A DNA stretch of 64,000 nt, from contig CP136061.1 in the NCBI GenBank assembly GCA_032622095.1, positions 252,599,582 to 252,663,581 on the forward strand, given 5' to 3'. The notes beneath the pieces were generated by a model that worked only from the letters and a program-made list of their open reading frames with translations, had not been told where the DNA came from and made no database searches. The position numbers and the translations under genes were made by a program. The DNA comes from Siphonodentalium dalli. Lineage: Eukaryota > Mollusca > Scaphopoda > Gadilida > Siphonodentaliidae. Below, piece after piece: positions 1 through 64,000 of the stretch (positions are counted from its first letter, which is position 1; each line of letters opens with the position of its first letter).

Positions 1-243
1 TCTACAAAAGTGAATAATAATAATTTTGTGTTGAATTTATAGGCTTATAAAATCATAAGTGGCCCAACAACATACTGTATAAATTTACAAATTCATATGC
101 CGGTGACTCGGCCACTTACATCTTTATCGAGAAATACTCAACAAGTAACTAAGGCATTGTTAGTACTTGTCCAAACAAAATCGAGGAAAATGAAAGAGAA
201 AAATAGTGTATGTATGTGTGTTTTAGACTCAAAAACTGCTTGA

Positions 244-740
244 CCGATCCAACTCAAATTTGGTATGTAGGCCAATTTCACGTGTGACCGATACGTATCC
301 TTGACCTCGCTCATATAGGCATGTTTCTCGACCTCGACTCAAATTTGGTATGTAGCTCTACTTTGATCCCGGCAACAATATGGTCGGGTCCATTTTCACG
401 TGCGACCGTATCCTTGACCTTGACCTCGCTCATATACGCTCATATAGGCATGTTTTTGGACCTCGACCAATTCGACTAAAATTTGGTATGCAGGCCTACT
501 TTGATCCCGGGAACAATATGGGTGGATCCAATTTCACGTGCGACTGTGTCCTTGACCTCGCTCATATACGCACATATGGGCAATTTTATGGACCTCCACC
601 AATTCGACTCAAATTTGGTATGCAGGCGAACTTTGATCCCGGGAACAATATGGGTGGATCCAATTTCATGTGCGACTGTCATTGACCTTGACCTCGCTCA
701 TATACGCTCATATAAGCATGTTTTTGGACCGCCCGGACGA
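244..740. repeat. Tandem dispersed-repeat units, about 133-137 bp
   Basis: AAATTTGGTATG recurs at about 257, 341, 478 and 611, each followed by ACTTTGATCCC and TGACCTCGCTCATATA. This explains the overlapping short open frames here on both strands. Confidence 0.75.
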
Positions 741-820
741 AGTCGGGCTTATCAGCTAGTTATATATATAAAAATAAAATGCTCTTTATTATGAGGATTA
801 AATTACAATGTTATTTACAG

Positions 821-913
821 GTGCTGAAATGTATGAGAATGAGACTAGACGACCCGCAGCTCATATCTACAGATGTTATTGTTAACCTACTCATATCTTA
901 CAGAGACGTGCAG
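821..913 (+). CDS. MAP3K5: ASK1-like exon 1 of window: central regulatory region
   Basis: A 31-codon exon in phase 0 at both ends, preceded by TTATTTACAG and followed by GTAATT. It encodes KCMRMRLDDP and a following helix ending in SYRDVQ, which strongly resembles the start of the ASK1 central (TPR-like) regulatory region. The acceptor shows that coding exons exist upstream of the window. Confidence 0.9.
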
Positions 914-972
914 GTAATTATTATTAAAATATTCAAATTATATTCACGATAGGCACATCATCAATTCAACTA

Positions 973-1180
973 CAGTAATGCCCTAAATAATCAACTCCTT
1001 AACCCTTTGAGTGCCAGGTAAAACCGGATGGATTTCGACGGGCACGTTTGTCGGGTACTTTTGTCCCGGCAGTGTTTTGGACTGGTCAAATCGTGACCCC
1101 ACTTGACCTTGACCTTCAAAATGGACAATTCAAGGTCAAAGCCTGGACGAAGTCGGGTCACCTTCTAGTAGTTATATAAA
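973..1180. repeat. Fragments of foldback H and a TTAACCCTTT element
   Basis: ACAGTAATGCCCTAAATAATC (family H end) runs straight into TTAACCCTTTGAGTGCC, the end of a family B-like TTAA element, then a dispersed tail with GACGAAGTCGGG that is shared with 733-755. Confidence 0.5.
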
Positions 1181-1452
1181 ACTATAATAGTTGAATTCAG
1201 AATGTACCTGATAATACTTTATTTGTTTCATTGTTAAAGATAGTCTGCTTGTGTCAGCACTTCCTACAACAAAAAAAATAAATATTTTATGATGATTCTT
1301 TTCAAGGAATTTTTCACAAAGGATGCATCTGATGTTTCATGCATTTCATTTAAAAGTGTTTTAAATTATATATTTATAAAAATGTATTGTTATATAAATG
1401 GCAACATTTGTTGTCCCAATTCATAGAAAATTATTGGAGAAAAATTTCATTT

Positions 1453-1722
1453 TTCTCAAAATTATTATTTTATACACCGGAATCTACATAAAAATTATTA
1501 TTTTATACACCTGAATCTACATCAATTATTATTTTATACACCCAAATACATATATACATAAAAATTATTATTTTATACACCCGAATCTACATAAATTATT
1601 ATTTTATACACCCGAATCTACATAAAAATTATTATTTTATACACCTGAATCTACATAAATTATTATTTTATGCACCCGAATCTACATAAATTATTATTTT
1701 ATACACCCGAATCTACATAAAC
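1453..1722. repeat. AT-rich tandem repeat, about 32-37 bp
   Basis: About nine copies of a unit containing AATTATTATTTTATACACCC followed by GAATCTACATAAA. No coding potential is seen. Confidence 0.85.
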
Positions 1723-1755
1723 AGTTTGTTACTGTTCAGAAATATGGTGCTGGAC

Positions 1756-1946
1756 AATTTGTAGAATGAGGTCCCCAGAAGGTAAATTTAATGACTACCT
1801 TGCACAGCGGGCTAGTGTAATCAATTTCATCTTCTGGAGACCTCATTCTGCATGGCCTCATCTGCTATGGGGGACCTAAACTCAAATTTAAGTTCTCAGA
1901 TGGTGATGTGCACCCATTGGGCTCCTCGATTATGCAAGGTGTCGGA
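1756..1946. mobile_element. R2 foldback, degraded copy
   Basis: Contains GAATGAGGTCCCCAGA and the inverted GAGACCTCATTCTGC arm with a decayed centre, the core of the R2 family described at 3553. Confidence 0.65.
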
Positions 1947-2079
1947 TATAGAGAAACTAAAAAAAGACAAAGAAACTTTCTAAAGAAACTATAAAACTTG
2001 TTAAATTTGATTTTAAGATAGTTTCCAGAGAAGTTGAGGCCTAAGAATTGAACTGTTGTATCTGTTTATCTTTTTACAG

Positions 2080-2186
2080 GACTATGACTCCATGGTCAGC
2101 CTAGTGGAGGATTTGGGACAAATTCCTAAAAACACAATCATCAAAGAAATATCTATACAGTACCTTTATGCATTTGCTTTGAACAG
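2080..2186 (+). CDS. MAP3K5: ASK1-like exon 2: TPR-like helices
   Basis: Acceptor TTTTTACAG, donor GTACAA. The 107 nt start in phase 0 and end with two bases of an arginine codon. It reads from DYDSMVSLVE to YAFALNR, the expected continuation after exon 1. A run of 18 C lies 27 bases past the donor. Confidence 0.9.
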
Positions 2187-2513
2187 GTACAATTCTTTAT
2201 TATATGACTACTGCCCCCCCCCCCCCCCCCCACAAATACCACTATAGTATAGTGATAGTGATTATTTATTAACAATCCGATCAGCTACAGTTGATCCCAT
2301 GTCATTACCACCAATTTTTATTTGCATTCAATCTTTTGGGAAAATTTTCAATCAGTACAAAATCATTTTTGATGAAACATGGATGGAAGTAAGATCGAAC
2401 AAAACCAATTGAGATTTCCGATTGGTAGCTTGTAATTGGAAATTGTTAACTATGTTCAAACTTGTTTTAATCGTGTGATGTTTGCGTCTGCAATCTCAGT
2501 AAAGTGTCAATAA

Positions 2514-2730
2514 TACAGTAATGCCCTAAATAATCAACTCCTTAACCACAGCAGAATTATGGGTAATTTTTCAGGATTTAGTCGGAAATATGGCTTGTTG
2601 CCATTCATCGGAAAGCTCTCAGTGAGATCTTTCCAATGAATGGCAACAAGCCATATTTCCGACTAAATCCTGAAAAGTTACCCATAATTCTGCTGTGGTT
2701 AAGGAGTCGATTATTTAGGGCATTACTGTA
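2514..2730. mobile_element. Foldback MITE family H
   Basis: About 100-bp inverted arms starting TACAGTAATGCCCTAAATAA, with ATATGGCTTGTTGCCATTCA in the stem. Two other copies lie at 11515 and 35749. The arms are nearly perfect, so RNA from this intron should fold into a long hairpin. Confidence 0.85.
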
Positions 2731-3002
2731 CTTCTTTGGGTGAATTTTAATGAAATAAATCACATGGAATCTATCAACTAACGTTTTATGGACATCTGTT
2801 CAGGAAATAATGGCTGCGGGCAACTGTAATTAAACACCAAGCTTTAATATCGATGCATTGATGGAATGCTCTTCATTGCCATGCACGTCAGAAATAAAAA
2901 AATTAATTAAAAACCACGCTCGTGCTTTTCAAAATATTTTGGCATGAGAAACTGGAAATTGACTTTGCTTAGCCTTATATTTATATTTTCTGACAATTTT
3001 AG

Positions 3003-3051
3003 GAGGAACAAAAATGGAGACAGGAAAAAAGGTCTTGAAGTCATCCTTAAG
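3003..3051 (+). CDS. MAP3K5: ASK1-like exon 3: short exon with tandem acceptor
   Basis: A 49-nt exon that completes the arginine from exon 2 and reads RRNKNGDRKKGLEVILK, ending in phase 0 before GTAGTA. The acceptor is a TAGGAG (NAGNAG) pair, so a start at 3006 would also keep frame and drop one arginine. The longer form matches the double arginine I expect from vertebrate ASK1. Confidence 0.85.
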
Positions 3052-3079
3052 GTAGTAAAAATCTCATCATTATATTTTC

Positions 3080-4855
3080 AGTTCTGTTTGTCGGGGCGTT
3101 CGTCTGTCCATCTGTTCACTTTTGGTTTCCAGTTGATAACTTTAGATAGTCTCAACTGAATGGAATGAAATTTGGTATGTGGGTTTACCAAACACAAAAT
3201 ACAGGTCAAGTTCGAACTTGGGCTCCACCCGCCAATTTTTAGCTGCGTTATGGCCCATTTTTATGCAATATGAGAAAGTCTGAACTGAATGGAATGAAAT
3301 TTGGTATGTGAGTTTACTTGCCCAAAATACAGGTCAGTGTCAAATTTGGGTTCCACTCGTCAAATTTCACCCGAGTTATGGCCCTTTGTTGGAATTGCCA
3401 CACCCTGGGCTATGCTCTTGCCAAACTTGAAATTGTGTTTTTTTTAAAGGGAATTTTTCTTCTTCTGATTCATAAGACAAAAACAGTCTATTTGCTTTCA
3501 GTCGTGCATACTGATATTGATGGAATTCATTGACCTAGTGGGGTACCCTGATCAAGCCTTGAAATAGAGTGTCTGTCATTTTTTTGCAGAATGAGGTCCC
3601 CAGAGGGTGAATTTAATGATGCTACCTCGCATAGCGGGTTAGCATCACCAAATTCACCCTCTGGGAACCTCATTCTGCTGAGTAAGCAGAATGAGGTCCC
3701 CAGAGGGTGAATTTGTTGATGCTAACCCGCTATGCGGGGTAGCATCACTAAATTCACCCTCTGCGGACCTCATTCTGCAAATGACAGACACCCTATTTCA
3801 AGGCTTGGGTACCCTGATACTTATTTGAAACTATCCTTGTTTTAATTGTTCAGAGATGTTTCAGAACAATAACACATTTTGCTGTTTTTATACGCTTGTT
3901 TTGAAAAATGTTTTATTATGTTATTGGTTTAGCCGTCCGTCCATCCATCCATCTGTCCATCTATCTGTTCACTTTTTTTCATTGCCCGATGATACCTTTA
4001 GTAAGTCTGAACTGAATGGAATGAAATTTGGTATGTGTGTTTTACTAGCACAAAATAGTGGTCAAGTTCGACTGTTCGAATTCTGGTTCCGCCCGCCAAT
4101 TTTCATCAGAGTTAATTGCCCTTTTTGTTGGTATTTATAATCAAGTTTCATTTCCGGATGATAACTGTAGTAAATATGAACTGAATGGCTCATAATACAG
4201 GTGAAGATCAAATTTGGGTTCCGCCCACCAATTTTTGCCAGGGTCCTTGTTGACTTAGAATTTGCCGATTATTTTGGTTTCCGGATGATAACTTTAGTTT
4301 TAGTTATCTGATTGTTTTTAAATGTGGTATATGGAATACTCGTATGAAAATACAGGTCAAGTTCAAATTTGGGTTCCGTCCCCTTATTTTAACCCGAAGT
4401 TATTGTCCTTGTTGACTTATAATTTGACGATTATTTTAGTTTCCGGGTGATAACTTTAGTTTTAGTTGTCTGACTGTTTTCAAATTTTGTATTTAAATTA
4501 GCCACATGAAAATACAGGTCAAGTTCGAATTTGGTCTGCCCATTTTTGCCGGAGTTATGGTCCTTGTCCACTTAGAACTTGCCGATTATTTTTGTTTCTG
4601 GGTACTAACTTTAGTTATCTGATTGTTTTTAAATTGGGTATATGGATTACTCATATGAAAATACAGGTCAAGTTCGAATTTGGGTTCCGTCCGCCTATTT
4701 CAACCGAAGTTATGGTCCTTGTTGACCTATAATTTGACGATTATTTTGGTTTGCGGGTGATAGCTTTGGTTATAGATATCTGTTTGTTTTAAAATTTGGC
4801 ATACGGAGTACTTGTTATGGCCCTTTGTTTAACTTACCATGGGCGTACTCTTGTT
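3080..4855. repeat. Array of diverged mollusc-style dispersed repeats
   Basis: Repeated phrases ATGAAATTTGGTATGTG, AATACAGGTCAAGTTC and GGTTCCGCCC recur at roughly 150-200 bp spacing, interrupted by R2 at 3553-3807. Related blocks lie at 32380-32620 and 49268-49540. No protein is supported. Confidence 0.7.
3553..3807. mobile_element. R2 foldback element, complete, with 11-bp flanking repeat
   Basis: Ends are CAAGCCTTGAAATAG and its inverse CTATTTCAAGGCTTG; the interior has two foldback units around GAGGTCCCCAGAGGGTGAAT. The 11-mer GGTACCCTGAT lies directly on both sides (3542-3552 and 3808-3818), which looks like a target-site duplication. Confidence 0.85.
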
Positions 4856-5820
4856 TACATTTTGTAGAATTTGCTGTGAATTGTGCACAAGAAAATGCTC
4901 AGAATAATAATGACGTCATGTAGGTAACTTTGCATTGCCCTTGCTACCTGTGAAATTTTCATATGTAATTACATCACAAAAGTGTTATTAATCTAATGTT
5001 GACCTAATAAACTTAACATTTATCGAGCAGCCTGTATCATCCCCTGTGTTTTATTTGGAGATTTTTTAAAATTAAAAAAAAAAAAATTATTGAGAAAGAA
5101 GAATAACAACAGAGGAAGAGACAAATTACATTCACACATTCATGCTCTTCCACTCTTCATGCTCTTCACTCTTCCATGCCCTGGCCTACTTTCTTACCTA
5201 TGACATGCAATTAGAAAATATTTAAAGGCACATAATGTATTTGGACAATTTTAACAAGCACCGTTCAACTTAAAAGCAAGACCAATCAGCGATACTAGGT
5301 ATTATCTACCATTTCCTATGAAATTCCCTGATACAATGGGCGATAACGAATGGGCGACAAAAGCATCCGTATCATTAATGCAGTTGCGATACAAGGCGCT
5401 CGTGACGTCGTTGACTGATCAAAATCATGAATGAACTGACGTCACATCAATCGCGTGAAAAATCAAAACGACATTCCAACGTATATTCTTGCGTGCTATA
5501 AACAAATAGTTCCAATGTTTTAACATTATTTGATTGCCTACCGGGTAACCATCACGGGTATTATGGTATAACACATCACAAGGGAACTAATATGTATGTG
5601 TTCAGTATGTATTATAAGTGTAAGAAATTGTGTCCATTGAATACATTTCCGTTAGGCATATTCGCGTGAACAGGCAGGTTGTGAGAATTTAGCAAAGCGA
5701 GCTAATCGCGTGACACAGATACCTTTGCAGGTTGGGAGAATTTACTCAAGAAAGCGAATCATCGGACACAAATTCAACAGATTTGGCATTTAAGAAACTC
5801 CTGAAATGTAATTTGTGCGG

Positions 5821-5953
5821 TGTTTGTAACGATTCATGTATCGCGACGAGGCAAGTTTTCGTGGCCATATAGCGACGAGCGACCAAGGTCTCGCCTCGTC
5901 GCTATATGGCCACGAAAACTTGCCTCGTCGCGATACATGAATCGTTACAAACA
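5821..5953. repeat. Near-perfect inverted repeat with 58-bp arms
   Basis: TGTTTGTAACGATTCATGTA at 5821 is exactly mirrored at the end of the element. The arms also contain CGACGAGGCAAG and the loop is about 15 bases. It explains mirrored open frames on both strands. Confidence 0.9.
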
Positions 5954-6083
5954 CATTGTGTATATAACACATATATACCTTGACATATTTTTGCCCGAAA
6001 TGGACTTTCTTTAGCTAAAACAATGGTGATAAAAAACAGAAGATTATTTATTTATTTGGAAATTGTTAACTCATCCATTGCAG

Positions 6084-6205
6084 GTTATCGATATTTCGCC
6101 TTCACCAACTCCAGACATGGTGTGTCTGTGTGGTCGGATATACAAGGATATGTTTATTGAGAGTGTCTGTACAGATCAATCTGCTCTACATAACGCTATA
6201 CAGTG
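6084..6205 (+). CDS. MAP3K5: ASK1-like exon 4
   Basis: Acceptor CATTGCAG, donor GTGAGT. The 122 nt start in phase 0 and end two bases into a tryptophan codon. It contains the motif MVCLCGRIYKDMF, highly characteristic of the ASK central region, and ends at NAIQW. Confidence 0.93.
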
Positions 6206-6651
6206 GTGAGTATAACATATTATTATATGCTTTACAGTGAAATAGCTCTAAAGGACGGAAAATAATCTGCGTATCAATCAGTGTTCACGCTGTCGGTAGC
6301 CAAATTAGCCAATGGCTAATCTTTTTCGAATTTGGCTAATAAAAATTTCATTTGGCTAAACTTTTGGCTAAACTTTTTTTTACCCCAAATGGAGACTGAA
6401 AGCATGGAGTCAGAAAGCTAATTCATAAAAGCGCTCAATAGATCGACATTCAAGACGAAGTTGGGTGACGAAAGTATTTCATTAATTTCGTACTTATGAA
6501 ATATCGTTCCGTAACAGCAAAAGGTAAGCTGTAACATTTAGTGTACAGTAAACATATTTTTATTTCCAAATCTAACATAAATTTTGGCAAGTGGGTTTTC
6601 AATTCTGTGATGTGAACGATCTAGTCCGAAAATATCGAAAGTGGGAATATA

Positions 6652-6870
6652 TTGCCGACTGTACAAAGGGAAACCCGATCGCGGACAGTACAAAGGGAAA
6701 CCCGATCGACAACTCTATCAACCAAGCGATCACACAGTGATATGCAATCATCTTTAGTTTTCACAAGACGGACATTCAAAGACGCATGGACATTAAACCG
6801 ACCGTGGTTGAATCATGACAATGTGAAGAAAGCAATATTTTGTAAAATGTGCATTGACGCTGGTATATAA
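6652..6870 (+). pseudogene. Zinc-finger fragment of a hAT-type protein
   Basis: An open frame inside the hAT element reads FKDAWTLNRPWLNHD and then IFCKMCIDAG before a stop. This aromatic-rich start with a CxxC pair resembles the TTF/BED-type zinc finger at the N terminus of hAT-related proteins. No transposase core is present, so it is a truncated remnant. Confidence 0.55.
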
Positions 6871-7323
6871 GCAATTTGTTCGTAACAGGCTGTTTTAATC
6901 TGGAGAAAAATTTACGTCATTCTGCACGAAACAGCAAAAAGTTATTATTTTACATATAATCCCCTAATCCCCCATTGTCTGTCTGGTCACTCACGGGACT
7001 CCCGCACAATGCATGTTTATGATGACATTGTATTTATGTCGGTCGAGGTTTATGAGCACCAAGTGTAAGACAATAGCTTAATCAGCCAAATGTGAATCAC
7101 GACAGATATTTTGTGGCTATTTGTCGTCAATACCGATACGGACAAAATAATATGCATGCTTTTATGACAGATTGTAATTTGATAATGGCGTAACAATATT
7201 AAGTTATTAGTTTCCAGATGTCACTTAGATATTTTCGCAAGGATAAATATTTAATGATTTAAAAAAAGATATCGATATAAAACAAACAAAATAATGACAT
7301 TAAGAAGGACAATCCCGGGTTAC

Positions 7324-7324
<1 letters not shown>

Positions 7325-7373
<49 letters not shown>
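7325..7373. repeat. Run of 49 C
   Basis: An uninterrupted C homopolymer inside the hAT element. Its length in the assembly is probably unreliable. Shorter C runs lie at 2214-2231, 18376-18401, 37525-37544 and 42849-42859. Confidence 0.95.
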
Positions 7374-7376
<3 letters not shown>

Positions 7377-7870
7377 CAATCACTCTCTCACATAAAGATT
7401 AATAAATGATATATATAAAAAATACTTCTAGTTCATAAAAATTATTTAAATTATTGTGTATTTTACCTGTGTCTGTTAGATTTTACGTTTTAGTCATTAA
7501 TTGTGAACCGACCAGAAAACGATGATTTATTTTGGCCAAAGTTTTTTTTAACTTGGCCAAAAAACATTTGGCTAAATTTTTTTTCATTTGGCTAATAAAA
7601 TTTTCATTTGGCTAAACTTTTGGTTAAAGTTTTTTTCGGTCCAGCGTGAACGCTGGTATCAATCGGTTTGTCCCAGCGAGCAAATACGATTTTGTTATTT
7701 ACTTTTTGTCTTTACCTATATAGTGTTACTACCAGTTAATCTCGTTTGTGTGCTCTAACTAAAGGAATATGCCATGAAGCCACCGGACTATTTCAAACGA
7801 AGATGTAAGCCTAGTTTCTATGTAATGTGTGTTGTCTTCCATATTCTTCAATGTTTATGATTCTCTGCAG

Positions 7871-7983
7871 GTACCGTAAAGGTTTTGGCGTTCAGCCGAA
7901 TGAGTATGCTGGTATAAACTTAGCCACACTGTTAGTCATTGATGGAAAAAACTTTGCAACATGTACCGAGTTACAGAGAATAG
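7871..7983 (+). CDS. MAP3K5: ASK1-like exon 5
   Basis: Acceptor TTCTCTGCAG, donor GTAAGA. It completes the tryptophan of exon 4 and reads [20 protein letters not shown] then ELQRI, ending with one base of a glycine codon. A decayed copy of its 3' end and donor lies at 8835-8905. Confidence 0.92.
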
Positions 7984-8341
7984 GTAAGAATTGCAGTATT
8001 TCTCTTACTTACTCTGTTATTATACCTCCATTTTTTATTTTTTATTTTGCACCTGTCTGTCTGTTCGTCCGTTCGTGCATCCATCCGATGTCTTTTCATG
8101 TCATAACTTGAACAGTAGCATTCAGATCTCAATATAATTTGGTATGGATGTTCACTACTATGAGGACATTCAATGGAGTCTTTAATCATTTTGTTTGGGT
8201 TTTCCGTTCTAGAGTTATTCAACTTTATTTAACTGGAAATGTTGGCTTTTTGGTCCTTCCTTTCTTTTGTTCTTTAGTTATTCATTTTTGTTTATTTGAA
8301 AATGTTGAGTTTTGGGTTTGTCTGTCTGAGTATGTCAGTCA

Positions 8342-8817
8342 TAGGTTATAGATATGCCCACACTAGGCGGTATCCCACAGGGGGGTATGCACCGGATGAT
8401 AGTCCATCTCTTGTTATAGATATGCCCACACTAGGCGGTATCCCACAGGGGGGTATGCACCGGACGACAGTCCATCTCTTGTTATAGATATGCCCACACT
8501 AGGTGGTATCACACAGGGGGGTATGCACCGGACGACAGTCCATCTCTTGTTATAGATATGCCCACACTAGGCGGTATCCCACAGGGGGATATGCACCGGA
8601 CGACAGTCCATCTCTTGTTATAGATATGCCCACACTAGGCGGTATCCCACAGGGGGGTATGCACTAGGCGACAGTCCATCTCTTGTTATAGATATGCCCA
8701 CACTAGGCGGTATCCCACAGGGGGGTATGCACCGGACAGCAGTCATAGGTTATAGATATGCCCACACTAGGCGGTATCCCACAGGGGGGTATGCACCGGA
8801 CGACAGTCCATCTCTTG
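8342..8817. repeat. 68-bp minisatellite, seven copies
   Basis: The unit contains GATATGCCCACACTAGGCGG, then ATCCCACAGGGGGGTATGCA and CAGTCCATCTCTTGTTATA. It lies between exon 5 and the decayed copy of the exon 5 end. Confidence 0.93.
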
Positions 8818-8834
8818 TTAGTTGTATAATATGC

Positions 8835-8905
8835 CGAAGATTTTGTCACATGTAGCGAGTTATAGAGAATAGATATGATTCACAATATTCCTATTTACAC
8901 TATTT
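8835..8905 (+). pseudogene. Decayed copy of exon 5 3' end and donor
   Basis: CACATGTAGCGAGTTATAGA aligns with CAACATGTACCGAGTTACAG of exon 5, and the similarity continues past the splice site into intron sequence (TTCACAATATTCCTATT against TTGCAGTATTTCTCTT). The donor GTAAG has become ATATG, so this copy is dead. Confidence 0.8.
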
Positions 8906-9148
8906 CCCTTTTCAGTTTATTTACATATAATATTATGCAAGATATAATTTTTCCAGCAGCTAAATAGAACTGGTCTGCTAATCCACATCAATCTAATTTG
9001 AGGATAATATATGGATGGATGAATGTTGTATGAACACTACCCATTATAAAACATGCAGTTTGCAGACACACAAACAGACATTTTTGGTTGTGTATTACAG
9101 TGTATATCTCTTTGATGCACTATGTTTTATACATCTTTTTATATGCAG

Positions 9149-9410
9149 CAATCAAGTCTGGTAAAAGTGTGTCTGACATTTTAGGAATGATGTCCCCAGA
9201 GAGTGAAGTTAGTGACGCTACCCCACACAGTGGGATAGCATCACTAAATTTACCCTCTGGAGTCCTCATTCTGCTTAGGCCTCATCATCTGGGAAGTATC
9301 CAAAGTCTCAAATTAACATTGTTTTAGTTACTTTTTCCCTTCTGGGAAGTTTCTATATCCCCTAACTTGCAGAAGATAAAATGCATAATCGAGGTGACTA
9401 TTGGGTGAAC
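9149..9410. mobile_element. R2 foldback, partial copy
   Basis: Starts near AATCAAGTCTGG and carries diverged GTCCCCAGAGAGTGAA and TTTACCCTCTGGAGTCC arms, followed by the shared single-arm tail (CATCATCTGGGAAGTATC). Confidence 0.7.
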
Positions 9411-9437
9411 AACAACTTGAACTGGGGTTTGCATCAT

Positions 9438-9571
9438 TCATACAGCACATGAGTGTATATTGCACTCATCCATTGCTGAAATTCATTCATTTGTTGCATA
9501 TATTCTGTTGAGTATAAAAGGAGATGGTCCCATAAATAGTCAGATTTAGGGTACAGTCCTCCTTTAACAAA
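9438..9571 (-). mobile_element. MITE family D, right half
   Basis: Matches the 3' half of the complete copy at 36439-36777: TTCATTTGTTGCATATATTC then GAGATGGTCCCATAAATAG and a decayed GTACAGTCCTCCTTTAA end. Confidence 0.75.
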
Positions 9572-9652
9572 CTTTGTATGATTTTCAACTGCACTCACCG
9601 CAAATGCCTTGAGGCAATTCAATGATTACCACATTGGCTTATCTTTCTGTGT

Positions 9653-10027
9653 TTAAAGTGATGTGCAACACTCCGGTAGGGTGATCAAATAGAAACGGAG
9701 AAAAATATTGTTTAAAGTAGTTATTTTTACAATTATTATATCCCAGTTGACAACACACACCGTCATTCTTATATAATAACTAAATGCAGCAACTGTCGAT
9801 GGAAAAATGGGTTTTGTTAGTTTATAGCCGATAGATCCGTCCCGAATCGAGTAGTAAATATTTACAATTGAGCGTAGTTCAGACGACGTTTTCTATGGAG
9901 TGGTACGGTCGATTTGCTTCAAATTTTCAGCAATGTTAGTAGAATGTACATTCCTCCAGTTGGCATAGCACCTGAACACTAACTCATCAGTTTCAAGCAC
10001 CCGAACAAGTACATAATATGTCTTTAA
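9653..10027 (-). mobile_element. TTAA MITE family F, inserted in a duplicated exon 6 acceptor
   Basis: TTAA at 9653-9656 and 10024-10027 bracket an element whose ends read AAGTGATGTGCAACACTC and ACATAATATGTCTTTAA. Other copies are at 27275-27649 and 38811-39182. Removing it with one TTAA rebuilds GTGTTTAAGGTTTGACGCTG, identical to the exon 6 acceptor. Confidence 0.85.
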
Positions 10028-10045
10028 GGTTTGACGCTGAATAAC
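10028..10045 (+). pseudogene. Duplicate of the exon 6 acceptor and first bases
   Basis: GTTTGACGCTGAATAA after TTTAAG repeats the start of exon 6. It belongs to a tandem duplication with the unit also holding GAGGCAATTCAATGATTACC (seen at 9610 and 10502), later split by MITE F and by an R2 element. Spliced here, the frame would stay open into R2 sequence to 10249. Confidence 0.8.
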
Positions 10046-10056
10046 CTTGAGGCAAT

Positions 10057-10501
10057 CAAGCCTGAAAATAGGGTGCCTGTCATTTACAGAATGAGGTCCC
10101 CAGAGGGTGAATTTAGTGATGCTATCCCGCATAGCGGGCTAGCATCACCAAATTCACCCTCTGGAGACCTCATTCTGCTTAGGCCTCATCTTCTGGGAAG
10201 TATCTATAGTATCAAATTAACATTGTTTTTAGTTACATTTCCCTTCTAGGAAGTTTCTTTATCCCCTAATTTGCAGATAATAAAATTCATAATTGAGGTG
10301 CCCAATGGGTGAACATCACCAACTTCAACTGGGGAACTTCAATCTGATCCTAGGTCTGCCATAGCAGTTGAGGGCCTAAGCAGAATGAGGTCCCCAGAGG
10401 GTGAATTTAGTGATGCTAGCCCGCTATGCGGGATAGCGTCACTAAATTCACCCTCTGGGGACCTCATTCTGCAAATGACCGACACGCTATTTGCAGGCTT
10501 G
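10057..10501. mobile_element. R2 foldback element, long form, with 8-bp flanking repeat
   Basis: Ends CAAGCCTGAAAATAG and CTATTTGCAGGCTTG, each with a GAGGTCCCCAGAGGGTGAAT foldback unit inside. GAGGCAAT lies directly on both sides (10049-10056 and 10502-10509). Confidence 0.85.
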
Positions 10502-10549
10502 GAGGCAATTCAATGATTACCACATCTGGCTTATCTTTCTGTGTTTAAG

Positions 10550-10709
10550 GTTTGACGCTGAATAATCTGATCGGTAAGAAGGGCAGCCTACAGTCTCTCA
10601 CAGATTACTGGGACATCGCCACGTTTTTTGAGATCTCCGTTCTCGCAGAGGATTATGGGAAAGCTTCGCAGGCAGCAGAAATCATGTTCAAGTTAGAACC
10701 TCCTAATTG
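10550..10709 (+). CDS. MAP3K5: ASK1-like exon 6
   Basis: Acceptor GTGTTTAAG, donor GTGAGT; 160 nt, phase 1 to phase 2. It encodes [14 protein letters not shown], then [10 protein letters not shown] and a helix ending FKLEPPNW, collinear with the ASK central region. Its acceptor and first bases are duplicated upstream (10028-10045), and a SINE starts about 20 bases after its donor. Confidence 0.92.
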
Positions 10710-10730
10710 GTGAGTCACCTGTAAAACGGC

Positions 10731-11010
10731 TCAATCGGTTAGGGGTACAACTCCAAGCCGTTTCGCCTTCCAGCGCTGGCGATAAGGGTTCAAATCCACA
10801 TGTTTCCATCGTGGACTTTGTAACTCAAAATCGCTATCTGGGAAAGTTGCCGATGGCCGGTGGTTTGCCGCACATGGTCGATGAGTTTATCAGCCATTGA
10901 AATCACTGTTAGATTAGCCGTAAGTGTGCGGATTTCCTCCACCATTAAAACTGGCAATGTCGTGATATGGCCTTAGTGGCTAAAGCGACAAAACCCCAAT
11001 CAATCAATCA
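10731..11010 (+). mobile_element. tRNA-derived SINE, V-SINE-like
   Basis: The tRNA-like head has a box A-like GGCTCAATCGGTTAGGGGT and a box B GGGTTCAAATCC (10786-10797). A body with GGATTTCCTCCACCATTAAA and TGGCAATGTCGTGATATGG follows, and the end is an (AATC) repeat. This layout resembles the molluscan V-SINEs I know of (for example RUDI); the family assignment is from memory. Confidence 0.75.
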
Positions 11011-11514
11011 TGTAAAACGACACATTCTAGTTTGTATTGAAACGACTTGGGTATTTCGTAGTCAACAAATCGACAGTCAAAAATTGAGTCGAAGTCGACT
11101 AATCGACAACCCCCATTCCCATGGAAAACTTCCATTTTACTATGTGGCTTTGTCATAATGATAATGTATTTTGATCTACTGAACATTGTCAACAATGAAG
11201 TAAGTATCTACCTTTAATTAGGTCATCTAATTATTATTAATTAGGTCATCTAATTATTATTTGATATCGTTTTAAAATTGAATTAAATCACTGCAAGATA
11301 TCTGCTGTTAATGAGTTCCCATTTTTAGCGGATGTTAAATTGAGACTCGGAAGCAGTGCTCTTGGAAACCGGTGCTACTAAATTTGTATCCAGCTAATTA
11401 ATACCGGGTGTCTTTGCTTGCATTTGATTGTGTATAGGTTTCTCGTTTAGCGTTGTATTTTTGTGATGATAACCACACAAATTTCTTATACTTATTAGGA
11501 AAATGCTCACTATG

Positions 11515-11732
11515 TACAGTAATGCCCTAATTAATCGACTCCTTTAACCACAGCAGAATTATGGGTAACTTTTCAGGATTTAGTCAGAAATATGGCTTGT
11601 TGCCATTCATCGGGGAGCTCTCAGGGAGAGCTTTCCGGTGAATGGCAACAAGCCATATTTTCGACTAAATCCTGAAAAGTTACCATTAATTCTGCTGTGG
11701 TTAAGAGGTCGATTAATTAGAGCATTACTGTA
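11515..11732. mobile_element. Foldback MITE family H
   Basis: Second full copy of the element at 2514, with the same TACAGTAATGCCCTAA ends and ATATGGCTTGTTGCC stem. Confidence 0.85.
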
Positions 11733-12027
11733 CTTTTATTTGTATGCTAATCAGAGGCAATGAAATCAGAAAATAAACAAAAACAAATGCAATTTTTGTC
11801 ACAAACAAGATACAGAATGTGTTAAAATAATTGTTTTTATCGTGTTATAAATAGAACACAATTCAGGAAAAATGCTGGAACCATAGAGGAAAAATAAAAA
11901 TTAAAGTGAACTTGTTACGTGGGTCGAAAAATGACAAATATACATATTAAAAATTCTGACATACAGAGATATTGTACTATAAAAATGTATAATTGTTCAA
12001 ATTTGCCACGGGCAGTGTGAAACCTGG

Positions 12028-12232
12028 TTATATCTGATAATTTAATGCCGTTATTTTTGCAGGTACCGTGGATCTACCATACGTAATATCTTACCGATGG
12101 GCAGATTCTAAATTATATCTGATAATTTAATGATGTTATTATTACAGGTACCTTGGATCTACCATACATAATATCTTACCGATGGGCAGATTCTAAATTA
12201 TATCTGATAATTTAATGCTGTTATTATTACAG
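12028..12232 (+). pseudogene. Two decoy copies of exon 7 acceptor and start
   Basis: 85-bp units starting TTATATCTGATAATTTAATG contain acceptor-like TTTTTGCAG|GTACC (exon start 12063) and TATTACAG|GTACC (12148). Both continue in the exon 7 frame as GSTI(R/H)NILPMGRF and then TAA. The third unit is exon 7 itself. Confidence 0.9.
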
Positions 12233-12323
12233 GTACCTTGGATCTACCATACGAAATATCTTACTGATCGGCAGATTCCGGAAGCAACAATCTGACAGCA
12301 CGATTGGTATGAAGGAGAAGGAG
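12233..12323 (+). CDS. MAP3K5: ASK1-like exon 7 (third copy of a triplicated acceptor unit)
   Basis: Acceptor TTATTATTACAG, donor GTGTGT; 91 nt, phase 2 to phase 0. It reads YLGSTIRNILLIGRFRK and ends GMKEKE. Of three 85-bp tandem copies only this one lacks the TAA after GRF and runs on to a donor, so it is chosen as the functional exon. Confidence 0.9.
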
Positions 12324-12379
12324 GTGTGTACATTCACATTCAATAAATACATGACGGTGTGAAAAGACTCCCCCCTCCA

Positions 12380-12960
12380 CCCCGCACATCTAAACTGGTT
12401 TTGTCTAGTTTATCTCCAACAAAGTTGAAGACTGGAATCAGCTCATCAGTCTGTCCGTCTGTGGACACAAATTTGTCCAGAGTTCTTCTCAGTCATTTTT
12501 TAATCATTTTCCATGAAACTTGGCACAGACATCACCCACCATGGGAACCTGTGCACCTGCGATTATGACGTCTGTCTGACTTTTTTTGGTGGAGTTATCC
12601 CCCTTTTTCGACTTAGAAAATTTTCGCAACATGTATAATTTTGTCTGAGCTTTTATTCCTACGTTTTTAGGTTAAATATTTTTAAACTTGTCACAGATAT
12701 TTAGTACCATGGGAACCTGTGCACCTGCGATTATGACGTCTGTCCGACCTTTTTTGGTGGAGTTATCCCCCTTTTTCAACTTAAAATTTTTCAACTTAAT
12801 AATTTTGTCTGAGCTTTTATTCCTGCATTTTTAGGTCAATGTTTTTTTTTAACTTGGCACGATATTTAGTACCATGGGAACCTGTACACCTGCGATTATG
12901 ATGTCTGTCTGACTTTTTTTGTGGAGTTATTCCCCTTTTTCGACATTTTCGAAACATGCA
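12380..12960. repeat. Three diverged units of the CATGGGAACCTGTGCACCTG repeat
   Basis: Units of about 170 bp carrying ACCATGGGAACCTGTGCACC, GATTATGACGTCTGTC and GGAGTTATCCCCCTTTTTC. The same dispersed repeat flanks the 65-bp array at 39805, which arose inside it. Confidence 0.8.
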
Positions 12961-13534
12961 TAATTTTGTCCGAGCTTTTATTCCTACTTTTTTCTGTCAA
13001 TAGGTTTAAGATTAGGGTTAGGGGTTAGGGTTGTGCTCCTGCAATGATAATCTGTTATTTTATTATTTTTACTTAATGTTTACTGACATGTGAGACATCT
13101 TAGAGTTTTAAAAACACGGGGGGTATCCTTAGTCCTTTCAACATAGAATCGTATATCCTGGGACATATCTTTTGTTTGAGCCTGTAGTCAATAATTTTCC
13201 AGTCATTTTTTTCATATTATGCAAATTTTGGTCATATTTTGACTTTTAAGAGTTTTTTGCAGATTTGGTTATTTGTATGCAGCTCAGTTATAGACAATGC
13301 ACAAGTATTTATTCCATATAATATATTTCTATAAAGCCTCCGCTCCAAATGAAGCCACCCGGTCGGGGGACTCTGGCCAAGCGGCCTTTTATTATCTTGG
13401 ATTACGTCCTTCCCAGGTTTCAATTGGCACCATGGGGGTATTCCAGCACCCGAGGTACAGCTTTTTGTTGTCTCAGCTCTTTTTATTTGCATTGTTCAAT
13501 TTGTTTGAAACTAAAATCTTTTTTCTCTTTGTAG

Positions 13535-13603
13535 CTGTTTGAATTCTGGATGGATTTCTTTGTAGAAGCGACGAAACCACAAGTCGACAGCGTCAGCTTC
13601 CCG
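13535..13603 (+). CDS. MAP3K5: ASK1-like exon 8
   Basis: A 23-codon, phase 0 exon between TTCTCTTTGTAG and GTATGC. It encodes LFEFWMDFFVEATKP, matching the segment LNFWLDIIFEAT of vertebrate ASK1, and ends VSFP just before the next conserved strand. Confidence 0.9.
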
Positions 13604-13794
13604 GTATGCCATGTCTAAATGTTTCAGTCAGACATAACTTAGTTATTATTGAAACCAAAAGATACAAAAATCCCAGGCTTTGTAGAGATAATAGAAAGTG
13701 TTCACAAAAGAAAATGAAGAATAATTTATTCTACATTATAATAAATATACTGAACAAAGAAATGACCTCTTTAAAAAACTTGACATTATTGAAG

Positions 13795-13960
13795 TCCCAC
13801 TTAATTTTCGAGTCACCAGATCACATATATACAACATATTCCATATTATATACCATTTGAAAGAGGAAGCTCCAAAACATTGTATGATTAACATATCCGG
13901 TTGAATAAACTGTGAACATATTGTTTTTGTCAAGGTACTGACGTGTGTTTTGTGTTTAAT
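13795..13960 (+). mobile_element. MITE family G, left arm upstream of exon 9
   Basis: Contains CCCACTTAATTTTCGAG and ACCATTTGAAAGAGGAAGCT as in the complete copy at 50249-50727, in the same orientation. The inverted partner lies downstream of exon 9. Confidence 0.75.
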
Positions 13961-14031
13961 TTCGATCTGGTCTGTATTACATGCAAATGAGGAATAATAA
14001 TGAAATTTACCATAAATTATGTTTTTTTTAG

Positions 14032-14103
14032 GTTCTGATTCTGGAACCAGATAAGGGTTATGTGCCTTCATATATGCGGATAAACAAAGATGATGAAAAT
14101 AAG
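14032..14103 (+). CDS. MAP3K5: ASK1-like exon 9: start of PH-like segment
   Basis: A 24-codon, phase 0 exon with acceptor TTTTTTTAG and donor GTAATT. It reads VLILEPDKGYVPSYMRIN, matching the strand VLVIEPTKVYQPSYVSIN of vertebrate family members. A family A MITE begins 20 bases past the donor, and inverted copies of MITE G flank the exon. Confidence 0.9.
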
Positions 14104-14122
14104 GTAATTATACCCAGACCTG

Positions 14123-14490
14123 TTAACCCTTTACCCAACAGAACGGCCCTGTGCCAATGCATTCTCTTATATATGCGAGTCGACCATAGGTCGCCTCGCA
14201 TATATAAGAGAATGCATTGGCTTAACACATTAAAAATTATAAAATTGTTAAAGAATGTAAGAAAAAATGGTAAAAAAAGATTTTTTTTAGGCCAATGCAT
14301 TCTCTTATATATGCGAGGCGACCTATGGTCGACTCGCATATATAAGAGGATGCATTGGCACAGGGCATAACTGTAACTATCACAATGTGGTCAAGGAGCC
14401 GGTTCCAATGATATCCATATTTGTATCGTTTTATTGAGACAGACCCAAGATAATTTAGGCTGTTGCAGCTTTATTTGGCCGGTTAGAAGG
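14123..14490. mobile_element. TTAA MITE family A, right end missing, two hairpins
   Basis: Begins TTAACCCTTTACCCAACAGA. It carries the 69-bp palindrome at 14153-14221 and again, inverted, at 14291-14359, and runs to TTTATTTGGCCGGTT, where the terminal TTAA expected from other copies is missing. Confidence 0.85.
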
Positions 14491-14815
14491 TGCCCATATA
14501 GTAATAGAAAATAGCTGAAATCATAAAATCATTTCCCCCATTATGGCTCACAGAGTGCAACAGAATTCAAACTATAGTTCATTTTCAATCGAAGGAGAAT
14601 AACTCTATATCTAAATATATAGAGTTATTCTCCTTCTTTTGAAAATAACACTTTGTGTAGAAATTTCAGCAGTGAACAGATGTCCGTTTCTCAACAAAAA
14701 CAACAAGTTCACAGTTTATTACATCGGATAAGTTGAAAATACAATATTTTGGAGCTTCCTCTTTCAAATGGTATATAATGTGGCATATATTTTATATAAT
14801 GTGATTTGGGCGTTT
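14490..14815 (-). mobile_element. MITE family G, inverted copy downstream of exon 9
   Basis: GGAGCTTCCTCTTTCAAATG and GAGTTATTCTCCTTC match family G in reverse, opposite to the arm at 13795. It contains a small palindrome around TATCTAAATATATAGAG. Confidence 0.75.
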
Positions 14816-15143
14816 GAAAATACCGTGGGAACCTGCACACCTGCTATTATGAGTTCTGTCTGACTCCTTTTAGAGGAGTTATTAACCTTTTTCAAGTTAC
14901 AAATATTTTGTAACCCTATTAATTTGTCGGACCTTGTATTACTTCATTTATTGGTCAATATTTTAAAAACTTGGGATTATTATTGACCATCATCTCAATT
15001 ATTATATTATTATATAGCTATATGCTTTTGGCTTGAAGGGGTTAAAACACAACCCGTATCTATATTACATAATGTATTTAATACTAACACATGATATTAT
15101 CCCCTCTCCAGTTGAGCTACAGTGTCATTGACACTTTTATTCT

Positions 15144-15382
15144 GGGCTATGCTTTTGGCACGTTCAACCGAGTGATGAGGATAAATAATAATAATAATAA
15201 ATATAATTTGTTTATTTTTGTAGGCTGTATGCTTTTAGCATGTTCAACTGAGCTTGAGTTAATTTGAGATAATATGCTATGATTTATTGATTTTTTTAGG
15301 CTGTATGCTTTTAGCATGTTCAACTGAGCTTGAGTTAATTTGAGATAATATGCTGTGATTTATTGATTATTGATTTTTTTAG
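15144..15382 (+). pseudogene. Three upstream copies of the exon 10 acceptor side
   Basis: Copy a (15144-15187) matches exon 10 best (TGCTTTTGGCACGTTCAACC) but has lost the AG. Copies b (from 15224) and c (from 15300) keep pyrimidine-rich acceptors ending TTTTTGTAG and TTTTTTTAG, but read AVCF then TAG in the exon frame. Exon 10 is the fourth copy. Confidence 0.9.
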
Positions 15383-15471
15383 GCTGTTTGCTTTTGGCAT
15401 CTTCAACCGAGTGACGGGGATAAATCACAGCATGATTGGAGTTTCTCCGCATCGACAATAAAGGGTGTCAG
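15383..15471 (+). CDS. MAP3K5: ASK1-like exon 10, with repeated splice sites on both sides
   Basis: Acceptor GATTTTTTTAG, donor CAG|GTAACT; 89 nt, phase 0 to phase 2. It reads AVCFWHLQPSDGD, then DWSFSASTIKGV, the PH-like segment containing the conserved LWHV-type strand. Copies of its first bases lie upstream (15144-15330), and its last bases plus donor are amplified downstream in a 27-bp array. Use of any later donor puts a TAA in frame directly after GTC AGG. Confidence 0.9.
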
Positions 15472-16197
15472 GTAACTATCGACGATAAAGGGTGTCAGGT
15501 AACTATCGACGATAAAGGGTGTCAGGTAACTATCGACGATAAAGGGTGTCAGGTAACTATAGACGATAAAGGGTGTCAGGTAACTATTGACGATAAAGGG
15601 TGTCAGGTAACTATAAAGGGTGTCAGGTAACTAAAGGGTGTCAGGTAACTATTGACGATAAAGGGTGTCAGGTAACTATCGACGATAAAGGGTGTCAGGT
15701 AACTATTAACGATAAAGGGTGTCAGGTAACTATCAACGATAAAGGGTGTCAAGGTAACTATCGACGATAAAGGGTGTCAGGTAACTATCGACGATAAAGG
15801 GTGTCAGGTAACTATCGACGATAAAGGGTGTCCGGTAACTATCGACGATAAAGGGTGTCAGGTAACTATCAACGATAAAGGGTGTCAGGTAACTATCGAC
15901 GATAAAGGGTGTCAGGTAACTATCGACGATAAAGGGTGTCGGGTAACTATCGACGATAAAGGGTGTCAGGTAACTATCGACGATAAAGGGTGTCAGGTAA
16001 CTATCGATGATAAAGGGTGTCAGGTAACTATCGACAATAAAGGGTGTCAGGTAACTATCGATGATAAAGGGTGTCAGGTAACTATCGACGATAAAGGGTG
16101 TCGGGTAACTATCGACGATAAAGGGTGTCAGGTAACTATCGACGATAAAGGGTGTCAGGTAACTATCGACGATAAAGGGTGTCAGGTAACTATTAAC
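15472..16197 (+). repeat. 27-bp minisatellite made of the exon 10 end plus its donor
   Basis: Counting the exon's own copy there are 28 units of AAAGGGTGTCAGGTAACTAT plus CGACGAT. Two units (near 15600-15640) are shortened. GTAACT is intact in every unit; the preceding CAG is changed in units 12, 15, 19 and 25 of my count. The 27-bp period preserves frame, but each unit has a TAA in the exon frame. Confidence 0.95.
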
Positions 16198-16203
16198 TTT
16201 TCC

Positions 16204-16290
16204 TGAAGCTTCGTGGTCCAGTGGTTAGTGCGTTGGACTTGTCTTCGCTGTCAACACAGCGAGATGAGTTCACAGCCCACCGCTGGTCTA
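16204..16290 (+). repeat. tRNA-like sequence, probably a SINE head
   Basis: CGTGGTCCAGTGGTTAGTGC fits a tRNA D-arm and box A, and GAGTTCACAGCCC is a weakened box B. No matching acceptor stem is seen, so it is not called as a tRNA gene. Confidence 0.4.
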
Positions 16291-16309
16291 TTATTTTCAC
16301 ACTGCAGTG

Positions 16310-16967
16310 CAGGGTTCGCACGGGCCTTGAAAACTCCTTGAATTTTCTGCTTGTATTGGAAAGTCCTTGAATGAATTTTATTTCTTGAAAAGTACTTGAA
16401 TTTCCCACTAATAGCTTGAAAAGTACTTGAATTCTAGTCATCGCGGAGTTTGATAGGGGAAACAACCGATTCAGTGTCATTTGATCGTTGACTTTCTCTC
16501 GGGGAACGCAAATCGAACACAAGTACAGCGAACTGATGCCTCACTTCATTATGTTTAGCTAGAAGCGCGTAAAGTGATGACATGTACGCAACTATACCTA
16601 ACCGGTACTGCATGAACTCGTGACGTGTGCGCATGTTGTTTTGTTTGTAAAAGCACGTGCTTTTCTAAGAAATAATTTTTCGCTTCGCAAGTTCTTTTCA
16701 TCTTCCAACAATAGGGAAAATGTACTTTCAACAATCAATGGTTAAACAGGCCAGAATACGCAATCATTTGACCTCAGTAAAATGGGAGAAAGCGCACTGA
16801 AATCTCATGCAAAATTGGAAAAACATCGAGCTGCTGCTGGGGGCCAATTGGCCCCCAGACCCCGGCCTGTTGTGGCAAGACTCGCTGCACTCAGCAGAGT
16901 TTTTCAGCCTTGAAAATGGCCTTGAGTTGGCCTTGAATTTTATCTGGCCTTGCCTGTATGAACCCTG
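16310..16967 (+). mobile_element. Short hAT-like element with CCTTGAAAA repeats and BED-finger remnant
   Basis: Ends CAGGGTTCGCACGGGCC and, inverted, CAGGGTTCATACAGG; GCAGTG flanks both sides (16304-16309 and 16968-16973). CCTTGAA motifs fill both subterminal regions. The + strand at 16782 reads MGESALKSHAKLEKH, the C-terminal half of a BED-type zinc finger, closely like MGESALTSH in the element at 51978. Confidence 0.85.
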
Positions 16968-17271
16968 GCAGTGGCTTGGCGAATTGATCGATGTGCAATT
17001 GTCCGATTGTACGCTGTTCATATTTTGTGCCAAGTTGTGACCCTTGAGCAAGGTCTCCTGTACTGTGTCTATTTTGTACCACCCATGCGTCGAAAAGGGT
17101 ACCCGATTATGAGCAGTGGAAGATATTGTCACATTGTGGCTGTACCTCCCCATGTCCCTGGGGAGCAGTAGATGGTTACTGAGTGTTCAGGCTCATCAGG
17201 GTAATAATTGTCACACGCATTGGAACGGGTACTTAATCGATTATTATTATTATTATTCCTGCTCGTCTTCT

Positions 17272-17450
17272 GTATTTAACCCTTTCTATACTAAATTACC
17301 CTTTTCTTTACTAAATGGATTCATCCATTCAGTTATAAAAGTATACATTGTAAGGGTCTATTATTCACATGAAGGGGTGTCCAGAAAAAAATAAGCAGAC
17401 GACAGACATTAAACAGTGCAGAAGGATTCATATTCCTTGGTGAGAAATAT
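17272..17450. mobile_element. TTAA MITE family E, fragment
   Basis: AACCCTTTCTATACTAAA, CAGTTATAAAAGTATACATTG and CAGAAGGATTCATATTC match the family E element at 32765-33200. Confidence 0.65.
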
Positions 17451-17639
17451 TCAGATAATAAGTCGTTTGTTGAACTTATTAGCGAGTTTGCGATACCCGT
17501 TGGACGGGAACGGGTACGGGTAGATCGGTTAACATCGTCACGGTAACTTGGGTACTTTCGATGTAGCGCATAAAGCGATAACGATTTGGAACGGGTAGAT
17601 GTGTCACCTTTCACTACGATTTTCTCACTCAAAGGTTCA

Positions 17640-20008
17640 TTAATTCAATGAAATTCCAGTTAGCTATGCGTTAATCTATTTATTAAAGATTCCATGGGCA
17701 AATATCAAAGATAAAGTTGTCATTTAAACCCAAGTTTTATGTTCAAATTATCGAGGCGGCTTCTAGCACTTAGATAAATACGGAACGCCGATATTTCACT
17801 AACAACTGTGTTCAGTGCATTAATGACAGGTTGTGTTAATTGAGTGAGTTGATGGTGCTATAGACACAATTTCGACACATTGCAGGGACGTGGCTATAAC
17901 TGGTATCCGCGTTAGGAAGGGTGCCCACCTAACTACACCCCTTGAAGTTGAACCATATCAAATTACATGTTTGCGCGTAAATTCCATTTGCATGCACCTC
18001 CCCTGGGCTTTGGTTTTTCCCCCAACTGGTTCCTCACAACTGCTTGGATAGTAGCATATTCTAAATGAATCAGTAGTCTTTTTGTCACTATCCGGGTGGG
18101 CATATATATAATCCACTGGGCCGACCATGGAGTACAAAAAATGTGTGAACCTGAAAAATCCTAATATCTTAATATCTAGTGGTCTAACGCCATGCAAATT
18201 CACTTTCAATTTTTGTTTCTTAAATTAATTACCAGTTTCTGACTGACCACTGACCACCCGATCGACCATGGTTCGGCACGGTGTGAAAAATGTTTTAAAT
18301 TGGAATTTGCTAAATCCTAGCATCCAGACTGGCATCAAACTGTCCAAGTGTTGGAGTTGTTGAGAGCTGCTGACACCCCCCCCCCCCCCCCCCCCCCCCC
18401 CATAAAGGTAAAGGTTGGAAAATTTCCAAAAGTTTCTGATAGTCATTTCAGTCCAAATTGTTTACAAAAAAAAAGGAAATTATGCAAATGTTGGTCTAAA
18501 AACAACAAATTATCCATTAATAAATTGTTGAAAAATCCAAGTACGAGAACAAATTCAACCTTTGAAATTTACAACAAATTTTGTGTCAGGTATATGAAAT
18601 TTCCAATCTTGAACATTTGACCAAAGTTGGGGTGAGACATCCCTGTCGCCAATTTCCCTGTCTCTACCCATTGTACAAGGGTATCAATATATTGTGGATT
18701 TATCCATGTATATATTGCAAATTTGAATACAACCGTTTAGTTACTTTATCGTATGTATGTGGGGACTGGTTTCTCATTTTAATATATATTTACCATCTGA
18801 AAGGACATGGCGCATTTGAACCACAGTGCTGGTGTATATCGTTTTTGGGATAATACAGGTCGCTAAAGACACGAAATACCTATACAAACTCTACGAAATC
18901 TAAGCATAATCAGAGCGAGTTTCAGCTGTTTTCTGTTTTTCGCATAGAAGTGAAGCAAATGCTCTTTTTCAATCCATATAATAAACAGACTACATTTTAA
19001 CATATTTTATTGTTACAACAAATAAAGATTACAAACCAATGTTACTTAAAGGTACTCAACCCGACCAGACGGTTCCCATATCATCAAGTTACAACAACAA
19101 CAACAACATTTCTTCAAAATACGCTTTTGTCATCAGAATCCATTAATTAAAAAAAAACGCTTTATTTATCAACATGTTGTTCAACGAAATATGGCCGTAT
19201 TGTCACGACATTTGTCCGTATTACCACTTGATTTTAGAGTTATCCATCTTCGTCAAATTTTTCCGAGGCCGTCGGTTTGATGACACTTTTCTGCCACAAA
19301 TAATTACACATTTCAAGAAATAACAAATTTCAAAAATCACATATCTGATCACTCTGAGCTTTGATGGGTGGGTTCATCGACTCGAATCTAATATTTTTAC
19401 CCCGACCCGCAAAGCTAAAAAATGTAACTTGTGAGTGTTAATTCGGATTATGCCTCTTTAATATGACTTAATATTCCCCAACTAAAATGAGGGACAAATT
19501 CGGTCTCATGTCTGACTAAAGGTACGAGTCGTATATTGTTAGACCCTATTATCTGAACATTGTCCACTGGGTCAGGCAGATTGCAATATTTAATGTTTTT
19601 TAGTTCAAGTTTTGTTTGGTGAAAACAAATAATTCCATCTGAGACTTTTAATGTGGAAAACAAGGTTTTATTTTAGTGAGAATGGTAGATTACAATATTT
19701 AACGCTGTTTTGTTTAATGAAACCAAATTTTTCAAATTTGGACTACTAACAAATTTCTCTTTCGTAAACTTACAAATAATGACATTGAATTTTCTCTAAA
19801 TCAAATCAGTCTTATGTGTATGATTCAATTAGGTTTCCGTTAGCTGCCACATGCCCATGGGATCAGTTGGAGAATATTTAGCAACATTTTCCCCAACTCA
19901 TTTCTGATCTGAAGGCCTGACAACAATAAATAAAAAAATAGAGATGTCAACTTTAAAAAGGGCCTGAATTCAAATTAGTTAAACAGATATATACATATTA
20001 TTTCTCAC
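17640..20008. other. Intron 10, unassigned stretch
   Basis: AT-rich sequence with a 26-C run at 18376-18401 and no exon, tRNA or transposon I can recognise. The short open frames here show no family signature. Confidence 0.6.
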
Positions 20009-20474
20009 ATATGTGACCCGCCATATAAAATCCAGTCGTAAGTCGGGATTTTTTTTACCCTGTGCCAATGCATTCTCTTATATATGCGACTCGACCATAG
20101 GTCGCCTCGCATATATAAGAGAATGCATTGGCCTAACAATTTTTTACAATTTTAATAATTTTTTCTTGTATTCTTTAACAATTTTATAATTTCACCCATA
20201 CAGAGCCCCAGACAAACATGAGCAGACGACACTCTTCTATATGCTTTTATATATGTGTGGGGCTCCCTGCAGGGTAATGGATGTTTTTTATTTTATGTCC
20301 TAAAAATTGTAAGAAACATTTATTTAAAAAAAATGATAAAAAATTGTTAGGCCAATGCATTCTCTTATATATGCGAGGCGACATATGGTCGACTCGCATA
20401 TATAAGAGAATGCATTGGCACAGGGTAAAAAAAATCCCGACTTACGACTGGATTTGATATGGCGGGTCACATAT
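20009..20474. mobile_element. MITE family I with paired 69-bp palindromes
   Basis: Long terminal inverted repeats starting TATGTGACCCGCCATAT, then GTCGTAAGTCGGGATTTT. The palindromes sit at 20064-20132 and 20351-20419 in opposite orientation. The spacer carries CCCATACAGAGCC, also found near 45590. Confidence 0.85.
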
Positions 20475-21927
20475 ATGCCCAAAATGATATAGTTTAGGCC
20501 AAAAAAAAAAGGGTTTTGATTCTCGGGCATAGCCGCGTCTGGAAAAAAGGCCCGCGTTGAAGCATTTTATTACGATTTTCAAATTGACCGAACCTGTCAA
20601 ATGATAACACGAAAATAGGAAATTAGAAAAGAGAAATTAGTTATGTTTCAAACATCGAATATGATAGACATACAATGGTGTATGTGTTGGTATTCAACAA
20701 CAGACACTAGGCAATGATAACTACGAGGTATATTGTCACCACAAGCTGCCCAAACCCCAAGTTTATTAAGTCAAATGTGTTTCCGTGCTGTAAACAATTA
20801 TGTGATTTCCAATTTCGTGAACACAAACCGGAAAGAAATATGGTGCGTATTGGCGATGTGTATGCTGGTTTAATTTAATAGTATTTGAAGTTTTTATGGC
20901 TAGCATGTATAGTTACTATAGTATAGATGGATAAATATTAAAGTATATAGATAGATATAAAATTTATAATCCCGATTTAAACTTTGTTTGTTTTAGTTCT
21001 GTTTCCGTCTTTGTCATATTCCGTGTTTTATATACGCAGTAACAGAGAACGCGAATCGAATGGACCTCAAACCATTCTTACCAACAATTCTGTCCATGGA
21101 TGCGTATTCTCTTTAACAGTGTTTAAATTCACCGATGTTACTGAATATATTTGCCGACAAAATTATCCGAGAGCACCATTTTATAGTGTGCAAATATATT
21201 TTTAATCGTTGTATTTTGGCTTGTTGGAAATAAAGCGTGATCCATAACCGAAAAATCATAATTTTATTCCCGATGATTCAGTGATTTTAGAAATTAGAGA
21301 CACTCGGTAGTCAGTGTCAAGGCCGTTAACTGTGCATAGATCATAGATGTACTAAACTGTGAATACTTGTGTGCCTTTGAATGCAGAAAATCAAGAAACA
21401 GGTAACTGAGGTGTGGCAGATGCAAACTAAAATTAAATGCAACAAACAGTCTATGACATTTAAATAAAAAATATGAAGTGTTTTCCATGTTACTGACATT
21501 GAAAAAAATCTCCTTATTTTTCACTAAATTTGAGGACAAATCTCCCTATTTCCAATTATGAAAGTGAACAGGTCTGATATAAATAGATATATACTATAAA
21601 AAGGTACATACATATATCAAATATACCAACAATATATATATGATGTACGGGTAGTATAATGTGATAATTGGTCATTCTTTATAGTGGAATACATTAGTTT
21701 ATATCAAAACAATGTTCTCCTTAGATGTTCTTAACCTGGGAAGGTATAATAACCCATGCTAACTATGGGCATTATCCCCATAACAAAAATAAAAAATAAA
21801 AATAAAACACTCACTCCCTCATCGAATCTCCAAAAAAATTGCCCGAGAATCAAAACAATTTATTTTTTTGGCCTTAGCATGTAACTTTCATATAAATAAT
21901 ACTGGTTTATGTCAAAGTACGGTTAAC
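20475..21927. other. Intron 10, unassigned stretch
   Basis: No coding similarity, RNA gene or repeat family recognised on either strand. Confidence 0.6.
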
Positions 21928-21999
21928 TTACTCTTCTATAACAGACGTTGGAAAATGTTCCACATAGTTACATTTAAAATATATTTGGTTAGTTTTGTA

Positions 22000-22139
22000 G
22001 TGGGAGGGTGAAACATGTTTTGTAGTGAAATATTGTTTTTCTGTTTTGAGTCTGTATAAAATATGTTTGGGTTTTGTAGTGGGAGTATGTTTCGTTAGTT
22101 TTGTAGTGGGAGTGTGAACTATTGTTTTTATGCTTTCAG
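22000..22139 (+). pseudogene. Decoy copy of exon 11 acceptor
   Basis: GAAATATTGTTTTTCTGTTT then GAG|TCTGTATAAAA (exon-like start 22051) repeats GAACTATTGTTTTTATGCTT then CAG|TCTGTACAAG of exon 11 at a distance of 89 bases. TTTTGTAGTGGGAG recurs three times around it. From the decoy the frame runs 22 codons and stops at TGA. Confidence 0.75.
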
Positions 22140-22238
22140 TCTGTACAAGAGAGATAGTCGAGCTATATTTCTTTATGTCCAACAAAACGCTGATGATGAC
22201 TTCCAGATATTCTTTTCATCAGAAGTTCAAAGGAAAAG
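22140..22238 (+). CDS. MAP3K5: ASK1-like exon 11
   Basis: Acceptor TTATGCTTTCAG, donor GTACAT; 99 nt, phase 2 to phase 2. It encodes SLYKRDSRAIFLYVQQNADD followed by DFQIFFSSE, closely matching the PH-like region before the kinase domain. The intron before it is about 6.7 kb. A copy of the acceptor and exon start lies 89 bases upstream. Confidence 0.93.
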
Positions 22239-22428
22239 GTACATAAAGGGGCACTGTATTTGTACATAAAGGGGTACTGTATTTGTTTTATCTTTTGTTA
22301 ATCAATAAAAAATAACAATAAACAAACATAACCCGATTCTGAATAACTTCAGTTTGTGGGTTCTACTAAAGTACATACTTTCTAATGCCATAACATGCCC
22401 ACGGCAATCTCCGATGTGTACCAATGCT

Positions 22429-22788
22429 TTAACCCTTTCAGTGCCAGGGGCCGATCTCATCGGCCTAATTTATGGTCTGTAAAATCGGCCCTAAAAACTA
22501 TCACCAAGTATTCATAGTAATAATTTTGATGCCCATGAAAAACGTAAGATTCCCTGGCACTAAACCTACAAAATAAGTCTGGCACTGAAAGAGAGTAGAA
22601 TATAAGAAAAAATTATTAAAATTGCAAAAAATTGTAAAAAATAATAACAAATGATGAAAAATTGTTAGGCCAATGCATTCTCTTAAATATGCGAGCCGAC
22701 CTATGGTCGACTCGCATATATAAGAGAATGCATTGGCACAGGGTATATGGGTTGATACAAAAATCGGACTTGGCACTGAAAGGGTTAT
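22429..22788. mobile_element. TTAA MITE family B
   Basis: Begins TTAACCCTTTCAGTGCCAGG and ends with TTGGCACTGAAAGGGTTA (last base of the TTAA changed). One 69-bp palindrome lies at 22669-22737. Confidence 0.88.
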
Positions 22789-23099
22789 AGAAGGGATCAG
22801 ACAATGTATATAATTATTTTTTCGACAATGATTGATATTTTATAAACAATTGGTACGTTTCATCTCCTCTACATGTTTTTCCCCCACTGATTTTATGACA
22901 TGCCGAAAACAGAAGTAATGTCAAATATTCCTTTCCATCTTGTTTATTGATATCTACTCTACCAGCTCAGAGTCAATTATTTTGTTGGATTGATGTTGAT
23001 TTTGTGGTTTGAACAAACCACGAAATCAACGAATAATAGACCCCATGAAATAAATGGATTTTACAGTATATGCTGACACTCTTATAAAAGTTTAAATTG

Positions 23100-23300
23100 G
23101 AATAGTCTATTAGTTAACTTGAGTTTGCTCAGAAAAAATAAGCAGACGACAGATAACAAAAGAGCTGAAACAGTCCTAATTAGGGGGAAAGAATTGTTCA
23201 GATAATAAGTTCAACATGGTCGTTTGTTGAACTTATTATCTGAACACTTCCTAGCTATGGTCTATTGTTGAACTTATTATCTGAACATTTCCTAAGTGAT
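23100..23300. mobile_element. TTAA MITE family E, fragment
   Basis: Shares AAATAAGCAGACGACAGA and the inverted TTATTATCTGAAC motif with the family E copies at 17272 and 32765. Confidence 0.6.
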
Positions 23301-23415
23301 AACTACTCATCAATGAGAATTTGGTATTGACAAGGTTAATTTGTCTGTGATGCGGTGGACATTTATTATAGATATAGATAATTAACTAAATATTACTGAT
23401 GTTATTTCTCAACAG

Positions 23416-23494
23416 GTTCTATGAGCTGGTGTCACAAATAGTCGCTGTCAGAGAGACGATAATGGAGCTGGATGAATACCAACAAAACATTGAG
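23416..23494 (+). CDS. MAP3K5: ASK1-like exon 12: last exon before the kinase domain
   Basis: Acceptor TTTCTCAACAG, donor GTGAGG; 79 nt, ending in phase 0. It reads RFYELVSQIVAVRETIMELD and ends QQNIE. The last nine bases plus donor are repeated twice more in the intron (23495-23578). Confidence 0.92.
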
Positions 23495-23578
23495 GTGAGG
23501 TCATGTAATATTAAACATTGAGGTGAGGTCATGTAATACTGAACATTGAGGTGAGGTCATGTAATACTGAACAATTAA
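23495..23578 (+). repeat. 28-bp repeats of the exon 12 end plus donor
   Basis: AACATTGAG|GTGAGGTCATG occurs three times; donors start at 23495 (used), 23523 and 23551. In the exon frame the first extension ends in TGA after eight codons. Confidence 0.92.
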
Positions 23579-24083
23579 TTTACTTGCCCTCTCTCATGCT
23601 TCTGAAATCAAATAATTAAGGAAATGAAAGCTATAATATTAATTAATAATAATTAGTTTTGTATATTAATGCTTGATCAGGGTCCGTGATGGACCAAATT
23701 ATACTTTTGCCTAATATATTTGCCAAATGAAAATATATTTTGCCAAATGCTATCAGTTTCTGCAACATTGGGTCCTATATTTCGACAATCGCTTTTTGAA
23801 AGGCTTTTGATATCAATAAGAAAGCAGTTAGTTATTAAATATTCTCACCTCTCTAATGTGGTTTATCATAGAACAATATACAATCACCTGAAAATTTAAT
23901 TGTCGAGGTTGTTTTTTCAAAAGGGCACATCAAAACAAAGAGGTTTAGCTATGTAAACATGGCAAACTAGTAAATTCTCCACTCGTCGAAACTAAAGCTA
24001 TCCGAATAACTCCAATTTTATAGAGTTTCCTGAAGTCAATGGTATTGATTGACCAATATTTTTCACCTTTCTTGAGACTATAG

Positions 24084-24205
24084 ATACTTCCCAGAAGATG
24101 AGGCCTAATGACGTTCCCAGAGAGTGAATTTGGTGATGCTAGTTAGCTGTGCGGGGTAGCATCACTAAATTTGCCCTCTGGGGACCTCATTCTGCAAATG
24201 ACTTT
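24084..24205. mobile_element. R2 foldback, partial copy
   Basis: ACTTCCCAGAAGATGAGGCC tail, then a single foldback unit ending GGGGACCTCATTCTGCAAAT. Confidence 0.7.
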
Positions 24206-24464
24206 TCTTGGTCTTATTAACCTTGGAGGAAGTGGCTAAGTTTCAACATACGAATATCATATTAACGACAGCCATCAAATCTTTGTCGGGTGTTCTTTGA
24301 TTTGTATGACCCACACATGTGAGTAAAGGGGTGATGCCCAAAGACACTTGAGCCACGATAAGAGTCTTGCCCACAGGAAGCTGACATAAGCTAATGAAAG
24401 GTAGAGCACCCTGTTGTATAAGCAGTTTCAGAATCAGTCAGAAAGTGGAAATAAAATGAGCAAG

Positions 24465-24720
24465 AAAGCCCCACGTCCTTCCGTATATTGGGTATCGAGT
24501 TTACCATATATATCATACCTGAATTAAAGCCCCAAGTCCATCCGTATATTTTGTATCGAGTTTACCATATATATCATACCTGAATTAAAGCTCCAAGTCC
24601 TTCCGTATATTGGGTATCGAGTTTACCATATATATCATACCTGAATTAAAGCTCCAAGTCCTTCCGTATATTGGGTATCGAGTTTACCATATATATAGTA
24701 CCTGAATCGAAGGTACACGT
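24465..24720. repeat. 61-bp minisatellite, four copies
   Basis: Unit CCGTATATTGGGTATCGAGT then TTACCATATATATCATACC, starting at 24481, 24542, 24603 and 24664. Confidence 0.92.
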
Positions 24721-25235
24721 CATGTATATATCAGTTATACATTTTCCTAATTTTATTAGTTTTGTCCCATTCATTACAGTAAAATAAAAGTTATTTTTGC
24801 ACAAGTACAAGATATGTTCTTATGCATGATATATAATGCACTAACAACTGTCATTAGCTTTTATTATATGACCATTACTTTCTACTCCAAATCCCATAGT
24901 AAATTGCCATGCCTAATTATGAATAATTCCCAATGTCCACTGCTCCTTTTATACCTTTTATAGCGCCACAGGTTAATATAACATTCCGCTGACTCTTACT
25001 ATAAATAGATCTGGGTTTTCCCTACGCGCTAAATGTGACAGCCAATGACGTTGCGTTAATTTTGTTAACGGTAAACAATATTGGTATGTTTCAGTGTTAT
25101 ATTGATTTGTGTTCATATGATATACCGATGATTTTGTTGAAAAAAATTGAAAATGAAAGAGAAGTGTTTATCATTTATCATATCTGAGTAGATTTCCCTT
25201 GCATTTGATATAATCGCCCGTCATATAATAAAACA

Positions 25236-25375
25236 GTTATTGCATTCCTCCTTGGTTAACATAAGGAATTATCAACCCTCGGAAGTTGATATTCACCGCG
25301 GCCTTCGGCCTTGGTGAATATCAACTTCCTCGGGTTGATAATTCCTTATGTTAACCTCGGAGGAATGCAATAATT
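25236..25375. repeat. Inverted repeat next to the 45-bp array
   Basis: TTATTGCATTCCTCC at the left is mirrored by GGAGGAATGCAATAA at the right, with TGATATTCACC and GGTGAATATCA around a GGCCTTCGGCC centre. Confidence 0.88.
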
Positions 25376-25386
25376 GTATAATGTCA

Positions 25387-26638
25387 GCTTCTAGTGGGTA
25401 AGACATGGTACCTCTTGTCGTAGTGTTATCAGCTTCTAGTGGGTAAGACATGGTACCTCTTATCGTAGTGTTATCAGCTTCCAGTGGGTAAGACATGGTA
25501 CCTCTTATCGTAGTGTTATCAGCTTCTAGTGGGTAAGACATGGTACCTCTTATCGTAGTGTTATCAGCTTCTAGTGGGTAAGACATGGTACCTCTTGTCG
25601 TAGTGTTATCAGCTTCCAGTGGGTAAGACATGGTACCTCTTATCGTAGTGTTATCAGCTTCCAGTGGGTAAGACATGGTACCTCTTATCGTAGTGTTATC
25701 AGCTTCCAGTGGGTAAGACATGGTACCTCTTATCGTAGTGTTATCAGCTTCTAGTGGGTAAGACATGGTACCTCTTATCGTAGTGTTATCAGCTTCTAGT
25801 GGGTAAGACATGGTACCTCTTATCGTAGTGTTATCAGCTTCATATGGGCAAGACATGGTACCTCTTATCGTAGTGTTATCAGCTTCTAGTGGGTAAGACA
25901 TGGTACCTCTTGTCGTAGTGTTATCAGCTTCTAGTGGGTAAGACATGGTACCTCTTATCGTAGTGTTATCAGCTTCTAGTGGGTAAGACATGGTACCTCT
26001 TATCGTAGTGTTATCAGCTTCCAGTGGGTAAGACATGGTACCTCTTATCGTAGTGTTATCAGCTTCCAGTGGGTAAGACATGGTACCTCTTATCGTAGTG
26101 TTATCAGCTTCTAGTGGGTAAGACATGGTACCTCTTATCGTAGTGTTATCAGCTTCCAGTGGGTAAGACATGGTACCTCTTATCGTAGTGTTATCAGCTT
26201 CCAGTGGGTAAGACATGGTACCTCTTATCGTAGTGTTATCAGCTTCCAGTGGGTAAGACATGGTACCTCTTATCGTAGTGTTATCAGCTTCTAGTGGGTA
26301 AGACATGGTACCTCTTGTCGTAGTGTTATCAGCTTCCAGTGGGTAAGACATGGTACCTCTTATCGTAGTGTTATCAGCTTCTAGTGGGTAAGACATGGTA
26401 CCTCTTATCGTAGTGTTATCAGCTTCCAGTGGGTAAGACATGGTACCTCTTATCGTAGTGTTATCAGCTTCCGGTGGGTAAGACATGGTACCTCTTATCG
26501 TAGTGTTATCAGCTTCCTATGGGCGAGACATGGTACCTCTTGTCGTAGTGTTATCAGCTTCCAGTGGGTAAGACATGGTACCTCTTGTCGTAGTGTTATC
26601 AGCTTCTAGTGGGCAGGACATGGTACCTCTTGTCGTAG
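25387..26638. repeat. 45-bp minisatellite, about 28 copies
   Basis: Unit TCTAGTGGGTAAGACATGGT then ACCTCTTATCGTAGTGTTAT. Because 45 is divisible by 3, one minus-strand frame stays open for 397 codons as repeats of MSYPLEADNTTIRGT. C/T and A/G variants alternate between units. Confidence 0.96.
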
Positions 26639-26689
26639 ACTCAAGTGTCACTGGGTATCCCTCATTTACTCACACAAGTGGGTCACACA

Positions 26690-26745
26690 AAGCCGCTGTG
26701 CGAGATAGTATCACTAAATTCACCCTCTGGGGATATCATTATGCA
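26690..26745. mobile_element. R2 foldback, short fragment
   Basis: GTATCACTAAATTCACCCTC then TGGGGATATCATTATGCAAA, one arm of an R2 unit. Confidence 0.6.
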
Positions 26746-26803
26746 AATTGACTAAATTAACCTTGGAGGATGTGGCTGGGTTGCAACATACCTGAATATC
26801 ATA

Positions 26804-27278
26804 TTAACCCTTTCAGTGGAGATCGGCCCTAATTTACGGTCTGTAAAATCGGCCATAAACGTTTAAAAAAAAAAACAATTTTGTTTTTTTTAAAGATTTG
26901 TTTTGGGTTGAATTATTTTTGGGTAAGCTTAAGCATGGTATAGCGAATTTAAAAACTGGATAAAACCTTAGGGGCATGTTATAACTCAAAACTATCACTA
27001 TCATAGTAATAATTTTGATGCCCATGAAAAACGTAAGATTCCCTGGCACTAAACCTACAAAATAAGTCTGGCACTGAAAGAGTTAAAGAATATAAGAAAA
27101 ATTTATTAAAATTGTAAAAAATTGTAAAAAATAATAACAAATGATGAAAAATTGTTAGGCCAATGCATTCTCTTATATATGCGAGTCGACCATAGGTCAC
27201 CTCGCATATATAAGAGAATGCATTGGCACAGGGTATATGGGTTGATACAAAAATCGGACTTGGCACTGAAAGGGTTAA
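26804..27278. mobile_element. TTAA MITE family B
   Basis: TTAACCCTTTCAGTG to CACTGAAAGGGTTAA, palindrome at 27159-27227. Its right TTAA (27275-27278) is also the left TTAA of the next element. Confidence 0.9.
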
Positions 27279-27649
27279 AGACATATTATGGACTTGTTCA
27301 TGTGTGTGAAACTGATAATTGGTACTCAGGCGCTATGTCAACTGGGAGAATGTGGCATTCTACTAACATCACCCATAATCTCAAAGAAATCGACCATACA
27401 ACTCCATAGAAAACACCATTTGAACTCCGCTCAATTGTAAATATTTACATCTCGATTCGGGACGCAACAATCGCCGATAAACTAACGAAAATGATTTTGC
27501 CATTGATACCCATTGCATTTAATAAATATATGACTGAGGGTGTGTTGTATATTTGGATTAGATTAATATTCATAAAAATAACTACTATGAGCAAGATTAT
27601 TCTCCATTTCTATTTGATTACCCTACCGGAGTGTATCACATCACTTTAA
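27275..27649 (+). mobile_element. TTAA MITE family F
   Basis: TTAAAGACATATTATGGACT to GTATCACATCACTTTAA. Shares TTAA with the family B elements on both sides. Inverse of the copy at 9653. Confidence 0.88.
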
Positions 27650-28119
27650 CCCTTTCATTGCCAGGTCCGATTTTTGTATCAACCCATATACCCTGTGCCA
27701 ATGCATTCTCTTATATATGTGAGTCGACCATAGGTCGCCTCGCATATATAAGAGAATGCATTGGCCTAAAAAAAATTCATCATTTGTTATTTTTTACAAT
27801 TTATTACAATTTTAATAAAAAAAAATTATATTCTTTAACAGACTTATTTTGTAGGTTTAGTGCCAGGGAATCTTACGTTTTTCATGGGCATCAAAATTAT
27901 TACTATGAATACTTGGTGATAGTTTTGAGTTATAACATGCCCCTACGGTTTTATCCAATTTATTTTTAAATTCTCTATAGCATGCATAAGCATACCCAAA
28001 AAAAAATTCAACCCAAATTTTTTTTAAATCTTTTTTTAGGGCCGATCTCATCGGCCCTGGCACTCTACAGACCGTAAATTAGGGCTGATAAGATCGGCCT
28101 CTGGCACTGAAACAGTTAA
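27646..28119. mobile_element. TTAA MITE family B, opposite orientation
   Basis: TTAACCCTTTCATTGCCAGG to CACTGAAACAGTTAA, palindrome at 27697-27765. Orientation is opposite to the copy at 26804. Confidence 0.88.
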
Positions 28120-28460
28120 CAATAGCCATCAAATCCCTGTTAGGTATTCTGTTAAAGATGGACTGTCTCTTTCTATAATAAGTTTTATATAGTTGGTTTC
28201 CTGGGTATAAAATAATAAATTTGAGTTGAAGACACCTGTCTGTAAACACTTCTATCAATTAAAATTGATTTTACTTAATCACATTTCACTCAAGCTCTGT
28301 TTTCGTGAAATAAATCTTTGCGCTGTCCTCAACTCATTTAATAAAAGATTCTTGATTATGATTTGCGTTGTATTCTGTCTATATCATTAATGATTCCATT
28401 CAACAGAAGCGTAATAATAATATTGATATTTTTATTCATGTCATGTATGTTGTTCATTCA

Positions 28461-28845
28461 CAAGCCTGCAAATAGTGTGTCTGTCATTTGCAGAATGAGG
28501 TCCACAGAGGATGAATTTAGTGAAGCTATCCCATATATCGCCAAAATGTCACCATCTGGGGACCTTATTCTGCTTAGGCCTAAACTGCTATGGGAGACCT
28601 AGGATGAGATTGAAGATCCCCAGTTGAAGTTGGTGATGTTCAACCATTAGTCACCTCGATTATGCATGTTATCTTCTGCAAATTAGGGGATATAGAAACT
28701 TCCCAGAAGGGAAAAAGAACTAAAAACAATGTTAATTTTGGACCATGGATACTTCCCAGAAAATCAGGCCTAACCAAATGAGGTCCCCAGAGTGTGAATT
28801 TACACTCTGGGGACCTCATTCTGCAAATGAGAAACACACTATTGT
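28461..28845. mobile_element. R2 foldback just upstream of exon 13
   Basis: Starts CAAGCCTGCAAATAGTGTG and ends CACACTATTG. The 17-mer TGTATGTTGTTCATTCA is present on both sides (28444-28460 and 28846-28862). The right copy lies 23 bases before exon 13. Confidence 0.8.
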
Positions 28846-28885
28846 TGTATGTTGTTCATTCAGTAATCTCTTTATTTTTTTCCAG

Positions 28886-29019
28886 TTTTCTTACGAGACT
28901 GATGAGAAACAGAATAAGGTGATATTAGGGAAGGGCTCATTTGGTACCGTCTACGCTGGCCGAGACAACAAAACCCAAGTGAGGGTGGCTATAAAGGAAG
29001 TGCCCGAGAAGAATTCACA
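28886..29019 (+). CDS. MAP3K5: ASK1-like exon 13: kinase N-lobe, glycine loop and catalytic lysine
   Basis: Acceptor TTTTTTTCCAG, donor GTAAGC; 134 nt, phase 0 to phase 2. It encodes VILGKGSFGTVYAGRD (subdomain I) and VRVAIKEVPEKNS, with the ATP-binding lysine at 28994-28996. Kinase identity is certain, and the GRD and VAIKE(V/I)PE(K/R) context is typical of ASK. An R2 foldback lies just upstream, ending within about 40 bases of the acceptor. Confidence 0.97.
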
Positions 29020-29666
29020 GTAAGCACACATTTAGCATAGGCCGAAAAGTTTTGTGTTCATATGCTTAATATGGCACAGGTTAGCGACTTGCAACTGAGG
29101 AAGATCCTATTGGTTGTATCTTTCTTTTGACTTTTCAAAAACTTTACCTCTTTGGTCTTCTAAAATTTTAAAGTTTTACCTTTTTCCTTAAATTACAAAT
29201 TCTTAGGTATCTTTGATTTTAATTACCCTCTTTCGATCTGTATGTTCTTAATTACTTTTCAAAATATTTCCAGCCGCTCCGTGACTTTGCTCTCCGATTC
29301 AAAATTTTATGCCAAGAACACGAGGAACACAGTGTCTGCATGTGATTGGGACCCTGACCCTAATATATCCCCTTTCTTTCATATACTTTGCAGACACTCT
29401 CCTCTTGTTCTTGACATCCATTACATTTTTGCTCCGCCAATATTATGTGGGTAAAATGACGAATATGTTTGAGGCGTTTTTCTTTCTTACTAAAACCTAT
29501 GTTGACTAACAAATAGGCCATTTATGGTCTACCTGCCAGTGCTTCACTTTGACTTGTTTTCTGTCATTCTGGTGTGCTAGGTTTGGTGTTGCTTACCCTG
29601 GAACTCGTGTTACCTGGTCTGACACCCACTTACCTGATCGGTTACACATAAAAACATATTTAGCAT

Positions 29667-30346
29667 AGGCAACACAGGAAAAGAAACATGCCTACATCTA
29701 TTTTATGAATGTCATGTAACAAAATCTGTATTACTAGAATTTCAACTGACTATTAAAGATAAATGTAACCTGCAATTTGAAGTGTCACAAAATAACAATA
29801 TATTTGGTGTACCTGATGGAAATCCAAATGAAGGAATAATAGAAATTGCCATACTTCTATTTAAGAGATATATCTACTCTTGTAAGATAAAAGCTACTAA
29901 CCCTAATTCACATGGTTTTACAGAATGGTTAAAAACTTATAAGACAATTGAAACTGTGCCATTAAAGGGCTATTCTACAAAAAAAGATATCTTTTTTCAA
30001 GAGAGATGGAATATAATTAATGAATTATTTTTAACATAAACATAAGAGATGAAAAACCCACAAAAGTATCAATGGTGCAGAGTCTAAATTGATCAATATC
30101 TTATACCATTTAATATATACTCAATCATATAAAATTAATTGAACATGTTTATTTCAGCCTATGACAAAACACTTTATATTTTATCCCACTCATATCAATA
30201 TCTTTAAAAAAAAAAAATTGTTACGGTATGTTTTAACCAAGTGCATGTATTGTGTCCTTGATTCCTCACATGTCTGTATGTATTTATTTGTTTAGACCCG
30301 AATAAAAAATATTTTTAAAAAAAACAAAAAAACAACAATAAATAGC
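29667..30346 (+). mobile_element. LINE 3' fragment
   Basis: An open frame reads GKETCLHLFYECHVTKSVLL, then NIFGVPDGNPN and IEIAILLFKRYIYSCK, ending at 30039. This matches the tail of invertebrate LINE ORF2 proteins, where a CxxHLFxxC-type motif precedes an iifG...K.YIy stretch. An A-rich tail with AATAAA-like motifs follows near 30300-30346. No RT core is present. Confidence 0.7.
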
Positions 30347-30839
30347 CTTGTTTACGAACATAATGATCATGCACTGGCACAGGATAAGAGGATCTTTAAT
30401 GCTGCACCAGCGCAGCTCCCATCATGAAAGGGTCAGGAATAAAGTCCTACAATTTTTCAAACATTCTCTCCCCCAATATATTTTAGACATTACATCTTCA
30501 ACAAAAACACACCACATCTAACTTTCTAATTGTGGATTAGGTGATTGAGTTCTGAACTTATTGAAAATTTTATAATTACCTTATATGATAATTAATTGCT
30601 TGTGTCATGACGTTTCTTGTTTTCAATCTATAAAAGATGGCGGCTGACTGCGAAGAAAAGGAAATTTTACTTGTTTCTATTTCAATAGAGTTTTAGTTAC
30701 TGGAATCTGACAGGTTTTACATTATCGTAGAATTAATTTATAACAAATAGATTGATTTGCAATATTGCATTTATTTCAATAACAAACTTATTAGCTGCAG
30801 AACCGTTATGTTATAATGCAACCCACCTGTCTGAACTGT

Positions 30840-31437
30840 TTAACCCTGCCATGACTGGAGCTTCCTGAAATTTTGCAAAAACCCTGTGCCAATGCATTCT
30901 CTTATATATGCGAGTCGACCATAGGTCGCCTCGCATATATAAGAGAATGCATTGGCCTAACAAATTTTATATTATTTTTTATAATTGTTAAAAAATGTAA
31001 GAAAAAAATGATAAAAAATTGTTAAAGAATGTAAGAAATAATGATACAAATTTAAAAAAATTGTTAAAGAATGTAAGAAAAAATTATAACAAATGATAAA
31101 ATTGTCAAAGAATGTAAGAAAAAATGATAAAAAAAAAGATAAAATTGTTAAAGAATATAAGAATAAAAGGATAAAAATTGTTATAGAATGTAAGACAAAA
31201 TTATAAAAAATTATAAAAATTGTTAAAGAATGTAAGAAATAATTATAAAAATTGCTAAAGTATGTAAGAAAAGTTGATAAAAAGTGATAAAAATTGTTGA
31301 AGAATGTAAGAAAAATTGATAAAAAATCATAAAAAAATGTTAGGCCAATGCATTCTCTTATATATGCGAGGCGACCTATGGATTTGCGCAGGGTGTTTAA
31401 TATTGAGGCAGCGCAGCTCCCGTCATGAAAGGCTTAA
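30840..31437. mobile_element. TTAA MITE family C with expanded spacer
   Basis: TTAACCCTGCCATGACTGG to CCCGTCATGAAAGGCTTAA. Palindrome complete at 30888-30956 and half at 31344-31381. The spacer has grown into roughly ten copies of an AATTGTTAAAGAATGTAAG unit. Confidence 0.8.
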
Positions 31438-31534
31438 TCCGAGGTTATGTACAGTTCATCTTATACTGATCTTTCCGATCTGTTTCACGGAATCGATTCA
31501 CTAAACAATATCTACTTCTTACTTTAACCCTTTC

Positions 31535-31786
31535 CAAGCCTTGAAATAGGGTGTCTGTCATTTGCAGAATGAGGTCCCCAGAGGGTGAATTTAGTGATGC
31601 TACCAGCATAGCGGGCTAGCATCACCGAATTCACCCTCTGGGAACCTCATTCTGCTGAGGTGTAAGCAGAATGAGGTCCCAGAGGGTGAATTTGGTGATG
31701 CTAGCCTGCTATGCGGGGTAGCATCACTAAATTCACCCTCTGGGGACCTCATTCTGCAAATGACAGACACCCTATTTCAAGGCTTG
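31535..31786. mobile_element. R2 foldback ending 13 bases before exon 14
   Basis: Complete two-unit element from CAAGCCTTGAAATAG to CTATTTCAAGGCTTG. No flanking duplication is visible. Confidence 0.88.
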
Positions 31787-31799
31787 TATTTTTCCACAG

Positions 31800-31927
31800 A
31801 GAAGTTCAGCCGTTACACGAAGAGATAAAGCTGCACTCGAGACTGAACCATAAGAATATAGTCAAGTACCTCGGATCCGTGAGCGAGGATGGTTACTTTA
31901 AAATTCTCATGGAACAGGTTCCCGGAG
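31800..31927 (+). CDS. MAP3K5: ASK1-like exon 14: alpha-C helix and hinge
   Basis: Acceptor TTTTTCCACAG, donor GTTTGT; 128 nt, phase 2 to phase 1. It reads [20 protein letters not shown], then [10 protein letters not shown]. The alpha-C glutamate is most likely the second one of HEEI (31822-31824). An R2 foldback ends 13 bases before the exon, so the element supplies sequence right up to the polypyrimidine tract. Confidence 0.96.
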
Positions 31928-32100
31928 GTTTGTTTTTTATATTTATTCGTGCACATTTGAGCCTTATGTGGTCCAATACAAAAGAACGTGTGACATGATC
32001 AACCATCTCATTTCAAACTACCACATAATGCCTGTTATTCCATACAATTTAGGAGTTAAGTGGTAGTCTTAAGTGTAAAAAACAACAAAAGAAAGACCAC

Positions 32101-32367
32101 TTAACCCTTTCAGTGCCAGGGGCCGATGAGATCGGCCCTAATTTACGGTCTGTAAAATCGGCCCTAAAAAAATAGATTTTTTATTTTTTTTATTTTTAAG
32201 ATTTTTTGGCTGAATTTGTTTTGGGTATGCTTATGAAAAATTGTTAGGCCAATGCATTCTCTTATATATGCGAGGCGACCTATGGTCGACTCGCATATAT
32301 AAGAGAATGCATTGGCACAGGGTATATGGGTTGATACAAAAATCGGACCTGGCACTGAAAGGGTTAA
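32101..32367. mobile_element. TTAA MITE family B, short copy
   Basis: TTAACCCTTTCAGTGCCAGG to GGCACTGAAAGGGTTAA with one palindrome at 32248-32316. Confidence 0.9.
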
Positions 32368-32379
32368 AGACCAAATGTA

Positions 32380-32620
32380 TGGGCATCTGTCTGCCCATAT
32401 GCTTTTTTCATTTCCGGCCCTTTTTGTTGGAATTTTCACTCAATTTTCATTTCTGGATGATAACTTTAGTAAACTGAATGAAATTGAAATTTGGTTTGTG
32501 AGTTTACTTGCCCAAAATACAGGTCAAGTTCCAATTTGGATTCCGCCGACCTATTTTACCAGAGTTATGGCCCTTTGTTGAAATTACCACCGGTGTATTT
32601 GCCATTCACTTGCGATGCTC
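32380..32620. repeat. Dispersed AAATTTGGT...CCCAAAATACAGGTC repeat
   Basis: Same family as 3080-4855: AAATACAGGTCAAGTTCCAA and AGTTATGGCCCTTTGTTG. Confidence 0.7.
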
Positions 32621-32764
32621 TTGTTAAAATCCTTTTAATGTTGAAAAGCAAGAGAATGATTACTTATTCTTAGGCGCATAAATGTATGCCAATTAAAAAA
32701 ATAAAGAACCAGTCAGTGCATTGACTGTGTCTACAAATATTACATAGGTGGTCAGCATTTGGGT

Positions 32765-33200
32765 TTAACCCTTTTTTTTACTGATTAAATTCTCCCAATC
32801 AGTTATAAAAGTATACATTGGAATGGTCTACATTCATTTGGTGGGACGTTCCAGTTATTAACCCTTTCAGAGCCAAGTCCGATTTTTGTATCAACCCATA
32901 TATCCTTGATCATTTTTCAAATTTATTGATTATAATAATGTGATACATTGATGGAAAGAGCTCTAAGAGCTCTGAGCTCTAAGAGCTCTTTCCATCAATG
33001 TATCACATTATTATAATCAATAAATTTGAAAAATGATCAAGGAAATATGGGTTGATACAAAAATCTGACTTGGCACTGAATGGGTTAAAGCAGACAACCA
33101 ACAGATTAAAAGCTAATACAAGTGCAGAAGGATTCATATTCTATGGTCGTTTGTTGAACTTATTATCTGAACAATGAGTATTTAGTATAGAAAAGGTTAA
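32765..33200. mobile_element. TTAA MITE family E split by a nested TTAA element
   Basis: TTAACCCTTTTTTTTACTG to AGTATAGAAAAGGTTAA. It contains a second TTAA element at 32858-33088. Confidence 0.75.
32858..33088. mobile_element. Nested family B-like MITE with a different long palindrome
   Basis: TTAACCCTTTCAGAGCCAAG to TTGGCACTGAATGGGTTAA. Inside, CCTTGATCATTTTTCAAAT is mirrored 140 bases later around an AGAGCTCTAAGAGCTC centre, replacing the usual 69-bp palindrome. Confidence 0.85.
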
Positions 33201-33290
33201 GTCACTGTGTATTCACAACAGCTGCTACACGCCCCATTCCCCTCACCCCTTGCTGATCCCCTTTATGAATGTAAATATTGTTTATTTCAG

Positions 33291-33394
33291 GGAGTCTGTC
33301 TCAGCTTTTGTTGTCTAAGTGGGGTCCGCTGAAGGACAATGAAACCACGATAGCATATTACACAAAACAGATCCTAGAAGGTCTCAAATACCTG
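33291..33394 (+). CDS. MAP3K5: ASK1-like exon 15: start of kinase C-lobe
   Basis: Acceptor TGTTTATTTCAG, donor GTGAGT; 104 nt, ending in phase 0. It reads [18 protein letters not shown] and then [13 protein letters not shown], the helix before the catalytic loop. Confidence 0.96.
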
Positions 33395-34417
33395 GTGAGT
33401 ATTCTATCCTCCAAAGTATATGCCACGCACAAGCCTGGATTTAATTAATACTTTTAAAAAATAATTCTAATTTCCATAATTTTGCCTATTTAATACCAAT
33501 TTGTAAATAAGTATATGTATGTATCCGCAAACCAACTATCACAACATACCTTAATTTTGGTTGCTTTGCATCATCTTATATTCCAAAAATAATTTGCAAT
33601 TGATACTGATTGCCACCGCAAACCATTACCTTGCATGACCTCTCAAATTATTTTGATGGCATTCGCGCAAATCCTCATATTTCTGGAAGAAGTCAGTGGA
33701 ATTTTTGCTAGGCTGACAAATATACGAGGGGGATAAAATTAACATATTTGAAAAATCTAAATCTGACGACTCAGCTTTGAGGGGTGAATTTCTCGACTTA
33801 AATAAAATATTTCTTACCCCAGAAGAATAGTAATTTAGAGGCATTAAATCGGATTATGCAATCTTAAGGTTTTGGTTTCTTGGATGATAATTTGATCTGA
33901 TTCGAATTTAGCAGAAGGATTACTCACAGTGAGATACATGTCAAGGTTTGATCTTAGTTTCATTTCATGAATTGTGTTATACAATGTTTTTTCAACATAG
34001 AATTTACTGACTGCAGGTCTACGGCTGATAACTTTAGTTCTATTTGTCCGATCAGCTTCAAAGTTAATTTTCTTGTTTCTAAAAAGCCAACATTTAAAAA
34101 AATCGACCTTTTTCGTTGGATTTTTTACCAGTAAAATTTTATTCGCTATGGTGAACGACATTTTACCAGTAAAGTTTTATTCACTATGGTGAACGATAAT
34201 TATTAACCAAATAATCAAATCATTGGATATATTTATTTAAATACCTCTCATATAATAATATTGATTTGTATCAAGTTTCACAATGAGAATGGCATGTTGT
34301 TGTTCCTACATAACGGTACATCATTTTTGCACTCCTCCACATAATCTTTAAACGTAACCTGTGGCTAAATCTCATTATTCCATACTTTATTATAATTTCC
34401 TCTTGTATTTCTTCCAG
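33395..34417. other. Intron 15
   Basis: No exon or named repeat recognised. TTTTACCAGTAAA(A/G)TTTTAT occurs twice near 34130 and 34165 as a short local duplication. Confidence 0.6.
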
Positions 34418-34556
34418 CATGACAATAAGATTGTGCACAGAGACATCAAGGGAGATAACGTTCTAGTCAACACATACAGCGGCGTACTAAAAATATCCGA
34501 CTTTGGTACCTCAAAACGATTGGCTGGCATTAACCCATGTGCCGATACATTTGCTG
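34418..34556 (+). CDS. MAP3K5: ASK1-like exon 16: catalytic loop and DFG
   Basis: Acceptor TTTCTTCCAG, donor GTATGT; 139 nt, ending with one base of a glycine codon. It contains [19 protein letters not shown] with catalytic Asp at 34442-34444, and [15 protein letters not shown] with the metal-binding Asp at 34499-34501. The [19 protein letters not shown] stretch is diagnostic for ASK kinases. Confidence 0.98.
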
Positions 34557-35748
34557 GTATGTGCTTACACTAATCCTTTGATATTGTGGGTCAAATTGTT
34601 ACTATATTAACTTGTGAATATAGAGGTTATTACTTTGTTAGTTTGATATTGGCCGAGATATGAACCCCAGGTAACTTTATATCAGCCTGAGGACTAAGCG
34701 ACAGATATCATGTACTAACCAAGTATTAACCTCGTTATTAATTCAATCAACCATACTAATATGAATCGTATGTGACATGTAGTGGAGCAACCACACATGC
34801 TGTGCCTCGAATTTGCTTTTTATCGGCGACATAATGCTAAGAATAATTTATGTAACAGCATGCAATGGCCTCGGTGGAGACGACATGACAAGTGTTGTTA
34901 TGTATTGGGCAATCTTGTCTGGATTCTGGCCCACAAAGCCAACATGATGTAAATAACATCAGGAACCATGCCATGACATCTTCTCTGGTTTTCATTAAGT
35001 TAACTAACGAAATTGCTCTAAATGAAACTAATATGCCTAAATCACATGGGAGTTCTTCAGAAGTTGTGAAGTTGACAATTTTATTTTCATATCATTGGTC
35101 CACTGCCAATTGCGCAATCTCTAACAATCTCCAGACAGTTGCTAACCGGAAGTCACGTGTAAATTTCACCAAAAAAATTACACGCCACCAGAATTTGGAT
35201 CATCACTATAGAAAATAGACAAATTATGACGTCATCATTCACCTGTGCCTAAGGTATAAGCACTAACATCCGTTTGCGTGCTTGTGGTTGCTATAATACC
35301 ATTAATATCCATACCGATGTCACTTCATTGATAAAAACTTAATATTACGGCATAGCATGTAATGTAAATCTATATTTACATCTGAAATAAGATTATGATG
35401 AATTGTAACTGTATGTATTACCAAGTAGATCTATATTCACGAGTTTCAACATACAAACGTACATGTAGCTCCATATAACATTTCGGATTACACATCAGTC
35501 TGAACTGGTATGAATCGCACCAAAGTGAATCAAAATAATGAGGTCAATCGTTACGTCACAAATATTTAAATGATGTGTCTATCCACGTAACTGCATGCGC
35601 AACTGTACATTGGGGTACAAAATGGGAGAATCAGCTGATCAGGGACTATTTTGTCACATATTATCTTTAGAATTAGGACCTTTTAGTGGCTGAAAGTGTG
35701 TAGAACTTAGTGTTGAACTTATTATCTGAACATTTCTTAAGGGATAAC
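34557..35748. other. Intron 16, unassigned part
   Basis: Nothing recognised. An open frame at 34892-35218 has no motif or compositional sign of a gene. Confidence 0.55.
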
Positions 35749-35964
35749 TACAGTAATGCTCTTAAGTAATCGACCCTTAACCACAACAGAATTATGGGTA
35801 ACTTTTCAGGATTTAGTCGGAAATATGGCTTGTTGCCATTCATCGGAAAGTTCTCCGGGGAGAGCTTTCCGATGAATGGCAACAAGCCATATTTCCGACT
35901 AAATCCTGAAAAGTTACCCATAATTCTGTTGTGGTTAAGGGTCGATTACTTAGAGCAATACTGT
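35749..35964. mobile_element. Foldback MITE family H
   Basis: Third copy of the element at 2514, with nearly perfect arms containing GGAAATATGGCTTGTTGCC. Confidence 0.85.
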
Positions 35965-36438
35965 ACTCAACAATGAGTGTAGTAAAGAAAAGGTTAAACT
36001 TATTATCTGAACTTTTCCTATGGGATAACTACTCATCAATGAGTGTAATAAAGAAAAGGTTATTATCGTGGATCTCATTAAATTCCCAGGCCTGACAATA
36101 GAGCATTCTTAATCACGTGATACGAGACACACCGCCATGTTGGATGTATAAACATCCATAAACTATCCTTTCTAAATGACATGTATAGATGTAGGCCCTA
36201 CTTGTACTTATACAGAACTACTTGTATAATTCTCTAAATATGCATGTTGAAAGTGTGAATAGCAGAAATTTGAAGTCATTATTACATGGTGTACAGATTC
36301 ATGTACATAATTATATAACGAACAAACATGTCACATAAAAAATACTCGTGGCGCAATTAATATTCATAACACATCATCAATCAGGACTATACTATTTCAA
36401 ATTTTTAGTTTGTAATTTTTTATCTTTTATATTCAACT

Positions 36439-36777
36439 TTAAAGGGGTACTGTACACTAAATCCGGCCATTTTTTGGACCATCTCCTTTTATACTCAACA
36501 GAATATATGCAACAAATGAATGAATTTGAGCCATTGGTGAGTGCAAAATACACTCATTTACCATATGAACGATACAAACAACTTGGTAATTATAACGAAA
36601 ATGAATTTATGACTCCATCATTATAATTACCATGATGTTTGCATCGTTCATAGAGTAAATGAGTGTATTTTGCACTAATCTATGGCTCAAATTCATTCAT
36701 TTGTTGCATATATTCTGTTGAGTATAATAGGAGATGGTCCCATAAATGGCCGGATTTAGTGTACAGTACCCCTTTAA
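36439..36777. mobile_element. TTAA MITE family D, complete
   Basis: TTAAAGGGGTACTGTACACT to TGTACAGTACCCCTTTAA, flanked by TTAA. Long inverted arms carry ATGCAACAAATGAATGAATT and its inverse. Confidence 0.88.
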
Positions 36778-37006
36778 ATAACACTGTGTGCACAAAACTG
36801 TTAACAAAACAATCATTGATAGGTAATGCTCACGAATGAGGGACACTTGATTATAACTATAACTTCCTGCAAAATTGTCCTTGTTTATACTCATTGCTAC
36901 ATCCAACATGGCGCCGCGCAATGCAAACGGATGTGTGACGTCATATGGAAATGCTCTATAGGAGAATTGCTTATTCAGTGTTTAAGAATATGGTTTCTTT
37001 TGACAG

Positions 37007-37068
37007 GTACGATGCAGTATATGGCACCAGAAGTCATCGATAAAGGAATGAGGGGTTATGGGCCTCCA
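37007..37068 (+). CDS. MAP3K5: ASK1-like exon 17: activation loop and APE
   Basis: Acceptor TTTTGACAG, donor GTAAGT; 62 nt, ending in phase 0. It reads GTMQYMAPEVIDKGMRGYG. The threonine at 37009-37011 aligns with the autophosphorylated activation-loop threonine of vertebrate ASK1 (Thr838 in human). Confidence 0.96.
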
Positions 37069-37437
37069 GTAAGTTCTATCAAATCTATATCTCTTTCATT
37101 GCATTATGGACTGTTTTTAACCTCTTCACTCCTAAATCTACATTGTGCATTGAGATTTTCCTGATTTCATAACATTTTGGATTCCAACTGATAACCCCAG
37201 TATGGATTACAGAACCAAAGTTGCTATGTGATTCTCAGCCAAAACAGGTCATATCCAAATATGGGTTTCGTCCAATTATTTTGACATGAGTTACATGCCT
37301 GTTTCAACTTAATTTACCTGATACAATAACAATTTATCAGTAAAAAACCAGGCATATTTAGCCACACCCAAGAAATTCTCTTGAATATATATAGATCTGC
37401 ACCCGTTTGAATTATTGGTGTTCGGTTTCTGTTGTAG

Positions 37438-37608
<171 letters not shown>

Positions 37609-38110
37609 TGAGAATGCACAGCTCAAGTTTTAATATGGTCATAGTCCAATAAATTTGGACTGAGTTAGGCTCCTTTTTCAACTTAGATATCACACTCTTT
37701 GGATTGTCCAAATGATGACATGCGTAATATTCAACAGAATTTCCCGGTGTTTGGTATATTGTTCACATTTGAGAGGACGCAGGTCAAATTCTGAACTTCA
37801 CCATTTTTGGTTTGTCCAGATAACATCTTCAATATTATCTATCAGGAACGAAATTAGTAATATTGTTAAAATTTAATTCTGAGTTATGGAGATGTCAATG
37901 TGTACATCCATTCAAATCAAAACATGTCCAATTTGGTTTAAAATGAGATTTTCTGTTGCTCATTATGAGGCAATGAACAAACAAAAAGAAAAAATATCAA
38001 ATACATGTTGAAATATGTCTAACTAGATTTATGGCCACTAGCGGACACAGAGATTATGTACATTGTGTTGAAGCCATGTGGCAGGATGAGCTAAAATTTT
38101 TATATTCTGT

Positions 38111-38768
38111 GGGCCATATTGGGCATTTTATATTTTATTACTTGGTTTACAGATTTCCCTACTTGAAAAAAAGCTGTTTGGCAAAAAAAAAGAAAGATTT
38201 TATTTTTCAGGTTTTTTATTCCCGCCAATGGGAATATTATTCCCGACATAAAAAAATGTGAATTATGAGTTTAAGTTTGCGTAAAATATACAATAAAATT
38301 GATTGAACAGCGACGCCTCTCTGCAATGTTTATGGTATACTACTATACTACAGATCTAGTACATAAGTCCCACTAGTAAATACACAAGGAAGATAACTAC
38401 CTGATTTTCCAATTGGTAAGTCAACACCAACATGGCAGATGCCAATATTGGCAATATATTTTTTCATCTATCTTGTTTTAAAGACACTTCCAAATTAAAA
38501 AAATATGTTGTCTGTGCAAGTGGACATGGGCAAAGCATGGTCGTAGGTGATCTGGTGGCTTGTTCTAGACAAGATTATACTATACAGCAATATTTGAGTT
38601 CTCCCAAACATATTTTTTAACAGTTTTATATACAGGAAATGTTTTTTTAACTATTTTATTTTTATTTTTTTTTCCTCCCACCTCCCCTACCTTTTAGCCA
38701 AAAAAATCTGTAAACCAAGTAATAAAAAAATTAAATGCCAAAAAAGCACCCAGCGGGCCAAATGGCCA
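38111..38768. mobile_element. Putative TIR element, family unknown
   Basis: TTTTATTACTTGGTTTACAG on the left is inverted as CTGTAAACCAAGTAATAAAA on the right, and the outer GGGCCATATTGGGCATTT and AAATGCC...GGGCCAAATGGCC also pair. An interior open frame (38432-38620) has no recognisable domain. Confidence 0.6.
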
Positions 38769-38810
38769 TATTTTTATAAGGAGGAAGGTATCTGAGAAAC
38801 AAATAGAACA

Positions 38811-39182
38811 TTAAAACATATTATGGACTTGATCATGTGCATGAAACTGATAAGTTGGTATGCAGGTGCTATGCCAACTGGAGGAATGTAGCATTCTACT
38901 AACATGGCCGAAAATATCAAGCAAATCGACCGTACCACTCCATAGAAAACATTGTCTGAACTATGCTTATTTGTAAATATTTACTATATTCGGGACGCAT
39001 CTATCCGCGACAAACTAACGAAAATGATTTCGTCGTCGAGAGTCACTGCATTGAATTAATATATCCAAATGACTGTGTGTGTAGTCAATTTGGATATAAT
39101 ATTTGTAAAAATAACTACTTTGAGCAAGATTATTCTCCATTTCTATTTGATGACCCTATCTGAGTGTTTCACATCACTTTAA
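38811..39182 (+). mobile_element. TTAA MITE family F
   Basis: TTAAAACATATTATGGACTT to TTTCACATCACTTTAA, same orientation as the copy at 27275. Confidence 0.87.
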
Positions 39183-39326
39183 TATTGTTTGGCCAAAAAT
39201 AAAATATTTTACATTGATATTATGTTTGTTTTATTGAGACTGAGATGTATTGTTTTAGATTTCATCATACCCCACCTTTATCACCTTTATAGCTTGAGGT
39301 AATTTCCTTCGCCTAATGTCTTTCAG

Positions 39327-39427
39327 CTTGGAAGTCCGCAGGCTGCAATGTTCAAAGTCGGCTTCTACAAAATCCACCCAGAAATCCCAGAAACCATGTC
39401 TGATAACGCCAAGTCATTTTTACTCAG
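39327..39427 (+). CDS. MAP3K5: ASK1-like exon 19
   Basis: Acceptor GTCTTTCAG, donor GTAAAA; 101 nt, phase 0 to phase 2. It encodes [20 protein letters not shown] and then [10 protein letters not shown], matching the ASK kinase C-lobe. The intron after it carries the 65-bp minisatellite. Confidence 0.96.
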
Positions 39428-39499
39428 GTAAAAACAGTTACTGTAGATTCTTTTAGTTCTCTATTCTACACCACTATGAAATAAGTATGTATTTATATC

Positions 39500-39804
39500 C
39501 CCACCCCGCAACAAAGTTGTTGGGGTATACTGGAATCAGCTTGTCCGACCATTGTCCGTCCATCGACACAAATTTGTCCGGAGTTTTTCTCAGTTGTTTT
39601 TTAATCATTTTCCATGAAACTTGGCACAGACATTAACCACCATGGAAATCTGTGCACCTGCGATTTTAATGTCTGTCAGACTTATTTTCGCAGAGTTATT
39701 GGCCTTCTTGACTTAGAATATTTTCAATCGTTAATACAATCATGGACACAATCTTGTCTGGAGTATTTCTCAGTTGTTCATGAATCTTTTTTTGTTAAAC
39801 TTTG
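39500..39804. repeat. Dispersed CATGGGAACCTGTGCACC repeat, left flank of the 65-bp array
   Basis: Two diverged units with CATTTTCCATGAAACTTGG and TGTGCACCTGCGATTTTAAT, as at 12380-12960. Confidence 0.8.
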
Positions 39805-42100
39805 TACAGAAATCACCCACCATGGGAGGGAGCTCATACTACGCACCGCCATGGGATCCTGTGCACCTGTACAGAAATCACCCACCATGGGAGGGAGCTC
39901 ATACTACGCACCGCCATGGGATCCTGTGCACCTGTACAGAAATCACCCACCATGGGAGGGAGCTCATACTACGCACCGCCATGGGATCCTGTGCACCTGT
40001 ACAGAAATCACCCACCATGGGAGGGAGCTCATACTACGCACCGCCATGGGATCCTGTGCACCTGTACAGAAATCACCCACCATGGGAGGGAGCTCATACT
40101 ACGCACCGCCATGGGATCCTGTGCACCTGTACAGAAATCACCCACCATGAGAGGGAGCTCATACTACGCACCGCCATGGGATCCTGTGCACCTGTACAGA
40201 AATCACCCACCATGGGAGGGAGCTCATACTACGCACCGCCATGGGATCCTGTGCACCTGTACAGAGATCACCCACCATGGGAGGGAGCTCATACTACGCA
40301 CCGCCATGGGATCCTGTGCACCTGTACAGAAATCACCCACCATGGGAGGGAGCTCATACTACGCACCGCCATGGGATCCTGTGCACCTGTACAGAAATCA
40401 CCCACCATGGGAGGGAGCTCATACTATGCACCGCCATGGGATCCTGTGCACCTGTACAGAAATCACCCACCATGGGAGGGAGCTCATACTACGCACCGCC
40501 ATGGGATCCTGTGCACCTGTACAGAAATCACCCACCATGGGAGGGAGCTCATACTACGCACCGCCATGGGATCCTGTGCACCTGTACAGAAATCACCCAC
40601 CATGGGAGGGAGCTCATACTACGCACCGCCATGGGATCCTGTGCACCTGTACAGAGATCACCCACCATGGGAGGGAGCTCATACTATGCACCGCCATGGG
40701 ATCCTGTGCACCTGTACAGAAATCACCCACCATGGGAGGGAGCTCATACTACGCACCGCCATGGGATCCTGTGCACCTGTACAGAAATCACCCACCATGG
40801 GAGGGAGCTCATACTACGCACCGCCATGGGATCCTGTGCACCTGTACAGAAATCACCCACCATGGGAGGGAGCTCATACTACGCACCGCCATGGGATCCT
40901 GTGCACCTGTACAGAAATCACCCACCATGAGAGGGAGCTCATACTACGCACCGCCATGGGATCCTGTGCACCTGTACAGAAATCACCCACCATGGGAGGG
41001 AGCTCATACTACGCACCGCCATGGGATCCTGTGCACCTGTACAGAAATCACCCACCATGAGAGGGAGCTCATACTACGCACCGCCATGGGATCCTGTGCA
41101 CCTGTACAGAAATCACCCACCATGGGAGGGAGCTCATACTACGCACCGCCATGGGATCCTGTGCACCTGTACAGAAATCACCCACCATGGGAGGGAGCTC
41201 ATACTACGCACCGCCATGGGATCCTGTGCACCTGTACAGAAATCACCCACCATGAGAGGGAGCTCATACTACGCACCGCCATGGGATCCTGTGCACCTGT
41301 ACAGAAATCACCCACCATGGGAGGGAGCTCATACTACGCACCGCCATGGGATCCTGTGCACCTGTACAGAAATCACCCACCATGGGAGGGAGCTCATACT
41401 ACGCACCGCCATGGGATCCTGTGCACCTGTACAGAAATCACCCACCATGAGAGGGAGCTCATACTACGCACCGCCATGGGATCCTGTGCACCTGTACAGA
41501 AATCACCCACCATGGGAGGGAGCTCATACTACGCACCGCCATGGGATCCTGTGCACCTGTACAGAAATCACCCACCATGGGAGGGAGCTCATACTACGCA
41601 CCGCCATGGGATCCTGTGCACCTGTACAGAAATCACCCACCATGGGAGGGAGCTCATACTACGCACCGCCATGGGATCCTGTGCACCTGTACAGAAATCA
41701 CCCACCATGGGAGGGAGCTCATACTACGCACCGCCATGGGATCCTGTGCACCTGTACAGAAATCACCCACCATGGGAGGGAGCTCATACTACGCACCGCC
41801 ATGGGATCCTGTGCACCTGTACAGAAATCACCCACCATGGGAGGGAGCTCATACTACGCACCGCCATGGGATCCTGTGCACCTGTACAGAAATCACCCAC
41901 CATGGGAGGGAGCTCATACTACGCACCGCCATGGGATCCTGTGCACCTGTACAGAAATCACCCACCATGGGAGGGAGCTCATACTACGCACCGCCATGGG
42001 ATCCTGTGCACCTGTACAGAAATCACCCACCATGGGAGGGAGCTCATACTACGCACCGCCATGGGATCCTGTGCACCTGTACAGAAATCACCCACCATGG
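39805..42100. repeat. 65-bp minisatellite, about 35 copies
   Basis: Unit AAATCACCCACCATGGGAGG, GAGCTCATACTACGCACCGC, CATGGGATCCTGTGCACCTG. Copies are nearly identical, with scattered ATGGGAG/ATGAGAG, ACGCA/ATGCA and AGAAATC/AGAGATC changes. The unit has no stop in any + frame and 65 is not divisible by 3, so all three + frames stay open for hundreds of codons. Confidence 0.97.
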
Positions 42101-42229
42101 GATCCTGTGCAACTGCAATTTTAATGTTGGTCAGATTTATTTTGGCAGAGTTATTGGCGTTCTTGACTGAGAATATTTTCATTTTTCTCAGTAATATTTT
42201 TTACCAATTATTTGTGTGAAGATGATGTT

Positions 42230-42948
42230 CCAAGGGAATCTGTTATTTTATTATTTTAACTTAATGTTTACGGACATGTGAAACATCTTAGTGTTTTAAA
42301 AACATGGGGGGGTATCCTTAGTGCCATTGGGACAGTCACACCTCTAGTTGAATTCTGGCAAACTGCAACAAAACTGACCACACTGGCCATTTACTGTTCT
42401 CCACTGGCAATTGGCTATTCGGACACTATTTCATTGTTACACTAAATACTTTTATAATTTTCGTACATCTTTATAAACATATACTATTTTTAAAATATGC
42501 GAAAGCCCTGTGCCAATGCATATCTTTTTTCTCATATTGTAAAAAAAAACAACTTGTTATTGTTTAGATAATGTTGAATAAAATTTGAAGTATGTGCAGG
42601 TATGTGGGTAAGAAAATAGTCGATGACAGGATCTTTTCTTTGGCTTTCTCCTTTCCCCCCATTTATAATATTTCTTTGGCTTGCTCCTTTCCCCCCATTT
42701 ATATTTCTACTATTTATGGGAAGAAATACCTCAGTTTACTTAGAAAATGTTAACAAAACATAACTTTTTAACAAAAAAGTTGTGAAATTCTGCCATAGTA
42801 TCGCTGTTTGTCAATTCTTTGAGTAGAGATGAATATTTAAAAAAACATCCCCCCCCCCCTCCTGCATCTAGTTTTGTTTCACCCTTATGTTCATAAACCA
42901 GGCTCTAATATTGTTGTGTTTAATAATTCTTTTTTTTAAACTTTCCAG
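42230..42948. other. Rest of intron 19
   Basis: Holds the end of the dispersed repeat, a truncated CCTGTGCCAATGCAT (start of the 69-bp palindrome) near 42508, a duplicated CTTTGGCT(T/C)(T/G)CTCCTTTCCCCCC near 42640-42690, and an 11-C run. No exon. Confidence 0.55.
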
Positions 42949-43017
42949 GTGCTTTGATCCAAATCCAGACACCCGAGGTCCAGCTACTGAACTGCTGACA
43001 CATAACTTCCTAGTCTC
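42949..43017 (+). CDS. MAP3K5: ASK1-like exon 20: end of kinase domain
   Basis: Acceptor AAACTTTCCAG, donor GTAAGT; 69 nt, phase 2 to phase 2. It reads CFDPNPDTRGPATELLTHNF with the subdomain XI arginine at 42974-42976, and ends LVS. Confidence 0.95.
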
Positions 43018-43059
43018 GTAAGTTTTACACAAGTTTCATTGTAATTCAGATCATTGTGG

Positions 43060-43485
43060 ACATGAGATTTATTATACGATTGTGGAGGTTGGGAGTTAGT
43101 GATATTTCTATAGATTTTTGCTGTATTCACAGTCTAGATATATCTAACACATGAGATTTTTTATACGATTGTGGAGGTTGGGAGTTAGTGATATTTCTAT
43201 GCCGTATTCACAGTCTAGATAACACATGAGATTTTTTATACGATTGTGGAGGTTGGGAGTTAGTGATATTTCTATGCTGTATTCACAGTCTAGATAACAT
43301 ATTCCATCTATGTGGCTGAATATTTGACTAGAAGTTACATGCATGCTTAAAAGCTATGTGAAGAAAATAACATTATATGAAACTATATTCTTAAGCAGTC
43401 TGCAAAATAACATTATATGAAACTATATTCTTAAGCAGTCTGCAAAATAACATTATATGAAACTATATTCTTAAGCAGTCAAACG
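43060..43485. repeat. Two short tandem repeats in intron 20
   Basis: ATACGATTGTGGAGGTTGGG plus AGTTAGTGATATTTCTAT occurs three times (43060-43302). AAAATAACATTATATGAAAC plus TATATTCTTAAGCAGTC occurs three times (43366-43482). Confidence 0.92.
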
Positions 43486-44175
43486 AATTTGAACGAAAAT
43501 TAGTTTTTGGTTGTTTCTGGAGTATGTTGTCCAAATTTTGAAAATAAAATAAAATAAATAGCCTCCCTCCCTCATCTCAAAATTGAGATCTAATTGCCTG
43601 AGAACACAGATATTTTATTATCCATGTAATGGCCTTAATTGTATATGATTGTATAGAAAGATGTGGTTAAAGGATTGACAAGCTATGAAATAAGTTCATC
43701 TGTCTCAGGACAGGCACCATCTGATGGTGCCTGTCATTTCCGTTTAGTGGCTGTCATGAAAGTTGACGATCATCTATATCACCTATATCTCAATTCTCTC
43801 TTGTCATTGAAATTTTCTTTTAAAAAGCCTCGTCAAACTTTTTTTTCAATATTTTCTGTTATAAATATAGATTTGAACAACGAAAATGATTTTTATTTAT
43901 TTCTGGAGTATGTTTTTCAGATTTTGAGAACAAAATAAAAATACATAGCCTCACTCCCTCATCTCAAAATACATAGCCTCACTCCCTCATCTCAAAATTG
44001 AGATCTAATTGCCTCAGAATACAGATATTTTATATTAATGTCCCGTTGTCCAATGGTAAGTGTGAAGTGGCTGTGTACGGCAACAATCAAGAGTCCAGAG
44101 GTTTTATACTATTATGTTTCAATAACGTGTACTGCCGGTAAGCACAATAAGTAGATGATCAGAGGGATTGGTGGT

Positions 44176-44618
44176 TTAACCCTTTACCCAACAAAACGGC
44201 CAAAAACGCCTAAATAAAGCTTCAACAGCCTAAAATATCTTCGGTCTGTCTCAATAACACCATACAAATATGGATATCATTGGAACCGGTTCATTGACCA
44301 CATTGTGATGGTTACAGTTATGTCCTGTGCCAATGCATTATCTTATATATGCGAGTCGACCATAGGTCGCCTCGCATATATAAGAGAATGCATTGGCCTA
44401 AAAAAAAAAAAAAAATTCTTACATTCTTTAACAATTTTGTATTTTTTTCTTACAGTTTTTAACAATTTTATAATATTTTTCTACATTCTTTGACAATTTT
44501 ATCATTTTTAATAAGTTAAGCCAATGCATTCTCTTATATATGCGAGGCGACCTATGGTCGACTCGCATATGTAATAGAATGCATTGGCACAGGGCTGTTC
44601 TGTTGGGTAAAGGGTTAA
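44176..44618. mobile_element. TTAA MITE family A, complete
   Basis: TTAACCCTTTACCCAACA to TGTTGGGTAAAGGGTTAA. Palindromes at 44329-44397 and 44520-44587 in opposite orientation. Confidence 0.93.
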
Positions 44619-45100
44619 TCATCTAAGCGGGAGTGAACCTGTATCTCTTAGACACGAGTATTTTTTCCAAGAGTTGGGGTATCATGCGTCCAAATAAGGT
44701 CGGAGATATCATGATACCCTTGTCGTGTTGGACAATTTGTCCAATGCAAATTTTTTCACTTTTTTAATTTCAGATCTTTTCAGAGTGAATATTATTGTCA
44801 TTTGTGTTTATTAATTGTCGTAAAGGTTTTGAACTTTTGAAAACAAAATAACATGGCTTTTTCGCAGGTGGCGATCAGACTTTCACTAATATGTGTGCAT
44901 CATTGACGAATAATAAGTCAATTGGAAATTTAAATACTGTCTCATACAGTACATCTGAAAATTTGACCGGCACCATTTTTAAATGACCAACACCATCCAT
45001 TTGGTGCCTGTCATTTTGACAGGCAGTAAAAATAAAATTATTTTGAGCCTTGGATTTGAGCATCTCTCGACTATACAATGGTTACTACCAGTCATAACAG

Positions 45101-45465
45101 TTAACCCTTTACCCAACAAACCGGCCAAAACCGGCCAAATAAAGCTTCAACAGCCTAAAATATCTTCGGTCTGTCTCAATAGAGCCATACAAATATGGAT
45201 ATCATTGGAACCGGCTCCTTGACCACATTGTGATAGTTACAGTTATGCCCTGTGCCAATGCATTCTCTTATATATGCGAGTCGACCATAGGTCGCCTCGC
45301 ATATATAAGAGAATGCATTGGCCTAAAAAAAATCTTTTTTTACCATTTTTTCTTACATTCTTTAACAATTTTATAATTTTTAATGTGTTAAGCCAATGCA
45401 TTCTCTTATATATGCGAGGCGACCTATGCATTGGCACAGGGCCGTTCTGTTGGGTAAAGGGTTAA
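45101..45465. mobile_element. TTAA MITE family A, complete
   Basis: Same ends as 44176. Palindrome at 45254-45322; the second (45392-45435) has lost one stem. Confidence 0.92.
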
Positions 45466-45569
45466 GAATAAGATCATGTTAATTATTCTTGTATATTCTT
45501 ATACTATATCATTTATATCTCCTACGTATTGTGCTTACTTATATACATATAACCTTAGCAGTTACAATC

Positions 45570-45785
45570 ACTTTTATAATTTCACCCATACAGAGCCGCA
45601 GACGACACTCTTCTATATGCTTCTATATATGTGTGGGGCTCCCTGCAGGGTAATGGATGTTTTTTATTTTATATCCTAAAAATTGTAAGAAACATTTAAT
45701 TAAAAAAAATTGTTAGGCCAATGCATTCTCTTATATATGCGAGGCGACCTATGGTCGACTCGCATATATAAGAGAATGCATTGGC
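45570..45785. mobile_element. Family I-like fragment with one palindrome
   Basis: CCCATACAGAGCCGCAGACG and GGGCTCCCTGCAGGGTAATG match the spacer of the element at 20009; palindrome at 45717-45785. Confidence 0.7.
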
Positions 45786-45894
45786 ACAGGGTTAAAATAA
45801 ATGACGTTTATCCTAGAACATATCAAACTATAACTATACTATCTTATGTTCTGTCGGACAATTAGTGTACAAAACGCATTTTCTTCTGTTGTAG

Positions 45895-45968
45895 CTCCCT
45901 TGCCTCATTTAGTCACAAAAGAAGGAAAAAGGCGATGGATGAACTGGACCTACATCGAAGTGTCTCCA
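45895..45968 (+). CDS. MAP3K5: ASK1-like exon 21: linker after the kinase domain
   Basis: Acceptor TTCTGTTGTAG, donor GTTAGT; 74 nt, phase 2 to phase 1. It reads SLASFSHKRRKKAMDELDLH and then RSVS. The basic KRRKK tract and the RSxS motif match the vertebrate linker just after the kinase domain. Confidence 0.87.
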
Positions 45969-45986
45969 GTTAGTGCTTACATCAGT

Positions 45987-46412
45987 CAAGCCTTGATATA
46001 GTGTGTCTGTCATTTGCAGAATGAGGTCCCCAGATGGTGAAATTAGTGATACTATCCCGCACAATGGGCTAGCATCACCAAATTCACCCTCAGGTGACCT
46101 CATTCTTCTTAGGCCTCATCTTCTGGGAAGCATCTATAGTCTCAAATTAACATTGTGTTTAGTTACTTTCCCCTTCTGTTCAGTTTCTATATCCCCTAAT
46201 TTGCAGAAGATAAATTGCATAATCGAGGTGACAAATGTGTGAACATCACCAACTTCAACTTGGTAACTTCAATCTGATCCCTAAGCCTAAGCCAGTTGAG
46301 GTTCCCAAAGGGTGAATTCTGTGATGCTAGCCCGCTGTGCTGGGTAGCATCACTAAATTCACCATCCGGGGACCTCATTCTGCAAATGAAAGACACACTA
46401 TTTCAAGGCTTG
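45987..46412. mobile_element. R2 foldback, long form, starting 18 bases after exon 21
   Basis: CAAGCCTTGATATAGTG to CACTATTTCAAGGCTTG with two diverged foldback units. Confidence 0.83.
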
Positions 46413-46885
46413 AACACAATACAGTTATGCAAAACAATAAAATTAATTATTAATTAGCTATATGTTATTGGCCACAATAAGTAGAAAGTTGCCCACATCA
46501 TAAGTGGAAAACACAGCCAATAAGTAAAAAAGTTGCCAATAAGTAGAAAGGCGGCCAATAAGTCAACGGTAACGTAAATGACGTCATACGTATTTAGCTC
46601 GATCAGCAAATTTAAAGTATAGTTGGTCGATGAAAGATAGATTACAGTTGCTTTCCGATGAATTACGGACTCACTGTTTTTGGGAGTAAATATACGTGGA
46701 TGAAATACATGTATCCATATCATTCCCAGTGGAAACAGACAGTACTGTTCACAAAGTTCACAAGAATAAAAATTGCTGGAATAATTGTTAATTTCATAAA
46801 GCAGGAAATAGTATAAATCTATGTTAATATATATTCATTCTGTGAAACAACAATTGACAATGTTGCTAATTAATAAAATACTTAT

Positions 46886-47002
46886 TAATTGGTTGTTTCC
46901 ACATTGACCGAGTTATGAGGCCACGGTCTGTCGTATTAGCCTTCAGCCTGCGGCTTCAGGCCAATACGACAGACCTCGGCCAATATGGAAACAACCAATT
47001 AA
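46886..47002. repeat. Inverted repeat
   Basis: TTAATTGGTTGTTTCCA mirrored by TGGAAACAACCAATTAA, with GGTCTGTCGTATT and AATACGACAGACC inside. Confidence 0.88.
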
Positions 47003-47114
47003 TAACATTTATCCACCGCTCACTACGTCTATTGCCTACATAAAGCCTGCCTAATAAACGTTACGTTTATTACGTCAATGTAGCTTTATTAGGTCAACGT
47101 AGCTTTATTAGGTT

Positions 47115-48463
47115 AGTACTCTCCCCTGCCTAATAATAGTGATGGCCAAATAATAGTGATGGTGCACATTTTCGGGTGTTATTAATAATAGTGATGGTGC
47201 CAAATAATAGTGATGGCGCACAATGATGGCATTTTACCATATTTCTACTATAAATGAAGCAGAATGTAGGCCTTAATTAATTTGGCATTGTTGGGCAAGT
47301 TCCCATGCATGCAAGTTGTTCTCATTGGCTCCTTTAATAATGACAGTAAGTAATTTGGTAACAGTACCAGTCTGAGTAAGGTAAAGTACTGTGGTGATTG
47401 TAGCCAGGTTGGGTGGAAGCAGGCACGGCTTTCTCAAAATCACAGCGAGGCTGCCAAGGAAATGCTGTAATGGAGCTTATAAAACGGACCACATTAATTC
47501 AACCAGTTCTATAATGCGAAAAACAAATATAGTGGGGAAACTTCTATTATTATTTATGATAAATAAAGTTCGGCATTTTGATCAGTGACAATGAGTAAAA
47601 GGTGGAACTTGCGGGAAATTAGTTGGCATATCGGTTGCATCATCCATCAATATTTCGCTCGAGATGTAAATTAGAGTTATCTTTCTTATGTCGCACATCG
47701 GCTATTTAAAATCCGACATAAAACTTAAATCCGACATAAAACGTAAGTTGTGGTTAATAATGTGGAACTGTTGCCAAGTCATCGCATTCATAATTAAACT
47801 GTGCTTTGAATACATGGACATGTTATTGTATTGCTTTATTGCATAGATTTAAATACATGTTCCTGTGTACACACAGAAGCTACTGCGGTGTCGTAACTTT
47901 CCATTTATAGCCAAAACCAGTCACGCATGTGTGCACACGACTCACAGCTTCTGTGTCTTCATGATAGCGCATAATTGGGTCACGATAACAGTATTGTTTG
48001 GAGAAGTCGGCCACGTCAAGTTAAATTAGTTCATCAGTTGTCACTCAGATTAGTTTCACTGATTATTTTATAATATAAGCCTGGTGATGTGATTTTAGCA
48101 TTAAGTCCCGTTTTGATAGTAGAAGTCGGTTCCGTCCCAACGATAATTAGTTGTCACTGTGTGATTATAAGCTTTGATGAGTTGTAATTAACTGCGATAA
48201 TCCGTCTGTTTATACACGGACATCATGATCTAGAGGCCTAAATCCTGTTAGGAATGAGATTCTCCCACATTCCTGTCAACTTGTCAAGTGCACTTCTATT
48301 TTTTTTAGTGAGCTGCACGTTTTTTCTAACTTTTTGACTGAAAATTCCGCGACTTTGCAAGAACTTTAAATAATCGTGATGGCGCCTAATAATCGTGATG
48401 CTGTCGTATTTTTCTTTAAATAAATAAACGTGACGTCACGTTTATTTGGCAGGAGAGAGTACT
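47115..48463. mobile_element. Possible TIR element of unknown family
   Basis: AGTACTCTCCCCTGCC at the left is mirrored as GGCAGGAGAGAGTACT at the right. Inside each end, TAATAATAGTGATGG and TAATAATCGTGATGG repeats occur. No clear target duplication is separable from the palindromic AGTACT ends. Confidence 0.5.
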
Positions 48464-48819
48464 ACTTTTCATGACGTAATTGCATATGCAAATTGCGCAG
48501 GTAACTAGGGACGTCAACCGACCTAAATGACGTCATTGTGATTTTGGGTCGTTTGTTTGATACAAAATTTGGAAACGGATATGTGTTTTCGCTCTAAAAA
48601 TATTTTATAAACCATTATTACAAGGCCAGCTTAGAATAACTATAAAACAAACCAACGAACTATTTCGCTCTAAGCGACACACCGGTTTTTGCATGTCATG
48701 AATGCTAATTAGTTTGCTTGACATAATAAATGCAAGGGTGTCATCAAGATAACGAATGTAAAACTGAGGAAAGTGACAGATTTACTTCACAAAGGCAAGT
48801 TTAGTGCGATGGATAAATA

Positions 48820-48966
48820 AAATATGTAGCTAATGTTGTCGCTTAAACTGTTAATGTCCGCTCGGGGGATTTGGCATCTTTTGGACTAGGCAGAGCCTCG
48901 CCCAATAGATGCTCAAATCTCCCTCACGGACATAAAGAGTTTAAGCAACGACACTAGCTACATATT
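48820..48966. repeat. Inverted repeat
   Basis: AATATGTAGCTAATGTTGTC, TTAAACTGTTAATGTCCG and GGGGATTTG pair with CAAATCTCCC, CGGACATAAAGAGTTTAA and ACACTAGCTACATATT. Confidence 0.75.
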
Positions 48967-49141
48967 CTATATATAATATACATTAGGCCATAAATAGTAA
49001 AGCAGGCCTGCAAATTTGAGAACGACTGTTCAGTTCCCATGGAGGTTACCTAAATTGAAAATGAAAAACAGTTTACAGTGACAAAATAAAGGTTGAAGTT
49101 TCATGAACTGAATGACGTTTTCTTCTATTTCTTCCTTACAG

Positions 49142-49193
49142 TGCCTTATGATGCCAACAAGATGGCTCCCAGCCTAAAGCTTCCAGAATTGAG
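49142..49193 (+). CDS. MAP3K5: ASK1-like exon 22: linker
   Basis: Acceptor TTCTTCCTTACAG, donor GTAACA; 52 nt, phase 1 to phase 2. Joined to exon 21 it gives RSVSMPYDANKMAPSLKLPE. Conservation is weak here, as in other ASK linkers, but splice sites and phases fit. Confidence 0.78.
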
Positions 49194-49267
49194 GTAACAG
49201 ATAGTTTAGCAGATTTTTTATATGTTCAAATTGGATGTATTATGTTATTGTTCTGTCCTTCTGTCCC

Positions 49268-49540
49268 TCTGTCTGTTTGTTCGTTTTTTTCGTATGATAA
49301 ATTTGGTAAGTCTGAACTGAATGAAATGAAATTTGATATGTGGGTTTACTAGTACAAAATACAGGTCAAGTTCGTATTCAGGTTCCACCCACCAATTTTC
49401 ACCTTTGTTACAGCCCTGTTGGAATTTGCACTCGATTTTAGTTTCCGGATGATAACTTTAGTAAGTCAGAACTGAATGGAATGAAATGTGTTATGTGAGT
49501 TTACTAACTCAAAATACAGGTCAGGTTCGGGTTCTGCCAA
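49268..49540. repeat. Dispersed repeat, two units
   Basis: TCTGTCTGTTTGTTCG, AATGAAATTTGATATGTGGG and AAAATACAGGTCAAGTTCG as in 3080-4855. Confidence 0.72.
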
Positions 49541-49852
49541 AGTGTCTAGAATTGTGGTTTTATAGTGCTGATTTTGAATTGTTATGATGCCATGCCAGCA
49601 TCATCCAAAAAAAAAACAATACAATAGGGCTTTAACAAGTTAATTAAGTGTTCTGATAGATTAACAATACATTTTCAGTGATAATTTGGTCGTGCTAAGG
49701 CACTGCTGTCATGATAGCCTATAGGTAGTGGTTTTTCCCGACTTATCGACTAGCAGATTTCGGGATCTACTAATTAAATAATCGCGTCGACGATGATTAG
49801 TTGGATAATCGTCTCAATACTTGTCTCAGAGCAAGTAATTCTTCAAGCGTTT

Positions 49853-50252
49853 TTAACCCTTTACCCAACAGATCGGCCCTGTGCCAATGCACTCTCTTAT
49901 ATATCCGAGTCGACCATAGGTCGCCTCGCATATATAAGAGAATGCATTGGCTTAACACATTAACAATTATAAAATTGTTAAAGAATGTAAGAAAAAATGG
50001 TAAAAAGTGTTAAAAAAAGATTTTTTTTAGGCCAATGCATTCTCTTATATATGCGAGGCGACCTATGGTCGACTCGCATATATAAGTGAATGCATTGGCA
50101 CAGGGCATAACTGTAACTATCACAATGTGGTCAAGGAGCCGGTTCCAATGATATCCATATTTGTATGGTTCTATTGAGACAGACCGAAGATATTTTAGGC
50201 TGTTGAAGCTTTATTTGGCCGGTTTTGGCCGGTTTGTTGGGTAAAGGGTTAA
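49853..50252. mobile_element. TTAA MITE family A, complete
   Basis: Palindromes at 49883-49951 and 50031-50099. The right TTAA (50249-50252) is shared with the family G element that follows. Confidence 0.93.
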
Positions 50253-50727
50253 AGGCCCACTTAATTTTCGAACCCCCAGATTACATTATATAAAATATAT
50301 GCCATATTATATACCATTTGAAAGAGGAAGCTCCAAAACATTGTATTATCAACTTATCCGGTGTAATAAATTGTGGACATGTTGTTTTTATTGAGTTGCC
50401 AATGCGTTTTGTCATCAAGATTTAAGTAAAAATCAGTATTATTTTCAATGAAGGGGGAATAACTCTATATATTAAAGATAGAGTTCTTCCCCTTCCATTG
50501 AAAAAGTTTGAATTCTGTTGCATTATGGGTGTCAGAGGGGGGAAGTCATTCTAGGATTTCAGCATTTTTCTATTTCTCTGTGGGCATCTTCTGAGACACC
50601 GATGTTTCAAATAATGATGAATTATAGTATTTTAATCATATTTTATGGCATAGATTGTTATTAAAACCATGTATCAAGTCACTATAAAAAAACTAATTGG
50701 CGACTTGAAAATTAAGTGGGGCTTTAA
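50249..50727 (+). mobile_element. TTAA MITE family G, complete
   Basis: TTAAAGGCCCACTTAATTTT to AAAATTAAGTGGGGCTTTAA. Source pattern for the inverted pair around exon 9. Confidence 0.85.
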
Positions 50728-50765
50728 AATCAAACATTACTATCATCTTTTAAATGTTCTTTAAG

Positions 50766-50834
50766 GCTGAAGGAGGTGAAAAGTTCAGGAAGTCTGGAGA
50801 ATGTTTTTGAGGCCGTCGATGAAATCGATGAAGG
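50766..50834 (+). CDS. MAP3K5: ASK1-like exon 23: linker, with donor-side repeat array
   Basis: Acceptor GTTCTTTAAG, donor GTAAGA; 69 nt, phase 2 to phase 2. It reads RLKEVKSSGSLENVFEAVDE and ends IDEG. The donor region is the first, most intact copy of the roughly 72-bp repeat that follows. Confidence 0.75.
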
Positions 50835-51600
50835 GTAAGATATTAATAGTCTACTATTTATATATCTGTGTTAGACTCTAAGCTTATATAACTTTGAATG
50901 TTTTTTTTATGCAGTGATGAGATAATAGAATTTATAATGATATATGTGTTAGACTCTAAGCTATTATTTAACATTGAATGTTTTCTGCACTGATGAGATA
51001 TATTAATATTTATAATTATATATGTGTTAGACTCTAAGCTATTATTTAACATTGAATGTTTTTTATGCAGTGATGAGAACTTACTATTTATAATTATATC
51101 TGTATTAGACTCTTAAGCTTTTAAAATTTTAATTGTTTTTTTTACTGAAGTTAAGATATATTATTATTATTTATAATTATATCGGTGTTAGTCTCTAAGC
51201 TTATATAACTTTGAATGTTTTTACTGAAGTTAAGTGATATTACTATTTATATATCTGTGTTAGACTCGAAGCTTATATAACTTTGAATGTTTTTACTGAA
51301 GTTAAGTGATATTACTATTTATATATCTGTGTTAGACTCGAAGCTTATATAACTTTGAATGTTTTTACTGAAGTTAAGTGATATTACTATTTATATATCT
51401 GTGTTAGACTCGAAGCTTATATAACTTCGAATGTTTTTACTGAAGTTAAGAGATATTACTATTTATATATCTGTGTTAGACTCTAAGCTTATATAACTTT
51501 GAATGTTTTTACTGAAGTTAAGTGATATTACTATTTATATATCTGTGTTAGACTCTAAGCTTATATAACTTCGAATGTTTTTAACTGAAGTTAAGAGATA
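50835..51600 (+). repeat. About 72-bp tandem repeat starting at the exon 23 donor
   Basis: About nine to ten copies of TATTTATATATCTGTGTTAG, ACTCTAAGCTTATATAACTT, TGAATG with poly-T, then ACTGAAGTTAAGTGATATT. The last block resembles the exon end GATGAAGG|GTAAGATATT. Confidence 0.85.
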
Positions 51601-51977
51601 TAAATGTTAGGAGTTATTGCTATGGCCGCACTAAATTAATTTTTCGTTTCCCTTGCAATTTTCTTCCGCAATGCATGCAGCAGCATTTCTGTCTTTTTTC
51701 CTCTTATTTTTTAAAGAAGAAGATGGTTTAGAAACAACATTTCGTTGATTAGAATCATCTGGCAGATAATACGAACATTACAATGAAATTATGGAAACAT
51801 TAGATAGGTTTAGATCAAGAGCTTTTAACATCAAACGTCAGTCAATGTCAGTCACTGTTATCTACCTGTAGTTACCTGTCAGTCACTGTTATCTACCTGT
51901 AGTTACCTGATTGACTCCATCCCCAGATATTTTCAAATTACAAATAACTATGATCCATATTTATCAATATGCTAGCT

Positions 51978-53015
51978 CAGGGTTCCCGCGGGTCCTTGAA
52001 AACCCTTGAACACCCTTGAATATGAAAATCCATATTCAAGGCCCTTGAAAACCCTTGTATTTCACCAAACTCCTTGAAAACCCTTGAATAATAGACATGT
52101 AAACACCCTTGAAAAGTTGGCAAAGCCTTGAATTTGCAGTCCGGATCGCGTAATGAAGTTAAATTAATATCACTCGCGGTGCTCCTTAGTACGGAACCAA
52201 GAAGAGTAACACTTCGGTAATTTCCGCTGGGTTCCGTCTGTTTACGTCGGTTCATTTAGACTTGTGCATGCTGATGTAAGCGGCTCTCTGATTGGTTGTC
52301 ACTACTTCGGTTCTCTATTTTCCACTAATCATGTCGCGCATACCATAGAAGATGTGTTAGTGTAGGAATACGTGATGCGGCCGGGGAAAACCCTGCGCTA
52401 TTTTTCGCTTTCGTCTGCAGACGATAAAACAAAATAATCATAATGCCCAGCGGAAAGTGCAAATATAATCCAAACTGGAAAACAAACACACATTATAGTA
52501 ATTGGCTTGAAGCCGTAGAAGGCAATACATTTTTGGCGAGATGTCGTATGTGCAGAAAAGATATCGATGTAAGCAACATGGGCGAGTCTGCGTTAACATC
52601 TCACACAACGTCCGCCAAACATAATAAAGCTTGCCAAGAAAGACAATCGAATACTAATCTGCAGAATCTCTTTCGTTCACAAGAACCAAGTTCTGCCAGT
52701 AATACTAGCCCTATAATTTCAACAGCAAGTCCAGCAACATCAGCATTAGCCTGTCTAGGTGTGACTTCAAGTGATGTTTTGAAAGCAGAACTAATGTGGA
52801 GTGTTAAAACAGTTACCAGCCACTTTGGGTGGAACAGTTGAACTTGTGTATCTATTGGAGAAACTTTCCGATTAATGTTTCCCGATAGCGACATTGACTG
52901 TCCTTGAAAACCCTTGAAATTTGAGTATATGCCTCCTTGAAAACCCTTGAATTTTGGCCCCCTACACTCCTTGAAAACCCTTGAATTTCATATGAAAATA
53001 GGTGCAGGAACCCTG
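51978..53015 (+). mobile_element. hAT-like element with CCTTGAAAA repeats
   Basis: Ends CAGGGTTCCCGCGG and, inverted, CAGGGTTCCTGCAC. TAGCT lies directly on both sides (51973-51977 and 53016-53020). CCTTGAAAACCCTTGAA motifs are dense at both ends. Related to 16310-16967. Confidence 0.85.
52443..52841 (+). CDS. BED-type zinc-finger N-terminal fragment of a hAT-like protein
   Basis: A 132-codon open frame inside the element. Residues about 5-60 have an aromatic-rich start (YNPNWKTNTHYSNWLEAVEG), CRMCRKDIDVSNMGESALTS and HTTSAKH, giving the C-x2-C ... H-x5-H BED finger. A Ser/Thr-rich linker and AELMWSVKTVTSHFGWNS follow, which resembles the region leading into the hAT transposase core. The frame stops there, so the catalytic part is missing. 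Confidence 0.75.
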   Translation: MPSGKCKYNPNWKTNTHYSNWLEAVEGNTFLARCRMCRKDIDVSNMGESALTSHTTSAKHNKACQERQSNTNLQNLFRSQEPSSASNTSPIISTASPATSALACLGVTSSDVLKAELMWSVKTVTSHFGWNS

Positions 53016-53034
53016 TAGCTATCTGACCTCAAGT

Positions 53035-53330
53035 CTTGGGAAGTATTTATCTCAAATTAACATTGTTTTTAGTTTGTTCCCCCCCTTTTGTTCAGTTTCT
53101 ATATCCCATAATTTGCAGAAGATAAAATGCCTAATTGAGGTGACTAATGGTTGAACATCACCAACTTCACCTGGTGAACTTTAATCTGATTCTAGGACTC
53201 CCATAGCAGTTGAGGCCTCAGCAGAATGAGGTTCTCAGAGGGTGAATTTGGTGATGCTAGCCCACCATGTGGGATTGCGTCACTAAATTCACCCTCTGGG
53301 GACCTCATTCTGCACTATTTCAAGGCTTTT
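53035..53330. mobile_element. R2 foldback, partial
   Basis: Single-arm tail, then one foldback unit (GTTCTCAGAGGGTGAATTTG to GGGGACCTCATTCTGC). Confidence 0.72.
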
Positions 53331-53778
53331 CTGACATTTGGCACCTGAAGTTTGAATTTAGAAGTTCTCATATCTAAACTTTTCTGTCATGTGATCTTAT
53401 AATTAGATGTTCCGTTATTCTCCTATTCCTTGATAATATCTGTCTGTGATAGCATTGATATATCTAAGGAATATTTTCAGCTATAATTTTCATATTAGGC
53501 CTATATCCTCCTAATGGTTGTAGAAACGCCCATTGTTTGATCTCTTGTAATACTAGATTCTTGATTGGGATATGATATAGATTGAAATTTTTGTTCAAAG
53601 TATTGCAGCATGAATACTGCATTTTAAATTATATAGTAATAGGCAAAATATTTATTATTGAGATCACAGTCATCTGTATGACTTGTTGTTATTTCATCAA
53701 TCTTTTTCCCTGCACAACTTGGTCATGGCCAATTTAGTTAATATTATCAGTAGTGTTGCCATCTAGCCAAATTTTTCA

Positions 53779-54168
53779 TTAACTCTTTACCCAACAAACC
53801 AGCCAAAACCGGCCAAATAAAGCTTCAACAGCCTAAAATATATTCGGTCTGTCTCAATAGAACCATACACATATGGATATCATTGGAACCGGCTCCTTGA
53901 CCACATTGTGATAGTTACAGTTATGCCCTGTGCCAATGCATTCTCTTATATATGCGAGTCGACCATAGGTCGCCTCGCATATATAAGAGAATGCATTGGC
54001 CTAAAAAAAATCTTTTTTTACCATTTTTTCTTACATTCTTTAACAATTTTATAATTTTTAATGTGTTAAGCCAATGCATTCTCTTATATATGCGAGGCGA
54101 CCTATGGTCGACTCGCATATATAAGAGAATGCATTGGCACAGGGCCCTTCTGTTGGGTAAAGGGTTAA
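53779..54168. mobile_element. TTAA MITE family A, complete
   Basis: TTAACTCTTTACCCAACA to TGTTGGGTAAAGGGTTAA. Palindromes at 53932-54000 and 54070-54138. It ends 49 bases before the microexon at 54218. Confidence 0.93.
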
Positions 54169-54217
54169 AATAAAAACATAAATTTGAGTTTGAATTTCAT
54201 ACTCTTCTTCTCTGTAG

Positions 54218-54238
54218 GAGACCTAATCGTCGTAACAG
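54218..54238 (+). CDS. MAP3K5: Likely 21-nt microexon (exon 24)
   Basis: A 21-nt symmetric segment between a strong acceptor (TTCTTCTCTGTAG) and donor GTACAA. It keeps the phase 2 frame and adds RPNRRN. It lies in the variable linker where no conservation can be used, so support is from splice sites, frame and length only. Confidence 0.5.
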
Positions 54239-54363
54239 GTACAAAACAAAAGCATGGCAAATTATCTTTTGGAATTCATTCCTTTCCCCACTCATTATTT
54301 ATCACCAATGTCATTAATCATCTCTCCTGATGTGTTTCTCCGTCATTATTAATACAATAAATA

Positions 54364-54617
54364 CAAGCCTTGAAATAGGGTGTCTGTCATTTGCAGAATG
54401 AGGTCCCCAGAGGGTGAATTTAGTGATCCTACCCCGCATAGCGGGCTAGCATCACCAAATTCACCCTCTGGGAACCTCATTCTGCTGAGGTGTAAGCAGG
54501 ATGAGGTCCCCAGAGGGTGAATTTGGTGATGCTAGCCCGCTATGCGGGGTTGCATTACTAAATTCACCCTCTGGGGACCTCATTCTGCAAATGACAGATA
54601 CCCTATTTCAAGGCTTG
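54364..54617. mobile_element. R2 foldback, complete
   Basis: CAAGCCTTGAAATAG to CTATTTCAAGGCTTG, two foldback units. No flanking duplication is visible. Confidence 0.88.
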
Positions 54618-55073
54618 ACAACTGTGTTAGTGGGATAGTCAATATGGCTTGATTACTAGAGCGGAAGGAAAGAATGAGAGGCCGATGGCACAAGTGCCGT
54701 TTCGACAAACCCATTAACACATGTCTCATTCTTTGTTTATTACACACCTCTCGTCCGTGAATGAAATAATTCAGATTATAGTTTAATTCAGGCTCATACA
54801 GGTCTCGTTTTGTCATGTGTGATGAAGCTTTTATTTTATAGTTCAGGTTTCATGGTTGAGGGGAACATCGTGTGAAGTATGTTCCATATGGATTTGTAAA
54901 TATTGAACAGCAATAACACTAATTCTAGGAATAAGCGTGTAATAAATTTTCTTATCTAAATATCCTGAAGTTAATTTGAAATCATCTTGCTGAATAGCAG
55001 ACAAATATGACTGCACACAGCTTAATGTACCTACAAATATTATGACAGCAAGAATTGACATACTTAAAGGGAT

Positions 55074-55605
55074 ACCGTACCTAAATCGGGCCATTTTTGG
55101 GAACACCTCTTAGTATACTCAACATAATATATGCAACAAATTTTAATGAATTTGCCAGAAACTCATTTTGATTATAATTATCATGTTTTGCATCATTCAT
55201 AGAGCACATGAGTGTATCTCCATCAAAGATATCTTGGACACTGAATGAACTAATGGTTATATACTTTTGCTTGCAAGATCCTAAAAGAATTGTTTTTAAA
55301 TTGGTACGAAGTACCTACAGTACGCGCATGGTAAAACTTAAGGACTGTCACATGGTCTGGCGGAAGTTTGACCATGCACATACTGTAGGTAATTTGTACC
55401 AATATTTAAAAAAAATTCTTCTAGGATCTTGCAAGCAAGAAATATTTTACCATTAATTCATTCAGTGTCCAAGATACTTATTAGGAGATACATATTTTGG
55501 GTAAAAAATTATTATATTTTGCACTTATTCCGACTAAAATTCATTAATTTGTTGCATAAATTCTGTTGAGTATAGTAGAAGATGTCCCCATAAATGGCTT
55601 AAAAT
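55074..55605. mobile_element. MITE family D interrupted by a long hairpin
   Basis: Left end TTAAAGGGATACCGTACC and a decayed right end. Inside, a 55223-55484 inverted repeat starts AAGATATCTTGGACACTG and mirrors it as CAGTGTCCAAGATAC, with CTTGCAAGATCCTA in the stem. Confidence 0.78.
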
Positions 55606-55819
55606 TGTATTGATTTTATTATGACAGGTTAAGATTGTGAATTATCCCAAAAATATTTTGAGGCTTGCTTATGAGATGACAAATTTTAATTTGATTTAAA
55701 TTACAGACGGATTGTTATGTCTGTGAAATCCTTGCTGAAACTATTTTAAATGACACTGATCTTCAGAAGAAAAACTTCTTCAATGATAATTAAACTCCAA
55801 TTTAGATCCAACAGAGTTC

Positions 55820-56125
55820 TTAAAGGGGTACTGTACACTGAATCCATTTATGGGACCATCTCCTTTTATACTCAACAGATTATATGCAACAAATAAATGA
55901 ATTTGAGCCATGGATGTATACAACATGGTAATTATAATGAAAATGAGTTTATGACTCGAGTCATTAACTCATTTTCATTATAATTACCATGTTGTTTGCA
56001 TCATTCATAGAGCGAGTACACAAGTGGATTTTGCACAATCCATGGCTCAAACTCATTCATTTGTTGCATATATTATGTTGAGTATAAAAGGAGATGGTCA
56101 GATTTAGTGTACAGTAACCCTTTAA
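55820..56125. mobile_element. TTAA MITE family D, complete
   Basis: TTAAAGGGGTACTGTACACT to GTGTACAGTAACCCTTTAA with long internal inverted arms. Confidence 0.86.
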
Positions 56126-57131
56126 GACTAACTAAAGAAATTCATAGCAGGAACAAACAATGGAAGTTGAATGGAAATGAATGCAACAAGTTAGCGACTT
56201 AACACAGTATAAAATACTATTTAGTTACTTTAACTCATCATGTTTTAAGCATGCATCACCTATAAATGTGTATGCAAGAATTTGCATCGTCCTAAGTTTA
56301 AAATGAGTGCAGAATAATATTTTTAGGTCACATATAAAAAATATGCTCGATTCTCATCCCCTCCCGACCTTAAACTTTTGTCCCCTCCTCAAATTGTTTT
56401 AGTTTGATCATTTTGAGGTAAATTATTTTCTCATGCCGTAACCTTCAAGGACATTGCAATGACCCATTAATTAAAAGTCAAATTCGTTCAAATTGGGTAA
56501 TTTAAATCACCTTGTTTTTAGGGCTGCAAATATTCATCGTGAATTCAATGTATCGCAAACACTTTCTAACGAGATGCATATCATATCGTGTCATGTGTAC
56601 CACAGTACAGGAAATCCAGTAATGTCTGAAGATTGGCTAGTGTTTAAAAGCAAAACCTGCAATTATCTCTCAAGTTTACATGTATACTACATGTATGTAT
56701 ATTTGGCTGATCTAGCCAACATTTAAACTCCATTTTAGTTTAAAATGAGCTCTACCTCCAGTTGTAAACTTGTTGTTTCTCATAATTCAGGCGGTATTTT
56801 TTTGGAAACACTAATTTAGTGTATCGTGCTATGTATCGTATCATTGATCACGTATCATGATTCCTATGGTATCGTGACCAAGTGTATCATTTCAGCCCTA
56901 CTTGTTTTCTATAGAACTGAACATGACCAATTAAAAATATACGTTGAAAGGGATTGTTATTCACCTGGAGAGGTTCTCATGGAAAATGAGCAGACGGCAG
57001 ACAGACCAAAGGATAATACAAATACAGAAGGATTCTTATACATCGGTGGGAAATATTCAGATAATAAGTTCAACATGTTGAACACTTCCTAAGGGAGCTA
57101 CTCGTCAATGAGTATTTAGTATTGAAAGGGT
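56126..57131. other. Intron stretch, mostly unassigned
   Basis: A family E-like segment (GAGCAGACGGCAGACAG, CAGAAGGATTC) lies near 56980-57120. No exon recognised in the rest. Confidence 0.5.
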
Positions 57132-57599
57132 TTAACCCTTTCAGTGCCAGGGGCTGATCTCATCGGCCCTAAATTACGGCGGTCTGTAAAATTGGTCCTA
57201 AAAAAATAAAATAAAAATAAAAACATTTAAGATTTTTTTGGGTTGAATTTTTGTTGGGTATGCTTAAGCATGCTATAGCGAATTTAAAAACAAACTGGAT
57301 AAAACCTTAGGGGCATGTTATAACTCAAAACTATCACCAAGTATTCATAGTAATAATTTTGATGCCCATGAAAAACGTAAGATTCCCTGGCACTAAACCT
57401 ACAAAATAAGTCTGTTAAAGAATATAGAAAAAATTATTAAAATTGTAAAAAATAATAACAAATGATGAAAAATTGTTAGGCCAATGCATTCTTTTATATA
57501 TGCGAGTCGACCTATGGTCGACTCTCATATATAAGAGAATGCATTGGCACAGGGTATATGGGTTGATACATAAATCTGACCTGGCACTGAAAGGGTTAA
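57132..57599. mobile_element. TTAA MITE family B, complete
   Basis: TTAACCCTTTCAGTGCCAGG to GGCACTGAAAGGGTTAA; palindrome at 57480-57548. It directly follows a GGGTTTAACCC junction with family E sequence. Confidence 0.9.
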
Positions 57600-58573
57600 G
57601 AATAAAAAATTAAATTCATCGCACGCCCAATTTCCCAAAAAGTTGGATGAGAATTCAGTAACTTATTTATATTGGCCATACGAGTTGATGTTTTCGGTAG
57701 CATGAGTAATTCTTTTTTTTTCTTCAATTTGATAAGCATGTTACCCCTTCTATCACGCATTCCATGACATTTAAATTTCGACCCCCATACTAAACAGCTA
57801 AGCATGAAATGAAAAATTATTAGCTTAAATATTAAGGGATGACTAGCTGTTGGATAGTTGATATTAGAATTTTGATCGATATTGATTTGTTAATATTTTA
57901 AAACCACATGCCAATTTGCGCTCCAAAATACATCATAATATTCCATTTTTTATTTTTTCCGCATCGAAATAGGTTGATAAATACCTGAACTACCTTCCTA
58001 TGAGTATGATATGTATGATAGATGTTCTTCCCATGGTCTTTCAGTTGGCAACTCTTGTGGAGTTCAGAACAAATATAATGCTTCTATAGAATAACCCGGT
58101 GTAACAAGTTAATTTCCCCCTGGATATCTTCCCCCATCATTGGCCTATTTCAAGGCTTGGGCTAATAAAATTTTACTAGGTCCGTTTAAATATATTTATT
58201 ATGTTTAATCATTAATAATGAGGCATATCTATTATAATTGACAGTTTGGGTGCATCGATTCGAGATAAACGATCACGAAGTTTTAATAATATGGCCTGTC
58301 TCATTGAATCAAGGTAGATAACTCTATATACCCTTGCATGTACTAACACCTCACACATATGGTATATTGGGAGTATCTCTATTGTAACCCCATCCATACC
58401 ATTGCCATGGTAATGTTTTCCTTGGTAATAACCAATCACAGGTTAAGGTGTTAGATTTGAAGGATGTTTTAAAGGGACTTATGGTTTTTGAGGTGGGTTT
58501 ATGCATAATAATAAAAAATTTATAAAAGTTTGTAAAACAACCCTTTCATGACAGGAGCTGCACTTGTGCAGCA

Positions 58574-58960
58574 TTAACCCTTTACCCAACAGAACGGCCC
58601 TGTGCCAATGCATTCTCTTATATATGCGAGTCAACCATAGGTCGCCTCGCATATATAAGAGAATGCATTGGCTTAACACATTAAAAATTATAAAATTGTT
58701 AAAGAATGTAAGAAAAAATGGTAAAAAGTGTTAAAAAAAGATTTTTTTTAGGCCAATGCATTCTCTTATATATGCGAGGCGACCTATGGTCGACTCGCAT
58801 ATATAAGAGAATGCATAACTGTAACTATCACAATGTGCTCAAGGAGCCGATTCCAATGATATCCATATTTGTATGGTTCTATTGAGACAGACCGAAGATA
58901 TTTTAGGCTGTTGAAGCTTTATTTGGCCGGTTTTGGCCGGTTTGTTGGGTAAAGGGTTAA
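58574..58960. mobile_element. TTAA MITE family A, complete
   Basis: Palindromes at 58604-58672 and 58752-58816 (the second truncated). A further half palindrome lies just outside at 58971-58996. Confidence 0.92.
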
Positions 58961-58996
58961 AGATCCTATGTCAATGCATTCTCTTATATATGCGAT

Positions 58997-59959
58997 GTTC
59001 AGGACAACTTGAAAAATGTATTCAAATTTCACAGAAAATTTAATTCTATAATACACTTCTTGTTTATTTTGAATATTCCATTGTTAAAAAAATTACATAC
59101 ATACATGTCCAGATAAATCTTAATTTTCACTGCTCATGTCAACTGATAACAAGCTTTCTAACACAAAATATTATCATTGGATATAATTTTGACTTGATAT
59201 TTTTTGTAATTGTTATTTCATTCATTTTCGATACATTCTGATAACTATTGCCATGGGTTGGCATCAATCGTGCATGCATGTCAACAATTTCCATTAGCAC
59301 ACCCTACAGAACGCATCCCTCATCCAATTGTCACCAAAGTTCATATGGATATTTGGGGTGACCTCTAGATAGGTGCCATCGATTTTTTCCAAATTTGTTT
59401 GAAAAACATGGCCGCCATCAGCCACCTTGGATTTCAAATTTCAAATTCTGCAGCCCATATTTATTGGAGAAATGTCTGAAATAAAAACAATTTCATCGAC
59501 ACAATGCAATCTCTTCACTGAATCTTTTTGACTTACGTATTCTTTATCATTCTATTGACTGCTCGGCATACAATTAACGCCTCCCCAAGTTGAGCTACAG
59601 TGTCATTGACACTTTAATTTATGCTGTTGTCATTTTAAATCGCTAGTTAGTTTATATTATTGGGCATCTAATGGATTCTAACCGGTCTTAGAAGTAAAAC
59701 TGCTGTTGCTGTCGAAGGTTAACAACTTTTAATATATTGTAACATGTCTTTCTATTTTAGTAAATTTAGTTATTATCATAAAAAACTATTTCGGCTTTGT
59801 ATCGATCAAATTTCATGTTGCAGGGAGTCAAATTTCAGAATTTAAAAATATTGTTTTGGCTGTGAACCAATCAAATTTCATCTTGCAGGGATATAAATGT
59901 CAGAATTTACATTTCATTTCCTTTGTGTTAATGTTCTATGTGGAGTAAGTGTTTCCCCA
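58997..59959. other. Intron stretch without recognised gene
   Basis: CAAGTTGAGCTACAGTGTCA near 59585 repeats a segment at about 15110, just upstream of the exon 10 decoys. CAATCAAATTTCATNTTGCAGGGA occurs twice near 59805 and 59867. Nothing else recognised. Confidence 0.55.
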
Positions 59960-60630
59960 TTTAAGACTGCAAATAGTGTGTCTGTCTTTGGTAGAATCAG
60001 GTACTCAAAGGGTGAATTTAGTGACGCTATCCCGCACAGTGGGCTAGAATCACAAAATTCACCCTCTAGGAACCTCATTCTGCTTAGGCCTCAACTGCTA
60101 TGGGAGATCTAGGATCAGATTGAAGTTGCCCAGTTGATGTTGGTGACACTCACCCATTATAATTAGTCACCTCTATTATGCATTTTATCTTCTGCAAATT
60201 AGGGGATATAGAAGCTGCCCAGAATGGAAAAAAGTAACTAAAATCAATGTTAATTTGGGACTATAGATACTTCCCAGAAGATGAGGCCTAAGCAGAATGA
60301 GGTCCCCAGAGGGTGAATTTAGTGATGCTAGCCCGCTGTTCGGGAGAGTGTCACTAAATTCACCCTCTAGTGCCCTCCCTGTTGGGATCAACATTCCTTC
60401 CACGCGCACTCGTCCCCGCGCACTCGGTCAAAACGCATCGAATACACAGCAGGGAGAAATTAAAAGACCGCAGACTCACCTTGACAGGGCTTTTATAACG
60501 AAATGACTGTCACACGTCATGGGGTCAAGTGAAGTCAAATCTGATTGGGTTTGACTGCGTGCGCGTACTTTAGGTACTTTGTACCGATTTTCGATTTTTC
60601 TTCTAGACACACTATTTGCAGGCTTGTCCT
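59960..60630. mobile_element. R2 foldback with an inserted GC-richer block
   Basis: Two foldback units and the tail GACACACTATTTGCAGGCTTG are present, but between CACCCTCTAG (60361) and TTCTTCTAG (60607) lies about 235 bp of unrelated, GC-richer sequence including CACGCGCACTCG twice-like blocks. Confidence 0.65.
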
Positions 60631-61590
60631 AATGTGGTATGACTGTCTGTTGAACATGGCCTTAAATCACTACATAAAGAAATCTGAAATAAATTATTTT
60701 ATTTTATTTTATTCCTATGTGTGATTTACCTTGATTTCTCGAGTGATTTATAAACGATAATTTCTCTAGTAAATTTTGTCACTTTAACTAGTGTATTATA
60801 TATTTATACGCACTGTCTAAATTTATTCGTCATGTGTATAATGGCTGTATTGTTCAGATTTCTGGAAAGTCAGATGTTTATAGTGGAATATAATAAACAG
60901 AATAATCACTTGATTAAACTGGTGATGTGAGCTAATTCATTCGAGGCATGGATTATTTTGTAAAACACTTGAGCACAATATGCTCTCGCGTTTGGACAAC
61001 ATCCCTGCCTCATGAATTCGCGTCACCAGTTGAATCTAGTGATTACTCTCTATATATTGTTCTGTAGGATGAAAGGTAATCAAGAAATAATTCATGCTAA
61101 TTTATGGAGTACTAACTAGTAAATGAAATTTATGTGTTACAGTATTATCCAACATCTACTTTATCCAACAAGTTGCACAAAGAATTCATGACACCAACAA
61201 GTATTGATTTTGATTTAACTTCAATTTTCAAACAATACTGCCGGTATTTAAATCAATAATAAACAAAATAACTAAACACAATATAATCATCATACAAAAC
61301 TATAAATATACATGAAATAGTGGGACCAAATCACCCTCAATTGAAAAAACTTCATCAATTTGTTTATAATTCTTGATTCTTTCTATCAAGCCATTGAGCG
61401 ACATAGTACATGTTTTAAATTTGCAGACAGAAACCTAACTTTTATAAAGAAGTAGGCATAATAATAGCATGTTATCCTCAAGTTCATCATTTTTTTGTGT
61501 TTTGAGTTGTTCCTAAAATGACAAGTTCTGGTGTTAGTTCAAATTTTATATTGCATTTTTCTGTCAGAACTTGACTGTTTTTATCCACAG
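60631..61590. other. Intron stretch without recognised gene
   Basis: AT-rich, no repeat family or exon identified apart from the possible exon at 61591. Confidence 0.55.
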
Positions 61591-61635
61591 ATGGATCAGA
61601 CACAGGACAAGGTCTGACCCGAAATCACAGACCAG
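61591..61635 (+). CDS. MAP3K5: Possible exon 25 (uncertain 3' end)
   Basis: Acceptor TTTTTATCCACAG followed by an open stretch reading WIRHRTRSDPKSQT in the phase carried from exon 24. Two donors keep the frame: GTCTGA after 61611 (21 nt) and GTTGGT after 61635 (45 nt). Its basic, serine-containing character suits the linker, but nothing here is conserved enough to be sure. Confidence 0.35.
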
Positions 61636-61719
61636 GTTGGTCAAAATCGTCATCTCTTTTAAATGAACTGTCTGCTTTTTGTCATATATTAAGTTTGGAA
61701 TGAACCCTTGCTATATATA

Positions 61720-62400
61720 TATATATATATACTTTACTATTGCGAGTTATACTATGCATTTCTTATTAACTGAAATTTGGAAGCGAGATGATTCATTATG
61801 TTTTTATTATACCCCCACTTTCGAAGAAAATGGGATTGACTGCGTCCGTCCGTCCGTCCGTCACGCTTTCTCCATCCGTTTGTCTGTCCGTCCGTCCGAC
61901 CTCATAATTCGAACAACTATGAACCGATTTCAATAATTTTTTGTATGCAATCTCCTTAGGACGGTCTCTCCGCATGATGCTAATTGCGGTTCGGTCCGAC
62001 TTTTTTTATTCAAGTTACGCCTCTTTTTCGACTTATTTTAACTTAGATAATTCTTTCCGACTTAATAACTTTAACAAATATGAACCGATTTCAATAATTT
62101 TTGGTATACACTTCTCACAATAGCCTCTCTACATGATGCGGCTAGGGATTGGCTCAGACTGTTTTTCGTAATATTACACCTCATTTTCGACTTATTTTGA
62201 CTTAGAAAATTCTGTCTGACTTAATAACTTTAACAAATATGAACCGATTTGAATAATTTTTTCGGTACAAGCTTCTTGTGACACCATATCGATATTATTA
62301 GTCCGAATTTTTCTTTAAAGTTAAAAATCTTTTTGGTTGTGTTTACGGATAATGCGGGTTGAATTTGCCACTCGAGTGCATACCTCTTGTTTATTTTTAT
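61720..62400. repeat. Dispersed CCGTCCGTCC / TATGAACCGATTTCAATAAT repeat
   Basis: Starts after an (AT)n run with CCGTCCGTCCGTC, then three diverged units with AACAAATATGAACCGATTTC. Typical style of molluscan interspersed repeats. Confidence 0.75.
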
Positions 62401-62825
62401 TTTTATTTTTAATTGGTAATAGAAATCACCGGTGTCTGTTCATGCATCTGTCTGTTTTAATGTCAATCCATCCATACGTGCCTCCATCCCAGATGGTTTC
62501 TGGATGATTATTCATTTATTGGTTAGTTTATATTCTCAAATCTGATTCGTCAGCAGCCACACAATATTCTGACCATATTATTTGCTGTTCTACAAATCTG
62601 TTAACCAGCTAAAAATACTTCAGTGAACTACGTTTTTTCGTATATAATTTTGTATCAAGCAGGAAATTTAATATTGTAGGAGAGCCTAATATTTCCACCA
62701 CACATATGCACCAGTATCAGTAATCGTATGGTCACAAATATAATTTCCGTTTTGTGTCAATATTCGAAATCCAGGTTCAGACTGATACGCTTGTCAACTT
62801 ATGGTGAAAGGGATTTTTACCCTGT

Positions 62826-62860
62826 GCCAATGCATTCTCTTATATATGCGAGTCGACCAT
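62826..62860. repeat. Left half of a 69-bp palindrome, cut by the gap
   Basis: GCCAATGCATTCTCTTATAT continues to GTCGACCAT, the palindrome centre, then N begins. Confidence 0.95.
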
Positions 62861-62960
62861 NNNNNNNNNNNNNNNNNNNNNNNNNNNNNNNNNNNNNNNN
62901 NNNNNNNNNNNNNNNNNNNNNNNNNNNNNNNNNNNNNNNNNNNNNNNNNNNNNNNNNNNN
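62861..62960. other. Assembly gap, exactly 100 N
   Basis: A round 100-N block normally marks a gap of unknown length. The right side does not continue the palindrome. Confidence 0.98.
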
Positions 62961-64000
62961 GTAATTTGAAGTTGAGCGACTAGAACTTAACCGACAATTG
63001 GTAAATGATTATCACAGAACATCATTGTACATATACAACATGTCGTTATAATTAATTGTGCTTACCGATTAATTTTTGCATATCTTAGCTAGCCCGAATG
63101 TATTACTATTAACATGAGGGCTCGTATTTGGATACTTGGAACGTCGCAAACATTACATCGACTTCAAGATATTTATTTGAAATTCTGACTCTGTTCTTGC
63201 GATTCCATGTCGTTTCCCTCATTGTATTATCGGAACAATCGTTGGAAACAATGCGTTTATGTTTGTTATAACATATAGTATTATATGACCTGTGTTCAAA
63301 TAATGCTGTGTCTCTTGAATAGTCTCTTTCTTTGCATGTCTGTCCAGTATTACTGACAGTGTCCGCTTGCTACGAATCGTGCAACTGGTTTGATTGGGGA
63401 CTAGGATTATCTGACACAAGATTGGGCACCAAGGATTTTCATTTCAAGTTCCAGGGCTCAAAATACATTTCATTTTGGGAGAATCAAATGCTGATTCATG
63501 TCAGTCATGAGGCACTGAAAATTGTAAAGTTTTGTGAGAATCATTACGGGAATCGATTCGGTGATTCTCGTCGAATCTTAAAGCCTGAGTTCCCATTGCC
63601 GTATGGCGATCTCCATCAATTCATATCGGTACTCTGTCGTTATTTCGGCGACAATTGTGTCTGTTTCTTTGCAATCACTCAATGTATTTTGCAGAATGGG
63701 CTTCCCTGTTCCATGACTGCACAGATATGCAAATGCAGTAGCCTGAACCTTCAGCTATAGTTTGCTTAAATATCCAAGGATACTTCCGTCCGGGGTCAGA
63801 TCTCTTTGGAGAAATTTTGGATGCGAGCCTTTGGCTGGCCTACTTGTGGCATGTCACCATATCCGTGTGACCTAGCATGGTCGCAGTGTTGAAATGATTC
63901 ATTGGCTAGCCAGTGTCTCATTAAATTTTCAGTCAATCAATGTTTATACTTTTGATGATTTTGATGTTTGACATTTCCACGTGTTCACTGTAACAAATAG
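62961..64000. other. Sequence right of the gap, unassigned
   Basis: A 142-codon + frame (63332-63760) includes HEALKIVKFCENHYGNRFGD and a Cys-rich end, but I recognise no family and see no splice sites that would tie it to the ASK gene. It may be non-coding or from another locus across the gap. Confidence 0.4.

Follow-up and report, generated by a model that had tools for sequence, protein, structure and literature searches.

A tandem array of 28 near-identical 5' splice sites was found across the boundary between exon 10 and intron 10 of a predicted ASK-type MAP3K gene in the window (the whole stretch of 64,000 nucleotides that was analysed), and the full-length protein requires the first of these donors. 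The array was interpreted, with a probability of about 0.7, as a minisatellite of the 'mirage' type, in which a short stretch of an exon-intron boundary has been multiplied in an ASK/MAP3K5-type kinase gene and has remained passive, the steady-state mRNA being the normal one.

The array was delimited at 15451-16191 by a unit-by-unit count (plus strand, as for all features below unless stated), by which the range of the original prediction, 15454-16197, was corrected. The unit, ATCGACGATAAAGGGTGTCAGGTAACT, is composed of 21 exon bases followed by 6 intron bases, and 25 of the 28 units are 27 bp long, units 7, 8 and 12 being 20, 18 and 28 bp, respectively. The array starts inside exon 10 and continues beyond donor 1 at 15471, and the exon-intron boundary is thus spanned. 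GGTAACT was intact in all 28 units and CAG/GTAACT (slash at the splice point) was kept in 24 of them, the remaining four carrying CAAG with an inserted A (unit 12), CCG (unit 15) or CGG (units 19 and 25); the earlier counts of 28 kept GT donors and of four units that had lost the upstream CAG were both reproduced. TRF returned the array as 15451-16193 with 28.1 copies and a score of 1267, and the best TRF score was between 38 and 62 in each of ten first-order Markov shuffles of the window. CAGGTAACT occurred 29 times in the window on both strands against 0.47 expected occurrences, 24 of them inside the array, and the 20-base core ATAAAGGGTGTCAGGTAACT was matched 27 times in the window with up to 3 mismatches, every match lying within the array. 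The existence of the array is thereby confirmed, at a level well above any chance expectation. No exact match to the unit pattern was obtained in prokaryote and viral collections, which contain no animals, and no match was obtained in a plasmid search with 14400-17000. AATAAA, a hexamer of polyadenylation type, was present shortly upstream of the donor only in units 1 (15451-15477) and 23 (16030-16056) of the 28.

The exons of the gene were placed by a translated search of the window, followed by hit inspection and joining of frames; their numbers, 'exon 10' included, start with the earliest exon that could be placed. Nineteen exons (E1-E11 and E13-E20) were placed at 821-43017; E12 was not found between 22238 and 28886 in this search. 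The joined E1-E11 were free of stops, as were the joined E13-E20, and the gene extends past the placed exons, its start not being found in the window. The joined pieces matched MAP3K5 (8qgy) at 2.6e-111, and all of the 13 PDB sequences returned for them at 1e-60 or better were named MAP3K5. Exons 8-11 matched Pfam ASK_PH (PF19039) at 3.7e-34 and PDB 5ulm (MAP3K5) at 6.3e-33, MAP3K_TRAF_bd was matched above its cut-off by open frames located at exon 1 and at exon 5, and among the three kinase-exon frames scanned singly one reached the Pkinase cut-off and two did not. The product is accordingly predicted from sequence similarity to be an ASK-type MAP3K with MAP3K5-related PH and kinase domains. 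Exon 10 (15383-15471, 89 nt, ending at donor 1) and exon 11 (22140-22238, the acceptor partner of donor 1) were assigned by homology and frame, both encoding parts of the PH domain, and their join from 15471 to 22140 aligned with MAP3K5 (GVS/LYKRD versus GVS/ISKFE) with no residue inserted. Because this alignment crosses the junction without an insertion, donor 1 was taken as the real donor, 22140 as the real acceptor and 15383-15471 as exon 10, as far as homology can show; the exon 10 call, the donor and the acceptor given in the original prediction were upheld by this join and by the ASK_PH and 5ulm matches.

The protein consequences were determined by a frame check of all 28 donors, and the open reading frame was preserved by donor 1 only. 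Donors 2-28 occupy 15472-16191, with the last exon base ranging from 15498 (donor 2) to 16185 (donor 28), and any exon ending at one of them retains the intron part of unit 1, the TAA of which stands in frame at codon 31 in 27 of 27 cases, as had been claimed in advance for the first donor as the only source of full-length protein. The further claim of an exon-frame TAA in each of the units did not hold: the TAA was in the exon 10 frame in 23 of the 28 units, units 7-11 being out of frame because the two short units shift the frame and the extra base of unit 12 resets it. The outcome is unaffected by the lower count, since the in-frame TAA of unit 1 sits in every exon ending at donors 2-28. 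Exon 10 measures 89 nt with donor 1 and up to 803 nt with donor 28, and a stop at codon 31 would cost the remainder of the PH domain as well as the whole kinase domain, which is encoded by later exons.

Other boundaries of the same gene were also found to be copied. The acceptor of exon 10, together with the 5' part of the exon, is preceded by two copies of itself at 15202-15382, with acceptors at 15224 and 15300 that look intact (pyrimidine content 0.71, equal to that of the real acceptor) and an in-frame TAG at codon 5 in each, and a more degenerate copy without the AG was located at 15135-15186. The 3 acceptors and 28 donors of exon 10 give 84 combinations, of which 1 gives the full-length protein. 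Over the acceptor of exon 7, an 85-bp repeat of 3 units (12028-12278) carries decoy acceptors at 12063 and 12148, each leading to an in-frame TAA, and the real acceptor at 12233, and this triplication is a second mirage in the ASK-type gene. A 23-bp repeat of 2.1 units, detected by TRF at 22239-22286, adjoins the 3' end of exon 11 directly, its start coinciding with that of the intron.

Tandem repeats made up 17% of the window, the G+C content of which was 36.7%. The number of splice sites touching a repeat was 4 of 38, against 8.2 expected from circular shifts (P 0.08 for a count this low or lower), and the number of border bases lying in repeats was 2 of 38 against 7.8 (P 0.017). Targeting of repeats to splice sites was rejected, the overlap not exceeding the circular-shift expectation, and in view of this lack of enrichment the high repeat density is enough to explain the placement of the array. 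Several further repeats were recorded in the window. A 65-bp unit was repeated about 35 times with 99% matches at 39803-42102, within the intron that separates exon 19 from exon 20, and was open as an 806-aa stop-to-stop frame despite a unit length not divisible by three; a 45-bp unit was repeated about 28 times at 25384-26638, with a minus-strand open frame of 407 aa consisting mostly of 15-residue repeats. A dispersed palindromic element with GCCAATGCATTCTCTTATATAT occurred at 14153, 20064, 27159, 30888 and other positions (35 occurrences, both strands), and a 26-base piece of it gave no exact match in the prokaryote and viral collections, with no animals included. A unit of about 100 bp with inverted ends, GCAGAATGAGGTCCCCAGAGGGTGAATTT, was present in approximately 2 copies each at 3586-3778, 31564-31757 and 54393-54588.

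For the analysis of substitutions, 24 full-length units after unit 1 were counted, unit 1 being left out as exonic and units 7, 8 and 12 for their length, unit 12 having in addition a CpG change and the inserted A. Twelve substitutions were obtained, of which 9 affected the four bases of the two CpGs and the other 3 the A of CAG, with a CpG bias of P 3.7e-6 by Fisher's test, and 8 of the 9 were CpG transitions. This pattern suggests methylation-driven decay, and the variation would be that expected of methylated DNA under no special constraint. The ratio of observed to expected CpG was 1.49 in the array versus 0.68 in the window, and such CpG richness would fit a young array. If the non-CpG rate is applied, all GTs would escape substitution with a chance of 0.77 and all GTAACT with a chance of 0.46, and with a single rate over the whole unit the corresponding chances are 0.41 and 0.07. 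Selection on the array donors was therefore regarded as unproven, the intact GTs being likely by chance (0.77 at the non-CpG rate), and the kept GTs, pointed out in the original prediction, were not supported as a sign of anything, since 77% of arrays would keep every GT by chance alone at that rate.

The donors were further compared by predicted U1 pairing and accessibility. The pairing of CAG/GTAACT was predicted at -8.0 kcal/mol (24 of the 28 units), the seventh strongest among the 19 placed donors, and that of the CGG, AAG and CCG variants at -7.3, -6.5 and -5.2 kcal/mol, respectively. Predicted accessibility was 0.009 for donor 1 and ranged from 0.001 to 0.036 over the 28 array donors, with a median of 0.004, and the median for the 19 gene donors including donor 1 was 0.012; by these predictions the array would be, if anything, slightly less open than the gene donors overall. 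Since the array donors are alike in predicted pairing and accessibility, the computed features do not single out donor 1, a point against the passive reading given below. The first 298 nt folded no better than shuffled sequences (z 0.93, with 172 of 200 shuffles at least as stable), and an RNA structure that hides donors was unsupported by the folding and accessibility predictions. Comparison of the window with Rfam gave nothing at the gathering score, and no tRNA was detected in it by ARAGORN with the bacterial code.

For the origin of the array, the ancestral intron probably began with GTAACTATTAACTT, the sequence into which the last unit continues. The second donor would have been created by a local duplication spanning the boundary, for which AT may have served as microhomology, and further units may have been gained by unequal exchange or slippage. 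The array would be tolerated while donor 1 supplies enough mRNA: exon definition would favour donor 1, which gives an exon of 89 nt, compared with as much as 803 nt for donor 28, and mRNAs made with the later donors would be cleared by nonsense-mediated decay, the resulting steady-state mRNA being the normal one by analogy with amphioxus mirages. A passive minisatellite with productive mRNA predicted from donor 1 is the most likely reading. It is backed by the array anatomy, the gene identity with its exact junction, the codon-31 stops and the acceptor repeats of exons 7 and 10, as well as by the repeat placement statistics, the CpG-driven variation and the published amphioxus mirages.

An unlikely but substantial alternative is that the array acts as a leaky competitor, in which the later donors, helped by their intron proximity, take a large share of U1, the stop-carrying mRNAs are degraded or yield a kinase-less ASK fragment, and the copy number sets the kinase output as an unintended rheostat. 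The 27 extra near-identical donors, each producing a stop, would supply such competition; however, no selection signal was found on the donors, and long exons, here of up to 803 nt, are poorly suited to exon definition. It is further favoured by the available text of PMC6002489, in which the intron-proximal one of two comparable donors is reported to be preferred, by a mechanism called 'not known' there; this preference would predict late-donor use and counts against the passive reading. The U1 footprint given in the same text, 23 nt upstream and 12 nt downstream, exceeds the 27-nt spacing, so that simultaneous occupancy of all donors would be impossible and neighbours would compete directly. 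According to the accessible part of PMC5585400, SRSF1 shifts the choice to intron-proximal donors and hnRNP A1 to intron-distal ones, and donor choice could thus be regulated. Against leaky competition, amphioxus mirages are described without splicing disturbance in the available text of PMC3087553 and PMC3902484. A stronger form is improbable, namely that the array is a splicing rheostat set by copy number, in which more units place a larger share of the ASK pre-mRNA in stop-containing exons and the amount of a stress kinase is tuned by an unstable minisatellite, and that mirages, provided the host lies outside the cephalochordates, are general in minisatellite-rich animal genomes.

An assembly artefact, with the array copy number inflated or wrong in the scaffold, was judged very unlikely. 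Minisatellites are frequently misassembled, and a 100-N gap elsewhere in the window (62861-62960) indicates a likely scaffold, but the variants scattered among the units, together with three length variants, are unlike a simple stutter of one unit. Recursive or self-erasing splicing, in which each CAG/GTAACT would serve as both acceptor and donor and whole units would be removed silently before the final join, is hardly credible: although the join of any two units restores CAG/GTAACT, the array AGs lack a pyrimidine tract (pyrimidine fraction at -20 to -4 of 0.29-0.35 for 28 of 28 array AGs versus at least 0.53 for 19 of 19 placed acceptors), and recursive sites were rejected on this content.

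The full-length protein requires the outermost, intron-distal donor, and the locus offers a natural test of the choice among identical splice sites, with 28 near-identical donors at a 27-nt spacing that lies below the U1 footprint cited from the available text of PMC6002489. Should the copy number vary between individuals, the influence of position could be measured in vivo without engineering, as could U1 occupancy and exon definition.

The array was compared with known systems as far as the available text of the respective sources allows. The name 'mirages' was given to tandem repeats lying across exon-intron boundaries of amphioxus Adh3 (PMC3087553), and the same source describes a mirage at the acceptor side of exon 2 of the amphioxus globin BflGb6, with 6 and 3 units in two haplotypes, a duplicated 3' boundary of exon 2 in BflGb9, and length instability of the mirages. 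Regular splicing was apparently undisturbed according to the Adh3 data and globin RT-PCR (PMC3087553), as it is also described in PMC3902484, where lancelet PGBD5 (imperfect copies) and TnC are further mirages. Unit lengths of 10-72 bp are given for Adh3, and the globin units are longer, at about 150-160 bp (PMC3087553, PMC3902484). As in these mirages, the present array is a tandem repeat across an exon-intron boundary in which the AG/GT signals are copied (many, not all, in amphioxus), and as in amphioxus either exon end is affected, since exons 7 and 10 of the ASK-type gene also have copied acceptors; the array differs in its 28 units of about 27 bp and in its location in an ASK-type kinase gene, and the likeness is one of anatomy alone. 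No description of an array of 28 donors, and none of mirages under that name outside lancelets, was found in the accessible part of the open-licence full-text literature. Introns gained through tandemly duplicated AGGT segments share the duplicated AG/GT in tandem repeats and the potential donor/acceptor pairs (PMC3443670, available text); unlike them, the array extends an existing intron, and its copied CAGs lack pyrimidine tracts. In human segmental-duplication genes, internal minisatellites at an exon-intron boundary may likewise alter gene structure, but these belong to recent primate paralogs, with 4 units of 30 bp as the mean over all variable repeats of the study (PMC2812944, available text). 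Intronic minisatellites are known from an earthworm metallothionein gene, for which no boundary array is described in the accessible text. Judged by its sequence, the array appears to be an unusually long case of the known mirage repeats, boundary-spanning repeats not being new as a kind.
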